Origin: Planctomycetaceae bacterium
GTDB lineage: Bacteria > Planctomycetota > Planctomycetia > Planctomycetales > Planctomycetaceae
Direction of reading: 5' to 3'
Length of the DNA: 64,000 nt
Assembly: GCA_019636285.1 (NCBI GenBank)
Contig: JAHBXV010000015.1
Span: 62,001 to 126,000 of the forward strand
Positions 1 to 64,000 of this stretch are shown here, in pieces. Each line of letters begins with the position of its first letter. The first letter of the stretch is position 1. The notes beneath the pieces were generated by a model. It did no database searches, was not told where the DNA came from, and saw only the letters and a list, made by a program, of their open reading frames with translations. The position numbers and the translations under genes are program-made.

Positions 1-453
1 TTCGATCGCAGTCTTCTAGTCCCCTACATCCTCACTCAATGCTCCGGAGCACTCGCGGCCAGTTTTCTCCTGCGAGTGATGTTCCCAGACCACCCAACGC
101 TCGGCGGCGCGAACCCCGCAGGAAGTTGGAATCAGTCGTTCCTGCTGGAATTCATCCTGACGGCGGCCCTCATGCTGGTGATCCTCGCCGTCGCCACCGG
201 GCCGCGCGAGAAGGGCTTGCTCGCGAGCGTGGCCATCGGAGGAACGGTCGCCCTCGAAGCGATGTTCGCCGGCCCGATTTGCGGAGCCTCGATGAACCCG
301 GCTCGTTCGCTCGGGCCAGCCGTGGCCAGCGGCCGACTCGGTTCCCTGTGGATTTACCTCGTTGCCACGACGCTCGGCGCGATCGCCGCCGTCGTGCTTC
401 ACGAACTACTTCACCCGGCCAGTCCCCCAGCCCCGGAGACGGAACCGCGATGA
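1..453 (+). CDS. Aquaporin/MIP-family channel, C-terminal part (5' end outside window)
   Basis: The reading frame is open from the first base, so this is the 3' part of a gene starting before the window. The product is a membrane channel of the major intrinsic protein family, carrying water or small neutral solutes such as glycerol across the inner membrane. The second half-repeat is visible: the hydrophobic segment LLEFILTAALMLVILAVAT, then the second NPA box in SMNPARSLGPA, then a last helix near LWIYLVATTLGAIAAVV. The selectivity-filter arginine directly follows the NPA box. The stop codon overlaps the start of the next gene as ATGA, so the two are translationally coupled. Substrate cannot be decided; coupling to an ArsC-like protein would fit arsenite or another metalloid, which is an inference. 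Confidence 0.88.
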   Translation, partial: FDRSLLVPYILTQCSGALAASFLLRVMFPDHPTLGGANPAGSWNQSFLLEFILTAALMLVILAVATGPREKGLLASVAIGGTVALEAMFAGPICGASMNPARSLGPAVASGRLGSLWIYLVATTLGAIAAVVLHELLHPASPPAPETEPR

Positions 454-857
454 CACCAAAGCCGCGAAACGTGGTCTTCGTTTGCGTCGAAAACAGCAAT
501 CGTAGCCAGATGGCCGAAGCGTTCGCCCGCCTGTACGGAGGCGACTCCATCGTTGCGTACAGCGCGGGGTCGCGACCCTCGGGAAAGGTAAATCCCAAGG
601 CAATTGCGGCGATGCAGGAACTCGGCTACGACCTCGCCACTCATCGGTCCAAGTCGACCAGCGAACTGGAAGGAGTCGAGTTCGCCGCAGCCATCACGAT
701 GGGCTGTGGCGACGAATGCCCGAACCTGCGGGCTAGTCATCGCGAAGACTGGCAGATCCCCGACCCGAAGGAAATGCCGCCAGAAGAGTTCGCCAAAGTC
801 CGCGACCTCATCGGCGAAAAAGTGGCCGCGTTGCTGGAGAAGCTGAAAGCGGAATGA
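450..857 (+). CDS. Arsenate reductase-like low-molecular-weight protein tyrosine phosphatase
   Basis: A 135-residue cytosolic protein of the ArsC/LMW-PTP family, which either reduces arsenate to arsenite with thioredoxin or removes phosphate from tyrosine. The P-loop is near the N-terminus (VFVCVENSNRSQMAEAF), with the Cys-X5-Arg signature, and the general-acid region is IPDPKEMP. A second cysteine pair (MGCGDECPN) sits where thioredoxin-coupled ArsC proteins hold their resolving cysteines. Start is the ATG inside the ATGA overlap with the aquaporin gene. The aquaporin-ArsC pairing is known from arsenic-resistance operons, where an aquaglyceroporin lets arsenite leave, but no ArsR or ArsB is visible here. 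Confidence 0.87.
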   Translation: MTPKPRNVVFVCVENSNRSQMAEAFARLYGGDSIVAYSAGSRPSGKVNPKAIAAMQELGYDLATHRSKSTSELEGVEFAAAITMGCGDECPNLRASHREDWQIPDPKEMPPEEFAKVRDLIGEKVAALLEKLKAE

Positions 858-900
858 TGTCTTCCGCTGGCGGCTGGAAGCTGGCCGCTCGCGGCTTCTC

Positions 901-1242
901 TCAATCATTCCTCCCCTTCCCCTTCAAGTCTTTCGCCGTAATCGGAGCATCTTTCGAGATCGTCCGCGGGCCCTTCCCGGCTCGTTTCTCGTAGATGCCG
1001 TCGCCCGCCTTCACGTACTTGGTGAAGCCCAACTGCTCGAGCTTCTTGTCGTCGCGGGAGCTTTTGTGCATGTGGCTCTCGGACCACGTGCCGCCAATGA
1101 ACGGCGGCTGAATCACCCGCTGGACCTTTTGCCCGGTTTCAGGGTGCGTGGTGAGCGGGGCTTCGGAGAACGCCTGGATGATTTCGAACATCCCCACGGC
1201 TTCGCCATCGTCGTCCAGGATTTCATAAACGTATGTCGGCAT
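901..1242 (-). CDS. FmdB-like small protein without the zinc ribbon
   Basis: A 113-residue protein beginning MPTYVYEILDDDGEAVGMFE, which resembles the start of the FmdB/CxxC_CxxC_SSSS regulatory family (usually MPTYEYRC..CGHEFE). The family fold also shows in IIQAFSEAPLTTHPETGQKVQRVI. The four zinc-binding cysteines expected at the two CxxC positions are all absent: the positions read ILDDDGEA and THPETGQK. The tail is longer than usual and Lys-rich (DAPITAKDLKGKG). It stands alone, convergent with the ArsC-like gene. The function of the family is unclear, and whether this variant still binds anything is unknown. Confidence 0.7.
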   Translation of the reverse strand: MPTYVYEILDDDGEAVGMFEIIQAFSEAPLTTHPETGQKVQRVIQPPFIGGTWSESHMHKSSRDDKKLEQLGFTKYVKAGDGIYEKRAGKGPRTISKDAPITAKDLKGKGRND

Positions 1243-1549
1243 GGCAGTTCACTCGCTTTCCGGCCGTTGCTTCCGAATGACCGGGTTCTCTGGAACCCTT
1301 CACCCTGCGGCCACACTTCATGAAACCACGCCCCCCCATCATCTGGCAAGCCTTCCCCTGAATAGCCGACGACGCTGTCGGCGGTCCGGCGCTGCGGCCC
1401 AAGATTCACTTCAAGTTGGTGATTGGCGAGCAGTTGCGTATCATGCTCGATCCTGACCGGATTCTCCGTCGTCGGAAGGCCGGGCAACGGGTTGGACAGC
1501 AAAACAGGCATGGGGGAGCCGCCTCCGTGCGTCGGCAAGGTATGTGCAG
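1243..1549. other. Intergenic region between fmdB-like gene and ileS
   Basis: About 300 bases without a supported gene, lying between divergent genes, so it should hold promoters for both. Short frames run across it on both strands but none has a recognisable protein sequence. No T-box-like leader or clear -35/-10 pair was seen. An AAGG at 1537-1540 is the likely ribosome binding site for ileS. Confidence 0.4.
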
Positions 1550-4500
1550 ATGTTTGAGAAGGTGGGCGAGTCGGATTTCGTCGCGGGCGAGCATGACGTG
1601 CTGCGGTTCTGGAACGAACGCGGCATTTTCACGAAGTTGCGGCAGCAGAACGCGGGAAAGCCGACTTGGAGTTTTCTCGACGGGCCGATCACCGCGAATA
1701 ACCCGATGGGCGTCCACCACGCGTGGGGTCGCACCTACAAAGACGCCTACCAGCGGTTCTGGGCGATGAACGGCCGCGAACTGCGCTACCAGAACGGCTT
1801 CGACTGCCAGGGCCTGTGGGTCGAAGTCGAAGTCGAAAAACAGTTGGGCCTGGGGGCCAAGTCAGCCATCGAAGCCTACGGCATCGACAAGTTCGTCTGG
1901 GAGTGCAAGAAGCGCGTCCTCAAGTATGCCAGCGTTCAGACCGAACAATCGCAGCGGCTCGGTTACTGGATGGACTGGGACGACCCCGCCCAGTTACGCC
2001 AACTGGCCGAAGCCATCGGCACCGACAAGATCGTGACGATCACCACGCCCAGCGGCCAGACCGAGACCGGCACTGCCGAAGAACTGGTGGCCCGGTTGGG
2101 CAACCCGGCCTGGGGCGGGAGCTACTTCACCTTCTCGACCGACAACAACGAGACGATCTGGACGTTCCTCAAGAAGTGCTTCGAGCGGAAAAAGGTCTAT
2201 CGCGGTTACGACGTCATGCCCTGGTCGGGCCGCGGCGGCAGCGCGTACTCGCAGATGGAAGTCGCCGACGGACGGAAATTAACCGTCCACCGGGCGCTTT
2301 TCGTGCGGTTTCCGATCCTTGAAAAGCCGCCATCGCCGATGGCGGTCCCCAAAGAACCGTCGACAGCGTCGACGGCTTCTCATCAGGAATACTTGCTCGT
2401 CTGGACCACCACGCCGTGGACACTCACGAGCAACGTGGCGGCGATGGTCAATCCCGACCTGGAGTATGTCCAACTCCAGGCGAAGCGTGACGGGGCCATC
2501 TATTACGTGGCAAAGGACTGCGTCGAGTTCCAGCGGCTGGCAAAAGAGTTCAAGGAAGGTTTCGGCCGTCCGGAATGGGCGTGGCCCAAGGGAACGCCAA
2601 AGCTGAAAACAATCGGCCAGTTCTTCAAGGAACAGGGCGGCTATGAAATCGTCGGCACCGTCTTCGGCCGCGACATGATCGGCTGGAAGTATGCCGGTCC
2701 GTTCGATGATCTGGAGGCTCAGTCAATGGAGGGCGGCTATCCCTCCGAACCGATCGACAAGGACTCAGCCGGGCGCAACGGCATCGAATGCCATCGTGTC
2801 ATCGACGGCGGACGCGACTTCAAGGGGAATGCTAACGTCTCGGCTGGCGAAGGAACGGGCATCGTCCATAGTGCTCCCGGCTGCGGCGACATCGACCACC
2901 AGATCGGCATGGCCAATGGTCTGGTCAGCATCGCCCCCCTCGGCGAAGACGGCACATTCCAGGAGGGCTTTGGCCCCTTCACCGGCAAGAACGCCGTCGC
3001 GCCAGAGACCGTCGATCTGGTGATCGAGCAGCTCAAAGAGAAAGGGCTGCTCGTCGCGGTCGAGCAGTATCCCCACATCTACCCGTTCTGCTGGCGGACC
3101 GGCGATGAACTCGTCTTCCGGCTGGTCGATGAGTGGTTCATCAACATGGACTGGCGGCAGGAGATCATCGACGTCGTCCAGAAGATCGACTGGCTGCCCG
3201 ATTCGATCCAGGGTCGCGAGCGCGAGACCGAATGGCTCACGAACATGCGCGACTGGATGATCTCCAAGAAGCGATTCTGGGGCCTGGCGCTGCCGATCTG
3301 GATCAACCCCGATAATCCCAGCGACTTCGAGGTCATCGGTTCGCTCGCGGAACTGAAGGAGCGCGCCGTCGAAGGCTGGGATGCGTTCGAAGGGCACACG
3401 CCCCATAAGCCCTGGATCGACGCGGTCAAGATCAAGAGCACGACGACCGGCGCCACGCTCAGCCGCATTCCAGACGTCGGCAATCCTTGGCTGGACGCGG
3501 GAATCGTGCCTTTTTCGACGATGGGCTACAACTTCGATCCCGAACACGAATTCTGGAAGAAGTGGTATCCCGCCGACCTCGTGACGGAGTGCTTCCCCGG
3601 CCAGTTCCGCAACTGGTTCTATTCGATGCTCGCCCTGTCGACGATGATGCGACACGGCGAGACCGACGACGCCGAGGAAAAGAAGCCGTTCCGGACGCTG
3701 CTCGGCCATCGCCTCGTTATGAACGAAGCCGGTAAGCCAATGCACAAGTCGGACGGCACGGCCATCTGGTTCGAGGAAGCAGCCGAGCAGCTCGGCGTCG
3801 ACACGATGCGGTGGATGTACCTCGCGCAGAACCCGGCAATCGACCTGAAATTCGGCACTCGCCACCCCGACCAGAAGGTGACGCTGCCGACGGTGAATGG
3901 CCCCACCAACCGAACGATCGACGGCGTCGAGACCTGCTTGGTGACAAGCGGCCCCAGCGACGAAGTCCGTCGGCAGGTTCTCATTCCGCTGTGGAATTCC
4001 TACGCATTCTTCGTCAATTACGCCCGACTCGATGGCTTCGACCCCAGCGCGGCCCAGGTGCCGGGAGCCGAGCGGCAGAGCATCGATCGCTGGATTCTGA
4101 CCCGGCTGAACGAGGTCGTCGGTAAGGTCCGCGCGGCGTTCGAGGGCTACGACTCCCCGGCCGCCTGCGACGCGATCGCGCGCTTCGTCGACGACCTGTC
4201 GAACTGGTACATCCGTCGGAACCGGCGGCGCTTCTGGCGGTCGAAGGACGTCGGCGACCGCGACAAGCTGGCCGCGTACCAGACGCTCTACACCGTCTTG
4301 ACCACGCTCGCCAAGTTGATGGCCCCCATGACGCCGTTCCTCGCCGAACGCATGTATGGCAACCTCGTCGCCAGTTGGGACAAGTCAGCCGCGGAAAGCG
4401 TTCATCTGTGCGAGTATCCGCAACCGAATGATCCGGCATGGAGCGGCTGCGTCGAACCGGAAACAGTCGCCCTGACCGACCTGGCCCAGCGGGTCGTTCG

Positions 4501-5206
4501 GCTGGGCCACCGCCTGCGAGAAACAGCCGATCGCCGGGTCCGACAGCCATTGCGCGAAGTGCGTGTCATCCACGCCGATGAGTCGGCCCGTCAGCGGGCG
4601 GGCATCATGCAGGACGTGATTCGCGACGAATTGAACGTGAAGGAGCTTTCTTTCGGTGAATCGGCGAGTGACATCGTCACGCTCAAATACCGGGCAAACC
4701 CTGCATCGCTCGGAAAGAAGCACGGCCGTTATCTGAATGACCTGCGAAAGCTGATTCCGGAACTCCCCACCGAAACGCTCGCACCGCTGTCGGCTGGCGG
4801 AACCGTCAACGTCGAGGTCAGCGAGACGGCCATTGAGTTGGTCGCCGAGGATGTTCACATCGACAAGGAACACGCCGACGGCTGGGTGAGCGAAACGGAT
4901 GGCGAGTTGACCGTGGCCCTGTTCACGACGCTCGACACTCCCCTGCTCCACGAAGGAATGGCCCGCGATCTGGTCCGGCACATCCAGCAGTTGCGGAAGG
5001 ACGCCGATCTGGAAATCGAACAGCGGATTCGCGTCGGTTACCAGTCGGACGACACCGCGATCGCCGACATGCTCGCCACCTGGAGCGACTACATCCGCGG
5101 CGAAACTCTGGCCGATGAACTAACCGCCGACACCCCGCCCGCAGAAGCGAAGTCGGTGATCGTCGGCGAGGCAAAATTCCCGTTGTGGATGAGCGTCGTG
5201 AAATGA
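1550..5206 (+). CDS. ileS: Isoleucyl-tRNA synthetase
   Basis: Cytosolic class Ia synthetase that charges tRNA-Ile and proofreads valine. The HIGH box appears as HHAWG in [10 protein letters not shown] near residue 60, the CP1 editing domain carries [12 protein letters not shown] and [16 protein letters not shown], the KMSKS loop is GKPMHKSDG, and an anticodon-binding domain follows. At 1218 residues it is longer than usual. One visible cause is an insert of about 20 residues ([19 protein letters not shown]) between the conserved LFVRFPI and [10 protein letters not shown] stretches, encoded by two 19-bp palindromes at 2327-2375. I chose the ATG at 1550 because MFEKV matches the usual N-terminus and has AAGG about 10 bases upstream; a GTG at 1544 is possible. 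Confidence 0.97.
2327..2375. repeat. Two palindromes inside ileS (REP-like insert)
   Basis: CCGCCATC-gcc-GATGGCGG at 2327-2345 and CCGTCGAC-agc-GTCGACGG at 2357-2375, each a perfect 8-bp stem with a 3-base loop. The first is flanked by AAAAG and TCC, as is the palindrome just after the ileS stop (5215-5233). They fall where the protein has a non-conserved insert, so they look like an in-frame insertion of an intergenic repeat. Confidence 0.6.
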
Positions 5207-5214
5207 CACAAAAG

Positions 5215-5233
5215 CCGGCGATGGCATCGCCGG
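5215..5233. repeat. 19-bp palindrome after ileS, possible terminator
   Basis: CCGGCGATG-G-CATCGCCGG starts 9 bases after the ileS stop codon. It is a perfect 9-bp stem around one base. No T-run follows, so it may be a transcript-end hairpin or simply an interspersed repeat. A partial copy, ACCGGCGATGGCAT, lies at 5937-5950. Confidence 0.5.
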
Positions 5234-5324
5234 TCCATTCGTCGATTTTCCCCTGGAATTATCGTCATCAATCGGACGGCCCGGTAAGATCGAGAAGTCG
5301 ATTCATCATCACGAGAGCACGGTT

Positions 5325-5915
5325 ATGTCCACCAGCACTGTCGTAGAAACGCCCGTTCCCGCCAGAACGTCGGAAGAGCCGTTGTACGAGGTCGTCAACG
5401 GGGAACACGTGGAGTTGCCGCCGATGAGCATCTTTTCGACGCTGGTCGCGAACCAACTTTTTTTTCGTCTCGCGGCACACCTGAGAGATCATCAACTCGG
5501 CCGGGCCGTCATCGAGGCGCTTCTCATTCTGGACAACGAGGCGAATCTTCGCCGGCGTCCTGATGTCGCCTTTGTCTCGGCTGAGCGGTGGCCTCTCGAT
5601 CGGGAGATTCCGGAGACGGGCGACTGGGACGTCATTCCCACGATCGCTGTCGAGGTGATCAGCCCGAACGAAACCTCGCGCGAGGTGATGGAAAAGATGC
5701 TCGAGTACTTCCGCGTCGGGGTCGAAGAAGTCTGGCATGTTCACCCCGAAGCGCGAACGGTTTACCGTTACGAGAGCCCGTTGGAAGTCAAGATTTTTGG
5801 CCCCGACGACCAGCTAGTCAGCACGCGACTTCCCGGCTTTTCATGTCCGCTCGTAGAGTTGTTCCGCCGGACGGCTGGGGGTAGTCAGGCCGTCGCGGTA
5901 ACGGCGACAAAGTGA
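5325..5915 (+). CDS. Uma2 family (DUF820) restriction-endonuclease-fold protein
   Basis: A 196-residue protein of the Uma2 family, which has a PD-(D/E)XK nuclease fold and is found in many copies in cyanobacteria and planctomycetes. The family landmarks are the opening YEVVNGEHVELPP, the first acidic residue in RRRPDVAFVS, the second in IAVEVISPNETS, and the strand EVWHVHPEARTVYRY. The biological role is unknown; association with mobile DNA has been proposed. It stands alone between ileS and the permease gene, on the same strand. A second, unrelated copy lies at 62777-63334. Confidence 0.9.
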   Translation: MSTSTVVETPVPARTSEEPLYEVVNGEHVELPPMSIFSTLVANQLFFRLAAHLRDHQLGRAVIEALLILDNEANLRRRPDVAFVSAERWPLDREIPETGDWDVIPTIAVEVISPNETSREVMEKMLEYFRVGVEEVWHVHPEARTVYRYESPLEVKIFGPDDQLVSTRLPGFSCPLVELFRRTAGGSQAVAVTATK

Positions 5916-5973
5916 CGAAGTCTTCCGAAGTCATGACCGGCGATGGCATTGCTCGAAGCCCTTTGGAGCCTTC

Positions 5974-7371
5974 ATGAACTCACCCCACACCGTCGAGGGG
6001 CAACCGCCCGGGCCTGTTGATCCGTTGGCGCCCCGCTCTCTCCCGCGTGTGCTGGGGTTGTTCAGCGCGACGATGGTGGTCGTCGGGTCGATCATCGGCA
6101 GCGGTATCTTTCTGAAGGTGGGGAACGTCGACGCGGCTCTCCAGGCATGGGGGTTCGGGCCGATCATTGGCGTGTGGGCTCTCGTCGGCCTGGTGACGCT
6201 TGCGGGATCGCTGGCAATGGGCGAACTGGCGGCCATGTATCCGCATGCCGGGGGGCCTTACGTTTATCTGCGCGAAGCCTTCGGCAAGCCGGTGGGCTTT
6301 CTTTGGGGTTGGACGGAATTCTGGGTCGTGCGGACCGGGTCGATCGGGGCGCTTGCCTCCGCGACGGTCATCTACCTCGATCAGGTTGTGCCGATCACGC
6401 GGTTTCAGCAGGCGTCGCTGGCGAGCCTGATTGTCATCGGCCTGTCGGCGATCAGTCTCTTCAGCACCCGCTGGGGAGCCGCCGTGCAGAACGTGGCAAC
6501 GGTGGCCAAGGTGGCTTTTCTCGGGCTCATCATTACCCTCCCCGTTCTGTTGGGTCACGCGCATCCCGAAAACATGACGCCCCTCTGGCGAGGCGGAGTG
6601 TCAGGCGACTTTCTGCGGGGCCTGGGCCTGGCGATGGTGGCCGTAATGTGGGCCTATGATGGGTGGATCAATATCGGCCCGGTCGCGGAAGACATTCGCA
6701 ATCCCGAACGGAACCTGCCGCTGGCTCTCATCGTTGGCCTCAGCGTCATCATCACCGTCTACGTCGGGGCGAATCTCGGCTATCACTTCGTCCTGTCCAT
6801 GCCACAAATCGCTGAGACGAAGACCGTCGCCGCGGACGTGTTTCAGGTGATGTTCGGCGAGACCGGGCGGAACATCGCGGCCCTCGGCGTCATGTGCTCC
6901 ACGTTCGGAGCCACCAACTCCAACATGATTGTCGGCCCGCGGATTTATCTGGCCATCGCCCGGGATGGTCTTCTGCCCGCATCGATTCATCGCGTGCATG
7001 ACGTCTTCGAAACGCCGGCAAACGCGATCCTGTTGCAGGCGGCCTGGACCGTCACCCTGATCGTGCTGTTCTACACTTGGAAGGACGACCCGAAAGCCGC
7101 CTTCGACGGGCTGACCGATTCGGTCATCTGCGCGGGACTGATCTTCTACAGCCTGACCGTCGCGGCCGTGTACGTCCTGCGGCGCAAACACCCGCACGCG
7201 GCACGCCCCTATCGCACGTGGGGATACCCGGTCACCCCCGCCCTCATGATCGCAGCCTACCTCGCCGTTTTCGTCGGCATGCTGCTCGAACAATGGCAGG
7301 AATCGGTGGGCGTCCTGGGACTGATTGCGGCGGGAGTCGTCTACTACGCGCTCTTCAACCGCCGACGATAG
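5974..7371 (+). CDS. APC-superfamily amino acid permease
   Basis: A 465-residue polytopic inner-membrane transporter with about 12 hydrophobic segments. The first helix carries the family substrate-binding loop VVVGSIIGSGIFLK, followed by the gate region GGPYVYLREAFGKPVGFLWGW; the central AYDGWINIGPVAEDIRNPERN is typical of the LAT/cationic amino acid group. A ribosome site (GGAG) lies 7 bases before the ATG at 5974. The substrate is likely an amino acid, but which one cannot be told. It leads a tight co-directional run with the phosphatase, PIN protein, partner and trmL genes; the gap to the next gene is only 10 bases. Confidence 0.93.
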   Translation: MNSPHTVEGQPPGPVDPLAPRSLPRVLGLFSATMVVVGSIIGSGIFLKVGNVDAALQAWGFGPIIGVWALVGLVTLAGSLAMGELAAMYPHAGGPYVYLREAFGKPVGFLWGWTEFWVVRTGSIGALASATVIYLDQVVPITRFQQASLASLIVIGLSAISLFSTRWGAAVQNVATVAKVAFLGLIITLPVLLGHAHPENMTPLWRGGVSGDFLRGLGLAMVAVMWAYDGWINIGPVAEDIRNPERNLPLALIVGLSVIITVYVGANLGYHFVLSMPQIAETKTVAADVFQVMFGETGRNIAALGVMCSTFGATNSNMIVGPRIYLAIARDGLLPASIHRVHDVFETPANAILLQAAWTVTLIVLFYTWKDDPKAAFDGLTDSVICAGLIFYSLTVAAVYVLRRKHPHAARPYRTWGYPVTPALMIAAYLAVFVGMLLEQWQESVGVLGLIAAGVVYYALFNRRR

Positions 7372-7381
7372 GCCGTAGACC

Positions 7382-7819
7382 ATGCGACAAGTCCACGGCA
7401 CTTCACTCTGGATCGGAAACGCCGGAGACCTGCGAAAACCGGCCTCGATTTTCGACAAAGGTATCGAGGCGGTCATCGACGTTGCGGAGGAAGAACCGGT
7501 TTCCACACTTCCGAGAAGCCTGATGTACTTCCGCCTTCCGCTTGCGGACGACGCCTCGAATACGAACTGGAAAGTTGAGCTGGCGATAGAAAAGGCGGCG
7601 AATCTTCTCCAACGTGAGGTTCCGACACTGATCGCGTGCAGTGCAGGTCTCAGCCGTAGCCTCTGCGTGGCAGCGGGAGCCATCGCGCGTGTCCGGCGGA
7701 TAGACCCCCACGAGGCGCTGGCCAAGGTGATTGAATCGGGACCGGCGGACATTTCGCCAGGGTTCTGGGAACAAGTTGCTTGTCTCGTGAGCGTGCCTTC
7801 ACACGATGATTCGGAGTGA
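7382..7819 (+). CDS. Dual-specificity phosphatase-like protein
   Basis: A 145-residue cytosolic protein with the cysteine-phosphatase signature CSAGLSRS (Cys-X5-Arg) at about residue 81, and a plausible general acid in LPLADDAS. N-terminal WIGNAGDLRKPA and VIDVAEEEPV match the DSP fold, where the opening strand leads to a conserved loop. The active-site residues are intact, so it should hydrolyse phosphoester bonds, perhaps on a protein or a small phosphorylated molecule. It sits 10 bases after the permease gene and 6 bases before the PIN gene, which implies one transcript. No substrate can be proposed from the sequence. Confidence 0.82.
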   Translation: MRQVHGTSLWIGNAGDLRKPASIFDKGIEAVIDVAEEEPVSTLPRSLMYFRLPLADDASNTNWKVELAIEKAANLLQREVPTLIACSAGLSRSLCVAAGAIARVRRIDPHEALAKVIESGPADISPGFWEQVACLVSVPSHDDSE

Positions 7820-7825
7820 CATGCG

Positions 7826-8278
7826 ATGCGGGTTTATCTCGATACCTGCTGCATCAACCGTGCGTTTGACGATCAGGCTTCCGAACGGGTGCGACAGGAA
7901 ACTCGTGCAATCCAGGTGCTCCTGGACTCGGTGACGGTAGGCGAGGTGACTTGGGTAGCCAGCGATCTCATCCGGCTCGAAGTCTCGCGAATCCGAGACG
8001 CAAATCGCCGAACCGCCGTGGAAATTCTCTTGGAGAGTGTCGGGGAATGGTACACTGTTGATCTGGACGGAACGGCCGTGCCCAATGATTTCACGAATGT
8101 TTCGTTGGGCGGGGCGGATGCCATTCATCTTCTTGTCGCGATGGCAGCCAATTGCGACCAGTTCCTGACGGTAGATGACCGGTTGGTGCGACGGTGCCAG
8201 CGGTTGCCCTCGCTGGCACTGAAGGTTCTGAACCCGGTCGAATGGCTGAGGGAGACACAAGAACATGCGGCTGAGTGA
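7826..8278 (+). CDS. PIN-domain ribonuclease, VapC-like toxin
   Basis: A 150-residue PIN protein with the expected acidic centre: D6 in MRVYLDTCC, E in LIRLEVSR, D in GGADAIHLLVA and D in FLTVDDRLV. PIN toxins are Mg-dependent RNases that cut tRNA or rRNA. No antitoxin precedes it; instead a small gene overlaps its 3' end by 14 bases (8265-8504) and is the best antitoxin candidate, giving a toxin-first order. The subfamily opening CCINRAFDD is seen mostly in PIN proteins of cyanobacteria and planctomycetes. Function as a toxin is inferred from family and context. Confidence 0.85.
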   Translation: MRVYLDTCCINRAFDDQASERVRQETRAIQVLLDSVTVGEVTWVASDLIRLEVSRIRDANRRTAVEILLESVGEWYTVDLDGTAVPNDFTNVSLGGADAIHLLVAMAANCDQFLTVDDRLVRRCQRLPSLALKVLNPVEWLRETQEHAAE

Positions 8279-8504
8279 ACTCGACGAATTGTCGGATGAC
8301 GAAGTCCGTCGATTGGGAATGAGCGCGGTCTCCAGCGCGCTTGGCCCGGCTGGACTCATTCGCTTTCTCCATCTTCTCGGAGCCTGCCACGGCGATTACG
8401 CGGCTGAAAAACTCCAGCAGCCGGAAACAGACATGGAGACCCTGCTGGCAGACCTGCGAAAACTTCGCGAGGAGCAGTTGCACTCGGCGTCGGGCGCGTC
8501 TTGA
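8265..8504 (+). CDS. Small partner protein of the PIN toxin, probable antitoxin
   Basis: A 79-residue acidic protein ([19 protein letters not shown], then [28 protein letters not shown]). It resembles small cyanobacterial and planctomycete proteins that follow PIN-domain genes and share the phrase 'GPxGxxRFL ... GDYxxE'. The start lies inside the last codons of the PIN gene, a 14-base overlap that points to coupled translation. No classical AbrB, MetJ or Phd DNA-binding motif is evident. Antitoxin role is inferred from size, charge and overlap. Confidence 0.72.
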
Positions 8505-8505
8505 A

Positions 8506-8979
8506 GTGGCTTCCTCTCCCCTGCTCCATGTCGTCCTCCATCAGCCCGACATTCCCCAGAACACGGGGAATATCGGCCGCACGTGCGTCGCCGTGGGGGC
8601 CAAGCTGTGGTTGATCCGGCCGCTCGGCTTTCAACTGGACGAGCGCCATCTCCGCCGGGCGGGAATGGACTACTGGGACCAACTCGATTACCAGGTGGTC
8701 GACTCGTGGAACGACATCTGCCGTGAACTGGGCAATCGGCCGATGTGGTTCGTCGACAATCCTGCCGGGCGTCTCGTTTGGGACGCTGATTTCGCCATTG
8801 GAGACGTGCTGGTCTTCGGGAGCGAGACACGTGGCCTGCCGCGATCCCTGATGGAGCAGCATCACTCGCGAACGCTCGAACTGCCGATGCGCCCGGCCGT
8901 GCGCAGCTTGAATCTGGCGAGCACGGTCAACACGGTGGTCTACGAAGCCGTGCGGCAGTTCGGCGGTCTGCCACTCTGA
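8506..8979 (+). CDS. trmL: tRNA (cytidine(34)-2'-O)-methyltransferase TrmL
   Basis: A 157-residue SPOUT methyltransferase that methylates the ribose at the wobble position 34 of certain leucine tRNAs using S-adenosylmethionine. The N-terminal [17 protein letters not shown] motif, the SAM-binding knot loops FGSETRGLP and [14 protein letters not shown], and the length all match TrmL. I chose the GTG at 8506, which gives the usual family length and N-terminus; it begins one base after the previous gene ends. It is convergent with cmk, with only 12 bases between the two stop codons. Confidence 0.93.
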
Positions 8980-8991
8980 ACGTGGTAGCGG

Positions 8992-9651
8992 TTAACGTCG
9001 TTGCAGTAACTTGCTACGGACGACAGCTTCGAGCTGGTCGAGCACATCGGAAGCCGACACGGCCGAGGTGTTGATCGTGATGGCGTCCTCGGCCGGACGA
9101 AGCGGACCATGGGCGCGGGACTCGTCGCGCTGATCGCGCAACTGCTGCTGCGAAAGGATGTCCTCAAATTCCGCCGTGACCCCCTTACGCCGCATCTCTT
9201 CGACCCGCCGTAATGCACGGACTTCGGGGCTGGCGGTCAGAAAGAATTTGCACTCGGCATGCGGAAACACCACCGTCCCCTGATCGCGACCTTCGGTCAC
9301 GAGGTCGGTCCCTTCCCCAATTCGCTGTTGCTGCAAAACAAGCGCCTGCCGCACGGACGGGAGCGCAGCCACCAATGAGGCCGCATCGGTGACGGAGACA
9401 TCCCGAATCTGGTCCGCGACGTCTTCGCCATCGAGCAGCAACCGGTCCTGCGAGAAAGACAGAACCAGTTCCGACAGGAGTCTGCCGACGGAGGGCTCAT
9501 CGCTGGGATCGAACCCGCCTCGCAAACATGCCAGTGCGACGCCGCGATACATCGCCCCGGTATTCAGAAACGCAAACCCGAGACGCTCGGCCAGACCGCG
9601 AGCAACGGTGCTCTTGCCGGTTCCCGCCGGTCCGTCGATCGTCACGATCAT
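8992..9651 (-). CDS. cmk: Cytidylate kinase
   Basis: A 219-residue cytosolic nucleotide kinase that phosphorylates CMP and dCMP with ATP for pyrimidine nucleotide supply. It begins MIVTIDGPAGTGKSTVA, with the P-loop GPAGTGKST, then the NMP-binding NTGAMYRGVAL, the TEGRDQGTVVFP strand, and the lid SRAHGPLRPAEDAITINTS. The frame continues upstream to 9795, but the ATG at 9651 gives the standard start. The usual neighbour rpsA is not present. Confidence 0.96.
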   Translation of the reverse strand: MIVTIDGPAGTGKSTVARGLAERLGFAFLNTGAMYRGVALACLRGGFDPSDEPSVGRLLSELVLSFSQDRLLLDGEDVADQIRDVSVTDAASLVAALPSVRQALVLQQQRIGEGTDLVTEGRDQGTVVFPHAECKFFLTASPEVRALRRVEEMRRKGVTAEFEDILSQQQLRDQRDESRAHGPLRPAEDAITINTSAVSASDVLDQLEAVVRSKLLQRR

Positions 9652-9760
9652 GAGTTCGGTCTGCCTTATGAATCCGCGAAGATCGCTTTTGAGTCCTGTT
9701 TTCCGAAGAGCACTGTCAGAGCCAGTGGCACACTCCAAGATGACCTTAACAAACAAGGCG

Positions 9761-12616
9761 CTAATCGAAATCGAGTTCGATATCGGCCAGTTCAAACGGG
9801 CTCAGGGAGACCACGACGGCATCGGCATCGAACGTCAATTCGATCATGTTCTCGCCAGCCGCATTCACCTTGCGGCCAGCCCGGGGCTGCCGGAACGGCG
9901 TCACATGGATCGTTCGCGTCATTCCCTCGGTTTCCAGAAGCCGTAATGTCACACGGAACGACGGCTTCCCGTCCACGACACGAACCTCCGGCAGGACGCG
10001 CAGTACCTGCACGTTCCTGGCATCGATCGCCAACAGCCAGCCGGCGGCCCCGGACGACGGCGGACCCGAGACCGGCACGATGAGCGGTTCCGACATCGCA
10101 TCCCACGCGGCCGCGAGCGGATAGCTTTCGTCAATCGCGATGGTGAACCGGAACCGAGTCTGCCGGTCGTGCGTCGTTGCCAGAATCGTGTCGACCATGC
10201 GCGGCCCGGATGAGCGATGAAACATCAGCCCATGCGGAATGATGGTGACTCGCTCCGACTCGGAAGCCACTTCGATATAGTCGATCGAGTCGAAACGCTC
10301 CCCCGCGAATCCTTGTGCTCCATGCCAAACGCTTCGCGTGACGGCGGCACCGCTGTCGTTCCAGGCGAATCGGGCGACGAAGCAGTTGTTCCACGGATCG
10401 CCATCGGTGGCTTTGCGTTCGGTCAGCTCCAGGTCGATCTCGACGATGGGTTTTCCCAGATAGACGCGCGTGATCTGCCGAAACTCGGCGAGCGCTGCCC
10501 CGTTGGTCTGGTCGATCACCTGGCCCCATGTCTCGATTTCCCCCATCAGCGGCCCGGCTGACAGAACCTTTCGCCCGACAGCCTTCATTTCGGCGTAGGC
10601 CGTTCTGGTCGGGATGTCGTCCTCATGGGCGATCGGCAGCACCCGCTCACGCGGAAACCGGTAAGAAATCTGCTGGCTCAGATAGTTGGCCCGCCGATTG
10701 TGGGGGCGAATCTGGGCAATCCCGCCAGTGGCGCTGCTGAGACTGACCTCGAACTTTTCGTTCCGCAAAACACCATTGTCATCCGCGAGCGGAGTCTTCG
10801 GGGCGGCCGGGGCTGGCCCCTGCCCATCGTCTGGAAGATAGGCGAATCCAAACGCGGGGAGATCCACCAGGCAGAGTGCCGATCCCTCGTTCCGATTGAT
10901 CCACTGCCGTCCCAGAATGGGCGATTCGGGCTTCGGCAGGCTGGTAAGTCTGTCCAATCGCACAGCGACACGTCGCGGATGCGGCAGCGGATTGAGAATC
11001 AGTCGCCCCGGTTGCCCCCCTTTGGATCCGACAATCAAGTCCGCCAGTCCACGAGCCGAATCGTTGACGAACCGGTCGAGTTCTTCGGACAGATCGGCAG
11101 AGTCACCGAGTTCGGCTGTCGTGAGCCCTTCCGCGAGCTTGGCGCTCCAATTGGCTTCGACGGCTGGATCAACGGCTTGCGAAAGGAGCCAGGCGCGAAG
11201 CCCACGACACCAGAGTCCGTCCTGCAACCGACGGCTGTTGCGGTGCAGTTTAGTCAGGCGATCGATGGGATCGACAAACCGCCGCGCCGCGGACTGGAAC
11301 AGATACGGCGAGATGTATTCGCCAGCTTTGTAACTGGCGAGTCGCCCCGTCGACGCGGATCGCTGAAAGAGATGATCGAACGTCGCCCACTGGCCCAGCA
11401 CGGGCGCATACGAGGCAGCGCGAATCAGATCGTCGATCCAGGGCTTGGTCAGTTCCGGCCAACGGGCAAAGCAAATTCCCGCAACCTGGTCGTGGTCCAT
11501 CGACTCAGCGAGCCGCGCGGGAAACCGCAGAAATCCGGACGAAGAATCCGCCGCGAGCGGAATGCGGCTGCCGGCATCCAAAACCGTGCCATCGCGCCCC
11601 TGCCAGCGGAACCGGGTGTATTCAAAGTCGGGATACAGGCCGTCATCAAGGACGACGTGCAACGCCCCGATGTAGCCAAAGTGCCGAAGAAACTGCGGCA
11701 AGGCATTTGTCAGGCCAAACGCGCGACGTCCCCAGATCTTCGGCGCGCGCCCCGTCTGCTCGAGAAACGTCGCGCGACCCGCCTCCAGATCGGCCAGCCA
11801 AAGGACGAGCGGCACAAGTGGGCTGGGGAGTTCGCTCCGTTCGCCACCAACACAAGCAGCCCGGCCGCTGTCGACGGCTGCCCGCAACGATTCTCGGACT
11901 TCAGGAGCAGTCGTGAGGATTCGATTCAGATCACCCGCAGTACACAACACGTTGATCGGCGTCGATCGATTCAAGAGTGCCGACAACGGCTCACCGGCCG
12001 ATTCCCCGTGCAAGAGGCACAGGTCAAGCAGGTAGCACTCAGCCGGGTAGAACCGCTCGCGCCCTTCCTGCAAGACTTCAAATGCCCCGGCCAGATGCAG
12101 GTGTGTCGTTTCGGCGTCGTGCTCCAGAAAGGCGCGCGCGGCTCCCACCGCGCGATTTTGCAGGCGGATCTCATCGACACTGTCGAAACTGCGCATATGC
12201 CGGGTCGTCAATTCGACAAGCAACCAGGTCAGCCCGAGCGCCAGGAAGTCAGCCACGCGTTCCGGGGACAGGTCCGGCGCAATGGACACAGCGCTGTTCA
12301 GGGCCGTAAGCCAGTCTTCCCGACCAACATGCTCGGCAAGAACGATTGCCCCTGCTTCCCGAGCCGAGTCGACCCAGCCGTGTGGCAGCCAGTCAAAAAC
12401 AGCGGACGAAACGAGGAAGATTTGTCCCGGCCCCGGGGCCGGCGGTTCATCGGCGCGATGCCAGCGTGGCATCGTTCCGGCAGTCGCCAGCAAAACCGGG
12501 TGCCAGGCGACACAGAAGGAATTGAGCAAACTCTCCGCCGGGCCGTCCGCCAGTTCGCTGGGGAAATCCTCCAGACTGTGGCAGGGAACGAGAATCACAA
12601 TGTCGTGGAGTGCCAT
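9761..12616 (-). CDS. GH38-related (alpha-mannosidase-like) large protein, probably without catalytic residues
   Basis: A 951-residue protein without an evident signal peptide. Residues around PKIWGRRAFGLTNALPQFLRH align by eye with the GH38 stretch 'WQIDPFGHSxxLPxLLxxxGF', and the second half has the GH38 beta-domain landmarks LILNPLPHPRRVAVRL and SLSSATGGIAQIRPH. In active GH38 enzymes the nucleophile Asp lies just before the FG; here the positions read GRRAFG. The N-terminal zinc motif HxDxGW is also missing, replaced by VPCHSLEDFP. It may bind carbohydrate or act structurally; similar proteins of unknown role occur in planctomycetes. It stands alone, divergent from the PilM operon. Family assignment is moderate and loss of activity is an inference. 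Confidence 0.65.
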   Translation of the reverse strand: MALHDIVILVPCHSLEDFPSELADGPAESLLNSFCVAWHPVLLATAGTMPRWHRADEPPAPGPGQIFLVSSAVFDWLPHGWVDSAREAGAIVLAEHVGREDWLTALNSAVSIAPDLSPERVADFLALGLTWLLVELTTRHMRSFDSVDEIRLQNRAVGAARAFLEHDAETTHLHLAGAFEVLQEGRERFYPAECYLLDLCLLHGESAGEPLSALLNRSTPINVLCTAGDLNRILTTAPEVRESLRAAVDSGRAACVGGERSELPSPLVPLVLWLADLEAGRATFLEQTGRAPKIWGRRAFGLTNALPQFLRHFGYIGALHVVLDDGLYPDFEYTRFRWQGRDGTVLDAGSRIPLAADSSSGFLRFPARLAESMDHDQVAGICFARWPELTKPWIDDLIRAASYAPVLGQWATFDHLFQRSASTGRLASYKAGEYISPYLFQSAARRFVDPIDRLTKLHRNSRRLQDGLWCRGLRAWLLSQAVDPAVEANWSAKLAEGLTTAELGDSADLSEELDRFVNDSARGLADLIVGSKGGQPGRLILNPLPHPRRVAVRLDRLTSLPKPESPILGRQWINRNEGSALCLVDLPAFGFAYLPDDGQGPAPAAPKTPLADDNGVLRNEKFEVSLSSATGGIAQIRPHNRRANYLSQQISYRFPRERVLPIAHEDDIPTRTAYAEMKAVGRKVLSAGPLMGEIETWGQVIDQTNGAALAEFRQITRVYLGKPIVEIDLELTERKATDGDPWNNCFVARFAWNDSGAAVTRSVWHGAQGFAGERFDSIDYIEVASESERVTIIPHGLMFHRSSGPRMVDTILATTHDRQTRFRFTIAIDESYPLAAAWDAMSEPLIVPVSGPPSSGAAGWLLAIDARNVQVLRVLPEVRVVDGKPSFRVTLRLLETEGMTRTIHVTPFRQPRAGRKVNAAGENMIELTFDADAVVVSLSPFELADIELDFD

Positions 12617-13242
12617 GGCAGTTCAAGCGGCCAAACAGGGAGGCAACAAAGCAATGAGAAACAGAAAACAACTATAAATAAATTCATTACAAGTCGTGGA
12701 GCTTCTGGTCCTTCACTATAGCCGCCCGACACGGAGCCCGCGATCCGCCCTCGGTTTTGATGGAGCCAAGAGTCACTTTTGGGAACTCTTTCTGCCGGAG
12801 TATCGTCTCAAACACTGGAAGACGTATCCGGGGGCGCCGGGGACAAGCGGTCATCCGCTCTGGAAGCCAATCCAAGGCAAACGAACGGCCCTTTTGAGGG
12901 CCAGTTGTACGGGTTCGATCAAATCGGCGGGCTGGAATGACGGAAGAATCAAAACGCACCCGCAAAACGCCTTCAGGCTGCGTAACCTGAGGAAGAGAGC
13001 ATGCGGGCAACAGGCTTTTCTGGTTGACTTTCGGCAAAACGTAAGGGTAGTCTAGAAAAAAGGTTACACGGTTCTGCGGAAGCGCGGTCGCGCGGCGGAA
13101 ACACCAGGGCGCTCGCCCGGTTTTGTCAGTTTCGACATCGAGTCGGTGACAGTTTCGAGTTTCAAATCCGATTCCGTTCAATAATAGTCCTTGCGCGGGT
13201 TCCATTGTGACCCGGTCGAGGATGTTGGCATTGAGGTCCACC
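12617..13242. other. Long intergenic region before the PilM operon
   Basis: About 625 bases between divergent genes. An AT-rich patch (12660-12690) stands out from the GC-rich surroundings and may belong to the promoter of the leftward GH38-like gene. A frame of 119 codons (12696-13055) has no recognisable protein features. The candidate promoter of the PilM operon is listed separately. A small RNA or long leader could be hidden here, but nothing shows it. Confidence 0.4.
13024..13053 (+). promoter_or_regulatory. Candidate sigma70-type promoter of the PilM operon
   Basis: TTGACT at 13024-13029 and TAGTCT at 13048-13053 with an 18-base spacer, about 190 bases upstream of the first start codon. 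The match to consensus is reasonable for the -35 box and weak for the -10 box. Confidence 0.35.
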
Positions 13243-15504
13243 ATGGCAGATATGCAGGCCGTCTGGGGTATTGAGATCGGAAATGCCGGGTTGAAGGCGA
13301 TCCGGCTGCGATATGCGGAATCCGCTGGCCAGGTCATCGCCGCCGCGTTCGATTACGTCCCCCACGCAAAACTCCTCAGCCAGCCGGATGCTTCTCCCGA
13401 CGAGTTGATCGCCGAAGCGGTCAACACCTTTCTTTCCCGCAATCAACTGGGCGGCGACACGGTGGTGATCGGCCTGCCCGGGCAGACGGCCCTGGCGAAG
13501 TTCATTCAGATGCCCCCTGTCGAGGGCTCGAAGGTCGCCGAGATCGTCAAGTACGAGGCTCGCCAGCAGATCCCCTTCGCTCTGGAAGAGGTGATCTGGG
13601 ACTGGCAGGTGATGGGTTCTGGCATTGAAGAGGGGGGATACCTTCTAGATGCGGAAGTGGGGCTGTTCGCGATGAAGCGCGATCAGGTCCAACACCATTT
13701 GCAGCCATTCCTCGATCGCAAGGTCGAGTTGGAACTGGTGCAGATCGCCCCGCTGGCGCAATTCAACTACCTGTGGTATGACCACTACGGCTATCGGCTG
13801 GAAGGCGACACGACGGCCAAGGAGGAGTACGTCGTCCTGCTCGACATGGGGGCCGACAACACCAGCCTCCTGGTCACCAACGGTCAGAAGATCTGGATTC
13901 GAAATGTTCCGCTCGGCGGAAACCATTTCACGCGGGCGCTGACGAAGGAAATGAAACTCACCTTCGCCAAGGCGGAACATCTCAAGTGCAACGCCACCCG
14001 TTCGCCCGACCCCCGCGCCGTCTTCCAGGCGCTGCGGCCGATCTTCAACGATTATGTCTCCGAAATTCAGCGCTCGATCGGCTACTTTGCCAGCGTCAAT
14101 CGCCAGGCGAAGATCAGCAAACTGATCGGCGTGGGCAACGGCTTCAAGCTGGCCGGTTTGCAGAAGTTCCTCCAGCAGAACCTGCAATACGAAGTGGAAC
14201 GCGTCGACCAGTTCCCGGGCCTCGTCGGGGACAACGTGCTGACGGCCCCGCTCTTCCAGGACAACCTGATGACGTTCACGGTCCCCTACGGCCTCGCGCT
14301 CCAGGGACTCGGGGTCGTCAACATGAAGACCTCGCTCCTTCCGCCCGAAATCGCCCTCGAGCGAACCATCCGCCGGAAGAAGCCTTGGGCGGTCGCGGCG
14401 GCGGCATCGCTGCTTGTTGGGTTGTCGCTGTCTGCCGCGGGCTACGCCAGCGTCCTCGACTCGGTCAGCACGGCGCGGTTCGGCGAAGTGGAAACCGCCG
14501 CGGGCAATCTCGAAACGAAGGCGAACGGGCTGAAGTCGAAGTATTCCGGCGAAGAGGGCCGCAATAAGACCGCGCGGGAGCAAGGGGGTAAGCTTGTGAC
14601 CTCCCTCGATTCGCGCGAACTGTGGCTGGAAGTCTACAAGGCGATCAACGACTGCCTGCCGCGCGATGTGGGCCGCGAGCTCGACCAGAGCGAAATCACG
14701 CTCATGAATCGCATCTCGCTGAAGTCGATCACCGCCGAGAAGCTCTCCGATCTGAGCACCTGGTATGGCGACGCCCGAAAAATCTCCGAAAACGCGAAGA
14801 CCTACATGACCAAGGAAGATCAGGCGACGGCTCCGTCCGGAGCCGGCTATGTCTTCACGCTGCAAGGGGTTCACTATCACCACGAAGACAAAAACGTGAA
14901 CACCGGCCAGGGCAGCGGCTATGTGATCGAGCACTTCCTGAAGAAGTTGCAGGACTGGAAAGTCGATGTCCTCGATGCGAACGGGAACAAAGTGGGAGAG
15001 ACGCCGGTCGGGCAGATCGGCATCTCGCACGCGACGCTGACCAAGTCTCTGCCGCCGAACTACGTGACCTTCTACCCACAGGGAAATCGCATGGTCCAGG
15101 CTCCGGGAGCCGGAGGAATGCGACCGGGCGCCGCCTTTAGTCCCGGCCTTCCGATGCCGACGGGCGCCTTCCCCGGCGCGGGGCGCCCGGGAGCGGCGTT
15201 TCCGATGCCGACCGGACTTCCCATGCCCACGGGGCTGCCGGGCCAGCCAGGCGGATCGAGTGCGGGCGCGGTGCAGATTCCGCAGTCGAATTTCATTGTG
15301 CAGTTCGCTTGGAAGCCGACGCCTCCCAAGGATCGCCTCCAGCAGCCGCCCGGACAGGAAGCAGCCACGGAGGAAACACCGGCTCCGGATGCCGCGGCCG
15401 ATCCGGGGGCGACTCCTGCGGCTGCTCCTGCAACCGATCCGGCAGCAAATCCGGTCGCCGATCCCGCGGCTGCTCCCGCAGCAACCGGTGATGTGAGCCA
15501 GTGA
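13243..15504 (+). CDS. PilM-type actin-like protein fused to a membrane segment and periplasmic domain
   Basis: A 753-residue protein. Residues 1-350 form the PilM/GspL actin-like ATPase domain (VWGIEIGNAGLKAIRLRY at the start, VVIGLPGQTALAKFIQMPP, VVLLDMGADNTSLLVTNG), which in type IV pili sits in the cytoplasm and holds the PilN/PilO membrane platform. A single hydrophobic segment follows (AVAAAASLLVGLSLSAAGYA, about residues 382-402), then an outside domain of about 210 residues, a Pro/Gly/Met-rich stretch, a final strand FIVQFAWKPTP and an Ala/Pro tail. It therefore looks like PilM joined to a PilN-like part. Start: ATG 13243 with GAGG about 7 bases upstream, rather than the GTG at 13207. 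First gene of a three-gene operon. Confidence 0.85.
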   Translation: MADMQAVWGIEIGNAGLKAIRLRYAESAGQVIAAAFDYVPHAKLLSQPDASPDELIAEAVNTFLSRNQLGGDTVVIGLPGQTALAKFIQMPPVEGSKVAEIVKYEARQQIPFALEEVIWDWQVMGSGIEEGGYLLDAEVGLFAMKRDQVQHHLQPFLDRKVELELVQIAPLAQFNYLWYDHYGYRLEGDTTAKEEYVVLLDMGADNTSLLVTNGQKIWIRNVPLGGNHFTRALTKEMKLTFAKAEHLKCNATRSPDPRAVFQALRPIFNDYVSEIQRSIGYFASVNRQAKISKLIGVGNGFKLAGLQKFLQQNLQYEVERVDQFPGLVGDNVLTAPLFQDNLMTFTVPYGLALQGLGVVNMKTSLLPPEIALERTIRRKKPWAVAAAASLLVGLSLSAAGYASVLDSVSTARFGEVETAAGNLETKANGLKSKYSGEEGRNKTAREQGGKLVTSLDSRELWLEVYKAINDCLPRDVGRELDQSEITLMNRISLKSITAEKLSDLSTWYGDARKISENAKTYMTKEDQATAPSGAGYVFTLQGVHYHHEDKNVNTGQGSGYVIEHFLKKLQDWKVDVLDANGNKVGETPVGQIGISHATLTKSLPPNYVTFYPQGNRMVQAPGAGGMRPGAAFSPGLPMPTGAFPGAGRPGAAFPMPTGLPMPTGLPGQPGGSSAGAVQIPQSNFIVQFAWKPTPPKDRLQQPPGQEAATEETPAPDAAADPGATPAAAPATDPAANPVADPAAAPAATGDVSQ

Positions 15505-15601
15505 CCAAACGTAGGTGACAAGACCCTGTTCGCGTGACGAACCGGAAATTTATAAGACACGTGGCGAAACGGAACGTTGACCCGCTAAGGACCTGGACGA
15601 C

Positions 15602-17398
15602 ATGGACAAGCTGCAACCCATTCTCAAGCAGAAGTTCTGGATTCTGCTCGGCCTGGCGATGATTATCTCGCTGGTGGGGTGGTGGATGGCGACCGGATCG
15701 ATGGCCGCCACGATCGAGACTCGCACCAAGGCCATTTCCGACGCGGAATCGAAAACGAACATCGGGGCCGAGGTTCCCAATGACAGTTGGTCCACGCAAC
15801 TGAGCGAGATCAACCAGCAGCAGGAGCGGCTCGTCAAACAGTCGCGGAACTGGCTATGGCAGCGGCAGGCGGCGGTGATGACCTGGCCGGAAACGATTCT
15901 CAATTTTGTCGCTCAGACGCCCTATCGAGGCGAGTTTCCTCCCATTGCCCGCGAAGCCTATCGCAATCGTTACATGTACCAGGTTCGCGACACCTGGTTG
16001 ACGGTGCGTCCGCTGGAAGGCTTTCCGGATGGATCGGGGATCGTCTCGTTTCCGTTCATGAACTTCCCGCATCGCAAGTGGGGCGACTTGCCCCCGACCT
16101 CGCAGGAAATGTGGGAAGCCCAGGAGGATCTTTGGCTCTATAAGCCCATTCTCCAGGCGATTCGCGAAGTGAATGTTCCCGACGGAACCCTGCAGGACGC
16201 CTCCATTTTCATCATTCAGAAACTCCAGTTGATGGGGGGCGATCGATCGACCATCGGGCAGTCCGCGACGCAGATGGGCGCCATGGAAGGTGGCGGAGCG
16301 ATCGATAGCGGCGCCATGGGTGGTCTCGCCGAATCCATGTCCGGTGCCGGTGGCGCCGGTTTCGGAGGCGCTGGAGCCCGCACAGGTGGGTCATTCGGAA
16401 CGACCCCGGCCGACTTCAAGCCCACAGAAGAGTTTGGTAATGCCGGCGGCACGGAAGGTGGCGGCGGCTTCGGTGGCGGGGGTGGAATGTCCACCGGAAT
16501 GGCGGCGGACATGGCAGACGCCATGGCGGATGGCGGCATGGGGGGAGGGGGGGCGACCGCTACACCTCCCAGGCGATATATCGATGACGAAGACGCCCTC
16601 CCCTACAAGACGCGAGGCTTCTATCTGTCTGTCATCATGGATCACCGCCGCGTGCCGCAGTTGATTGCCGAGTTGACGGCCAGTAATCGATCCCCGTGGC
16701 CCGTGGAAATCGTCCGTGTTCAGGTTTCGCGAGTCAACGATGATTCTCCGTCATCCGGCGGCGGCATGGGCGGCATGATGGCTGGCGGCATGTCCAGTGG
16801 GGGTCTGTCGAGTGGAGGCATGTCTCCTGGCCTCGGCGTGGGTCAATTTAGCAATCCGATGCCCGCCTTTGGCGGCGGAGGCAGTTCAGCCGACTTCCAG
16901 GATTCACTCGCGGACGTCAGCGGCGGATCTTTTTCTTCGGGATTGCCGGACGATCTGGCTCCGGGAGCCGGTTCGGCCTTTGATCCGGACGCGGCGCAGA
17001 AGCTGGCCACGACGCAGGCCCTGTTCCAGACGGCCATCAGCGACCCGATGATGGCCCAGGTGACGATGGCGGGCCTGATCTATCTGTTCAAACCGCCGGA
17101 AGGTTCGCCCGAAGCGGAATCGGCTGAGCAGGCCGACGCGGCGGCTGCCGCCGGGACAACCGATTCGGGAGCCGTTGCCCCGGCTGATCCGGCAGCGACT
17201 CCGCTGACGGAACCCGATCCGGCAGCCGTGCCAGCCACGCCAGCCGACCCGGCCGCGCCAGCAGATCCGGCAGCTGTCCCCGCGAATCCGGCACCCTCGG
17301 CACCCGCCGAGGCACCGGCCACACCGCCAGCGACGACACCGCCGTCCGAGCCCGCGCCACCACCTGCGGCGGCGCCCCAGGAACCCGGCGGTCAGTAG
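15602..17398 (+). CDS. Membrane-anchored envelope protein with Gly/Met-rich linkers, second gene of PilM operon
   Basis: A 598-residue protein with one N-terminal membrane segment (FWILLGLAMIISLVGWWMAT, residues 13-32), which places the rest outside the inner membrane. After a short coiled stretch (IETRTKAISDAESK) comes a compact domain (about 60-210), then two long low-complexity Gly/Met/Ala blocks (about 220-320 and 380-430) split by a domain around YKTRGFYLSVIMDHRRVPQLIAEL. That last part resembles the ferredoxin-like fold of PilO by layout only. It ends with a strand (AGLIYLFKPPEG) and an Ala/Pro/Asp tail, as the PilM protein does. AAGGAC precedes the ATG by about 10 bases. I do not recognise a named family. 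Confidence 0.82.
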   Translation: MDKLQPILKQKFWILLGLAMIISLVGWWMATGSMAATIETRTKAISDAESKTNIGAEVPNDSWSTQLSEINQQQERLVKQSRNWLWQRQAAVMTWPETILNFVAQTPYRGEFPPIAREAYRNRYMYQVRDTWLTVRPLEGFPDGSGIVSFPFMNFPHRKWGDLPPTSQEMWEAQEDLWLYKPILQAIREVNVPDGTLQDASIFIIQKLQLMGGDRSTIGQSATQMGAMEGGGAIDSGAMGGLAESMSGAGGAGFGGAGARTGGSFGTTPADFKPTEEFGNAGGTEGGGGFGGGGGMSTGMAADMADAMADGGMGGGGATATPPRRYIDDEDALPYKTRGFYLSVIMDHRRVPQLIAELTASNRSPWPVEIVRVQVSRVNDDSPSSGGGMGGMMAGGMSSGGLSSGGMSPGLGVGQFSNPMPAFGGGGSSADFQDSLADVSGGSFSSGLPDDLAPGAGSAFDPDAAQKLATTQALFQTAISDPMMAQVTMAGLIYLFKPPEGSPEAESAEQADAAAAAGTTDSGAVAPADPAATPLTEPDPAAVPATPADPAAPADPAAVPANPAPSAPAEAPATPPATTPPSEPAPPPAAAPQEPGGQ

Positions 17399-17548
17399 CA
17401 GGAATTCGACCGCGCGAACGCCTTCGAGAAGCGAATCCAACAGTCACCGAATCACCGTCACCACGAAAAGGGTGACCCAAACAAGTCACGCGGCACCAAC
17501 CGGGATTGTCGAATCTGACCACCCGGACATTTATGAGTGAGGATCGCC

Positions 17549-19849
17549 ATGAAAGCCATGCTGGGAAAACTGAAGGGTGGCGGATTCAAGAATCTGTTCA
17601 TCCAGCACGGCGAGAAGCTGGGTTTCGGCGTCGTCGTGCTCATGGTCCTTGGAGTGCTGGCGTTCGGGACATCCTGGGCGCGAACCGATAAGTCGCCCGA
17701 TGCCATCTCCGCCAACATCGAGAAGGCCGAGATGCAAATTCGGAATTCCACTTGGCCGGACGCCAAGCGGCAGGAATTCGCGCTGGTCGACTTTTCCGAT
17801 AAGTCGCAGGCCCTCTTGAGCCCCTTCCCGACTCAGCCCTTTGAGTTCGGGACCAACATGTTCTGGCCTTTGTATCGCAAGCAGGAATTGGCCAAGGAAG
17901 CCGAGTACCTGGCCGTCGAGGATCTCCGAGCCGACCCCGGATTGGCAATTCTTTCGGTTGCTGAAGCTCCACCCGAGGGCCAGCTTGCCCAAAGTAGCTC
18001 GATGAGCACGGACGCACGGGAAGATGCGGCTGAAGCGGCCGCTGCTGGAACTCTCGGCGCGCGAGCCCCTGCTATACCTCGCGGCGAGTTCAAGGCGAGA
18101 ACTCCGGGTTCGGCCGGTGGACTTGGCGCGGGTGGACTCGACAGCGGTGGAGCCGCCGTTCCGGGAATCCCCGGTGTGCCCGGCATTCCCGGCGGGATCG
18201 GTTCCATGACAGCCTTGCCCGGCGGCATGACCGGAGCGGCGATGCCCGAGATGGGCGGCATGATGGGCGAGGGGATGATGATGGGCGGTCCGTCCGTGAA
18301 GCCACGGGGGGTTCGGTTCGTCGCGGTCCGCGGCGTCTGGCCGCTGGCCCAGCAACTGACAAAGGTGCAGCGAGCGCTCAATCTTCAGACCCAGGAAGAG
18401 GCTCGCATGGCATTGACCATCGTCGATTTCGTCCTCGAACGTCAGCGAGCCGTGCCGGGTGATGATCCCTGGACCGGAGCTTGGGAACAGATCGACGTTT
18501 CAACCGCCATGGAAGTGCTGCAAGAAACCAGCGACTACGACTATGACCCGGTTCGACCGGAAGTGACCGATACGGCGATCACCATGCCCTTGCCCCTGCG
18601 GCTCCTCGGCTACTGGGACGATTTCGCCACGCATCCGCTGATCGAGAACTTCAAGCTGTCTCCGGCTGAAATGGAGCAGCAACGACTCCTGGAAGAAAAA
18701 CTCCAGGAACAATACGACCGCTACTCCGCTCGGCTTCGCAAGCAGACGGGCCCTGCCAAGGGAGGATTCTCGGGCCTGCAGCGCGACTTCCGCCAGATGG
18801 GAGCCGATCTCTTTACCAGTGATTTCGGCACCGACGCCATGAGCGGCCTTCAGCAATCGATGATGGACGCACAGTCCGGCATGATGATGCCGCCGGGAAT
18901 GCCCGGCGGAGCGGGTCGCGCGGTGCCGGGGATGCCCACCGGCCGCGGGGTCGCGCCAGGCGGGCTGAATCCCAAGGATCAGCAGGCACTGCGGGCCAAG
19001 CTGCTTGTCGTCGGCCGTTTACTCCTGTTTCGCTACCTGGACTTCGCGGTCGAACCGGGCGTGGCTTACCGGTATCGCGTGAAACTGCAATTGCGCAATC
19101 CGAACTATGGCCGACCGTTGGAAACAGTCGTTGACAGTTCGATCGTCGAAGGAGAACTGCGAGACACCCCTTGGAGCAATCCTTCGCCGGTGGCAATTGT
19201 CCCGGAAACAGTCGCCTACTTCCTGCAGAAAATCGACCGCGACCCCCATCAGCTCGATGAGTCGAGCCGTCGGGCCGTGGCCGAGCTCGAAATGTTCGAG
19301 TGGGATGCGGAAATGGGAACGATGAAGATGGACAACATCCGCGTCGGCGCGCTGGGTCAGTTCATCGGTGAAACGAAGAAGAGCCTCTTGCTCAACGTCG
19401 CGAAGCCGTCGTTCAAGGAAGAAACCGTTACGTTTTCAACCGACGACATGCTGCTAGACGCCGTGGGGACTGGCGACATTTCCCTGGCCGCTCACCCCGA
19501 TCTGAAGATCGCCAAGGCCAACAAGGGCATTCTCGCCCTCACGGGAGAGGCATTGATTCTGCAGGAATCGGGCGACCTTAAGCTCCTCGACCCGAAAATG
19601 GGGCAACAGAAGCGCAAGGAGCTGGCCAGCCGCGTGGCTGGCGAGCGAGCCGACTTCGAGCACCTCAAGAACAAAGAGGAAGTCCCCTCCAATGCGCTCG
19701 ATGGCGCGATGCCGGGGGGAATGATGCCAGGCATGGAAATGATGGATCCCAAGGCGATGGAGCAATACATGAAGGACCAGGCCAAGAAAAATAAGAAGAA
19801 CCCGCGAAAGCCGACCGGCGCGCCGATGCCCGGCAGTATGTCTTACTGA
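17549..19849 (+). CDS. Membrane-anchored envelope protein, third gene of PilM operon
   Basis: A 766-residue protein: a short basic N-terminus, one membrane segment (LGFGVVVLMVLGVLAFGTSW), and a large outside part. Gly/Met/Pro-rich linkers occur around residues 180-250 and 440-480 and at the C-terminus (PGGMMPGMEMMDPKAME, then a Lys-rich end). Between them are folded regions, including one beginning FVAVRGVWPLAQQLTKVQ and one with FRYLDFAVEPGVAYRYRVKLQLRNPNYG that reads like a beta-sandwich. Start chosen at ATG 17549, preceded by GAGG with 6-base spacing; a GTG at 17537 is less likely. It may fill the role of PilP/GspC as platform connector, an inference from order and topology. No named family recognised. 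Confidence 0.82.
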   Translation: MKAMLGKLKGGGFKNLFIQHGEKLGFGVVVLMVLGVLAFGTSWARTDKSPDAISANIEKAEMQIRNSTWPDAKRQEFALVDFSDKSQALLSPFPTQPFEFGTNMFWPLYRKQELAKEAEYLAVEDLRADPGLAILSVAEAPPEGQLAQSSSMSTDAREDAAEAAAAGTLGARAPAIPRGEFKARTPGSAGGLGAGGLDSGGAAVPGIPGVPGIPGGIGSMTALPGGMTGAAMPEMGGMMGEGMMMGGPSVKPRGVRFVAVRGVWPLAQQLTKVQRALNLQTQEEARMALTIVDFVLERQRAVPGDDPWTGAWEQIDVSTAMEVLQETSDYDYDPVRPEVTDTAITMPLPLRLLGYWDDFATHPLIENFKLSPAEMEQQRLLEEKLQEQYDRYSARLRKQTGPAKGGFSGLQRDFRQMGADLFTSDFGTDAMSGLQQSMMDAQSGMMMPPGMPGGAGRAVPGMPTGRGVAPGGLNPKDQQALRAKLLVVGRLLLFRYLDFAVEPGVAYRYRVKLQLRNPNYGRPLETVVDSSIVEGELRDTPWSNPSPVAIVPETVAYFLQKIDRDPHQLDESSRRAVAELEMFEWDAEMGTMKMDNIRVGALGQFIGETKKSLLLNVAKPSFKEETVTFSTDDMLLDAVGTGDISLAAHPDLKIAKANKGILALTGEALILQESGDLKLLDPKMGQQKRKELASRVAGERADFEHLKNKEEVPSNALDGAMPGGMMPGMEMMDPKAMEQYMKDQAKKNKKNPRKPTGAPMPGSMSY

Positions 19850-19881
19850 TCGATCAGCTCGCAACTCTTTGACCGCTAAAC

Positions 19882-19915
19882 AACAACGCCCGTTCCTCGC
19901 GGGCGTTGTTTGCTT
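19882..19915 (+). terminator. Strong hairpin terminator between convergent PilM operon and phoB
   Basis: AACAACGCCCG (19882-19892) and CGGGCGTTGTT (19900-19910) form a perfect 11-bp stem with a 7-base loop, followed by TGCTTT. It lies 33 bases after the last envelope gene and 52 bases after phoB on the other strand, so it may stop transcription from both sides. Confidence 0.85.
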
Positions 19916-19967
19916 TCATGGCAACCAGTTCGCGGGTTGCCGTGTCTTAGCGGCGGACGAGTGGGTC

Positions 19968-20705
19968 TCACGCCGACGGCAGTTCGACATCGGCTCCGCT
20001 CGCGTCCCCTTCACCGCCCCCTTCGGTTCGAAACCGATAGCCGACGCCGCGAACCGTCTCGATGTGATCGGCCGCCTCTCCCATTTTCTGCCGGAGCGAG
20101 CGGACGTGAACGTCGATCGTCCGCTCCAAGGCGTTGGCATCTTCGCCGCGGCAGCGGTCCATCAGTTCATTCCGTCCGAAGGGACGTCCCGGCTGCCGCG
20201 AGAGAGTCCAGAGCAACCGGAACTCGGTCGGGGTCAGTTTCATTTCTCGTCCCGCGACCTTGGCGACGTGGTTGACCCGATCCACTTCGATGTCATGAAT
20301 CGTGATGATATCCGCCGTCTGCTCCACGGAGGCCGTTCGCCGGAGGAGTGCCTTGATGCGATGGATGAGCGGTTTGATCTTGAACGGCTTGGTCACGAAG
20401 TCGTCGGCCCCCATGTTGAACCCGACGATCTCGTCGACCTCCTCGCTGCGCGCGGTCAGCATCAGAATGCGGGTGCCGGACGTTCGCGGGTCGGTCCGCA
20501 ACTGTCGACAGACCTCCAGCCCGTCGATGACCGGTAGCATCAGGTCGAGCAGAATGACATCCGGCGGAGCGGCCTGGGCCTTGCGCAGACCCTCATGCCC
20601 ATCCGACGCAACGGACGTCTCGAAACCTTCCTTTTCCAGGTTGTACTGCAGCACTTCCTGGAGGGAACGCTCGTCTTCAATGATCAGAATCCGCGGTTTC
20701 GTCAT
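19968..20705 (-). CDS. phoB: Phosphate regulon response regulator PhoB
   Basis: A 245-residue OmpR/PhoB-family regulator. The receiver domain has the acidic pocket IIEDE, the phosphate-accepting Asp in VILLDLMLPVIDG, the switch Thr in MLTARS and the Lys in DDFVTKPFKIKPL. The C-terminal winged helix-turn-helix shows LTPTEFRLLWTLSRQPG and the recognition helix region ERTIDVHVRSLRQKMG, ending with IETVRGVGYRF. Phosphorylated by PhoR, it should bind Pho boxes in phosphate-starvation promoters. It is the last gene of the leftward phosphate operon, well separated from phoR, which is unusual because phoB and phoR are often adjacent. Confidence 0.93.
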   Translation of the reverse strand: MTKPRILIIEDERSLQEVLQYNLEKEGFETSVASDGHEGLRKAQAAPPDVILLDLMLPVIDGLEVCRQLRTDPRTSGTRILMLTARSEEVDEIVGFNMGADDFVTKPFKIKPLIHRIKALLRRTASVEQTADIITIHDIEVDRVNHVAKVAGREMKLTPTEFRLLWTLSRQPGRPFGRNELMDRCRGEDANALERTIDVHVRSLRQKMGEAADHIETVRGVGYRFRTEGGGEGDASGADVELPSA

Positions 20706-20878
20706 GACTCTTGGCTCTTCCTCGTCACGTGACCACGTTCAGGTCGTCGACCTTCCGCGCTGATCGCGGTACTTCCGCTTCGAAATGTCATCTCTGGATC
20801 GGAAAACTGGCCCGCCAAACCTGCGCTGACGGGGCGAGTGGTTCCCTGGCATTTGGCTCCGCCTGCCCCGCAAAAATC

Positions 20879-21586
20879 TCAGTGATTGCCCGATCCTGAA
20901 CGGGCAGCCAGATCATCATCTCCGGTTCGTAGCGACCGGCTATGACGCACGATCTCTCCTTCGACCAGATAAACAACGTCTTCAGCGATATTGGTGGCGT
21001 GATCGGCGATGCGCTCGATCTGTCGGGAAGCGGAAAACAGATGCATGGCCGGTTCGACAAGGTTAGGGTGACGCCGCATGAGCTGCGTCAGATCGGCAAT
21101 GATTCGGCGGTTCAGTTCATCGACGTTCTCGTCATCGAGACAGACCTTGCGCGCGATTCGAACATCGAGTTGCACGTAGGCATCGATACTCTTCTGCAGC
21201 ATTCCCAAGGCGAGTTGGCACATTTCCTTCAGATCGTCCGGCACGGGAACTTCCGGCGAACTCGCGATCCCGCAGGCACGCTCGGAAATACTGACGGCCA
21301 GATCGGCGACCCGTTCCAGCTCGGCCGAGATTTTCATCGCGGTGGTGATGCGCCGCAGATCGACGGCGACCGGTTGATGCAGCGCCAGAAGCTTCAGGCA
21401 CTCTTCCTCGATCCGGACATCCATCTCGTCGATTTCATCATCCCGCGCCATGACGAGCCGCGCGCGATCGAGGTCGGGCTGATGCAGAATCTCCACCGCG
21501 TCGTAGATCATCTGCTCGACGTGCGCGCACATCGACATGACCAGTCGATGCAGGGACTCCAGATCGCGACTGAGATGAATGGACAT
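20879..21586 (-). CDS. phoU: Phosphate signalling complex accessory protein PhoU
   Basis: A 235-residue all-helical protein made of two similar three-helix bundles, with metal-binding motifs near ARDDEIDEMDVRIEEECLKLLAL in the first and DDENVDELNRRIIADLTQL in the second. PhoU links PstSCAB to PhoR and keeps the regulon off when phosphate is plentiful. The frame extends upstream to 21634, but the ATG at 21586 (MSIHLSRDLESLHRLV) gives the normal start. It lies 173 bases before phoB in the same direction and 370 bases after pstB. Confidence 0.93.
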   Translation of the reverse strand: MSIHLSRDLESLHRLVMSMCAHVEQMIYDAVEILHQPDLDRARLVMARDDEIDEMDVRIEEECLKLLALHQPVAVDLRRITTAMKISAELERVADLAVSISERACGIASSPEVPVPDDLKEMCQLALGMLQKSIDAYVQLDVRIARKVCLDDENVDELNRRIIADLTQLMRRHPNLVEPAMHLFSASRQIERIADHATNIAEDVVYLVEGEIVRHSRSLRTGDDDLAARSGSGNH

Positions 21587-21704
21587 TCCCGTTGCTGCCT
21601 TCCCGCCACGCGCCGACGTTACCGACAGGAACATTTGCCGCGTGACATGACTAACCTTGTTCGAGCATCACGGTCGCCGAAGTAAATGAGACCGAAGATT
21701 TGTT

Positions 21705-21760
21705 AACCCGAAGCGTGAGCGCGGGAACTTCGCTTATCGCCCTCGCTCACGCTTCGGGTT
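21705..21760. repeat. 17-bp inverted repeat of a planctomycete interspersed type
   Basis: AACCCGAAGCGTGAGCG at 21705-21721 and its exact complement CGCTCACGCTTCGGGTT at 21744-21760, with a 22-base loop. The phrase CCCGAAGCGTGAGCG is familiar from intergenic repeats of planctomycete genomes. In RNA it forms a stable hairpin that may affect read-through from pstB to phoU. Confidence 0.75.
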
Positions 21761-21844
21761 ATCTTTCGCAGAGCGCCTTTTCGGAAAAACCTCTCATCAT
21801 TTTCCGTGGAATAACGTGCGGCTAATGGCTGCAATTTAGAGACT

Positions 21845-21920
21845 CTAACGCAACCTCCGTGTGATGATGTGTTTGCCTGGATTCTGGCACGTTTCGAACA
21901 GGCACAACCGGTTGTGTTAG
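21845..21920 (-). repeat. Structured 76-bp repeat, copy A
   Basis: Read on the minus strand it starts CTAACACAACC, continues GGTTGTGCCTG and CAGGCAAAC, and ends GGTTGCGTTAG, so first and last segments pair. It shares order and most bases with copies at 24919-24993, 42488-42563 and 42579-42655. It lies between pstB and phoU in the direction of transcription. Confidence 0.8.
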
Positions 21921-21956
21921 GGGCCCTTAGGGAATATTCCGCGATTCCAAGAATCA

Positions 21957-22820
21957 TCAGCCAAAGCGGCCTGTGATGTAGTCTTCGGTCTCTTTCTGCT
22001 CAGGATTGGTGAATATCTGCCGCGTGACGCCGATCTCCACGAGCCGCCCCAGGCAGAAAAACGCCGTGAGTTCGCTGATTCTTGCCGCTTGCTGCATGTT
22101 GTGCGTCACGATGACGATCGTGTAGTTCTGCTTGAGTTCGAAAATCAGATCCTCGATCCGCGCCGTCGAGGCGGGGTCCAGTGCCGAGGCCGGCTCATCC
22201 ATCAACAGGACTTCGGGGCTGGTGGCCAGCGCGCGGGCGATGCACAACCGCTGCTGCTGGCCGCCAGACAAGGCCATGGCCGAATCCCGCAGACGGTCCT
22301 TCACTTCGTTCCAGAGCGCGGCCTGCTTGAGGCAATGTTCGACCAGGTCGACGATCGTGCTTCGCCGACGCTCGCCGGCGATTCGCGGACCATAAGCCAC
22401 GTTGTCGAAGATCGACTTCGGAAACGGAGTCGACTTCTGAAACACCATGCCGATCCGCTTGCGGAGCGCGACAACATCGACATCCGAAGCATAGATATCT
22501 TGGCCATCGAGCAGGACATCGCCGGTGACGCGCGTCCCTTCGATGATGTCGTTCATGCGATTCAGTGATCGCAGGTAGGTGCTCTTTCCGCAACCGGACG
22601 GTCCAATCAACGCCGTGACCGCCCGTTCGGGAATAGTCATGTTGATGTTGAACAACGCCTGATGAGCGCCGTAGTAAAACGACATGTTGCTCGTCACGAA
22701 CTTGGGCGGACGGGCAGGCTGTTCTTCGCCGCCGTTGGCGGTGCGGCGACTGGAACCCGGAGGAACTGGACCTCCCGGAACGTGAATCGCTTTCAGGGGT
22801 GGCGGGGTTGACGACATCAA
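21957..22820 (-). CDS. pstB: Phosphate ABC transporter ATP-binding protein PstB
   Basis: A 287-residue ABC ATPase that powers phosphate uptake. Walker A is [20 protein letters not shown], the signature is [16 protein letters not shown], Walker B is [13 protein letters not shown] and the switch His lies in [14 protein letters not shown]. The N-terminal 40 residues (Pro/Gly-rich, [15 protein letters not shown]) extend beyond the usual start; the conserved part begins near [19 protein letters not shown], so a later start is possible, though none is better marked. It follows pstA by only 3 bases. Confidence 0.96.
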
Positions 22821-22823
22821 GGA

Positions 22824-23828
22824 TTACCAGCGAATCTTCCGGCGGAAATGCTGACGAATGTAAATGGCGGCCCCGTTCATCAAGAGGAGCAGCCCGAGCA
22901 GGACAATGATTCCCGCCGCCGCGACATGGGCAAAACGTTCCGCGTCGATCTCATTCACCCAGCCGTAGATCAGCAAGGGTAACGCCGTGAAGCTGTCGAA
23001 GGGAACATTAGCCAGTTTTCCCGGCGAGCGCACGATATCGACAACGCTATTGATCCGGCCGGGATTGAAGCTGATCTGAGTGGCCGCGCCGAGTACCACC
23101 AGCGGCGCGGTCTCCCCGACCGCTCGTGACACCGCGAGAATGACCCCCGTGGCGATCCCTGGCGTCGCGGCCGGAAGAACCTGATTCCAGATGGTCTGCC
23201 ACCGCGTGGCTCCCAGGGCATACGACGCATGCCGCAGCGACGCCGGGACCGAGCGCAGCGCCTCCTGCGAGGCAATCACCACCACGGGCAGGCTCAACAG
23301 CGCCAGCGTCATCCCCCCCGACAAGATGACGGCCCCCAGCGGAAGATGAAATTCGATGGACGTCATGCCGAAGTTCAACGCATACGTCTGCGGGCGATCA
23401 AACAGGCCGAAAAACCGCACGAACACCGTGAAGCCGAGAATGCCATAAACGACGGAGGGCACCCCCGCCAGGTTGGCGACATTGAGGCGAATCTGCCGGG
23501 TCAGCCAGTTTGGCTTGGCGTACTCTTCGAGGTAAACAGCCGTTCCAACTCCGACGGGCACGCACAAGAAGGCTGTCAGCAACATCAACCAGCACGAGCC
23601 CCAGACGCCCGACAGAACCCCCGCGCGATCGGCCTCGTAGTGGTTGTGCCGAGTCAGAAACGCCAGGTCGAGCCATCCCCACGCCTGGTACAACAGCAGC
23701 CCCAGGAGAACCGCGAGAATCGTGACCGAGGACCACGTGACCACCAGGCAGGCGCGCTCGAAAACGCGGCTCGCCAGATGGCGCCGTTTCAACCGGCGGG
23801 CATAGTCCTCGTCAATCGAGAAACTCAA
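22824..23828 (-). CDS. pstA: Phosphate ABC transporter permease PstA
   Basis: A 334-residue inner-membrane subunit with six hydrophobic segments and the ABC permease loop [20 protein letters not shown] followed by the [19 protein letters not shown] helix. The start is a TTG (23828) overlapping the pstC stop as TTGA, which gives [16 protein letters not shown]. The frame continues further upstream only through pstC sequence in another phase. With PstC it forms the channel. Confidence 0.94.
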
Positions 23829-24844
23829 TGGTAAACCTCGCGATATCGCTGGAGGACCATCTGAGAGGCCAGATTCATCGCCAGCGTGGACAGAAACAGC
23901 ATGAGGGCAACAGCGTACAAGCTCCGTTCTTCCAGCGAACCGGCCGAGACTTCGCCGCTCATCAGGTTGACGATGAACGCCGTCATCGTCTGCATCTCCG
24001 AGAGCGGATTCAGCGTCGCTACGGCCCGATTCCCCACGCACATCGCCACGATCATCGTCTCGCCGATCGCCCGCGAGAGCGCGATCAGGAAGGAGGCCAG
24101 CACACCTGACAACGCCGCGGGCACCACGATTCGCGCGCTGACGTCGAAGCGGGTCGACCCCAGTGCATAGCCGGCTTCCCGAAGACTTCTTGGAACCGCG
24201 CGGAGCACGTCCTCGCTCAGCGATGAGACCAGCGGAATAATCATGATTCCGACCATGATCCCGCCCGAGAGGGCGTTAAACCGGCTCACATCGATCCCGA
24301 AGAGGTTCCGAAACAGCGGCTGCAACACGAGCGGTGTCAGGAAGACAAGCCCGCAGTACCCGAACACCACGGTCGGTATACCGGCCAGAAGTTCGAGCGC
24401 CGGCTTGAGAATCGAACGGGTGAGGGGAGAAGCATATTCGCTGAGATAGATCGCGCTGAGCAGTCCCACCGGCAGGCCGATCATGGCCGCGATCACCGTG
24501 ACCATCAGCGTGCCAGCGGCCAGCGGCAGAATGCCGTACCGCTTGTCGTCGCCGCTTGCCGTGGGCGCCCACTCCCATTCGGTGAAGAACCGCAGGGGAG
24601 AGACTTCCTGAAAAAACGCCGGATGACCGGGGAGCGGAATCACCGTCTCCAGCAGCAGCACGGCAATAATGCTGACCGTGGTCGCCACCGTCAGCCACGC
24701 ACACAACTGCAAGAGCGCCTCGATACAACCATCGAACAGACGCCGACGGCTGAGAACTCGGCGCAACGAAGGAACACCGGCTGAATCGCCGGATTTCGAA
24801 TCGTCGGGAAGGTTCGCTGGCGGCTGTGACACCATCTCGCTCAA
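23825..24844 (-). CDS. pstC: Phosphate ABC transporter permease PstC
   Basis: A 339-residue inner-membrane subunit. After a polar N-terminus come six hydrophobic segments, with a periplasmic loop ([19 protein letters not shown]) typical of PstC, the channel arginine/glutamate region [18 protein letters not shown], and the permease loop [19 protein letters not shown]. The last bases overlap the TTG start of pstA. The 165-base gap to pstS upstream contains repeat copy B. Confidence 0.94.
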
Positions 24845-24918
24845 TAGAGTTTATCAATACGGTTGCTGGCAATCGGTCGTTGGCCGGACTCGATTTGCCG
24901 ACTCGCGGCTTAGAAACC

Positions 24919-24993
24919 CTAACACAACCGGTTGTGCAGTCAGAAACCTGCTGAATATCGGGCAAACACTTTATCGCACAGAGGTTGTGTTAG
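24919..24993 (+). repeat. Structured 75-bp repeat, copy B
   Basis: CTAACACAACC at the left end and GGTTGTGTTAG at the right end are perfect complements (11 bp); GGTTGTG directly after the left arm makes an alternative local palindrome. Lies between pstS and pstC, on the strand opposite to transcription; the hairpin still forms in the transcript. Confidence 0.82.
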
Positions 24994-25009
24994 AATCTCT
25001 TAACGACGA

Positions 25010-26008
25010 CTACTTGCTCGCCTCGGCGATCGCCGCGTCCAGTCGCTGCATCATTTCGACGCGGACTTCCTCTTTCAGCGGGATATAGCCTCGCTTGGCG
25101 ACAATCTCCTGGCCCGTCGGCCCGAGATAGTACTTCAGGAATTCACGGACTTCCGGTCGCTTCAGACCGCCGTGACTGGCGTACACGAAGAGCGGTCGCG
25201 ACAGGGGTCGATACTCGCCGGTTTCGATCGACTCATCGGTCGGGGCGACAGGCGGCGCATCGTCGGCCGCTCGAATGCCAAGGGCCTTCAGCTTGGCCTT
25301 GTTGGCGGTGTAGTACGCGTAGCCGAAGTAGCCGAGAGAGTACTTGTCGCCGCTCACTCCGCTCACCAGGATGTTGTCGTTGGTGCTGGGAGAAACATCG
25401 CTGCGGCACGCCTTCGCCTTGCCGTTGATGACTTCATTGAAGTAGTCGTATGTCCCGGACTCGCTGTCCGGCGTGTAGAGCTTGATCTTCTCGGCCGGAA
25501 AGCCCTCCCGGAGATCGCTCCACTTCATGACCTGGCTTTCGGGACGAAACAGGGCGTGAAGTTCGGCGACGCTCAGATCGTCGACCCAGTTGTTCTCGGG
25601 GTGAACAACGACGGAGAGGCCGTCGATCGCGACGGTGAACTCCACGTACTTGAGATCCTTCTCTTCGCACTGCTTCTTCTCGTCCTCGGTGATCGGGCGG
25701 GACGCGTCCCACAGATCGATCTGCCGTACGACGAAGTCCTTGAACCCACTCCCGGTCCCCGCCCCGCTGACCGTCACGTCGACGTCGGGATGCAGGGCGT
25801 CGAATTCGACGCCGACGGCCTGGGAGACGGGAAAGACCGTGCTCGACCCGTTGATGCGAATGCTCCCGGATAGCGTCCCCTCGCTGGAGCTTCCGGAGTC
25901 TCCCGAAGTCGCGCCGGACGGCGGCGGGTCCACTTTCTGCAAACACCCCGGGAGCACGAACAGCGTGGCGGCAAGAAAAAACTGGCAGCGGAACATCTGG
26001 GTGCGCAC
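25010..26008 (-). CDS. pstS: Phosphate-binding lipoprotein PstS
   Basis: A 332-residue substrate-binding protein of the phosphate ABC transporter. The signal sequence ends in the lipobox LFVLPGC (about residue 22), followed by a Ser/Gly-rich linker that tethers the protein to the membrane. The mature part begins IRINGSSTVFPVSQAVG; the phosphate-contacting loops are GSSTVFP, SGAGTGSGFKDF, DLWDASRPI and PDSESGTYDYF. It is followed by pstC after a gap of 165 bases with a hairpin-forming repeat, an arrangement that could let the binding protein be made in excess over the channel genes. A candidate Pho box lies about 220 bases upstream. Confidence 0.95.
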   Translation of the reverse strand: MRTQMFRCQFFLAATLFVLPGCLQKVDPPPSGATSGDSGSSSEGTLSGSIRINGSSTVFPVSQAVGVEFDALHPDVDVTVSGAGTGSGFKDFVVRQIDLWDASRPITEDEKKQCEEKDLKYVEFTVAIDGLSVVVHPENNWVDDLSVAELHALFRPESQVMKWSDLREGFPAEKIKLYTPDSESGTYDYFNEVINGKAKACRSDVSPSTNDNILVSGVSGDKYSLGYFGYAYYTANKAKLKALGIRAADDAPPVAPTDESIETGEYRPLSRPLFVYASHGGLKRPEVREFLKYYLGPTGQEIVAKRGYIPLKEEVRVEMMQRLDAAIAEASK

Positions 26009-26308
26009 TCAAAACTCCTGTTCGTCAGACGTCGAATTCTCTGCTGTTCGTCGCGGACTTCCGAAGCCCCGTCGATGGACTTTTCAAACGGCCCTTTCGA
26101 TCACGATCGCTGAACATGCACTTGCGCCCATGTCCATTCCAGAGCGGGCCGGGCCAGCCCGCGCGATCGCGTCTTAACAATTCTGCCAAGACTGTATTCG
26201 TCATTCATGAAGAAAGGAAAAGCACGTCCGTGAAGATTGTGTGAAGACAAGCCCGAGTGCCCTCTCCTGCACGAATCGACTCACCGCTTCTCATTCTCAA
26301 ATCATGAG
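26009..26308. other. phoR-pstS intercistronic region
   Basis: Exactly 300 bases without a gene. It holds the candidate Pho box (26230-26247), so pstS probably has its own phosphate-controlled promoter and phoR is expressed separately. No clear -10 box was found at the expected distance. Confidence 0.45.
26230..26247 (-). promoter_or_regulatory. Candidate Pho box upstream of pstS
   Basis: On the minus strand TCTTCAC-ACAA-TCTTCAC: two perfect 7-base repeats with a 4-base spacer, the 11-base period used by PhoB. The enterobacterial consensus is CTGTCAT with the same layout; only TCA matches in phase, so this would be a lineage-specific version. It lies 222 bases before the pstS start. Confidence 0.45.
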
Positions 26309-28201
26309 TTACGCCATGCCACCCACTCCCGTCTCAGCCTTGGGAAGACTCCCGGCAAGTGTTTGCGCTGAGGGGGGCTTGCTCGGCGAGGCGGGCAGGC
26401 GGACCGCAAATCGGCTCCCCTTCCCCAACCGACTGTCGACCGAAACACTCCCGCCAAAGACCTGGCAGAGGTGCTTCACAATCGCCAGCCCCAGTCCGGT
26501 CCCCCCCATTTCGCGCGAGCGGGCGCGATCGACACGGAAGAAGCGCTCGAAGATCCGTTGCTGAAGCTCCCGCGGAATTCCCACGCCCGTGTCTTCGACT
26601 TCAAACCAGACTTCATCCTGATTCGCCCCCCACCGGACAGTCACGCGCCCCTCCGGCGGCGTGTAATTGACGGCATTGTCGAGCAGATTGTCGACTATGG
26701 TCCGCAAGCCGTCGGCGTCGGCGAGAACAAAGGGGCGTTTCGCATCGGTCGCGGCTTCGAAGATCAGGTCGATCGACTTGGCGCGGGCAACAGCCGAGTG
26801 CTCCTCGACACTGGCCGCCAGCACGGGAACGACATCGGTCGGAACCAGATCGAAGGTTTCTTCGTGCGTCTCGAGCCGCGCCAGTTGCAGAAGATCGAGA
26901 ATCAGGACATGCAGCCGTTCCGCCTGCTCCAGGATTCGGGAAATGAACAACTGATTCGCTTCCGGATCGTCGAGCCCTCCGTCGAGAAGCGTTTCCGCAT
27001 AAGCGCTGATCGACGCGAGCGGTGTTTTCAGTTCGTGCGAAACATTCGAGACAAACTCGCGGCGAAGGCGTTCGAGGCGGCGGAGGTCGGTCACGTCGTG
27101 CAGCACAACCACCACGCCGGGACAGGGGTTGCCGGACAAAGGCGAAGCCAGCACGCCCACGACGGCCTGCGTGCGGGCCACTTCAAATTCCAGCCGGGAT
27201 TGACGCTCGCAATTTGTGAGAGCCTCCTTGACCAGCCGCTGAATTTCGGGGACTCGCACAACTTCCCAAAATGGCCTGTCGACGAGCGGCGCCGAGGTCA
27301 GATCGAGCAACCGGCGGGCGGCGGTATTCGCGAAGACAATCCGTTCGCGGCCATCGATGGCGATGACCCCTTCCACCATCGCCCCGAGAACGGTTTCCAA
27401 CTGTTGATGATTCTGCTGCACCCGCAGTCGTTCGTTCTGCAATTCCGCGATGCGCGAGGCGAGTTGGCGACTCATGGAGTTGAACGCCACGGCCAGTCGC
27501 CCGATTTCGTTCCGACTGCGTACCGGCACCTCAGCAACCAGTTGCCCGGCAGCCAGATCCTGCGCGGCGTCGGTCAGGCGCCCCAAAGGCTCGATGATTC
27601 TTCCGACCACGAGATAGGTCAGCAGCAGCGCGAGAAACCCGGCGAGCAGCCCCCCGGCGAACAAGCGGTAATCGACCGCCGTCATCCGGTCCTCGATCTG
27701 GCTCAGCGGCACCGACGATTCGAGATAGCCGCGCGGGTCTCGCGACGTCCCCAGACGAACCAGACAACTCAGCCGGAGCTCACCCTGATCCGAGGTCCGA
27801 TCCTGCGAGAAGGCGACTTCATCGAGGCGTGCCCGCTCAAACCGGGAATTCAACGGTGCGGACGGCTTGCGGTCGGAAGGGGGCCACAATTGCTGCCCGT
27901 CAGGAGAAAAGAGCGTCAGTCGCGTCGACGTCGCCCCGGCAATTCGACCCAGGTATTCCGCCCGTTCCTCGGTCAGACCCTCCGAGTCGGTCGAACCGTC
28001 GAAGCTGTTGAGGGTTTCGCGGACCAGTCGGGCCTCGTCCACCAGACGAGTGCGAACTTCCTCGAACACGGTCGCGCGATGTCGCGACGACAGCACGAAC
28101 ACGAAGCCTGCCGCCGTGCAGATCGTGAAGGCCGCGTAAAGTCCGAAGATTCGCCAGAACAACTGGGACGAGAGCATCGACCGTCCAATTTCCGCGATCA
28201 T
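26309..28201 (-). CDS. phoR: Phosphate regulon sensor histidine kinase PhoR
   Basis: About 630 residues. An N-terminal membrane helix (LYAAFTICTAAGFVFVL), an outside domain of about 130 residues, a second helix (LFAGGLLAGFLALLLTYLV), a HAMP domain (GRIIEPLGRLTDAAQDLAAG), a PAS domain (GAMVEGVIAIDGRERIVFAN), the HisKA motif VSNVSHELKTPLASI with the phospho-His, and the ATPase boxes NLLDNAVNYTP, VEDTGVGIP and GGTGLGLAIVKHL. Length and order match PhoR. Start could be ATG 28201 or ATG 28177; neither has a clear ribosome site. It is first in the leftward run phoR-pstS-pstC-pstA-pstB-phoU-phoB. Confidence 0.9.
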   Translation of the reverse strand: MIAEIGRSMLSSQLFWRIFGLYAAFTICTAAGFVFVLSSRHRATVFEEVRTRLVDEARLVRETLNSFDGSTDSEGLTEERAEYLGRIAGATSTRLTLFSPDGQQLWPPSDRKPSAPLNSRFERARLDEVAFSQDRTSDQGELRLSCLVRLGTSRDPRGYLESSVPLSQIEDRMTAVDYRLFAGGLLAGFLALLLTYLVVGRIIEPLGRLTDAAQDLAAGQLVAEVPVRSRNEIGRLAVAFNSMSRQLASRIAELQNERLRVQQNHQQLETVLGAMVEGVIAIDGRERIVFANTAARRLLDLTSAPLVDRPFWEVVRVPEIQRLVKEALTNCERQSRLEFEVARTQAVVGVLASPLSGNPCPGVVVVLHDVTDLRRLERLRREFVSNVSHELKTPLASISAYAETLLDGGLDDPEANQLFISRILEQAERLHVLILDLLQLARLETHEETFDLVPTDVVPVLAASVEEHSAVARAKSIDLIFEAATDAKRPFVLADADGLRTIVDNLLDNAVNYTPPEGRVTVRWGANQDEVWFEVEDTGVGIPRELQQRIFERFFRVDRARSREMGGTGLGLAIVKHLCQVFGGSVSVDSRLGKGSRFAVRLPASPSKPPSAQTLAGSLPKAETGVGGMA

Positions 28202-28312
28202 TCCACGGCTCTTGGGATCGAATCGGCCCCGAGCCGGCTTTTCGGAACATGCTACCAGCGCCGCGCGGCAAATCACCCCTTGCAGGTCCAGTCACGCTCG
28301 CCTTCACAAATA

Positions 28313-28338
28313 TTTAGCCGCGACCCAGCGGGGAGCGC
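28313..28338 (+). repeat. Short dispersed repeat TTTAGCCGCGACCC..., copy 1
   Basis: TTTAGCCGCGACCCAGCGGGG followed by AGCGC; an almost identical stretch is at 30959-30983. Both sit in intergenic DNA on the same strand. It does not form a strong hairpin. Confidence 0.6.
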
Positions 28339-28436
28339 GCCCCACTGACGCCTGAACCCACCCCCTTGTTCTACGAGAGGCAATCCATCAAGATGCTCTG
28401 ATAGTTTGCCCAAGCCTCCCTCCCCGGAATCCTCGC

Positions 28437-29792
28437 ATGGCCCCTGCCCTCCTCCTGCCAATGCTTGTGTCACTTTTCACGGTTGGCCCCACACTGGGTA
28501 CGGAGCTGCAGTACGCCGGAAAGTTGAGGCAGGTCGCCAGAAACGGCGATTCCACGGTGGTGAAGACGTTCGCCCTGACCGCCATCGTGGTACGTGGCGA
28601 GGCGGAGCGGCCGACGGTAGCGTGGGTCATCGACGAACGCGGAGAAGGCTGGCCTTGGCCCCATCGGTTCGGCGAGTGGACGGCTGGCAGTGCCGACGCA
28701 AAGCTCCCCTCGGTTCTCCATGAACACGGCGAAATCAAATCAGCCGTTGCGCTCCGGTTGCCGGTCTTTGAACATCGCCATCAACTGGCCGAAAACGCGG
28801 AGTGGACGGAAGGGCGCGTCGAGTTCCGGGTTCTCCGCCGGAAAATGGTCCAGGACCGTGACTGCTGGGAAGTCGCGGTCAGCGGCACGCGCGGTCACGA
28901 TGAGCGTCTCATGATCGATGCGGCGACGGGGATTCTCGTCTCCGGCAAGCAGCGATTGTTTCTCGGTCAAGGCGATGAGTTCGAACTCACGCTGGATCTG
29001 GAACAACAGCGAACGCTTTCAGATGAATCATTCGCGGCCACTTCCACGACGGCCGCCGGACTGACAGCCCTGAACCAGAAAATTGGCCGGGAGGAGGCGT
29101 CGGACGATCCGCTCCTCTCGGCCGAGCAGGTCGAAGCGGCGAAGGCCCTATTACCAGAACTCCAGAAGGCTTCGGCTGGCACGTCCCTGGAATCATTGGT
29201 GACCGTGATGACCCGCGATGTCCAGCAGCAGGCACGGCGGCTGGAAGGGCTCGAGGGACTCACCCGCCGTTTCGTCGGGCAGTCTGTCGGGGTTGCCCCA
29301 CAGCGACTGATCTCGGGAGCGGAACTCGCGCCGGAAGCCTTGCGTGGGCAGGTCACAGTTCTGCATTTCTGGACCTACAACGGCGATCAGCTCAAGGAGC
29401 CGTTCGGTCAGGTAGGGTATCTCGATTTCCTGAACGGCAAGCGGAAGCGAATCGGCGTGAAGGTGGTCGGCGTGGCAGTCGATCCCCGTTTCGGCGATCC
29501 CGCGCAAGCTAGTGCTGCAACGAGGCGCGTCAAGAAACTGCTGCAATTCATGAATCTCGGTTACGACGTCATCGCCGACGATGGCAAGCTCCTCAAGCAG
29601 TTCGGCGATCCGCCGAGCCTGGGTGCTCCCCTCCCCTTGTGGATCGTCGTCGGACACGACGGAAAGATCGTGCATTACCACTCCGGCCATTACGACATCA
29701 ATCCGGATCGTGGCTTGGAACAACTCGACGCAGCGGTAATCGAAGCGGTGCGGCAACGACCGACCGGTGCCGACTCGAAAGATTCGAAATAA
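28437..29792 (+). CDS. Exported thioredoxin-fold protein without active-site cysteines
   Basis: A 451-residue protein with an N-terminal hydrophobic signal (ALLLPMLVSLFTVGPTLG). The first half (to about 250) is a beta-rich domain of unknown family. The C-terminal 150 residues follow the TlpA/AhpC thioredoxin fold: LRGQVTVLHFWTYNGDQLKEPF, then VKVVGVAVDPRFGDP, YDVIADDGKLLKQFGDP, LPLWIVVGHDGKIVHYHSGHYD. In redox-active members the first phrase would read FWAxWCGPCR; here it is FWTYNGDQLKE, with no cysteine. It could be a binding or structural protein of the periplasm. It diverges from phoR and is not part of an obvious operon. Confidence 0.75.
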   Translation: MAPALLLPMLVSLFTVGPTLGTELQYAGKLRQVARNGDSTVVKTFALTAIVVRGEAERPTVAWVIDERGEGWPWPHRFGEWTAGSADAKLPSVLHEHGEIKSAVALRLPVFEHRHQLAENAEWTEGRVEFRVLRRKMVQDRDCWEVAVSGTRGHDERLMIDAATGILVSGKQRLFLGQGDEFELTLDLEQQRTLSDESFAATSTTAAGLTALNQKIGREEASDDPLLSAEQVEAAKALLPELQKASAGTSLESLVTVMTRDVQQQARRLEGLEGLTRRFVGQSVGVAPQRLISGAELAPEALRGQVTVLHFWTYNGDQLKEPFGQVGYLDFLNGKRKRIGVKVVGVAVDPRFGDPAQASAATRRVKKLLQFMNLGYDVIADDGKLLKQFGDPPSLGAPLPLWIVVGHDGKIVHYHSGHYDINPDRGLEQLDAAVIEAVRQRPTGADSKDSK

Positions 29793-29835
29793 TCTGGCAC
29801 TTTGTCATGCCTGAATCTTCGTGTCCCTCTTGTCA

Positions 29836-29915
29836 TCGTGTGCCACTGGCTCTGCCAGTGCCTCTTGTACATGCCAATCAACTAAAGGCACACTGGCGGA
29901 GCCAGTGGCACACGA
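29836..29915. repeat. GTGTGCCACTGGC inverted repeat, copy 1
   Basis: Left arm TCGTGTGCCACTGGCTCTG followed by CCAGTGCCT; right arm mirrors it and ends CCAGTGGCACACGA. Each arm contains its own hairpin (CACTGGC-TCT-GCCAGTG), and the arms also pair with each other. Two more copies lie at 49229-49304 and 60442-60519. Located between two co-directional genes, 40 bases after a stop codon. Confidence 0.8.
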
Positions 29916-29993
29916 AAGCCAGTCCGTGACCGAGCGCGAGCTCGTGTCGCGACGAACCTCCTCGACTCTCCGCTGAAGGGATTCTCGCCAAAC

Positions 29994-30956
29994 ATGTTGA
30001 GTCTGACTCTGATCGAACAGGCCCGCCAGCGGCTGCACGGCCTGGTTCACCGCACTCCCCTGGTCCATTCCACCGCGATCAGCGAGCTGCTGGGTTGCCA
30101 GGTTTACCTGAAGCTGGAAAACCTGCAAAAAACGGGCTCGTTCAAGCCACGCGGCGCCTTCTTCAAGATGCTGTCTCTCACTGATGCCGAGCGAGCGGCC
30201 GGTATCGTCGCCGTGAGCGGAGGCAATCATGCCCAGGGGGCAGCCTATGCAGCCCGTCACCTGGGTATCCGCGCGACGATCTGCATGCCGCGCACCACGC
30301 CCCGCAATTACCTGGATGCCACCCGCGGCTATGGCGCCGAGATTGTCCTCTGCGAGAACATCGCCGAGGCTTTCGCGGAAGCCGAACGGCGGCGACAGGC
30401 CGGAGCGACGCTCGTTCACCCGTTCGACGACGACCGGCTGGCAGCCGGCCAGGGAACGATTGGCCTGGAGATCCTCGACGACCTGCCCGATGTCTCCCGC
30501 GTCTATGTGAGCATCGGCGGCGGAGGCTTGATCGCCGGGATCGCGACCGCCCTCAAGACGATCGTCCCGTCGATCCACGTCCACGGCGTAGAAACGCGCG
30601 GTGCCGATGCAATGGCCCAGGCCGTTGCGGCCGGGAAGATTGTCGAGCTGTCGGAAATCACCTCGATCGCACGAACGCTCGGCTCGCCCAAAGTCTGCGA
30701 GATGACGTTCGCCGCCGTGCAGGAACTGGTCGACGAAGTGACCGTTGTCGAGGATCGCGATGCCTGGCGGTCGCTCGTCTCGATTCTGGAGCGGACCAAA
30801 CAACTCGTCGAACCCGCCGCCTCGTGCTGTCTGGCAGCGGCCCTCTCACACCGCGACCGATTCCGTCCCGATGAGAAAATCGTGCTCCTGATGTGCGGCG
30901 GCAACGTTTCGGTCTCGGATCTGGCCCGGTTCGAGCGTCAGTTCGCGGAATCCTGA
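29994..30956 (+). CDS. Threonine/serine dehydratase (PLP-dependent, TdcB/IlvA type)
   Basis: A 320-residue fold-type II PLP enzyme that deaminates threonine to 2-oxobutanoate, or serine to pyruvate. The PLP lysine is in ENLQKTGSFKPRGAF (about residue 52), the substrate loop is VSGGNHAQGAAYAARHLG, and the glycine-rich phosphate loop is SIGGGGLIAGIA; the C-terminal LLMCGGNVS contacts the pyridine ring. It lacks the C-terminal ACT-like regulatory domain of biosynthetic IlvA, so the catabolic TdcB type or a serine racemase is more likely. ATG 29994 gives the standard start. Confidence 0.92.
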   Translation: MLSLTLIEQARQRLHGLVHRTPLVHSTAISELLGCQVYLKLENLQKTGSFKPRGAFFKMLSLTDAERAAGIVAVSGGNHAQGAAYAARHLGIRATICMPRTTPRNYLDATRGYGAEIVLCENIAEAFAEAERRRQAGATLVHPFDDDRLAAGQGTIGLEILDDLPDVSRVYVSIGGGGLIAGIATALKTIVPSIHVHGVETRGADAMAQAVAAGKIVELSEITSIARTLGSPKVCEMTFAAVQELVDEVTVVEDRDAWRSLVSILERTKQLVEPAASCCLAAALSHRDRFRPDEKIVLLMCGGNVSVSDLARFERQFAES

Positions 30957-30958
30957 AG

Positions 30959-30983
30959 TTTAGCCGCGACCCGCAGGGGAGCG
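30959..30983 (+). repeat. Short dispersed repeat TTTAGCCGCGACCC..., copy 2
   Basis: TTTAGCCGCGACCCGCAGGGG followed by AGCGC, starting 2 bases after the dehydratase stop codon. The same unit is at 28313-28338. Confidence 0.6.
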
Positions 30984-31104
30984 CTTTCCTGACCGACAGA
31001 GCGTGTTGCGAGAGTGATCGCACTCCGGCATACTCCCGAACAGTCCTTTCCGACCCGGACCGCGCGGTTCGGGTCGAATTCTTTTTCCGCCATGCGGTAG
31101 ACCG

Positions 31105-32349
31105 ATGCCGAGTTCGACCATTGAAACGTGTACGCTTTCCAACGGCATGACGGTGCTCTTCGAGCCCATGCCCGATGTCGAGTCTGTCGCATGGACATTG
31201 ATGATTCCCGCCGGCGCCGTATTCGAGCGCCCCGATCAAAGCGGCACGGCCGCCGCTTCGGCCGACTGGCTCCTTCGTGGTGCCGGACCATACGGCAATC
31301 GCGAGCTTTCCGCAGCGTTTGACGACTGGGGCTCGCAGCGGCACGAAACGGCAACGCCCACTCACATTGTCATGCAGGGGGCAGCCCTCGGCGGGCATCT
31401 CGATAAAATCCTGCCGCTCTATGGCTACACGCTGCGGGAACCGTTGCTGCACGACGACGAATTCGAAGCCGTGATGATCGGCGTCGAGCAGAATCTCCTG
31501 GGTCTGGAAGATGACCCCCGCCAGAAATTGATGACGGAGCTGGTCCGGGCCAGCTACACCGATCCGTGGGGACGCCCCGCCGACGGCACGCTCGACAACC
31601 TGATGAACATCGACTCCGACGACGTTCGGGCGTTTCTCGGCAATGGCCTCAATCCGTCAGGGGCCATTCTGGGGCTCGCGGGAAACCTGGAGATCGCCGC
31701 GGCTCGAGACCTGGTCGAATCGGTCTTCGGTTCGTGGACCCCTGCCGTGCCGGCGGTCGTCTGGCCGAAGCCCAGCGGCTCTCGGTCCTCCGTCGCCAGC
31801 GTCGAACTCGAAACGGCACAGACACAGATTGGCGTGTCGTTTCCGTCAGTCGCGTACAGCGATGCCGACTATTACGCCGCCTGGGCCATCGTGGACATCC
31901 TGAGCGGGGGCATGAGTTCCCGGCTGTTTCACGAAATCCGCGAACGGCGCGGCCTGTGCTACTCGGTCTCAGCATCGCTCCACACAGCCCCCGGCGCGGG
32001 ACGTGTGCTCTGCTATGCCGGGACGACAGCCGAACGGGCTCAGGAAACGCTCGATGTGTTGCTCGCCGAGCTTCGCAACGTCGCTGCCGAAATTCGCCCG
32101 GATGAACTGGCCCGCACGAAAGCGCGGGCCAAGAGCGCGTTAATCATGGCCCAGGAATCGACTGGTTCGCGTGCCGGTTCGCTGGCCCGCGACTGGTTCC
32201 ACCTCGGCCGCGTGACGACGCTCGAAGAAGTTCGCCAGAAGGTCGAAAACCTCACCGTCCGGGATCTGGCCCAATACCTCGAGCGCCATCCTGTCGACCA
32301 GTTCACGATCCTGACGATGGGACCGGCTCCCCTGCTCGCCGATGTCTGA
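31105..32349 (+). CDS. M16-family peptidase homologue, inactive subunit
   Basis: A 414-residue protein with the M16 (pitrilysin/mitochondrial processing peptidase) fold: CTLSNGMTVLFEPMPDVESV at the start, and the C-terminal half phrases SGGMSSRLFHEIRERRGLCYS and YAGTTAERAQETLDVLL. The zinc motif HxxEH is missing; the equivalent stretch reads GTAAASADWLLRGAG. It is therefore like the non-catalytic partner of two-subunit M16 enzymes. The next gene encodes the active subunit on the same strand after 60 bases. No signal peptide is evident on either, so the pair should act in the cytoplasm. Confidence 0.88.
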   Translation: MPSSTIETCTLSNGMTVLFEPMPDVESVAWTLMIPAGAVFERPDQSGTAAASADWLLRGAGPYGNRELSAAFDDWGSQRHETATPTHIVMQGAALGGHLDKILPLYGYTLREPLLHDDEFEAVMIGVEQNLLGLEDDPRQKLMTELVRASYTDPWGRPADGTLDNLMNIDSDDVRAFLGNGLNPSGAILGLAGNLEIAAARDLVESVFGSWTPAVPAVVWPKPSGSRSSVASVELETAQTQIGVSFPSVAYSDADYYAAWAIVDILSGGMSSRLFHEIRERRGLCYSVSASLHTAPGAGRVLCYAGTTAERAQETLDVLLAELRNVAAEIRPDELARTKARAKSALIMAQESTGSRAGSLARDWFHLGRVTTLEEVRQKVENLTVRDLAQYLERHPVDQFTILTMGPAPLLADV

Positions 32350-32409
32350 ACTCGGGCCGCGTTCGGCATCGTCCCGTGATCGCAGGCTTTTCTCTCTCCG
32401 GTTAACACC

Positions 32410-33639
32410 ATGCACTTTCAGCAGAATACCCTTCCGAACGGACTGACCGTCCTCACCGAAATCAATCCGTCCGTGCAAAGCGTGGCCTTCGGATTTTTCG
32501 TGAAAACGGGCTCGCGCGATGAAACGCCCGGCGTCTCGGGAGTGAGTCACTTTCTCGAACACATGGTCTTCAAAGGGTCCGAAAAATACTCCGCCGAAAC
32601 GGTCAACCGGTTCTTCGATGAAATCGGGGCTCAGTACAACGCCATGACCGGCGAGGAATCGACGCTCTACTACGCGACCGTTCTCCCCGAACACTTCGCC
32701 GCCGGCTTCGAACTGTTCTCGTCGATTCTCTTCCCCAGCCTGCGCGATGATGACTTCTCGACCGAGAAGCAGGTCATCCTCGAAGAAATCGGCATGTACG
32801 ACGATCAGCCGTCGTTCGTCGCGTACGACCACGTCATGCGGCAGTACTTCAACCGGCATCCGCTGGGCAAACCGATCCTCGGCACCCGCGAAACTGTCGG
32901 CGCCCTCACGGCCGAGCAGATGCGCGGCTATCACCGCGACAATTACCTGGCGGGCAACATCACGCTTGTGGTCGCCGGGAAAACGTCACCCGAGGAAGTC
33001 CTCGAACTGGTCAACCGCCATTGCGAGCACTGGCCGGCGGGAACCGTTGTTCGCGACTACCCTCCCTTTGCGCCCGAGAAAGCCAGCATCTGGCTGGCTC
33101 GTGAAAATTCGCAGCTCGAACACGTCATGCAACTGGCACCGGCTCCCGATTCAAAGAGCCGTTTGCGCTACGCCGCCGAACTGCTGACCGTACTCGCCAG
33201 CGATGATGGCAACAGCCGTCTGTACTGGGAATTGATCGATCCAGGACACGCCGAGTCGTGCGATGTCTCCTACAACGAACTGGACGGACTCGGCACGTAC
33301 ATGACATACCTCGGTTGCGAAGCCGACGAGACACGCGCGAATCTGGAGCGGATTACCAAAGTTTACGAACAGTTGCGCCGCGACGGCGTCACCAGCGCGG
33401 AGTTTGAGCAGGCTCGCAACAAGGTCGCGACGCGCATCGTCATTCGTGGCGAGCGGCCGATGGGACGACTGTCCTCGCTCGGCGGAAATTGGCTGTATCG
33501 GCAGGAGTACCGCTCGATCGCCGACGATCTGGCCGTTCTGCGGGCGCTGACCGTCAACGATTTGAACGACCTGATGGAACAGTTCCCCCTCTCGCAAACC
33601 GTCACGGTCGGCGTGGGGCCGCTGGCCTCCCTCGATTAG
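32410..33639 (+). CDS. M16-family zinc metallopeptidase, active subunit
   Basis: A 409-residue M16 peptidase with the inverted zinc motif in GVSHFLEHMVFKGS (His-x-x-Glu-His, about residue 50) and the third ligand Glu downstream in EKQVILEEIGMYDD. The C-terminal domain has the substrate Arg/Tyr region NSRLYWELIDPGHAESCDVSY. It degrades or processes peptides, probably as a heterodimer with the preceding inactive homologue. ATG 32410 gives MHFQQNTLPNGLTVLTE, the family start. Downstream DNA to 33833 has no gene. Confidence 0.93.
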   Translation: MHFQQNTLPNGLTVLTEINPSVQSVAFGFFVKTGSRDETPGVSGVSHFLEHMVFKGSEKYSAETVNRFFDEIGAQYNAMTGEESTLYYATVLPEHFAAGFELFSSILFPSLRDDDFSTEKQVILEEIGMYDDQPSFVAYDHVMRQYFNRHPLGKPILGTRETVGALTAEQMRGYHRDNYLAGNITLVVAGKTSPEEVLELVNRHCEHWPAGTVVRDYPPFAPEKASIWLARENSQLEHVMQLAPAPDSKSRLRYAAELLTVLASDDGNSRLYWELIDPGHAESCDVSYNELDGLGTYMTYLGCEADETRANLERITKVYEQLRRDGVTSAEFEQARNKVATRIVIRGERPMGRLSSLGGNWLYRQEYRSIADDLAVLRALTVNDLNDLMEQFPLSQTVTVGVGPLASLD

Positions 33640-33833
33640 CCGTTTGCTGGCGACTTCAGCAGACGTCCGCTCAGAGCCGGCATTCACGCGCCCGGATTTT
33701 TCTTGCATCTCAGGTGCGGGGCGATATCGTCCCGGGTATGGGGCCACATTGCGGGCAGAGCCTGTGACGTGCCCCCGCATTCCAATCGCCCAACGATTCG
33801 GCTCATCACGTCACCTCCGTCTGGAGAAGTCGC

Positions 33834-35144
33834 ATGCTGTCATTCACGGCACGTGGTCCCGCGTTTTGCGATGGCCAGACGAGGCGGGATTTTCTGAAGA
33901 TCGGCGCGCTGGCTGTCGGCGGACTGACGCTTCCGCAGCTCTTGCGGGCCGAATCAGCCGGCAAATCGACCGGGATGTCGATCATCAACATCTACCTCCC
34001 CGGCGGCCCCACCCATCTCGACACCTTTGACCTGAAACCGAACGCCCCCAAGGAATTTCGCGGCGAGTTCCTGCCGATTGCCACTTCGGCAGCGGGCCTC
34101 GACATCTGTGAGTTGATGCCGCAGCTCGCCCGGCATGGAAACGACTTCAGCATCATCCGTTCGGTTTCGGGGATGCGAAACGAGCACACGCCAACGCAAT
34201 CCGATTCCGGCTGGTCGCAGCAATCGCTGCGCAGCATCGGCGGTCGTCCGGGACTCGGCGCGGTGATGTCCAAACTTCACGGCCCCTCGTGCGTGACCGA
34301 GTCAGGAGCTTCGCCGACGTTTGTCGACCTGACGGGCTGGACCAGCGAAGGATTTCTCGGCCAGATGCACGCCGGCTTCCGGCCCACCGGCGACGGCATG
34401 CGCAACCTGACATTGCAGCGGGGACTGACCGCAGAACGGTTATCGGAAAGAACGTCGCTGCTCGAAAAATTCGATCGGCTTCGACACGACGTTGACTCTT
34501 CCGGATCGATGTCGGCGATGGACAGCTTTACCGAGCGGGCGCTTGGCATCGTGACATCGGGTGATCTGGCGAGGGCCCTCGATCTCAAGCAGGAGTCCGC
34601 CGAGACGCTGGAGACCTACGGGGCCAGCAACCGGCGTAACCGGTTCGCGAGTCAGAACGAGCGATTCATTCTCTCGCGGCGATTAATTCAGGCCGGTGCG
34701 CGTTGCGTCGCCTTTGCCTGGGGAAGCTGGGACACGCATGGCCAGAACTTCCGCACGATGCGCGACCAGCTTCCCGCGCTCGACATCGCCCTCGCCGCGC
34801 TGATCGATGACCTCAAGCGCCACGATCTGTTCGACCGCACCATCATCATGATGTCCGGCGAATTCGGCCGTACGCCGCGGATCAACGGAGGGGCCGGACG
34901 CGATCACTGGCCCCAAGCCGCCTTTTTCTTCCTTGCCGGAGGTGGATTCCGCCACGGTCAGGCGATCGGGGCCACCACGCGCAACGGGGAAGCCCCGGCC
35001 GAGCGTGCGGTGCCCATTCAGCACATTTTCCACACCGTCTATCACCAACTGGGAATCGACGCAAACGCTGTGACGCTCACGGATCCGAATGGGAGACCCC
35101 AGTTCCTCGTGGACGAGCGGGAACTCATTACCGAACTGCTCTAA
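33834..35144 (+). CDS. DUF1501 protein, Tat-exported
   Basis: A 436-residue DUF1501 protein, related to the sulfatase/alkaline-phosphatase fold and very numerous in planctomycetes. The N-terminus has a twin-arginine signal (TRRDFLKIGALAVGGLTLP). The family phrases are INIYLPGGPTHLDTFDLKP, IIRSVSGMRNEHTPTQSD, WDTHGQNFRTMRDQLPALD, MMSGEFGRTPRINGGAGRDHWP and GGGFRHGQAIGAT. DUF1501 genes usually follow a DUF1549/DUF1553 gene; this one does not. Its substrate is unknown. Confidence 0.92.
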   Translation: MLSFTARGPAFCDGQTRRDFLKIGALAVGGLTLPQLLRAESAGKSTGMSIINIYLPGGPTHLDTFDLKPNAPKEFRGEFLPIATSAAGLDICELMPQLARHGNDFSIIRSVSGMRNEHTPTQSDSGWSQQSLRSIGGRPGLGAVMSKLHGPSCVTESGASPTFVDLTGWTSEGFLGQMHAGFRPTGDGMRNLTLQRGLTAERLSERTSLLEKFDRLRHDVDSSGSMSAMDSFTERALGIVTSGDLARALDLKQESAETLETYGASNRRNRFASQNERFILSRRLIQAGARCVAFAWGSWDTHGQNFRTMRDQLPALDIALAALIDDLKRHDLFDRTIIMMSGEFGRTPRINGGAGRDHWPQAAFFFLAGGGFRHGQAIGATTRNGEAPAERAVPIQHIFHTVYHQLGIDANAVTLTDPNGRPQFLVDERELITELL

Positions 35145-35331
35145 GACCTCGCTCCCCAGTTGTCAAAATGGAAGCTCTGGCAAAAATGGAAGCAGTTTGC
35201 ACGCCGCAACGATTCGAGGAATCCTGAGCGATTCGCGGCGCCGATCTTAGGCGACAGGCCGGAGAGTCTGTGTCGCCTGGAGGGCGGCCCATTCCTGTCC
35301 CGTTTCCCTTCGCTGGAGACCGGGTGCGGGC

Positions 35332-35670
35332 ATGCTCTCTGGTGAACGGCAAGTCATGCCTCTGCCGCGGGGAGCCAAGATCGTGTCGATTCAAAGACGA
35401 GCAGTCTGGCTGTTCCTGCTGGCGGCTCTCCCACTGACAGGATGCACCGTCGCCCCGCACACGCGGTACATGGTTCCAGGCCAGCAGTTCACCACGAACT
35501 GTCCCATGTGCCGCGGGTTCTGCGGCTATAATTGCGGCCCGTTGCCATACAACCCGTACGCATGCCGTACAGTGACGCCGATCGAGCGGTACCACGGCTG
35601 GGAAACTCAATTGATTCCCACGCGAGCCCGTGACTCGGTCAGTTGCGGCTACGCGCCTGAGTGGCCCTAA
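35332..35670 (+). CDS. Small Cys-rich lipoprotein
   Basis: A 112-residue (or 104, from ATG 35356) protein with a lipoprotein signal: basic start, hydrophobic run AVWLFLLAALPLTGC with lipobox LTGC, then a short mature part rich in Cys, Pro and Tyr (CPMCRGFCGYNCGPLPYNPYAC). The cysteines could bind metal or form disulfides. Family unknown; several planctomycete outer-membrane small proteins have this look. It is convergent with the nucleosidase gene. Confidence 0.68.
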   Translation: MLSGERQVMPLPRGAKIVSIQRRAVWLFLLAALPLTGCTVAPHTRYMVPGQQFTTNCPMCRGFCGYNCGPLPYNPYACRTVTPIERYHGWETQLIPTRARDSVSCGYAPEWP

Positions 35671-35691
35671 TTCTGACGTGTTGCCGTCGAC

Positions 35692-36459
35692 TCACGACTT
35701 CGGCGTCGCTCGGCCAAGCTGAATCACGACGCCATCGAGGAACGTGGCCAACGCCGCGGCCGCGCGCTGGCCTTGCTCGCGCAGCTTCCAGAGGTCGCTG
35801 GCGCTGCCGGGGCGTTTGAGCAGCGACCCCACAACCGCGCCGAAGCGAACAGTTCCGGTTTCGCCGAACAGGGTCAACGCTTCCTGAGGCAAATCGGCGG
35901 TAACATCATCCGTCAGCGCGCGGATGACCAGACACCGAACCTGCCGTTCGCGGCAGACCCGGGCGACGGCAAAACTCTCCATGTCGACGGCGATCGCGCC
36001 GGAATTGGCCGCGAGCGACCGTTTCTCGGAGACCGTCCGTACGATGGCGTCCGTCGTGTAGACCCGGCCGACGTGGAGACCGCGTGCCGGATCGCTCGTC
36101 ATGTGCGTATCAAGCGAAAGCTGTTCGCCCGACGCATTCACGACCGAGTCCGCCACCACGATGTGCCCGGCTCGCGCCGCGTCCGACAGCCCGCCCGCAA
36201 ATCCACTGGAAATGACCCAGTGTGGCGAGTGGGCATCGAGCAGGGCATGCGTCGCCTTTTCGGCACGCACCCGCCCTGCCCCGCTCTCCACGACCACGAC
36301 GCGCACGCCATCATACCGACCGCCGCGAAACGTCAGGTCGCGACCGACATACTTTCGGACGCGTTCGCACCGGGCCAGAAACGGCGCCATCTCCATCGAC
36401 ATCGCCGCGACGAGGCCGATGTCCGCATGCGCGAGGTCGCCGTTCTCTGTGTCGGTCAT
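35692..36459 (-). CDS. Nucleoside phosphorylase/nucleosidase family protein (MTAN/HpnG-like)
   Basis: A 255-residue protein of the PNP/UDP fold. Visible landmarks are IGLVAAMSMEMAPFL at the start (adenine-nucleosidase type), VVVESGAGRVRAEKATHALLD, WVISSGFAGGLSDA, and VDMESFAVARVCRE, where the Met-Glu pair contacts the ribose. The usual catalytic Asp near the end may be in IRALTDDV. Members cleave methylthioadenosine/S-adenosylhomocysteine or the adenosylhopane intermediate of hopanoid synthesis (HpnG). No hopanoid genes are nearby, so the substrate stays open. Confidence 0.82.
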   Translation of the reverse strand: MTDTENGDLAHADIGLVAAMSMEMAPFLARCERVRKYVGRDLTFRGGRYDGVRVVVVESGAGRVRAEKATHALLDAHSPHWVISSGFAGGLSDAARAGHIVVADSVVNASGEQLSLDTHMTSDPARGLHVGRVYTTDAIVRTVSEKRSLAANSGAIAVDMESFAVARVCRERQVRCLVIRALTDDVTADLPQEALTLFGETGTVRFGAVVGSLLKRPGSASDLWKLREQGQRAAAALATFLDGVVIQLGRATPKS

Positions 36460-36516
36460 GAGTTACCCAGGTTCCGGGGCTCGCCAATCACTTTTCACAA
36501 TACCGATTGACCAGTC

Positions 36517-36600
36517 AGGGTGGCACGCCCTGAGTCTTCGAAGAGCGTGGTGAAGAACACCCCCACGCCCTTCCCCAAAGCCGTCAGGGCGTGCCACCCT
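36517..36600. repeat. 17-bp inverted repeat between nucleosidase gene and serC
   Basis: AGGGTGGCACGCCCTGA at 36517-36533 and its exact complement TCAGGGCGTGCCACCCT at 36584-36600. It lies after the serC stop (serC runs leftward) and before the nucleosidase start, so it may end the serC transcript. The sequence belongs to a repeat type common in planctomycete intergenic DNA. Confidence 0.75.
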
Positions 36601-36631
36601 TCATATCGCCGACGCTGCTTCGACGACCGCT

Positions 36632-37714
36632 TTACCCGTGCTGCGATTCAAAGTTCTTGCAGAACTCGATCAGCGCATCGACACCGGCTTCGGGGAATGC
36701 GTTGTAGATGCTCGCCCGCATTCCCCCCACGCTGCGATGCCCCTTCAGACCATCAAACCCGGCTTTCGTCGCCGCCGAGCAGAACTGGGCGTCGAGTTCT
36801 TCATTGCCGGTGACGAACGTCACGTTCATCAGCGACCGACTGTCGGCGTCGGCCGTCGGTTTGAAGAGCTTGCTGCTTTCGAGGTAGGCGTACAGTTTGC
36901 CGGCCTTGCGTTCGTTCCGCTCGGCCATCGCCGTCAGTCCGCCGTTCGTCTGGATCCAGTTCAGTACCAGACCCATGACGTAAATCCCGAACGTCGGCGG
37001 TGTGTTGTACATCGACTCGTTTTCGGCGTAGGTGCGGTACTGCAGCATGACCGGCAGGTCTTTACAGCCGGCTTCCACGAGGTCGTCGCGAATGATGACC
37101 AGCGTCACGCCGGACGGTCCCAGGTTCTTCTGAGCACCGGCGTAAATCAGGCCGTACTTCGAGACATCGATCGGCCGAGAGAATATGTCGCTGCTGGCAT
37201 CGCAAATGAGCGGCACGCCGGCGGGAACGTCCGGTTCCGCCTTCCACTGCGTCCCGAAGATCGTGTTGTTCGAGGTGAAGTGGCTGTAAACCGGCGACTC
37301 GCTGGCCTTGCGGGTCTTTGGAATGTAGCAGTAGTTGCGGTCCTTGCTGCTGGACGCCTTGTGAACGCCGCCGCACGGCTCCGCCGCCTTGATCGCCTTT
37401 TCCGACCAGCTTCCCGTGATGTCGTAATCGGCCGTTTTGCCAGACGACAGGAAGTTCATGGGGATCATGCTGAACTGCAAAGACGCCCCGCCCTGCAAGA
37501 ATAGCACTTTGTAGTTGTCCGGCACATTCCCGACCGACCGGACCAGGGCTTCCGCCTCATTATAAACTTTCAGGAACGCCTTCCCGCGATGGGAATGCTC
37601 CATGATGCCGATGCCCGTTTCCCCCAGCGACAACAGGGCTTCGCGCGCCTCGGTGAGAACTTCAACCGGCAGAACGGCGGGACCAGCGGAAAAATTCCAG
37701 ATACGGGCGGTCAT
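36632..37714 (-). CDS. serC: Phosphoserine aminotransferase
   Basis: A 360-residue class V PLP aminotransferase that makes phosphoserine from 3-phosphohydroxypyruvate and glutamate, in serine (and pyridoxal) synthesis. It starts [20 protein letters not shown], has [16 protein letters not shown], the phosphate loop [16 protein letters not shown], the PLP Asp in [11 protein letters not shown] and the PLP Lys in [14 protein letters not shown]. The C-terminal [15 protein letters not shown] binds the substrate. Full length, with no odd features. Confidence 0.97.
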
Positions 37715-37977
37715 CGAATGTCCAACTCACAAGAACCAACGAACCGGAACCGACCGCCGGGCGGCCGAGACTCCTGCGTCATACTCGCGTGAAGGCCAGA
37801 CCGTCAACGGTGCGGCGGGGTTCGCCCGGCTTTCAATTCGCGAATTGCCCCAATTCCCGGGCGACGCAGTGGAAATCCTTGATACGACCGTCCGATTCGC
37901 TCGTTTGCGTCTGGACGACGGGAGCGCTACGCTCCAGCCGTCCGACCGAGCCGCTTTCTCTCACTGGAGTCGTCGAC

Positions 37978-38571
37978 ATGGCCCGCATGGTCACGCTGTT
38001 TTCAATCGTGTTGTGTCTCGGTCTCGCCCCCACGCTGTACTCGCAGGAGACGCCGACGGAACCGGCGGAAGAGAGTTCACCTCCCCCGGCGACTTCCCCG
38101 TCTGGCGACACGATTCAAGACATGCTGAAGACCGGCGAAGCCGAAGTGGCCAAGATCGCCAAAGAAGTCGACGCCGACCCCCGCGCCCAGGAAATCTCGG
38201 CCGGAATTCTCAAGCCGATCTACCAACTTGCCGAGCAAATCGCCTTTCCGGCGTTCTACTGGCTGGCTTTCGCTCTGATGGTCACCGGCGTGACCAGCTA
38301 TGCGCTCCAGCTCGTGCTCGCCAAGCTGGTCGTGCTGACACGAATGCATTTCAACCTGACCGAAATCCTTAGCGACGCGCTGGGGTTGGCGATCAGCCTG
38401 ATCGGTCTCGTTCTCACCACCCAGGCCGCCGCCGAGAACTCGACCTTCGCTCAAAGTGCCTGGTCGGTCCTCTCATCCACGGCGCTGGGACTGGTTCTCG
38501 GCTTCCTGTTCTACCTGTGGGGCCAGCGCCTCGAGTTGCGCGCCGCGGCGGCGAAGAGGGTCCAGGGCTAA
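37978..38571 (+). CDS. Exported or membrane protein of unknown function with three hydrophobic segments
   Basis: A 197-residue protein. It has an N-terminal signal (MVTLFSIVLCLGLAPTLYSQ), a Pro/Glu-rich linker, then three hydrophobic segments (IAFPAFYWLAFALMVTGVTS, LGLAISLIGLVLTTQA, TALGLVLGFLFYLWG). The start is ATG 37978; the frame upstream of it has no matching protein character. I do not recognise a family. It stands alone between divergent serC and convergent symporter genes. Confidence 0.7.
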   Translation: MARMVTLFSIVLCLGLAPTLYSQETPTEPAEESSPPPATSPSGDTIQDMLKTGEAEVAKIAKEVDADPRAQEISAGILKPIYQLAEQIAFPAFYWLAFALMVTGVTSYALQLVLAKLVVLTRMHFNLTEILSDALGLAISLIGLVLTTQAAAENSTFAQSAWSVLSSTALGLVLGFLFYLWGQRLELRAAAAKRVQG

Positions 38572-38615
38572 AGCCCTGGTAGCGAACGGAGGAGCGGCTC
38601 GTCGAACCGCTCCTC
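38562..38615. terminator. Two hairpins between convergent genes
   Basis: CCAGGGCT-AA-AGCCCTGG (38562-38579) spans the stop codon of the membrane protein gene, and GAGGAGCGG (38589-38597) pairs with CCGCTCCTC (38607-38615). There is no T-run, but the position between convergent genes suits a bidirectional transcript end. Confidence 0.5.
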
Positions 38616-38637
38616 GCTGACCCGCGGCAAGAAGCAA

Positions 38638-40122
38638 TCAATGCCCGCCGGCAGGAGCCCGACGATGAGCCACGTCTTCGGGCTTTCCTTCCTTCGGTTG
38701 GATAAACGGCGGCAGCAGCGAACCAACGATCATTCCGGCGAGCGAGCCCAGGAAGCCGTAAATCTGCGGCGGAACGACTCGCCAGAGTTCCGCGCTCTCC
38801 TCGTCGTACTGGTATTCCATCGCGATCCAGACAGGGACGGCGAACAGCAACGAAAAGACGGCTCCCTGCGTTGACGCTTTCGACCAGTAAATCCCCAAAA
38901 GCAGCGGCACGAATGCCGTCACCAGAGTCACCTTGTAGCCGCTCTCGACCATCTCATACATCGTGCTCTGCGAGTTGACGGCGAAGGTCGTCGCCAACAC
39001 CGAGACTCCCACCAGCATCAGCCGCAGCGTCCACAGCATGGCCCGATCGCTGAAGTGCCGCGTGATGGGATGGAGAACATTTTCCGTCAGCACGCTCGCC
39101 GGAGCCAGGAGCGTGCCGCTGGCGGTGGAGAGAATGGCCGAAAGCAGCGCCCCGAAGAACAAGACCTGGCACCACAAGGGAGCATCCCGCAGCACCAGGG
39201 TCGGCAAGATTTTCTGCACCTCGCGCGCATCCTCCGATTGGAACAGCGCATGATACGCCGGGTCGATGATCGTGGCCGAAAAGGCGATGAACATGGGCAC
39301 GAAGGCGAACCCGAAATAGAAAATTCCCCCCGCCAGAGTTCCCCAGTACGCGGTCTTCTCGTCCTTGGCGCTGGTCACCCGCTGAAAAATGTCCTGCTGG
39401 GGAATCGACCCCAGTGCCAAGGTCAGGAACTCGCCGATCGCGATCAGCCAGCCGGCAGCCGTGATGTGCGGAAACAGGTTCAGCTTCCCCGCGCGATAGG
39501 CTTCGCCCACGACATGATCGAAGCCGCCGGCACGATCGCCCAGCAGCGTGGCCACGGCCAAAAGTCCGATCACGATCGCGGCGGTCTGCACCACGTCGGT
39601 CAACGCGACGGACCACATCCCTCCGAACAGCGTATAAACGGTGACGATGACCGCGCCGATCAGAATCGCCTCGTTCAACGAAATCTGCGGAAACAGGACG
39701 TTGATGACAAGTCCCAACGCAGACAGTTGCGCGGTCGTCCAGCCCATGTACGAGCTGGCGATGCCCAGCGAAGTGACGATTTCCACGAACTTGCCATATC
39801 GTCGATGGTAGAAGTCGCCGATCGTCAGCAGTTCGAGCCGGTAGAAGGTCTTCGCGAAGAAGATGGCGACCAGAATCAGACAGACAGACGCCCCGAACGG
39901 ATCGCCCGAGACATGCCCGAGCCCCTGGTCGGCGAACTTCGCGGAAACGGAAAGGACGGTCTCCGCCCCGAACCAGGTCGCGAAGACGCAGGCAAAATTC
40001 ATGTAGAGGGGCAGCGAACGCCCCGCCACCATGAAATCTTTGGAGTTATGAACCCGGCTCGACGCATACACCCCCAGGGCGACCGTGGCCGCCATGTAGA
40101 TCATGACGCAGGCAATCAGCAT
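38638..40122 (-). CDS. Sodium/solute symporter (SSS family)
   Basis: A 494-residue inner-membrane transporter with about 13 hydrophobic segments. SSS landmarks are the first-helix end YASSRVHNSKDFMVAGRSLPL, FATWFGAETVLS, and the central QTAAIVIGLLAVATLLGD; the Na2-site region lies near LLSAILSTASGTLLAPASVL. The substrate may be an organic acid, sugar or amino acid, which the sequence does not decide. I prefer ATG 40122, since GGGGAGG lies about 8 bases upstream, over the GTG at 40131 which directly touches that site. The C-terminus is short and polar. Confidence 0.9.
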   Translation of the reverse strand: MLIACVMIYMAATVALGVYASSRVHNSKDFMVAGRSLPLYMNFACVFATWFGAETVLSVSAKFADQGLGHVSGDPFGASVCLILVAIFFAKTFYRLELLTIGDFYHRRYGKFVEIVTSLGIASSYMGWTTAQLSALGLVINVLFPQISLNEAILIGAVIVTVYTLFGGMWSVALTDVVQTAAIVIGLLAVATLLGDRAGGFDHVVGEAYRAGKLNLFPHITAAGWLIAIGEFLTLALGSIPQQDIFQRVTSAKDEKTAYWGTLAGGIFYFGFAFVPMFIAFSATIIDPAYHALFQSEDAREVQKILPTLVLRDAPLWCQVLFFGALLSAILSTASGTLLAPASVLTENVLHPITRHFSDRAMLWTLRLMLVGVSVLATTFAVNSQSTMYEMVESGYKVTLVTAFVPLLLGIYWSKASTQGAVFSLLFAVPVWIAMEYQYDEESAELWRVVPPQIYGFLGSLAGMIVGSLLPPFIQPKEGKPEDVAHRRAPAGGH

Positions 40123-40485
40123 CCCGCGCACCTCCCCTGTCCAGCCAAAAAACCGTTAACAGCGGGATGCCCCCATTCGTCCGGACGTTCGAGCCGTCCA
40201 CCCGGATCGTCAACGAGCTGTTCCCGGCCCCAACCCCACGCGGGAAGAGGCGGCGACATCTTAGCGATGTCGTCCCTCGAGACAAATCGGAATGGTCAAA
40301 CTTCCCACTTTCCGCCCGACGTCCCTGCGACTGACGCCAGCGAGCGCGGGACGTTGCCTCTTGCGGTCCAGCCCGAACAGATGTCACACTGAAAGCGTCA
40401 CGTCTTTGTCCGAGCGCCACTCCCCTTCTCCGGCAATCTCGCCGCGGCGATCGTGTTTGATCTCCACGAAGTCCGGGGCCAATTC

Positions 40486-40977
40486 ATGAACGAACAAACT
40501 TCGGCCACACCCACCAATCCGCCGGTTCGGCTGACCCGATTGACGATGATCGTGGGGATTCTGTTGCTCGTCACGGGGCTCGCCGCATGGCAGTTGGGGC
40601 TCCTGGGAGGATCGTCGATGGGAGCCCGCGCCAATTCCATCCTGGTCATCGCCCCTTACCGTCACCAGGGAACATGGGTTTTCGACGACGCCTCCGCCGG
40701 CCTGGTCCAGGAACCCTTCGTGGCCGGCGTGCCCGAGATGATCGACATTCTCGTGAAGGAGATTCCCCGCGCCGACGAAGGGTTTCGCCTCTTGTTCAGC
40801 GCCAGCCCCTTCCCCGGCTACCAGAAGGAACTCAAGTGGTTGCGCGGCGACATGGGAGGAAACTACTACGCCCTGAACGACCCGCCGATGGAAGGCTGGA
40901 TCTGTCCGGCCCTGTTCAAATACTACGACGAACCGCCGCCGCATTTGTACGTGAAGGCCGAGGAGATGAAGCGATAA
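40486..40977 (+). CDS. DUF6717 family membrane-anchored protein
   Basis: A 163-residue protein with one N-terminal membrane segment (LTMIVGILLLVTGLAAWQLG) and a small domain of the DUF6717 type (NSILVIAPYRHQGTWVFDDASAGLVQEPFVAGVPEMID, then LLFSASPFPGYQ, and NYYALNDPPMEGWICPALFKYY). The family is common in planctomycetes and of unknown function; the conserved W, D and C residues suggest a folded domain outside the cytoplasm or on the inner face. Start chosen at ATG 40486. A strong terminator follows. Confidence 0.8.
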   Translation: MNEQTSATPTNPPVRLTRLTMIVGILLLVTGLAAWQLGLLGGSSMGARANSILVIAPYRHQGTWVFDDASAGLVQEPFVAGVPEMIDILVKEIPRADEGFRLLFSASPFPGYQKELKWLRGDMGGNYYALNDPPMEGWICPALFKYYDEPPPHLYVKAEEMKR

Positions 40978-41017
40978 GTCGGGTGAGCGCCTTGGTGGCC
41001 GGGTCGTCAAAGCTCAA

Positions 41018-41083
41018 CGGGCGTTGCGATCGTTTCCGGTCGCAACGCCCGTATGGCACCTGTCGTATCCGACAGGACTTTTT
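41018..41083 (+). terminator. Double-hairpin rho-independent terminator after the DUF6717 gene
   Basis: CGGGCGTTGCGA (41018-41029) pairs with TCGCAACGCCCG (41040-41051), a perfect 12-bp stem. It is followed by CCTGTCG-tatc-CGACAGG (41059-41076) and then ACTTTTT. The second hairpin with its T-run is a classic terminator. Confidence 0.88.
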
Positions 41084-41098
41084 AAAATGCCGCGGCTT

Positions 41099-41287
41099 TT
41101 ACCAGGGTTTCAGTTTCCACCCCAGGATAAAGCCGACGCCAAAACACCATAGGGCGCAGACCTCCGGGCGTTCACGGGCATACGTTCTTGCATAACTGAG
41201 CAGATCGTCGATCGGCTTGAGGCTGTCTTCGGCAGTGGGCTTTCCGGGCGTTCCCACCGCGGAAGGTTTTTGTTGAGTCGTATTCAT
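41099..41287 (-). CDS. Small YqjD/ElaB-like C-terminal membrane anchor protein
   Basis: A 62-residue protein (from ATG 41287): a polar N-terminus, the helix SLKPIDDLLSYARTYARERPE, and one hydrophobic end segment VCALWCFGVGFILGWKLKPW. The phrase 'ERPExxxLxxFGxGFxLGWKLKPW' matches the membrane-anchoring end of DUF883/YqjD-like proteins, known in E. coli to bind ribosomes at the membrane in stationary phase. Last gene of a leftward cluster of similar small proteins. Role inferred from that resemblance. Confidence 0.7.
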   Translation of the reverse strand: MNTTQQKPSAVGTPGKPTAEDSLKPIDDLLSYARTYARERPEVCALWCFGVGFILGWKLKPW

Positions 41288-41355
41288 GGTGGAATGTTCC
41301 TGCATGGCTTTAATCACGAGATGTCCTCCTTCACGTGACTCGTGGTGGATTGGGA

Positions 41356-41805
41356 TTACCAGCGGGACCGACGTTGCGGAGCACGTCCGCTGGGTGGTTT
41401 AGATTGAACGACGTGCTTTAACCACGTGATGTTGTCCGCCAGTTCATTACGCGATCGGCTGAAGGCCGACACCGATCGTTCCAGAGCTCTCCAGCCAAAG
41501 CGCCCACACACGGCCCCGCTGACAATTGCGACCAGCGCCAGAACCACATGGACGACGCTGGTATTCCAATCGAATGATTCCGCGATCAGCCGGCCTCCGC
41601 CGAGGAGCAGGACAATCAGTCCGGCCATCCCCACGGCGGGAGCCACGCCAAGTAGCAGGACCGATCGCATGAGCCGAATTCGGCTGGCACGCAGGTCGGC
41701 CAGAAACAGGTGCCCCTGCAACTCGGCGAGCGAGATCACATCATACGTGAACTGACGGACCCCTCCCGCGAGCGGGTTATCGGACTCATCACTGGGCGGT
41801 GTCAT
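41356..41805 (-). CDS. YqjE/holin-superfamily-III-like membrane protein
   Basis: A 149-residue protein with a polar start, the segment QFTYDVISLAELQGHLFLADLRASRIRL typical of the YqjE/'Actinobacterial Holin-X' family, two close hydrophobic helices (VLLLGVAPAVGMAGLIVLLLGG; VVHVVLALVAIVSGAVCGRFG), and a basic tail. The ATG at 41805 overlaps the stop of the gene before it as ATGA and has AAGAGAAG just upstream. It is not evidence of a phage: no lysis genes are nearby, and the family is chromosomal. Confidence 0.78.
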   Translation of the reverse strand: MTPPSDESDNPLAGGVRQFTYDVISLAELQGHLFLADLRASRIRLMRSVLLLGVAPAVGMAGLIVLLLGGGRLIAESFDWNTSVVHVVLALVAIVSGAVCGRFGWRALERSVSAFSRSRNELADNITWLKHVVQSKPPSGRAPQRRSRW

Positions 41806-41984
41806 CTTCTCTTGATGGTGCATCCTGCCGTCACTCCTACTAGAACCCCCAGCCCCATCACGAGGCCCGGATACCGGGCTATCCATTGTGCCGCCCGTTC
41901 GGAAAACGATGGCTCATGGGCTGGCTCTTGTCCGCGCCCCCCTGCCGGGCGGCTTCGGCTCGAACGTTCCCATTTGGTGTCCAT
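41802..41984 (-). CDS. Tiny membrane protein in the YqjD-like cluster
   Basis: A 60-residue protein: basic N-terminus, helix FSERAAQWIARYPG, hydrophobic end LVMGLGVLVGVTAGCTIKRR. The layout is that of a YqjD-type anchor. AAGGGAG five bases before its ATG and the ATGA overlap with the next gene argue that it is real. Its first 106 bases overlap, in another phase, the 3' end of the preceding gene. Confidence 0.65.
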   Translation of the reverse strand: MDTKWERSSRSRPAGGRGQEPAHEPSFSERAAQWIARYPGLVMGLGVLVGVTAGCTIKRR

Positions 41985-42433
41985 GATGGCTCCCTTGTTG
42001 GCGATTCGGGCCTTGGTGCGGCCGATGCGTGCGCCCCTAACATTTTTCCCACTTGCTGAGCGGCAAAATTGATTGCCGCTCGTGTCGCCAGATTGACGAC
42101 CAGCCCCCCGATAATGGCCCCCAGGCCGGCCGCTCCCGCCGAAGTCGCGGGCTCCGAATTCTGCTTTCTCACGGTCTGTCGTTTAAACGACTCTTCAATC
42201 TTCTTGAGTTCGCCGGAAGAGAGACCCTTCCGACGCGGAACGAGCCAGTAGCCCACGGCGACCGCGGCCAACGCCGTTCCCCATGGAAAGTCGCGGACGT
42301 AATTCCGCCAGTCGACCATCTGCCGCGCGCCATCGACGATGCGTTCCACATCGCCGGGAAGCTTGCGACGAATCGCCGCCATCTGCCGACGCAGTTCCTC
42401 GCCACGATCCATAGGGAGATCGGTGTCGGACAT
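41879..42433 (-). CDS. Membrane protein of the CsbD/YqjD-like cluster
   Basis: A 184-residue protein from ATG 42433 (MSDTDLPMDRGEELRRQMA). It has a charged helix (RRKLPGDVERIVDGARQMVDW), a hydrophobic helix (FPWGTALAAVAVGYWLVPRR), a second one (AGLGAIIGGLVVNLATRAAINFAAQQVG) and a Pro/Arg-rich tail. Shape and neighbours resemble YqjD/DUF883 proteins, but I do not recognise an exact family. The tail overlaps the following small gene by 106 bases in a different phase. Confidence 0.7.
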   Translation of the reverse strand: MSDTDLPMDRGEELRRQMAAIRRKLPGDVERIVDGARQMVDWRNYVRDFPWGTALAAVAVGYWLVPRRKGLSSGELKKIEESFKRQTVRKQNSEPATSAGAAGLGAIIGGLVVNLATRAAINFAAQQVGKMLGAHASAAPRPESPTREPSWTPNGNVRAEAARQGGADKSQPMSHRFPNGRHNG

Positions 42434-42487
42434 CACCTGGTCCTTTGGAAGATCAGCGGGAAAGTCTGTCACGTCCGGCTTACCGCC

Positions 42488-42563
42488 CACGCACGACCGG
42501 TTGTGCCTGCCTGAAACGCGCCAAAATCCAGGCAAACGCCTCATGGCACGGAGGTTATGCGAG
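42488..42563 (+). repeat. Structured 76-bp repeat, copy C
   Basis: Left arm CACGCACGACC, inner segments GGTTGTGCCTG and CAGGCAAAC, right arm GGTTATGCGAG. Compared with copy B, positions 3 and 4 of the stem change from A-T, A-T to C-G, G-C on both sides, so pairing is kept although the bases differ. Confidence 0.78.
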
Positions 42564-42578
42564 AATCTTTTAGAACCC

Positions 42579-42655
42579 CTGACACAACCGGTTGTGCCTG
42601 TCGGAAACCCGCTGAAACTCAGGCAAACACGTCATTGCACGGAGGGTTGTGTCAG
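42579..42655 (+). repeat. Structured 77-bp repeat, copy D
   Basis: Left arm CTGACACAACC and right arm GGTTGTGTCAG are perfect complements; stem position 3 is G-C here, A-T in copy B and C-G in copy C. Pairing extends outwards through AGAA before the left arm and TTCT after the right arm. In tandem with copy C, 15 bases apart. Confidence 0.82.
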
Positions 42656-42661
42656 GATTTC

Positions 42662-43114
42662 TTAGTTGCGGCGCAACATCAGTGAAACCATGACACCCGC
42701 GAGGAGTCCGGTCCCAAAGGTCACCAGCATCGACTCCATGGGATGTTGACGGACGCAGGTGGCGGCCTGTTCGTAACCTTCTTCGACGCGATGGGCCACG
42801 TTTTCATAGCCATCGTACATAGCGGACGAGGCGGCGGAGGCGTATTCCTGCACCCGCTCTTGAGCTTGCCCGGCGTACTGCTGGACGGCTTCCGCGGCAC
42901 GGTTCACGGTTGACGATCCGGAGTGAACGACATCGCCGATGAAAGTTTCGATTTCGCGCCGCGCGGCTCCGGTCTTCCGTTCGATGACTCCGACCAACTG
43001 GTTCATGTTCCCTTTGGCCTGGGTCAGCTCATTGTCGGTTAAATCGCCCCATCGTTCCTGCAGCCGGCCCTTGAGATCGTGCCAGACTCCATTCAGTTCT
43101 TCGCGCGTAATCAT
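42662..43114 (-). CDS. CsbD-like/YqjD-like stress protein with C-terminal membrane anchor
   Basis: A 150-residue protein. The N-terminus (MITREELNGVWHDLKGRLQERWGDLTDNELTQAKGNMNQLVGVIE) is a CsbD-type domain, induced by stress in many bacteria. It is followed by long amphipathic helices rich in Ala and Gln, and an ElaB/YqjD-type end (VRQHPMESMLVTFGTGLLAGVMVSLMLRRN) for the membrane. So it fuses two stress-linked modules. ATG 43114 has GAGGAAG upstream with good spacing. First gene of the small membrane protein cluster that runs left to 41099. Confidence 0.82.
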   Translation of the reverse strand: MITREELNGVWHDLKGRLQERWGDLTDNELTQAKGNMNQLVGVIERKTGAARREIETFIGDVVHSGSSTVNRAAEAVQQYAGQAQERVQEYASAASSAMYDGYENVAHRVEEGYEQAATCVRQHPMESMLVTFGTGLLAGVMVSLMLRRN

Positions 43115-43525
43115 GATTGCTTCCTCTACTTGGCTGAAAGATCGAGACAACGGCGGGGTCCAACCAACTCGCCCGGCCATGACTCAAGAGCGATAAGCAA
43201 TCAGCGTGCCCACGCGGGTCGTCAGCCGCGAACGCCAGTCGCAAATAATTACCCCCCAACGCGTTACCGCCCCGAGATCCTGCATGCCAGTCGTGCTCGA
43301 GGCGAAGTGGGACGACGAGCCAGACGGGGAACTCGCCCGTTGGCGAGCCGAACTGGTTGCTGAGCATCCACCGGGGGATCAGTGGCTGAGGGTCGAAGGC
43401 CGGAAATTCGAAATCCGAAATTCTAAATTCGAAGCCAAAAGAGCCACACCGGTGTCCCCGGGCTGGCCGCTGGCCGCTGCTGGCTGATGGCTGACTGCTG
43501 ATGGCTGACTGCTGACGGCCGCACA
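43115..43525. other. Intergenic region with low-complexity repeat, left of the radical SAM gene
   Basis: About 410 bases. It contains GAAATTCGAAATCCGAAATT and a stretch of GCTGGC/GGCTGACTGCT words (43457-43515). The same two elements in the same order recur on the other side of the radical SAM gene (about 44590-44705). No gene is supported. Confidence 0.55.
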
Positions 43526-44581
43526 TCAAAACAGCCGGAGCTGCCCTCCCTTGGCTGTGGGAGGACGGAATTGGCTCGTATCGAGCGGGAGGAGGCCGGT
43601 GTAGCCGAAACGGGCTTTGAGAACCTGGAACATTTGCCGGATCTGTTCGGCGATCGGGCCGCTGCCGCGCATCCGTTCTCCAAAGTTGGAGGAGTTCAGT
43701 CGGCCGCCGCGCGACTGGCGAAGCTGTCCGGTCACCTTGTCCGCTTCGCCGGGACGTTCGCGGTGCAGCCACTCCAGGAAGACCGGCTCGACAGTCAGCG
43801 GCAGACGCAGAAACGTGTAGCCGGCGGCCGTCGCTCCCGCCTCGCGAGCGGCTTTCAACACATCCGCCACGCCATGATTGTTGAGCCCGGGAATCAGGGG
43901 AGCGGCCATGACCATCACGGGCACGCCGGCCTCGGCCAACAGGCGAATGGCCCGGAGGCGAGCGGCGGGGATGCTGGTGCGCGGCTCCATCGACCGGGCC
44001 AGATCTTCATCCAGCGTGCAGAGGGAAATTCCGACGTGGACTAGGTTGCGGGCAGCCATGTCGGCGAGCAAATCGAGGTCGCGAACAATCAGGGCGTTCT
44101 TGGTCACGATCGAAACCGACTGTGAACAAGCATGGGCCAATTCCAGGCAGCCGCGCGTCAGGCGAAACCGCCGCTCCCCCGGCTGATAGCAGTCCGTCAC
44201 GCCACTGAACATCAGGCTTTCGCCCGTCCAGCGATCATTCGCCAAAAACTCGCGCAACAGCAAGGGGGCATCATGCTTGACGAAGATTTTGGTCTCGAAG
44301 TCGAGCCCGGCATTCAAACCCAGGTATTCGTGCGTGTTGCGGGCATAGCAGTACGAGCAACCATGCGCACACCCCCGATAGGGATTGACGCTGTAGCGAA
44401 ACGGAATGTCGGGCGAGTCGTTTTCCGAAACGATCGACCGCGAGGAATCGGCCAGATACTCGATCGGCCGCCCCTCCTGGGCCGCCAGATATTCTTCATC
44501 CCACTCCCAATGTTCCCCATCCGGGACGGATTGCGTCGCCCGGTAGGGATTCGGGGGATCGAGCCTGGAGCCGTGGCGCAT
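43526..44581 (-). CDS. Radical SAM protein of the PA0069 family
   Basis: A 351-residue iron-sulfur enzyme. The cluster motif is NPYRGCAHGCSYCYARNTHE (Cys-X3-Cys-X2-Cys), preceded by SENDSPDIPFRYSV. Other landmarks are FSGVTDCYQPGERRFRLTRG, VSIVTKNALIVRDLD and GISLCTLDEDLARSMEPRT, all typical of the PA0069/SplB-related family, whose reaction is not known but which is linked to spore photoproduct lyase. Start at ATG 44581. It stands alone, flanked by direct repeats on both sides. Confidence 0.92.
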   Translation of the reverse strand: MRHGSRLDPPNPYRATQSVPDGEHWEWDEEYLAAQEGRPIEYLADSSRSIVSENDSPDIPFRYSVNPYRGCAHGCSYCYARNTHEYLGLNAGLDFETKIFVKHDAPLLLREFLANDRWTGESLMFSGVTDCYQPGERRFRLTRGCLELAHACSQSVSIVTKNALIVRDLDLLADMAARNLVHVGISLCTLDEDLARSMEPRTSIPAARLRAIRLLAEAGVPVMVMAAPLIPGLNNHGVADVLKAAREAGATAAGYTFLRLPLTVEPVFLEWLHRERPGEADKVTGQLRQSRGGRLNSSNFGERMRGSGPIAEQIRQMFQVLKARFGYTGLLPLDTSQFRPPTAKGGQLRLF

Positions 44582-44650
44582 GAGCGGAAAGACCGAAATC
44601 CGAAAAACGAAATTCTAAATCCGAAGACAAATGGGCCCGGCCGGTGTTCG

Positions 44651-44702
44651 CTGGCTGCTGGCTGCTGGCTGCTGGCTGCTGGCTGCTGGCTGCTGGCTGC
44701 TC
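44651..44702. repeat. Seven-copy tandem repeat of CTGGCTG
   Basis: Seven perfect heptamers CTGGCTG in a row plus a partial unit. Length variation by slippage would be expected. It lies in the 195-base gap between the WD40 gene and the radical SAM gene. Confidence 0.9.
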
Positions 44703-44776
44703 TTCCCTGATACCTGATCCCTGACTACTGACAGCCTCCCCCGATTTTATACATTTGTTCACATATTCGCAAGCCA

Positions 44777-47700
44777 TCACTTGGCCGCTGTCAGCGCGGA
44801 CTGTCCGAACCCTTGGGCGGAATCTTTACCGAAGACGAACGAGGGCAGCTTGAGCGACTGCATCAGCCCATCCAGCGAGTCGATCAATTGGCGATCACAG
44901 GCGGCCTGGGCCGTCTCTCCCTGGTTGAGCCGCACCAGAAATCGATCGACATTGGACACCGGGCGGGTTACTCGCCAGACAACTTCGTTTCCGCGCTTAA
45001 GGATGAGATCGACCGCGACTCGCTTGATCGTGACAGTCTCCGAAACGGCCAGCTCGCCAATCTTTGACAGGGACCGCGTCCCGTCGGTCTTCAGGCTTGC
45101 CTGAACTTCCAGCACGTTCGGCGCCTGATCGGCCGCCTTCAAGCCGCTGGACTCCAGCCGTTCGCGAATGAGGGCATCGGCACCTTCACGGAGTTTCGCC
45201 AATTCCGGTTCACCGCTGATCGCCAAGCGCACGGCGACCGAATCGCCCGGCTTGACGATCGCCTTGGCAATGAGGGCTTCGCGATCGAACTTGGCCGCCG
45301 TGGCCTCATCGGGCAGGTTCACCGATCGCAGGACCACATTCTTTCCGGCTTCCGCCAGAAACTCGTACCGCCCACCCACCGCGCGGGAGGTTGGAGGGAT
45401 CGTCTTCACGCCGCGGTAGGACCAGACCACGCCTTCAAGATCCAGACTGACCAACAGCGAGCCATTCATCATCAGGTAGCGGTCGCCCATCCAGTCGAGG
45501 CGCGAAGACATTGCGGGGACGGGAAACTTGGCGACTGTCTCGCCGCTCGCCAAATTCACAATGTGGAGAACCTTATTGGCGTCGTCCCCCTGCGAGGTCG
45601 CGAGGAGCGGCTGCGTCTCGTGAAACGCGAGCGACGCACACCGGCCTTCGATCGGCAGTTCCCCAACGGCTTCGCCCGACCTGGCATTAAAGAATGCGAG
45701 CGTCCGGTCTCCCAGAATGTTGCCGGTCACCACGGCCAGCAGCGCTCCTCCCGGGCCCACCGCAAACCGGCGAATTTCTTCGGCCTGCCAGACGGGTTCC
45801 TTCCGGGCCAGCGACCACACGACAAGTCGATATCCTTTCCCAAGAGTCACGACATGCTCGTCATCCAGAAACGCTGCCGCTTCGACCTGGCGTGAGGACT
45901 CATCCTTTTCGCCGCGATACGGCCGCCATCCCAGGACATGCGCGGCGTCTCCCGTTGTTGCGAAGACGTCCAGGCGACCCTGCCCGTCATGCTGTTTCAC
46001 GAGCACGAATTTGCCCGACGGTGAAACCGCCAGCAGATCGGCCGAGAACGGCACGATCACCCGCCCGAACTCCTGCCCGCTTTCGAGCTGATGGACACTG
46101 ACGGCAGTGGCCTTGGCGATGGGGCTGGGAATTTCGATGTCGCCCCCCTTCTCCCGCAATTCGAGCAGCTGGGGCACTGTCCGCAAGCGGGGATCGTCCA
46201 GGTTCTCGTCAATGCCCACGCGCACCGCGGCAAAGGGTTCCGTTCCGCGATTGAGCACGAACTCGCGCGCAATTCCTTCCGGAATGGCGATCTTCACTTC
46301 ACTGGCGAGAGTGACGGCCGATCCAGGCGTCGGCTGCGGAACCGCCCATGTCGCGGACGGAACGACGGCGGGTGCGGTGGAAAAATCAATCGCGGTCAAT
46401 TCCGGCAGACCGGCATCGCTGGCAAGCCCTCCGGCCTCCATCGACTTCCGCGAGCTGGCAATCAGCTCTTCATCCAAAACGGCCGGCTCCAAACGTGCCG
46501 CTCCCTTGTCGAAGGCCACGGCTGCCACCCAGCTTCCGCCCATCACGCGGCGCGAGGGAATGACTTCGATGCCCTCCTGGGCCGGAAAACCATAGACCAG
46601 CGATTCCGCGTCCGAGTCGATAATCCCGCGGCTGTGAACCAGCCAACGATGCGATCCCGGAAAAGCCTCCAGTCGCTCACCCTTGTAGGGCGGCTTCAAT
46701 TGTTCCTTCAGGCGCGGGGTCAGATCGAAATCCTTGATGATCTCCCCCTTGGCGACGTCCCAGACGACGAATTGGGTGGTGTCGCGCAGATTGCCGCGGA
46801 ACGAGATGTCATAGACGAGCGCTAACTCGGTTCCATCCCGCGAAAAGGCGACTCCGTTGAGTTCGATCGATGACGTCTGCCCTTCAATCTGAATGCTGCC
46901 GGCCAGCTTGCCGGTCGCGAGTTCGTAAATGTCTAATTGGTGCGTCAGAAAGTCGGCCTGCACGGCAATGTAATCAGCCCCGGGGCTGAAGGCGTACGCG
47001 GTCTCGGACGAGAACTTGTCGCTCCCCTTGATGTGTGTGAGCAAGTTGCCCGACGGAATCTCCCAGACCTTCACGCCGCGATTCACTGACGAGATGCCGA
47101 CAAGGCGCTCCGGCGTGGGCATCGCCAGGACCGCGGGGCTGAACTTCTCCTGGTCAGTCCCGGTCGGCAATTGCCCGAGCGACTTCTTGTCCTTGATGTC
47201 GTAGACATCGATCGACGTTCCCCCGGCCAGACTCGTCGCCAGATACCGACCGTCGGGACTAAGCGCGAATTCCCCGGAGAAGGAGAGTTCCGGAGCGGAA
47301 CCGGTCTTGCGGCCGGTCACGAGGCTGAAGACATCGATCGGCGCGCGAGACCCGAGCGACTTGCGCACCGCCGCGAACTCGCTCGGAGCGACTGGAAAAA
47401 TCACTGCCTGACCACGGAGATTCTTGGGATCGAGCGGAACCTTGAGCGATTCCGGCGCGGAAAACTCGAGCGATTCCTTCGCGGGATTCGGAACGACCGA
47501 CCAGTCGCCGACTTTCGTGAAGGTCAGTCGATCCGACGCGGCGATCGTCTTTTGAAAGCCGCTGCCCGCGGCTGGAGTTGATGACGGATTCGCTGCGACA
47601 GGAGTCGCCGTCGGGGCAGAGACATTCGCGGGCGTCCCCGTCGCGACCGCTGGAGGCTGAGGCTGCCCGGCCATTTGAGGCGCTGCGGGATCGGCTGCCG

Positions 47701-48007
47701 CCGGACCGGGAGCAGGTGGATTGGCCGCGGCGGGCGCGGCTCCCGCATTGCCACGGAAGAGACGCGGCATGATGAAGACGGCCGCCCCCACCATGAACAG
47801 CACGCCGATCGCCGCCATCCCCAGTACGATCCCTAGACCGTTCGACGACGAGGATTTTTTCTTCCCGGATCGCTTAGAGCTTCGAGATCCGCCGCCGGGA
47901 ATCTCGAGCCGCGCGCCACATGCCTTGCAGCGGGATGTTGAACCCGCCCGATCATCGGCAAAACGAAATGTTGTACCGCATTCGCCGCAGGAAGCGCGAA
48001 TCGTCAT
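44777..48007 (-). CDS. Zinc ribbon-TM-WD40-like large protein
   Basis: A 1076-residue protein. Residues 1-35 form a zinc ribbon (C7, C10, C27, C30: CGECGTTFRF and RCKACGARLE), then a Ser/Lys linker, one membrane helix (NGLGIVLGMAAIGVLFMVGA), a Pro/Ala linker, and a large outside part with repeated beta-propeller phrases such as FALSPDGRYLATSLAGGTSIDVYDIKD, AYAFSPGADYIAVQ and VAFSRDGTELALVYD. A C-terminal domain (about 930-1076) follows. The zinc end is thus cytoplasmic and the propeller outside. Start ATG 48007 is supported by GAGGAT upstream. It follows the DUF6263 gene on the same strand. Similar proteins occur in planctomycetes; role unknown. Confidence 0.8.
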   Translation of the reverse strand: MTIRASCGECGTTFRFADDRAGSTSRCKACGARLEIPGGGSRSSKRSGKKKSSSSNGLGIVLGMAAIGVLFMVGAAVFIMPRLFRGNAGAAPAAANPPAPGPAAADPAAPQMAGQPQPPAVATGTPANVSAPTATPVAANPSSTPAAGSGFQKTIAASDRLTFTKVGDWSVVPNPAKESLEFSAPESLKVPLDPKNLRGQAVIFPVAPSEFAAVRKSLGSRAPIDVFSLVTGRKTGSAPELSFSGEFALSPDGRYLATSLAGGTSIDVYDIKDKKSLGQLPTGTDQEKFSPAVLAMPTPERLVGISSVNRGVKVWEIPSGNLLTHIKGSDKFSSETAYAFSPGADYIAVQADFLTHQLDIYELATGKLAGSIQIEGQTSSIELNGVAFSRDGTELALVYDISFRGNLRDTTQFVVWDVAKGEIIKDFDLTPRLKEQLKPPYKGERLEAFPGSHRWLVHSRGIIDSDAESLVYGFPAQEGIEVIPSRRVMGGSWVAAVAFDKGAARLEPAVLDEELIASSRKSMEAGGLASDAGLPELTAIDFSTAPAVVPSATWAVPQPTPGSAVTLASEVKIAIPEGIAREFVLNRGTEPFAAVRVGIDENLDDPRLRTVPQLLELREKGGDIEIPSPIAKATAVSVHQLESGQEFGRVIVPFSADLLAVSPSGKFVLVKQHDGQGRLDVFATTGDAAHVLGWRPYRGEKDESSRQVEAAAFLDDEHVVTLGKGYRLVVWSLARKEPVWQAEEIRRFAVGPGGALLAVVTGNILGDRTLAFFNARSGEAVGELPIEGRCASLAFHETQPLLATSQGDDANKVLHIVNLASGETVAKFPVPAMSSRLDWMGDRYLMMNGSLLVSLDLEGVVWSYRGVKTIPPTSRAVGGRYEFLAEAGKNVVLRSVNLPDEATAAKFDREALIAKAIVKPGDSVAVRLAISGEPELAKLREGADALIRERLESSGLKAADQAPNVLEVQASLKTDGTRSLSKIGELAVSETVTIKRVAVDLILKRGNEVVWRVTRPVSNVDRFLVRLNQGETAQAACDRQLIDSLDGLMQSLKLPSFVFGKDSAQGFGQSALTAAK

Positions 48008-48166
48008 CCAATCATCCTCGTGATGTGGCAGGAAGATGATCGACGCGCGAGAGACCGCTTCGAATGGCGTCGATCTGAACGCGTTGGAACTTACCGCGCG
48101 TTCGGGCGCCAATCAACGACTCAAATTCGACAGATTCGACGGATTTCTTTGGAGGCGAGATTGGCC

Positions 48167-49081
48167 TTACTTACGGTTCGGCGCATTCAGCAAACGCGGC
48201 GCGCTGGCGCTTTGGGCCGGATCGACCAGTTTCTCGGTGACGGTCCCCAGCGCGGTGATTCGCGAATCGGCTCCGATCGCTCCGAGGACGGTCTTGTCGA
48301 TCTTCGAGGACTGCGAAACGAGCAATCCTCGCGTGGTGTCAAACTGAATTTCACCGGCCGGCGTGCGCTGAATGAGTTGCAGTTCGATTTTCGGGTCGCT
48401 GATCGGGGACAGAACGGCCGCTCGCACTCGAATTTTCGCGATTCCGTCGGTGATCTCGATGAGCTCATACTGCCGCTGAACGGTCACCTGCTGCACGAGG
48501 CCGTTGTCCAACGTCACGGGAACCTCGAACCGTTCCTTCCACGTTCCGCCGATAGCAACTGGCTCCTCGGGAAAGGCAACGAGGAAATTCATGCTGGCAT
48601 CGGTCCGCTTGGCCGCTTCCGGCAAGCCCGGAACGTCCGCGGCGATGGGCTCGATCTTGACCAACGCCCCGGTCGCTTTAACGTGGAAGCGGGCGACGGC
48701 CCGGTTCAGACTGGCGGCCACCTGGCTGAATTGCGGCGGCGGATCCCCGGTCTGACTGTCCCACTGCACGGGATCGAGTTCGTTGAACTGATTCTGCATC
48801 TGGACGCGTGTCAGCACCGGCTCCAGGACAGCACCGCCGGAACTGTCCACCGACACCACGCGAAACTGCTTCCAGCTCCGGGTGGAGTTCGTCACCTTCT
48901 CGACCGTCTGCCCGGCCTGGGTGGTGAATTCGCTGACGTGTTCCGATTCAAAGCTCACCACCTGGTTTTCAGTGAACTGGTACCGCAAGGCCGCCGGATC
49001 GGCGGCATGGCCCCATGTGCCATAACCAACGATCAGACTAAGAATTGCAACAACTGCACCGGTGCGTGACTGGATTAACAT
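48167..49081 (-). CDS. DUF6263 family exported protein
   Basis: A 304-residue protein from ATG 49081, preceded by GGGAGGGG. It has a signal peptide (TGAVVAILSLIVGYGTWGHA) and the DUF6263 landmarks ALRYQFTENQVVSFESEHVSE, VTRVQMQNQF-type strands, and GGTWKERFEVPVTLDNG followed by YELIEITDGIAKIRV. The family is of unknown function and common in planctomycetes. It shares direction with the downstream WD40-like gene after about 160 bases, so the two may be co-expressed. Confidence 0.78.
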   Translation of the reverse strand: MLIQSRTGAVVAILSLIVGYGTWGHAADPAALRYQFTENQVVSFESEHVSEFTTQAGQTVEKVTNSTRSWKQFRVVSVDSSGGAVLEPVLTRVQMQNQFNELDPVQWDSQTGDPPPQFSQVAASLNRAVARFHVKATGALVKIEPIAADVPGLPEAAKRTDASMNFLVAFPEEPVAIGGTWKERFEVPVTLDNGLVQQVTVQRQYELIEITDGIAKIRVRAAVLSPISDPKIELQLIQRTPAGEIQFDTTRGLLVSQSSKIDKTVLGAIGADSRITALGTVTEKLVDPAQSASAPRLLNAPNRK

Positions 49082-49723
49082 GGGCCCCTCCCTGGGTCGA
49101 TGAACTTCGCGGTGAATGCCCCGGTCGGTGCGTCGGACCGGTCGCGCGCGGGGTATGGTAGCCAAGTCCGCCGACTCGGGGGAGACCAATGCGGCCCGTG
49201 GTGCTCCGTCAATGCCCAAGGTCCGGGTGTGTGCCACTGATTCTTCCAGTGCATCCTTTTGTGGGTGAAAGACTTATGACGCACTGGCGGAGCCAGTGGC
49301 ACACGAAAATCACGCCCCGACAAAGCACTGTTTTCCGGGTTTCTTGTCAACGACGGGTCGCCCGCGAAGACGCGGATTAACAACGACTTGAACGAGATGG
49401 AGGGACGCCTTACGACCCCCAGCGCCGGAAACCGCCGTACAACCGCACCAGATGGGCGTCACCGTGACATTGCGTGAGACGTAACCCCATGCGGAAATAT
49501 GAGATTCAGCATCCTTTCGACCGATGGCCTCTTGGCAAGCCCGCGATCGCGACTTACTTTGAAAGATACGAACAGTCTCGTTCGCAAGCGTCGCGGAGGG
49601 GCCATTTCCAATGGTTCCCACCGCCGCCAAACGTGCAGTCACCTCCATAACTTTCCGTGATCCGAAAGTCGGACGTCTCAATGGGACTTCGACGTCGAGT
49701 AGAAAACGGTCGAGTCAAACACC
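49082..49723. other. Long intergenic region with inverted repeat copy 2
   Basis: About 640 bases between divergent genes. It contains copy 2 of the GTGTGCCACTGGC inverted repeat (49229-49304). Frames across it (for example 49310-49681 minus) show no protein character. Promoters for the DUF6263 gene and the helix-turn-helix gene should lie here, but I could not place them. Confidence 0.5.
49229..49304. repeat. GTGTGCCACTGGC inverted repeat, copy 2
   Basis: Left arm GTGTGCCACTGATTCTTCCA then GTGC; right arm GCACTGGCGGAGCCAGTGGC then ACAC. The left arm has drifted compared with copies at 29836-29915 and 60442-60519, while the right arm is intact. Confidence 0.75.
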
Positions 49724-51166
49724 ATGGACAAGAAATTTCTGACAGCCGCCGAGGTTTCCGAGTTGTTCGGTGTTTCGAACGAAGTGCTGGACTCCTGGAT
49801 CGAACAGGGCCTCGTCCGTCCCCTGGCAGACCGCGGGACTTTCAAATACCGCGTTGAAGAAGTCGAGCGCGCTCTCGAAGGAGTCGCGCCGGACGAAGCT
49901 CACCCGGGCGGCCAAGTGCTGGCGTTCGGCAATTCGGACGATTCGAGCTTGATGAGCGCCCTCGAGGTGGGCTCGATGGCCGAAGATGAAACCGTCATTT
50001 CCAAAGAGGCGGACGTCGCGAAGTATCTGGAACAGAACGAGCCGGTCGGGGACGACCTGTCGTCCCTGGCGGATGATCTCGACAGCCTTTTCGACCCGGC
50101 CGCGGCTGACGAAGTTGCCAACGCGGGCGGCCAACCGGCTCCCGCGACAGCCGCCGGTGAACCGGTCGACTTCGTCGACGACCTTTTGGGGTTTGAACCG
50201 GAGAACGAGGAAGCCATCGCGTCGGTCGAAGAATCGCCTGAAACGTCGGCCATCGTCGAGGAAGCCGTCGTCGAGAAAGAGTTGTCGCTCTCGGATTCGG
50301 TCCTGGACGAAATCGACGACAGCGCCGCCAGCGAAGACGATAGTGGGCTGGCGCTGGAAGCCGGTGACAGTGGAATTTCGCTGGAGACGGGAGACAGCGG
50401 GATCGCCCTGGAGACCGGTGACAGTGGCATCTCCCTCGAAACGGGCGACAGCGGTCTGGCCTTGGAAGCTGGCGACAGCGGGCTGGCTCTTGAAACGGGC
50501 GATAGCGGGATCTCGCTCGACGCGGGCGACAGTGGATTGACGCTGGAAGCAGGTGACAGCGGGCTGTCTCTCACCGGAGCCGACGACGATGACGGCTTTT
50601 CGACAGAGCTCCTGGAAGGCGGCGTCCCGGTCAGCGATCGGACGGAACCAGAGCTCGACGCAACGGCTCACATGTCGCCCGACGAATTCTGGGACGACGA
50701 GCCAGCAGCCTTCGCCAACATTTCGGACACCACTCACGACGGAATCGATGATGATGCCACGAGCATGATTGTCACTGACGAAGAGCCCGCGGAGGAATTT
50801 TCCGAAGACGACGTGGCTGCTTCTCTCGATGCGGCGCTCAGTGACCAGGACATTGCCGCCGAAGGGGACGAGGAAGAGGTCGAAGACTTCCTGGAAGCCG
50901 ACGACGAAAGCTTCAGCGAAGAGTTTTCAGCGGCCGAAGACGAAGACGAGTTCTCGGAAGAGTCGTTCGCCGCCCTGCCCGTCAAAGCCGGTCCGCGGGA
51001 ACCGTCCTGGGGCGCGTTTGCGTCCATCAGTGTCATCGCCGCCAGCGCGGTGATCGCCATCAGCGGACTCATGGTCTGGGAAGGGATCTCTACGATGTGG
51101 ACCGGAGCCGAACCGTCCGGGCCGGCCGCCGCTCTGGTTTCATCGTTGTCGGGCCTGCTCGGCTAG
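49724..51166 (+). CDS. Helix-turn-helix protein with nine acidic nonapeptide repeats and C-terminal membrane anchor
   Basis: A 480-residue protein. Residues 1-55 are an excisionase/MerR-like winged helix (FLTAAEVSELFGVSNEVLDSWIEQ, then LVRPLADRGTFKYRVEEVERAL). A long acidic region follows, with nine repeats of nine residues at about 206-286 (pattern DSG-[IL]-x-LE-[AT]-G, for example DSGISLETG), encoded by 27-bp units at 50339-50581. A very acidic stretch leads to one membrane segment (SWGAFASISVIAASAVIAISGLMVW) near the end. If the DNA-binding part is functional, it acts at the membrane. No neighbour in the same direction; function unknown. Confidence 0.82.
   Translation: MDKKFLTAAEVSELFGVSNEVLDSWIEQGLVRPLADRGTFKYRVEEVERALEGVAPDEAHPGGQVLAFGNSDDSSLMSALEVGSMAEDETVISKEADVAKYLEQNEPVGDDLSSLADDLDSLFDPAAADEVANAGGQPAPATAAGEPVDFVDDLLGFEPENEEAIASVEESPETSAIVEEAVVEKELSLSDSVLDEIDDSAASEDDSGLALEAGDSGISLETGDSGIALETGDSGISLETGDSGLALEAGDSGLALETGDSGISLDAGDSGLTLEAGDSGLSLTGADDDDGFSTELLEGGVPVSDRTEPELDATAHMSPDEFWDDEPAAFANISDTTHDGIDDDATSMIVTDEEPAEEFSEDDVAASLDAALSDQDIAAEGDEEEVEDFLEADDESFSEEFSAAEDEDEFSEESFAALPVKAGPREPSWGAFASISVIAASAVIAISGLMVWEGISTMWTGAEPSGPAAALVSSLSGLLG
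50339..50581 (+). repeat. Nine 27-bp coding repeats
   Basis: Nine in-frame units of 27 bases, each giving DSGxxLExG-type peptides. Third-base differences between units show they are not fresh duplications, but the register is perfect, so the unit length is under selection. Confidence 0.85.
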
Positions 51167-51194
51167 CCGGCTTCGCCCATCCACAATTCCACAG

Positions 51195-51234
51195 AGAACC
51201 CCGGAGAACATGGTTCCACGGGGTTCTTGATTTT
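51195..51234 (+). terminator. Terminator between convergent genes
   Basis: AGAACCCCG (51195-51203) pairs with CGGGGTTCT (51219-51227); an inner stem GAAC-atg-GTTC lies in the loop. TGATTTT follows. It ends the helix-turn-helix gene and lies 37 bases from the stop of the kinase gene on the other strand. Confidence 0.75.
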
Positions 51235-51263
51235 CCGTCTGGTCCGAAGCTTCTCCGCCTGCG

Positions 51264-52346
51264 TTACCGCTGGACGCGAGCACTGCCCCCCTTGGCGAAG
51301 GCCTCCACTTCCGGCAACCGGGCCATCGTCACGTCGCCCGGGAACGTCGTGAGCAGCGCGCCGTGAGCCCAGCCCAGGCGGAGAGCCGTTTCCGGATCCT
51401 TGTCGGCGAGCAATCCGTAGATGAGCCCGGCCGCGAATCCGTCGCCCCCGCCGATCCGGTCCACGACATCGAGCTGACAGGTCGGGCTGACATACTGCTT
51501 CCCGTTCAACCAGATCACGGCGGCCCAATCGTGGCGATTGGTCGAGTGAACTTCCCGCAGCGTCGTGGCGACCAGCTTGATGTGCGGATGCTTCTGGACG
51601 ACCTTATCGATGATGCTGAAGAACGCCGCCGGATCGAGCTTGGAGGATTTTTCGACATCCTGTCCTTCGATCCCGAGTCCCTTCTGCAGATCCTCTTCGT
51701 TGCCGATCAGGCAGTCGACATGCTTGACGATCTGGCCAATCGTCTCCTGCCCTTTCTTGTCGCCCCCGACCGACGCCCACAGCTTGGCGCGATAGTTCAG
51801 GTCAAACGAGGTAATGGCACCGCTCGCCTTAGCGGCCTGCATCCCCTCGATAATCACCTGCGAGGTCGTCTCGGAGAGAGCCGCGAAGATGCCGCCCGAG
51901 TGGAACCACTTCACGCCGCTGGCGAAGATGGTCTTCCAGTCGAAATCCCCCGGCTTGAGCATCGCGCCGGCTTCATTGGCGCGGTTGTAGAACACCACCG
52001 GGGCACGGACACCGAGGCCGCGATCGCTGTACACGGTCGCGATGTTCGGCCCGCGAACGCCGTCGTGCTTGAACTGCTTGTAGAACGGCTTGACTCCCAT
52101 TTCGCGAACCTTGGCCTGCACCAGTTCGCCAATCGGGTAGTCGACCATCGCCGTGGCAATGCCGGTCTTCAAGCCGAAGCAGTCGGAAAGGTTCGCGGCG
52201 ACGTTGTACTCGCCGCCAGAAACGTGAATGTCGAAGGACTTCGCCTTGCGAAAGGGAATGATTCCCGGATCGAGCCGATGGACGAGGGCTCCCAGGGAGA
52301 GGAAGTCGAGTTCACAAGCGTCTTGTCGTACAGGCAGATTGGGCAT
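51264..52346 (-). CDS. PfkB-family sugar kinase, probable 2-keto-3-deoxygluconate kinase
   Basis: A 360-residue ribokinase-fold enzyme that phosphorylates a sugar with ATP. The N-terminal GGEYNVAANLSDCFGLKTGIAT is the first PfkB signature; the second, DVVDRIGGGDGFAAGLIYGL, holds the catalytic Asp and the anion hole. It resembles KDG kinases, which act in uronate and Entner-Doudoroff routes. The SDR gene just upstream fits: KDG kinase and a mannonate/fructuronate-type dehydrogenase often travel together. Substrate remains an inference. Confidence 0.85.
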   Translation of the reverse strand: MPNLPVRQDACELDFLSLGALVHRLDPGIIPFRKAKSFDIHVSGGEYNVAANLSDCFGLKTGIATAMVDYPIGELVQAKVREMGVKPFYKQFKHDGVRGPNIATVYSDRGLGVRAPVVFYNRANEAGAMLKPGDFDWKTIFASGVKWFHSGGIFAALSETTSQVIIEGMQAAKASGAITSFDLNYRAKLWASVGGDKKGQETIGQIVKHVDCLIGNEEDLQKGLGIEGQDVEKSSKLDPAAFFSIIDKVVQKHPHIKLVATTLREVHSTNRHDWAAVIWLNGKQYVSPTCQLDVVDRIGGGDGFAAGLIYGLLADKDPETALRLGWAHGALLTTFPGDVTMARLPEVEAFAKGGSARVQR

Positions 52347-52413
52347 GGGGGGGATTCAGTGGTTAGTAGGTGGTGGTTGGTGGTTAGTGAAATGACTCTG
52401 GCGTTCCGCGCGG

Positions 52414-53226
52414 CTAGATCGTCACTGCCGAGAAGCCGCCGTCGACGACGATGTTTTGACCCGTCACGAAGGAAGCCGCTCGTTGCGAGGCGAGCCAGAC
52501 GACTGCCCCGCTGAGTTCCTCGGCTTTGCCGAAACGGGCCATCGGGGTGTGGCCGATGATCTGCTGACCGCGAACCGAGTAGCTGCCGTCTTCATTGAAC
52601 AACAACTTGCGGTTCTGATCGGCCGGAAAGAAGCCGGGGCTGATCGCATTCACGCGGATCCCGCGCGTCGCCCACTCGCGGGCCAGGAACATGGTCAGAT
52701 TGATGACTGCCGCCTTGGCTGCCGAGTAGGCAACCACGCGCGATAGCGGAATCATCCCCGACATCGAGGCGATGTTGATGATGCTCCCCTTCTCGGCCGC
52801 CAGCATGGCTTCGCCAAAAACCTGCGATGGCAGCAGCACGCCGCCCACCAGGTTGAGGTCGAAGACCTCGTTCCAGGCGGTCCGGGAAAGTTTGCAGAAG
52901 TCGGCTCCGGGAATCAGCGTGGCATCGGGTTTATTGCCCCCGGCCGCGTTCACCAGGACCGAGATGGTCCCCAGCTTCGACTGGATCGCGTCCCGCGCGG
53001 CGGCGAGCGACTCGCAACTCATCGCGTCGGCCGAGACAAACAGGCCCTTGCCACCCGCCGCTTCGATCGCTCGAACACGCTCTTCGCCACGCTCGGCATT
53101 GCGGCCCAGAATGGCAACCTTGGCACCGGCTTCGGCCAGCGCCTGAGCCATTCCGCCGCCGAGCGCCCCGGTCCCGCCGATTACCACGGCGACGTCATCA
53201 GACAGATCAAATAAACGACTGCTCAT
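52414..53226 (-). CDS. SDR-family oxidoreductase, possibly mannonate/fructuronate type
   Basis: A 270-residue short-chain dehydrogenase. The NAD(P) loop is VIGGTGALGGGMAQALA, the NAG-type motif VLVNAAGGNKPD, the catalytic Ser in NIASMSGMIPLS and Tyr-Lys in AYSAAKAAV, then ISPGFFPADQNRKLLF. SDRs of this group with KDG-kinase neighbours reduce fructuronate to mannonate. ATG 53226 (MSSRLFDLSD) is preferred. The 67-base gap to the kinase gene has a short GGTGGTTGGTGGTTAG repeat. Confidence 0.85.
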   Translation of the reverse strand: MSSRLFDLSDDVAVVIGGTGALGGGMAQALAEAGAKVAILGRNAERGEERVRAIEAAGGKGLFVSADAMSCESLAAARDAIQSKLGTISVLVNAAGGNKPDATLIPGADFCKLSRTAWNEVFDLNLVGGVLLPSQVFGEAMLAAEKGSIINIASMSGMIPLSRVVAYSAAKAAVINLTMFLAREWATRGIRVNAISPGFFPADQNRKLLFNEDGSYSVRGQQIIGHTPMARFGKAEELSGAVVWLASQRAASFVTGQNIVVDGGFSAVTI

Positions 53227-53355
53227 ACTTACTCTCAAAGCGGGTCAATTTCGTCGCGAGAATTGTAGCGGCTCGCGCGCGCAAACGGCAGCCTTCTCGA
53301 TTCAGCGTTGCATCGCCGGATGAATTTCGCCAATTCTGATGAAAAGGAATGACGC

Positions 53356-53742
53356 ATGAACAATCCGGCGAAAGATGAACCAAAACACCAGTCAAGCGAC
53401 GACGGGGATCAAGACCCCCGCCGGTCGCGGAGCCATCATCGGAGCGTGCGACTCTGGTTCTGGTCGCGCGCCCGGAAAATCGTCGTCGCGGTCATCGGAA
53501 CGACGGTCCTGCTGGCGGGCCTGGCGATGCTGTTATTACCCGGCCCGGGATGGGCGGCGATCTTTGCGGGCCTCGCCATTCTGGCCTCGGAGTTCGTCTG
53601 GGCACGCTGGGTTCTGAAGCACGCCCGCGCGAAGTTCAACCAGGCCTGGGAGATGGCAACCGGGTCGAAGTTGCTGAGCGAGGAAACCGAGGACGACAAG
53701 TCCGAGTCTCATCCTTCTCGAACGTCTGCCCCTACCCCGTAA
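53356..53742 (+). CDS. PGPGW-motif membrane protein
   Basis: A 128-residue protein with a polar basic start and two close hydrophobic helices around the family signature: IVVAVIGTTVLLAGLAMLLL, then PGPGWAAIFAGLAILASEFVW. Members (TIGR02611-like) occur in actinobacteria and planctomycetes and have no known function. AAGGAA sits 6 bases before the ATG. The C-terminus is polar (SEETEDDKSESHPS). Confidence 0.85.
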   Translation: MNNPAKDEPKHQSSDDGDQDPRRSRSHHRSVRLWFWSRARKIVVAVIGTTVLLAGLAMLLLPGPGWAAIFAGLAILASEFVWARWVLKHARAKFNQAWEMATGSKLLSEETEDDKSESHPSRTSAPTP

Positions 53743-53801
53743 CCGTCCTCGCAACCCGCCCCGCGCACCGCGATCGCATCGGTTAAATCTGGAACATTGG
53801 C

Positions 53802-54152
53802 ATGACATCCGAAATCGTTCGCCACAATGTGACCCGCCGCTGGTCCGACGCTGTCGTTCACAACGGGACGGCTTACTTCGTCGAAGTGCCCGAAGATCCG
53901 ACGTTGCCCCCAGCCGAGCAGTTTCGACAAGTCTTTGAGCAAGTCGATCGTACCCTGGCCCGGGTTGGCAGCGACCGGACCCGGCTGTTGCAGGTAACGA
54001 TTTATCTTCCCAATCCAGAAGACCTTGCGACGTTCAACGAACTCTGGGATGCCTGGATCCCCGCCGGACATGCCCCCTCGCGAGCCTGCCTGCACACACA
54101 ACTCGCGGCTCCCGGATACCGTGTCGAATTGATCCTCACGGCGGCAACATGA
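53802..54152 (+). CDS. RidA-family protein (reactive imine deaminase-like)
   Basis: A 116-residue protein of the RidA/YjgF family, which hydrolyses reactive enamines and imines made by PLP enzymes such as threonine dehydratase. The key Arg is in APSRACLHTQLAAPGYRVEL, and YFVEVPEDPTLPPAEQFRQV and VTIYLPNPEDLATFNELWDAW fit the fold. The family start usually has a Ser/Tyr-rich strand; here the N-terminus (TSEIVRHNVTRRWSDAVVHNG) matches the RidA-like subgroup. It could protect against products of the dehydratase at 29994. Confidence 0.88.
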   Translation: MTSEIVRHNVTRRWSDAVVHNGTAYFVEVPEDPTLPPAEQFRQVFEQVDRTLARVGSDRTRLLQVTIYLPNPEDLATFNELWDAWIPAGHAPSRACLHTQLAAPGYRVELILTAAT

Positions 54153-54281
54153 CTGACCGGCAAACCAGGCCGCAAATTCAACGGAATCGTCAAAGTTTAA
54201 CAGGCAAAATGCCGATTCCCTCGAGAGAGGCCTCCTCGCACGGAGACTGATCGATTCGTTGCCCCGAACAGCCGAACCGTC

Positions 54282-55667
54282 ATGGAGTCTCCCCGCGTTC
54301 GGTTTGAGTTCCTGGCATTCGTCCTTCTTTGCGTGGCGCATTCCGCATGCGCTGTTGGTGGTGAGAGCTTCGGAGAACCACCTCCGCCAGCTTTCCCGCT
54401 GGCCCCCGAAGAGGCTGTCGACGCGCCGATCGTGGAACCAGTCTCTTTCGGCAGCGCGCTGCCCCCCCCGCTGTCAACGCCGGTCACGCACGGCATCGTT
54501 TACGACAAGGGCTGGACGCTGCGTCCCTTCAATCCAGAAACACATCCCTACGAACTGACGATCGGGTTTCACAACCAGTTCCGCTACACCGGGTTCGCGG
54601 CCGATGAACCCTCGGTACAAACCGCATCCGGCCAAACGATGATTACTCCCAACCGGAACGACTTCGATGTCAACCGCGGTCGCCTCATCTTTTCGGGCTA
54701 CGCCATCGATCCGCTGATGGAGTTCTACGCCAACATCGACTACAACACCGTCACCGAGCAGCAGATTCAGATCTTGATGGCCTGGATCAAGCATCCATTC
54801 AGCCCGGCTTTCCGACTGGCTTACGGCCTCGGAAAGGTTCCCGGAACGTGGGAATGGCAGGAGTCGGCACGGTTTACGCTGGGAGCCGAGCGATCCTTGG
54901 CGACCACGTTCTTTCGCCCCTCGATGACCGCGGGAATCTGGATTGAAGGGGAACCGATCGAAGGGGTTCATTATCACGCCCTGGTCGGCAACGGCTTCAA
55001 CACCGCCACGCTCAATGTCTCGGAAGTCGATACCAATTTCGCCGTGTCGGGCATGACCTGGTGGGAACTTCTGGGCGATTTTGGCCCTGGTTTTTCGGAC
55101 CTTGAGCAACACGAATCACCGGTCGTGAGGGTCGGCCACGCGTTCACGCACAGCAAACAGGACTCCGATCCCTCAGGCGAACCCGGCCCGGAGCAGACGT
55201 CGATTCGACTGTCGGACGGCACGCGGCTGGTTCAGCCCGGCGCGCTCGCCCCCGGAACCACCGTCAATCAATTCGATCTCAGTCTGTACGCGGTTCATGC
55301 CGGCGTGAAGCAGAACGGATTGAGTGTCAGCGGGGAATACTTCTTCCGCTGGTTGAACAATCTGGAAGCAACCGGCCCTCTGCCGGAAACCTCGATCTTC
55401 GATCACGGATTCTTCGCTCAGGCCGGGTACTTCCCGATTCCGAAGAGCCTGGAAGTCTTCGGTCGCGGCTCCGCCGTCTTCGGACCGTATGGAGACGGCT
55501 CGGAACTGGGCGGTGGCGTGAACTGGTACATCAACCAGCGGCGCGACTGGCGGCTGACGGCGGATCTCGCGCGTGTGAATCAGTCGCCAGCCCAACAGGA
55601 CCGCACGGGATTCACGGCCGGTGCCAGCGGGCTGCTGTTCCGCCTGCAAATCTGGACGTACTTCTAA
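54282..55667 (+). CDS. OprP/OprO-like outer-membrane porin
   Basis: A 461-residue beta-barrel protein with a signal peptide (FLAFVLLCVAHSACA). It has the phosphate-selective porin phrases ELTIGFHNQFRYTGF, NDFDVNRGRLIFSGYAIDP, FYANIDYN, AYGLGKVPGTWEWQESA, and GGGVNWYINQRRDWRLTADL, and ends in a Phe, the usual sign of outer-membrane assembly. Such porins in planctomycetes may carry phosphate, pyrophosphate or other anions. It is not near the Pst operon and I saw no Pho box before it. Confidence 0.85.
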   Translation: MESPRVRFEFLAFVLLCVAHSACAVGGESFGEPPPPAFPLAPEEAVDAPIVEPVSFGSALPPPLSTPVTHGIVYDKGWTLRPFNPETHPYELTIGFHNQFRYTGFAADEPSVQTASGQTMITPNRNDFDVNRGRLIFSGYAIDPLMEFYANIDYNTVTEQQIQILMAWIKHPFSPAFRLAYGLGKVPGTWEWQESARFTLGAERSLATTFFRPSMTAGIWIEGEPIEGVHYHALVGNGFNTATLNVSEVDTNFAVSGMTWWELLGDFGPGFSDLEQHESPVVRVGHAFTHSKQDSDPSGEPGPEQTSIRLSDGTRLVQPGALAPGTTVNQFDLSLYAVHAGVKQNGLSVSGEYFFRWLNNLEATGPLPETSIFDHGFFAQAGYFPIPKSLEVFGRGSAVFGPYGDGSELGGGVNWYINQRRDWRLTADLARVNQSPAQQDRTGFTAGASGLLFRLQIWTYF

Positions 55668-55703
55668 CCCTCGACGGGTAAATCGCTCTCCTGGCGATCC
55701 TGT

Positions 55704-57026
55704 TCACCCGAACAATTCGGGAATCTCTTCGCCCCCGTCCACGAGTTTGATCGGACGGGCGTCGAAGGTGTGGTATTCCTTGCGGGGATCAATGTCGAGC
55801 ACGCGGCAGAAACTGACGAACAAGTCCTGGATGGCGATCGGCCGGTCGGAAACGTCGATTCCATCTTTGTCAGTCGCGCCGATCACCTGCCCGCCCCGAA
55901 CTCCGCCACCCGCGAGGTTCGCGATCCAACCTTTCGAGTAATGGTCGCGGCCGCCATCGGCCTTGAGCTTCGGCGTCCGGCCAAATTCGCCCATCCAGAC
56001 GACCAGCGTATTTTCCAGCATGCCGCGCTGTTCGAGATCGAGAATCAGCGTCGCGTAGGCGGGATCGGCCTCGGCGCACAGCCAGGGCATATCCCGGAAG
56101 CCATTGTTGTGCGTGTCCCAGCCGGCATCGTTGCGATCGCCCGTGCTGATGACCTCCACGAAACTGACCCCCTGCTCCACCAACCGCCGAGCCAGCAGAC
56201 ATCCCTGCCCGAAGTTTGTCCGGCCGTAGGCATCGCGCAGGCTGTCGGGCTCGTCGTCCAGATCGAACGTGCTCAACCGCGGGCTGAGGACGAACCGCGC
56301 TGTCTGGTCGTAGATGGACCGCTTGTCGGCAACGTCCTTCGCACCACCGGCCCGGGCGAATTCATTATCCAGTTGCTCAGCCAGATACAACCGCCGCCGC
56401 AAGATATCGGCTTCGACGACCGGACGGACATTGGGGGGCAGCGTTCCGGCCTGATCGACATTGAAGGAGGAGTATTGCACGCCGAGGATGCCGGCATCGA
56501 CATCCCGCGTTTTGATTCGCGGCTTGCCGATGCGAACGAACGACGGCAGGTCGCGACCACGGTCTTCGCGTTCCCGCGAGACCACCGAGCCCAGCGTCGG
56601 ATAGCGCACCGCCGGGTTGGGAGGGTAGCCGGTGCGAACGAGCATAATCGCCCGGTCGTGCTCGGCTTCGCTGGTCCGCATCGAGCGGATCACGGCCAGG
56701 CGATCCATGATTTGCGCGGTTTGCGGCCAGAAATCGGCGAAGTGAACGCCCGGTACGTTCGTGGCGATCGGCTGCGAAGGCCCCTGGTATTGGGAGCCGG
56801 GCTTAGGATTGAACGTGTCGTACTGGCTGGGGCCGCCGTCCATCCACAGCAGAATGAGAGACTTGCCCCGCTTCCGAAGTTCAGCGGCCTGTGCCAGCAT
56901 CAGGTCGCGCCAGCCAACCGTGGAGACCCCGGCCGCCAGCGAACCCGCGCCGACCGTCTTCAGAAAACTGCGGCGCGAAGCAACGCCATCGCGATTCACA
57001 CCCAGGTCCAGCACGCGATGTTGCAT
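55704..57026 (-). CDS. DUF1501 protein, Tat-exported, second copy
   Basis: A 440-residue DUF1501 protein with a twin-arginine signal (SRRSFLKTVGAGSLAAGV). Family phrases are LILLWMDGGPSQYDTFNPKPG, IRSMRTSEAEHDRAIMLVRTG, DAGWDTHNNGFRDM, VVWMGEFGRTPKLKADGGRDHY and GGGVRGGQVIGATD. It follows the DUF1549/DUF1553 gene by 40 bases, the standard planctomycete pair. The pair is thought to break down or handle extracellular polymers, but no reaction is proven. Confidence 0.93.
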   Translation of the reverse strand: MQHRVLDLGVNRDGVASRRSFLKTVGAGSLAAGVSTVGWRDLMLAQAAELRKRGKSLILLWMDGGPSQYDTFNPKPGSQYQGPSQPIATNVPGVHFADFWPQTAQIMDRLAVIRSMRTSEAEHDRAIMLVRTGYPPNPAVRYPTLGSVVSREREDRGRDLPSFVRIGKPRIKTRDVDAGILGVQYSSFNVDQAGTLPPNVRPVVEADILRRRLYLAEQLDNEFARAGGAKDVADKRSIYDQTARFVLSPRLSTFDLDDEPDSLRDAYGRTNFGQGCLLARRLVEQGVSFVEVISTGDRNDAGWDTHNNGFRDMPWLCAEADPAYATLILDLEQRGMLENTLVVWMGEFGRTPKLKADGGRDHYSKGWIANLAGGGVRGGQVIGATDKDGIDVSDRPIAIQDLFVSFCRVLDIDPRKEYHTFDARPIKLVDGGEEIPELFG

Positions 57027-57066
57027 TGGCAGGTCTCCAGCATCAACACGAACACAAATGCCCGCG

Positions 57067-58638
57067 TTATCGTTTCGTCGTGAATTCCGCCGTATTCAAG
57101 AGGCCCCACAGCAAGTCTTCGTATGCGGCTCCCCGATCGGGCACCGATTCCCGATGCGAAACCGCGATCTGAAGTTCCCGTTCGCTCGGCCGACGGGCCA
57201 GTACCAGTTCGAACAGCCGTTCGGTCAGTTCACGATCATCGTTGACGGACTTCACGAGGCGGGCCAGAACCGTGCCGCTCTCGGGATTCGCGTTCACCTG
57301 GGCCTGAAGCTGGTCGTTATTCATCATTAGCATGGCTTGCGACAACGTGCGGGGAATGTCCTCCCGCCGCAAAGATGTATCAAACGTGAAAGTCTCGGCG
57401 ATGATGTCGCGCGTGCTCTTGGGCGGAGGCGGAAAACGAATTTCCTTGGTCGGCTTCATCGCCTCCGGTTTGACGTTCGGCAGGTCGATCGCCGTCACCA
57501 GCGAATCGAAAATCTCGTCGCCCCGTAGCCGTCCCGTGCGTGCCGCGACGAACGGATGATCGTCGTCCGGGGTGCCAAGCTTTTGCTGGTAGATGCGGGT
57601 TTTGAGCAGCAGCCGGAAGAGATCTTTCACATCGTACCCGGTGGCGATGAAGTGGTTCGAGACGGCGATATGAACATCGGGACAAACGGGAAAGATCGCC
57701 AGTCCGAAGTCATCAACCGGTTCGTAGAAGCCGCGGCCGAACAGACGCGCCCAGACCCGATTCACGTACGAACGGGCGAACCATTCGTTCTCTGGGTTGG
57801 TGATCAGTTGGGCCAATTCCTGACGACGCTCGGCATCCGACTTCCCGGTTCCGGTCTTAACACCTGACAGAAAGACCGGCTCCATCATCCGACCCTTTTG
57901 CGTCGGGTCGGCGACGTTGGGCATTTCGTACTCGCCCTTCCCCTTGTCGGACACTTCAACCAGCGTGCCGTCGTTCCAGGGCATCTTCACGGAGACGCGG
58001 GCGAAGTAGGCTGCGAGTTCATGGAACTGCTCGCGCTTCCATTCGTCGAACGGATGGTCATGGCACTGAGCGCAGCCAATCTGCAATGACAGGAAAATAC
58101 GGGCGGTTTCGCTGGCAAGCCGCGCCGCGTGGCCTTCGTGATAGCCGACAAACGTGGCTGGCGGGTTTTCGCCCACCTTGCCGCTGGCCGAGAGAATCTC
58201 GCCGACAATCGCATCCCACGAGGCCCCCGAGTTCAACTTCTCGGCGAGCCACTTCTTCAGCGGGCCATATTCCAGGAACGTCAGTTCGGGGGGCGGAATG
58301 CGATACGCGATCGTATCGCTCCAGTAGTTGGCCCAGTTCGTGCCGAATTCCGGATTCGACAGCAGGGACTCGATAACCGCGTCGCGCTTGTCGGGCGCTT
58401 TACTGTCGAGAAACTGCCGCAGTTCCTCGGGGGTTGGCTGGCGACCCACGAGATCCAGTGACAATCGCCGCAGAAACTGAGCATCTGCCGCTAGGTCGGC
58501 GGGCTGGTCGACCGCCATCTCCTGGGCGATCAGCCGGTCCAGGTCTTCCGACGTGAGCCGGGGTGAATCGCCCGCAAGTGTCGCTGGGGCGAAGCTCGCC
58601 AGAACCAGGCCAACGATTGAAAATAGCCGATGTGCCAT
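57067..58638 (-). CDS. DUF1549/DUF1553 protein with CxxCH motif
   Basis: A 523-residue protein with a signal peptide (MAHRLFSIVGLVLASFAPATLA). The DUF1549 part has FLRRLSLDLVGRQPTPEELRQF and NWANYWSDTIAYR, and a haem-binding-type CAQCHDHPFDEWKREQF. The DUF1553 part has RSYVNRVWARLFGRGFYEPVDDFG and the LRGDEIFDSLVTAIDLPN stretch. Paired with the DUF1501 protein downstream. The CxxCH suggests a covalently bound c-type haem. ATG 58638 gives the expected start. Confidence 0.93.
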   Translation of the reverse strand: MAHRLFSIVGLVLASFAPATLAGDSPRLTSEDLDRLIAQEMAVDQPADLAADAQFLRRLSLDLVGRQPTPEELRQFLDSKAPDKRDAVIESLLSNPEFGTNWANYWSDTIAYRIPPPELTFLEYGPLKKWLAEKLNSGASWDAIVGEILSASGKVGENPPATFVGYHEGHAARLASETARIFLSLQIGCAQCHDHPFDEWKREQFHELAAYFARVSVKMPWNDGTLVEVSDKGKGEYEMPNVADPTQKGRMMEPVFLSGVKTGTGKSDAERRQELAQLITNPENEWFARSYVNRVWARLFGRGFYEPVDDFGLAIFPVCPDVHIAVSNHFIATGYDVKDLFRLLLKTRIYQQKLGTPDDDHPFVAARTGRLRGDEIFDSLVTAIDLPNVKPEAMKPTKEIRFPPPPKSTRDIIAETFTFDTSLRREDIPRTLSQAMLMMNNDQLQAQVNANPESGTVLARLVKSVNDDRELTERLFELVLARRPSERELQIAVSHRESVPDRGAAYEDLLWGLLNTAEFTTKR

Positions 58639-58702
58639 CGGAACCTCCGCAGCAGCCAATCGGTCGGCGGGCAGCCGCCGCAAATCAACGCAACCCGATA
58701 TG

Positions 58703-59587
58703 TTAATTTGAGTTATCGGCTGGGTCAACCATCGATTCTCCCGCTCTTTCGGAACTGGTTAGCGAGTTTTCACCGGATTTGCCAGATTCTGCCGGTCCGT
58801 AAGCTTTCGCAGTCCGGCACAGGTGCCCAATGAACTCATCCGGCAGGCCCGCCTGTCTGCGGGATTCGACCTGAAAATCGTCGCCGATCCCCTTATCCGG
58901 CCGCAGCGGCCACTTCAGGTGGGCGAGATACGTCTCCCATTCGGAGGCCTCGGCCGGCTTGAGTCGCCGCAGCCATTCATAGCCAAATCGCACGTGCTCG
59001 ATCTCGTCCCGATGGATATGCCGCATGATCGCGGCACTCTTGGCATCCCCCACGGCGAGAAAGTACCGCTCGAACTCCAGCGTATGGTCGAGGTTTCGCC
59101 CCTCGAACGTGAGCGGAAGGCCAGCGAGATAATCGAGGACGTTCGCGAATTCGAGGGCCTTCTTCCAGATGTAGCAGTTCACTGGACGTTCGCCGAACGC
59201 CAGACCCAGCGAAGCCGCTCGTTCAGCATGCATTTTCGTATGCCGCTGCTCGTCCCGCATGACCTCGGCCACGCCCAGGCGAAACTCCGTTGGTGCTTCT
59301 GGGAATGCGAGTAGCACCCAGGCCATCACTTCGAGCGCCTGAAGTTCATGATTGGCCATGATGTGATGGGCCAGCGCCCGGCGGGCAGGGTCCGCGAACG
59401 TATCCGGATGGGGCATCCCAGGGGCGGTCCGCCGGGGAGCAAATTGCAGATTGTCCGGCCGAACTGGTTCGCTGACGCGGACAGCCTCGCCAGGTTGCTC
59501 ATCCGTGAAAGCGGTTCCCACCCGCTCGAGCTTGGCCTCCAGCGAGGGTGACAACAGAACCCGTTCCGCGAATTCCCGCAATTCCAT
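58703..59587 (-). CDS. DUF455 ferritin-like di-iron protein
   Basis: A 294-residue helical protein of the DUF455 family. The iron-binding ExxH pairs are in VMRDEQRHTKMHAER and IHRDEIEHVRFGYEWL, with further Glu in ANHELQALEVMAW, as in the MiaE/ferritin-like group. It may be an oxygenase or iron-dependent hydroxylase; no substrate is known. ATG 59587 (MELREFAERVLL) is preferred over the TTG two codons earlier. It stands alone. Confidence 0.85.
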   Translation of the reverse strand: MELREFAERVLLSPSLEAKLERVGTAFTDEQPGEAVRVSEPVRPDNLQFAPRRTAPGMPHPDTFADPARRALAHHIMANHELQALEVMAWVLLAFPEAPTEFRLGVAEVMRDEQRHTKMHAERAASLGLAFGERPVNCYIWKKALEFANVLDYLAGLPLTFEGRNLDHTLEFERYFLAVGDAKSAAIMRHIHRDEIEHVRFGYEWLRRLKPAEASEWETYLAHLKWPLRPDKGIGDDFQVESRRQAGLPDEFIGHLCRTAKAYGPAESGKSGENSLTSSERAGESMVDPADNSN

Positions 59588-59737
59588 CCGCAACGTCTCT
59601 CATGCAGTCGCTGAAGTCTCGGAAATGACGACTGCACGATCTTACCGCAGAGGTCGCTGGGAACGCAGAGGAAGGCATCCACTCTCCCGCCGTTCCCGGT
59701 TTTACTCCGCGTCCTCAGCGAGCTCCGCGTGAGATCT

Positions 59738-60313
59738 TTAACCGGGGGGCCGCGCGTGGAGGGCGCGGGCGATGTAGACCCAGCCGCTCCAGAGGGTGTA
59801 GACGGTCATCGTCCACAGGAGGACATCGCGCACGATTGTCAAAGCGTTGCCAGCCGCCAGATCGGGGACGAGCCGCGGATCCAGGCAGAGAAGAGCGGCC
59901 GTGGCTCCCGCACACTGCAGGAACATCTTGATTTTGCCGGTTGCCGAGGCCGAGAAATCGATCCCCTGCTGCTCCAGCACGCCGCGCAGGCAACTGATGA
60001 ACATCTCGCGGCCGATCACGATGATGGCCATCCAGGCATTCACGCCCGAGTCGGGCACCGGTAGCAGAAACAGGAACACGCCGCCTGTAATCAGCTTGTC
60101 GACAAACGGATCCATGATCCGGCCGAGCTGCGTCACGAGCTGGTACTTGCGAGCAATCCAGCCATCCAGCACATCCGTCAGCACGGCAAAGACAAACAGC
60201 GCCGCCGTCCAGATGCCGGGAACACCGGCCGAGATCATGCCGAACAAAACGAACGACAGGATCAGCCGAGCGAAGGTGATGGTGTTGGGAGCGTTGAGCC
60301 AGCGTTCGGGCAT
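59738..60313 (-). CDS. pgsA: CDP-diacylglycerol-glycerol-3-phosphate 3-phosphatidyltransferase
   Basis: A 191-residue inner-membrane enzyme that makes phosphatidylglycerol phosphate, the first step towards acidic phospholipids. The CDP-alcohol transferase motif is complete: DVLDGWIARKYQLVTQL, then GRIMDPFVDK, with all its Asp residues. Four or five hydrophobic helices follow. Start ATG 60313 (MPERWLNAPNTITFARL) is the family N-terminus; the frame extends upstream to 60451 without matching sequence. Confidence 0.93.
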   Translation of the reverse strand: MPERWLNAPNTITFARLILSFVLFGMISAGVPGIWTAALFVFAVLTDVLDGWIARKYQLVTQLGRIMDPFVDKLITGGVFLFLLPVPDSGVNAWMAIIVIGREMFISCLRGVLEQQGIDFSASATGKIKMFLQCAGATAALLCLDPRLVPDLAAGNALTIVRDVLLWTMTVYTLWSGWVYIARALHARPPG

Positions 60314-60441
60314 GGGGAGCAGCCAGCGGCCAGCGGTCAGCCGCCAGCGGAAAAGGAAATGAGCGGAAAGCCAGAAGCGGAGTGCGGAGTGCCACAATCG
60401 AGCAGCGAACGGTTGCGAGTGCTTTATCGTTGCCGAGTCTT

Positions 60442-60519
60442 CGTGTGCCACTGGCTCCGCCAGTGCGTCTTTTGATCACCAATCACCTTAAGGCACACTG
60501 GCAGAGCCAGTGGCACACA
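60442..60519. repeat. GTGTGCCACTGGC inverted repeat, copy 3
   Basis: Left arm CGTGTGCCACTGGCTCCGCC then AGTGC; right arm GCACACTGGCAGAGCCAGTG then GCACAC. Lies between rimO and pgsA, where it could form a strong hairpin in the shared transcript. Confidence 0.8.
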
Positions 60520-60584
60520 CCTGAATCTTTCGGATTGACAGAGCACCGGTCTGGCTCTTGGCTTTCAGCTCTCCGCTCGCAGCG

Positions 60585-62045
60585 TTATCGAGTCGCAATA
60601 ATCGGGAGGGCGCCGGGGGGGCCCGTGGGACGAACACGGTCTTCGGTGGCGGTCGCTTCGCCGACGAGGTCGTAGTCCTGGCGCTGCAGCACTTCCACCG
60701 GGACGAAGTCGCCGACGTAAAGCCCTTCTCCGGCCACGTAAATGTTGGAGTCGATCTCCGGGGCATCGCAGTACAGCCGCCCCGCGAAGACCCCCGGTTC
60801 GACCTCTTCGTCAAGAATCGCATCGAGTTCGTAGCCGACGAGCGACTCCTGGAACTCGAAGGCGATCTGCTGCTGCAAAGCCATCAGTTCATCGCGGCGG
60901 GCGTTCTTGACGTCTTCCGGCAGATGATCGGGCAGCCGGGTCGCGGGGGTATCGGGTTCGTACGAGTACGGGAAGACGCCCAGCCGTTCGAAACGGACGT
61001 CTTCAATGAACTGTCGCATCTCGGCGAATTGCTCATCGGTCTCACCGGGAAACCCGGTGATAAACGTCGTCCGCAATACGAGATTGGGGACGCGGTCGCG
61101 AAGTTTGCCGATCAGTTCCTCGGTCTGGGCGCGATTCACCCGCCGCTGCATCCGCTTGAGCATCGTGTCGTTGATGTGCTGGAGCGGCATGTCGAGATAC
61201 GGAATGATCTTCCCGGAATCGGCGATCGTGCTGATGAGTTCGTCGGTGAAGAAGATCGGGTACAGGTAGAGGAGCCGAATCCACTTGAGCCCCTCCACCT
61301 GCTCGAGTTGCCGCAAGAGTTCCGGCAACCGCGGTTCGCCATACAAGTCGATGCCGTAATAGGTCGTATCCTGCGCGACGATGTTGAGTTCGCGCACGCC
61401 GTCCTTGACGAGTTCCCGCGCTTCCTCCAGCACCATTTCGATCGGCTTGGTGACGTGCTTCCCGCGCATCTTCGGAATGCTGCAGAACGTGCAGAGCCGG
61501 TCGCAACCTTCGGAAATCTTGAGATAGGCGTAATGCCGCGGGGTGATCCGCAGACGTTCGCGATCGTCCATCGCCTTGATCGGGGCCGGACGGAAGAGCT
61601 CCCGCTGCTCGCGACGGCGCCCGACCAAATGGTCGGCCACGCGGTTGATTTCGTCGCGGCCAAAGACGCCGACGATGTGATCGATCTCGGGCAATTCATC
61701 GAGGAGAGCCGGGCCAAGTCGTTGCGGCAGGCACCCGGCGACGATCACGCCTCCAGTCTGGCCACCCTTCTTGAGATCGAGCATCTCGCGAATGACGGCT
61801 TTCGACTCCGCCCGCGACTGCTCGATGAACCCGCAGGTATTCACGATGACAAAGTCAGCCCCGGCCGGTTCGGAAACCAGGGTATAGCCATCCAGCGCCA
61901 AAGTGCCGAGCATCTTCTCGCTGTCGACCAGATTCTTGGGACAGCCGAGGGAGACGAAACAATACGTCCCTTTGGAATCCGACGGCGGTCCGTCAGACAA
62001 TTGGAGCAGCGAAGGATCAGAATTTGGGATAATCGGCGGTTGCAT
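60585..62045 (-). CDS. rimO: Ribosomal protein S12 methylthiotransferase RimO
   Basis: A 486-residue radical SAM enzyme that adds a methylthio group to an Asp of ribosomal protein S12. The N-terminal UPF0004 domain has CFVSLGCPKNLVDSEKMLG and NTCGFIEQSRAES, with its three cysteines for the second cluster. The radical SAM motif is SEGCDRLCTFCSIPKMRG (Cys-X3-Cys-X2-Cys), then MPLQHINDTMLKRMQR, and a C-terminal TRAM domain. I prefer ATG 62045, close to the conserved start. Confidence 0.95.
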   Translation of the reverse strand: MQPPIIPNSDPSLLQLSDGPPSDSKGTYCFVSLGCPKNLVDSEKMLGTLALDGYTLVSEPAGADFVIVNTCGFIEQSRAESKAVIREMLDLKKGGQTGGVIVAGCLPQRLGPALLDELPEIDHIVGVFGRDEINRVADHLVGRRREQRELFRPAPIKAMDDRERLRITPRHYAYLKISEGCDRLCTFCSIPKMRGKHVTKPIEMVLEEARELVKDGVRELNIVAQDTTYYGIDLYGEPRLPELLRQLEQVEGLKWIRLLYLYPIFFTDELISTIADSGKIIPYLDMPLQHINDTMLKRMQRRVNRAQTEELIGKLRDRVPNLVLRTTFITGFPGETDEQFAEMRQFIEDVRFERLGVFPYSYEPDTPATRLPDHLPEDVKNARRDELMALQQQIAFEFQESLVGYELDAILDEEVEPGVFAGRLYCDAPEIDSNIYVAGEGLYVGDFVPVEVLQRQDYDLVGEATATEDRVRPTGPPGALPIIATR

Positions 62046-62142
62046 GGTCAGATTCGTTTCTCGGCAATGATCATTCGCGGCTGGAATCAATGGTCCCATT
62101 CTGAATGAGACACGGCCAAAACAAAATGCGAGATCAAAAAAA

Positions 62143-63334
<1,192 letters not shown>

Positions 63335-63496
63335 GATTAGTTGTTCCCCCGCAAAGTCGACTTGTCGCTCGCGCCAACCTGGATTCTATGAAGCCGCTGG
63401 CCGGGACACCAAAGTGACTCAGGCAAGACGAGATTCAGCGCAATATCGAACAGCCTCGCCATCGACGACATCTGACCTCGTACTACCCGTAGCAAG

Positions 63497-63892
63497 TCAA
63501 GAACTCACAAAAAACTGCCAGTAGATGCGGATCACGACAATTGCCATTGGGGCTGCCGTGATGACGAGCATTGTCAGCGAAAACAGTCCGTATGCGGTCA
63601 TCCGCCTGCACTCGCGAACGCTGTTCCCCAAGAGGATTACGGAGATAACCCAACACGTTGCGAAAACCGGCAGGAATCCAATGACCGTTGGATGATACGA
63701 AAACTGCCGCGCTCCCACCGAGTCGCCGCTCGACTCAAATGCTAACTGAAGACTTCGCCGAGCTATCGCCCCCAGAAAGATCGCGAGAGAGATATAGAAG
63801 GCCACCTTCTGATTTCGGACGGCGTTTCGAGGATGACTCACCGAACGCACGTCCTTTTGGTCACCGCCCCCTAAATCCGTTCGCTGAACCAA
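63497..63892 (-). CDS. Small membrane protein of unknown function
   Basis: Up to 131 residues with three hydrophobic segments (VAFYISLAIFLGAIARRSL, VIGFLPVFATCWVISVILLG, YGLFSLTMLVITAAPMAIVVI). The annotated end at 63892 is a TTG; a GTG at 63850 would give MRSVSHPRNAV and may be the real start. No family is recognised. The region to 64000 has no further gene. Confidence 0.5.
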   Translation of the reverse strand: MVQRTDLGGGDQKDVRSVSHPRNAVRNQKVAFYISLAIFLGAIARRSLQLAFESSGDSVGARQFSYHPTVIGFLPVFATCWVISVILLGNSVRECRRMTAYGLFSLTMLVITAAPMAIVVIRIYWQFFVSS

Positions 63893-64000
63893 GCGATCAA
63901 CTTCCGTTGAGATTGACGGCTCCCAAATGCCTCTTCATCCGCCATTCTGACGGAAAAATCTCGTTTCGACAGACGCTTTCGCAGATTTTCAACGGATTTT

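Follow-up and report, generated by a model that had tools for sequence, protein, structure and literature searches.

A dispersed inverted-repeat element with covarying arms in a Planctomycetaceae genome is very probably a MITE

Four short repeats in a 64,000-nt stretch of DNA from a Planctomycetaceae bacterium (hereafter, the window: the whole stretch that was analysed) are the local share of about 110 copies dispersed through a 6.37-Mb genome, and each copy is an insertion of ~88 bp with a direct 3-bp T-N-A duplication. We consider it very probable that the repeats are a MITE, a non-autonomous DNA transposon of ~88 bp that would be moved in trans by an IS5-family DDE transposase with duplication of its T-N-A target. 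The initial annotation had described a four-member family of structured repeats; all four copies are present as it described them, and the number holds for the window, not for the genome.

The full ends of the window copies and their target duplications were taken from the sequence, the earlier coordinates spanning the core only. Copy A (88 bp, 21839-21926, minus strand) lies between a pstB-like gene (21957-22820) and a phoU-like gene (20879-21634), and its two duplications read TAA on the minus strand (21927-21929 and 21836-21838). Among named organisms, those with the closest PhoU proteins are planctomycetes, Thalassoglobus and Fuerstiella among them, at top identities of 51-62%. Copy B (87 bp, 24913-24999, plus strand), with arms CTAACACAACC and GGTTGTGTTAG, is bracketed by TTA at 24910-24912 and 25000-25002. 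The remaining two, both on the plus strand, stand in tandem. Copy C (87 bp, 42483-42569), which has a degenerate left end and arms ACGCACGACC and GGTTATGCGAG, is preceded by TTA at 42480-42482, and copy D (89 bp, 42573-42661), with arms CTGACACAACC and GGTTGTGTCAG and core GGTTGTGCCTG...CACGGAG, is followed by TTA at 42662-42664. The TTA at 42570-42572 is common to both, serving as the right duplication of C and the left duplication of D, so that one element inserted beside the other. The flanks of every window copy are TAA/TAA or TTA/TTA. In the pstB-phoU region of distant planctomycetes no element was found, at a divergence too great for an exact empty site. Just past copy A, an inverted repeat, GAAGCGTGAGCGAGG...CGCGCTCACGCTTC, occupies 21710-21755, and the same motif also adjoins copies at C39:67159, C42:31134 and C25:54120.

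The four copies have a mean column identity of 80% in their alignment. At stem pair 3, copies A and B have A-T, C has C-G and D has G-C; at pair 4, C has G-C and the other three have A-T (alignment A1). The matched stem changes noted initially are therefore real for these two pairs; they do not extend to every pair, as several others in copy C are broken or wobble. As RNA, copies B and D fold more stably than shuffled sequences (z of -3.9 and -3.3), and A and C do not (z of -0.8 and -1.2). A search of 42300-42800 for promoter- or terminator-like sites gave none, which leaves a terminator reading of that region unsupported.

Across the genome, the pattern CACAACCGGTTGTGC with up to two mismatches has ~106 matches, compared with 13 for a reversed-pattern control; with both counts considered, 106/110 against 13/11, the repeat is far above chance. 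A covariance model, R1, built from 30 copies (alignment A3), finds 118 matches in the genome, opposite-strand echoes included, and a profile search over the fetched loci resolves 110 distinct matches, two of which are halves of one split copy. The copies are spread over many contigs, with a few in tandem (C and D in the window; contigs C48, C40 and C27). The element measures 87-89 bp in the window copies, is without coding capacity, and ends in the terminal inverted repeats GAAACCCTAACACAACC and GAGATTCTAACACAACC. Focal copies have a median pairwise identity of 67%, so most insertions of this family are not recent. At C63:8861-9004 (L139), a focal MITE is split by a family-3-like MITE (see below) with CAA on both sides, a nested insertion.

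Evidence for insertion comes from the flanks. Focal copies carry direct 3-bp repeats outside their ends (TTA/TTA, TAA/TAA, TCA/TCA, TGA/TGA and CAA/CAA), and the left and right triplets are identical in 27 of 93 copies against 10.9 in shuffles, a value reached in 0 of 5000 shuffles. The strongest coupling between left and right flanks over these 93 copies falls on the middle base of the triplet (z of 5.9). A separate palindromic host repeat, GTGCCACTGGC...GCCAGTGTGCCTTAAGTG..., has ~47 matches in an empty form with a single CTTAAG-like site, and focal copies at C34:16197 and C41:6829 fill it as CTTA[element]TTAAG. In genus g24, a sister-family element of genome G023 begins at the stop codon of a gene (...CGT TAG), and orthologues in G167 and G168 (71% identity) read ...CGT TGA at the same codon without the element, a comparison that covers the left junction only, the right flank being rearranged. 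Filled and empty sites, a criterion for a MITE, were found in this way both in the host repeat and for the sister-family copy of G023. The host repeat is itself a dispersed palindrome of ~72 bp with ends GTGCCACTGGC...GCCAGTGGCAC, present in the window at 29840-29911 and 60445-60516 and at many other loci (L148-L157), and the CTTAAG inside it is the MITE target.

Related elements occur in other genomes. R1 detects weak relatives in four other genomes of the same family, and the relatives in three of these share the architecture; an R1 match in G005 was set aside as a different palindrome. A second model, R2, built from 20 relative copies (alignment A5), recovers superfamily members in 15 of the 170 genomes of the family, which fall in 11 of its 58 genera; most of the 15 give between 15 and at least 24 matches. 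Two sister families reside in the focal genome itself, family 2 with arms GTTTCAAAACCC / GGGTTTTGAAAC and family 3 with arms CCGTCAAAACCC / GGGTTTTGACGG, each with the core of the focal family. Their loci include L176, L190 and L275-L298 (for example, C22:57734-57831 and C80:2045-2143). Parsed superfamily copies have GGTTG, mostly 43 nt, and then CAGA, at constant spacing. The arms differ among families (for example, GTCCGAAAACCC, ATCCTGGAACCC, GTTTCATAACCC and CCTAACAAAACC, or CTAACAAAACC in a MITE of G102) yet pair at 8-11 of 11 positions. Because the arms have been swapped for other complementary sequences while core and spacing were kept, the hairpin symmetry is really conserved. Between genera, the arms are less well conserved than the core; this would be unusual if the MITEs had different parents, and it speaks against the MITE model.

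The likely mobiliser, judging from sequence comparison, is an IS5-type transposase (IS427/IS1031-like). Family searches over the whole genome found one 874-bp IS5-type element on contig C59 (L143, 1062-1935), carrying DUF4096 and DDE_Tnp_1. Its 16-bp ends, GAGGCGGTTTCAAAAC beside TA, are perfect, and its transposase is divided between two overlapping reading frames. Transposases in two reading frames are known for the IS427 group, and such a split is expected for programmed frameshifting. Family-2 MITEs end in GAGGYGGTTTCAAAACCC, the same right end as that of this IS, identical over 16 nt in L277. Elements of the IS427 group measure 832-865 bp, their ends 12-21 bp, and their duplications are mostly of 2 bp (PMC3281130); the resident IS is like them in its length, its DUF4096 and DDE_Tnp_1 content and the 16-bp ends it shares with family 2, whereas the focal MITE is non-coding and ends differently (CTAACACAACC). 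Compared with IS5 derivatives by their ends, sister family 2 agrees and the focal arms do not; compared by duplication, the T-N-A of the focal family and the TA beside the resident IS both agree. For the focal family, the IS5 assignment draws on the architecture it has in common with family 2, on its T-N-A target and on its GA-type ends.

Against this assignment, no IS with ends matching the focal MITE was found in the genome: all 55 exact matches to the CTAACACAACC end pattern in the assembly fall in known copies, with no autonomous element among them, and the resident IS and other IS5/IS4-type transposases lack the focal ends. Around the IS5-type transposases of G018, G020 and G023, searches for inverted repeats turned up no pair of matching ends; two elements of G018 show a single end apiece (GAGGCAGTTTCAAAACC and GAGGGAGTTTCAAAACC). 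A match to CTAACACAAC by a DUF4096 remnant in G020 (L164) was rejected as chance, since it apparently falls within a coding gene and lacks a partner end.

In the model that we propose, 11-bp covarying inverted arms, lying inside imperfect terminal repeats of ~17 bp, flank a constant core (GGTTG past the left arm and CAGA ahead of the right arm, in the relatives mostly 43 nt apart), and an IS5-family DDE transposase would act on this element in trans, duplicating its 3-bp T-N-A target. The insertion, the duplication, the family, the covariation and the placement are shown by the data, and the transposase and the cause of the arm matching are inferred from them. The arms would be bound to mutual complementarity and free to drift in sequence, which would explain why the sister families of other genera have different, matched arms. 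Symmetric reading of both ends by one transposase probably maintains the matching, together with template switching between inverted repeats during replication, which would copy changes from arm to arm, and an extruded hairpin needed in transposition could contribute.

The covariation itself is stronger than four copies showed. When focal and related copies are taken together, at least two Watson-Crick types are seen for most of the 11 outer pairs. In alignment A5, 7 of 11 pairs have changed on both sides, values that no shuffle reaches, and sliding the partner by one base lowers pairing from 95% to 63-69%. The inner stem shows U-A to C-G and C-G to G-C changes across relatives. Within the focal family, double changes are concentrated at pair 3 (31 of 102 copies). 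By bin, change amounts to 2-15% in stems against 0-40% and more in loops, and stem pairs are retained beyond what independent change predicts. An initial claim held that compensatory change means that folding is kept; folding is not the only cause, since matched changes are also known to arise when replication switches template between inverted repeats (PMC8794818).

Several explanations other than symmetric ends read by a transposase have to be weighed against this pattern. If the matched changes merely reflected a few masters with symmetric ends, without repeated compensation, the states of pair 3 should follow descent. MITE copies do descend from masters, and the right-flank types form subfamilies that cluster on a tree of the core (4 changes against 13.3 when shuffled); pair-3 states, however, are unclustered on the same tree (26 changes against 25.4 with shuffled labels), which, on a tree of ~55 positions that gives support rather than proof, suggests that pair 3 has probably switched many times instead of marking a few masters. 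We regard that explanation as improbable. It is doubtful, although possible, that the element is mobile and its arms match because the folded hairpin itself is selected, either as RNA, in transcript protection or processing, a role put forward for NEMIS or ERIC, or in the form of single-stranded or cruciform DNA that a mobility enzyme recognises. Covariation of both stems across genera, the lower rate of change in stems than in loops, the retention of pairs, the scatter of pair-3 changes across subfamilies and a weak excess of G-U over A-C in the inner stem (27:13, p = 0.04) all accord with it. An outer stem kept as RNA of this strand should likewise favour G-U, but mutations there leave G-U and A-C about equally often (34:30), which points to maintenance at the DNA level rather than by RNA folding. 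The folds of copies A and C do not surpass those of shuffles, the family occurs in both orientations to genes (in co-directional gaps, 27 copies are on the gene strand and 42 opposite), and symmetric recognition by a transposase or template switching would yield the same pattern without folding. A more speculative extension, which we think rather unlikely, is that the whole superfamily is selected as folded hairpins, with an enzyme or the cell reading the core (GG.TTG / CAGA around the inner stem) in extruded DNA or RNA; any pairing arms would then suffice, and mobility or tolerance would be guided by structure, not by sequence.

Far less probable is a host non-coding RNA, or a riboswitch-like switch between two exclusive folds, as first suggested. 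The focal left arm can indeed pair with the adjacent GGTTGTG, and neither the window nor seven copy-bearing loci gave an Rfam match above the gathering score, in keeping with the initial remark that no named family fits, so novelty is possible. This pairing requires the focal arm sequence: CACAA/TTGTG pairs at 5 of 5 positions in most focal copies and at only 1-3 of 5 in all related families, and there is thus no conserved alternative fold. A host regulatory RNA is also at odds with terminal inverted repeats, target duplications and empty sites that mark the copies as mobile, with their inconsistent strand and position relative to genes, and with the lack of a G-U preference in the outer stem. 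The initial annotation had held that a transposon with terminal repeats would speak against its reading; the terminal repeats are present, and the pairing constraint nonetheless survives. Slighter still is the chance of a REP/REPIN-type palindrome moved by a RAYT (Y1 tyrosine) transposase. The focal element is alike in being short, palindromic, extragenic and present in ~100 copies, and GTAG-tagged REPs have been reported from planctomycetes (PMC3733652), but it differs in size (~88 bp against 20-40), in its 3-bp target duplication and in its ends, the GTAG/CGTC tag is not constant, and a sister family has IS5-type ends.

As a MITE, the element has close counterparts in other bacteria, where MITEs with folding transcripts have been described (PMC2229807, PMC10969869). 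NEMIS/Correia, RUP and ERIC (~100-155 bp) resemble it in a length of ~100 bp, non-coding sequence, terminal inverted repeats, a short target duplication, intergenic sites, ~100 copies and end-to-end folding predicted for transcripts (PMC2229807). No sequence relation to them is shown, and the focal element differs in its planctomycete host, its 3-bp T-N-A duplication, the conserved core of its superfamily, arms that change in concert between genera and frequent sites at stop codons. A planctomycete MITE of this kind was not found in the literature searched, a limited search that does not prove novelty. The superfamily, with several families spread over at least 11 genera, arms replaced in concert and core and spacing unchanged, is a natural data set on which three causes can be compared, namely symmetric protein recognition, template switching and folding. 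It also carries a warning that intergenic repeats of bacteria may covary strongly without this implying a functional RNA.

The placement of the copies relative to genes fits an insertion that leaves genes unbroken. With genes called by a simple codon-based method, none of 107 copies lies within a gene, and the coding share of the genome, as judged on the window, is ~85%. A stop codon lies within 12 nt of the duplication in 45 of 104 copies and falls exactly on it in 20 of 104, compared with an expected 8.3% (p = 3e-4), the expectation being that 37 of the 445 intergenic T-N-A sites of the window are stop codons. Copies persist between genes, often precisely on a stop codon: TAA and TGA are T-N-A targets in their own right and are duplicated undamaged, and a target TA is converted to TAG by the terminal G that the element brings. 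Stop codons as targets, duplicated whole or rebuilt in this manner, offer such a parasite a simple means of inserting beside genes without breaking them. Copy D is an exact case, its right TTA (42662-42664) being the stop codon (TAA, minus strand) of a CsbD-like gene (42662-43180), and in nine other cases the stop codon is offset by one base, into the frame in which TA and the element's terminal G spell TAG, or nearly so.
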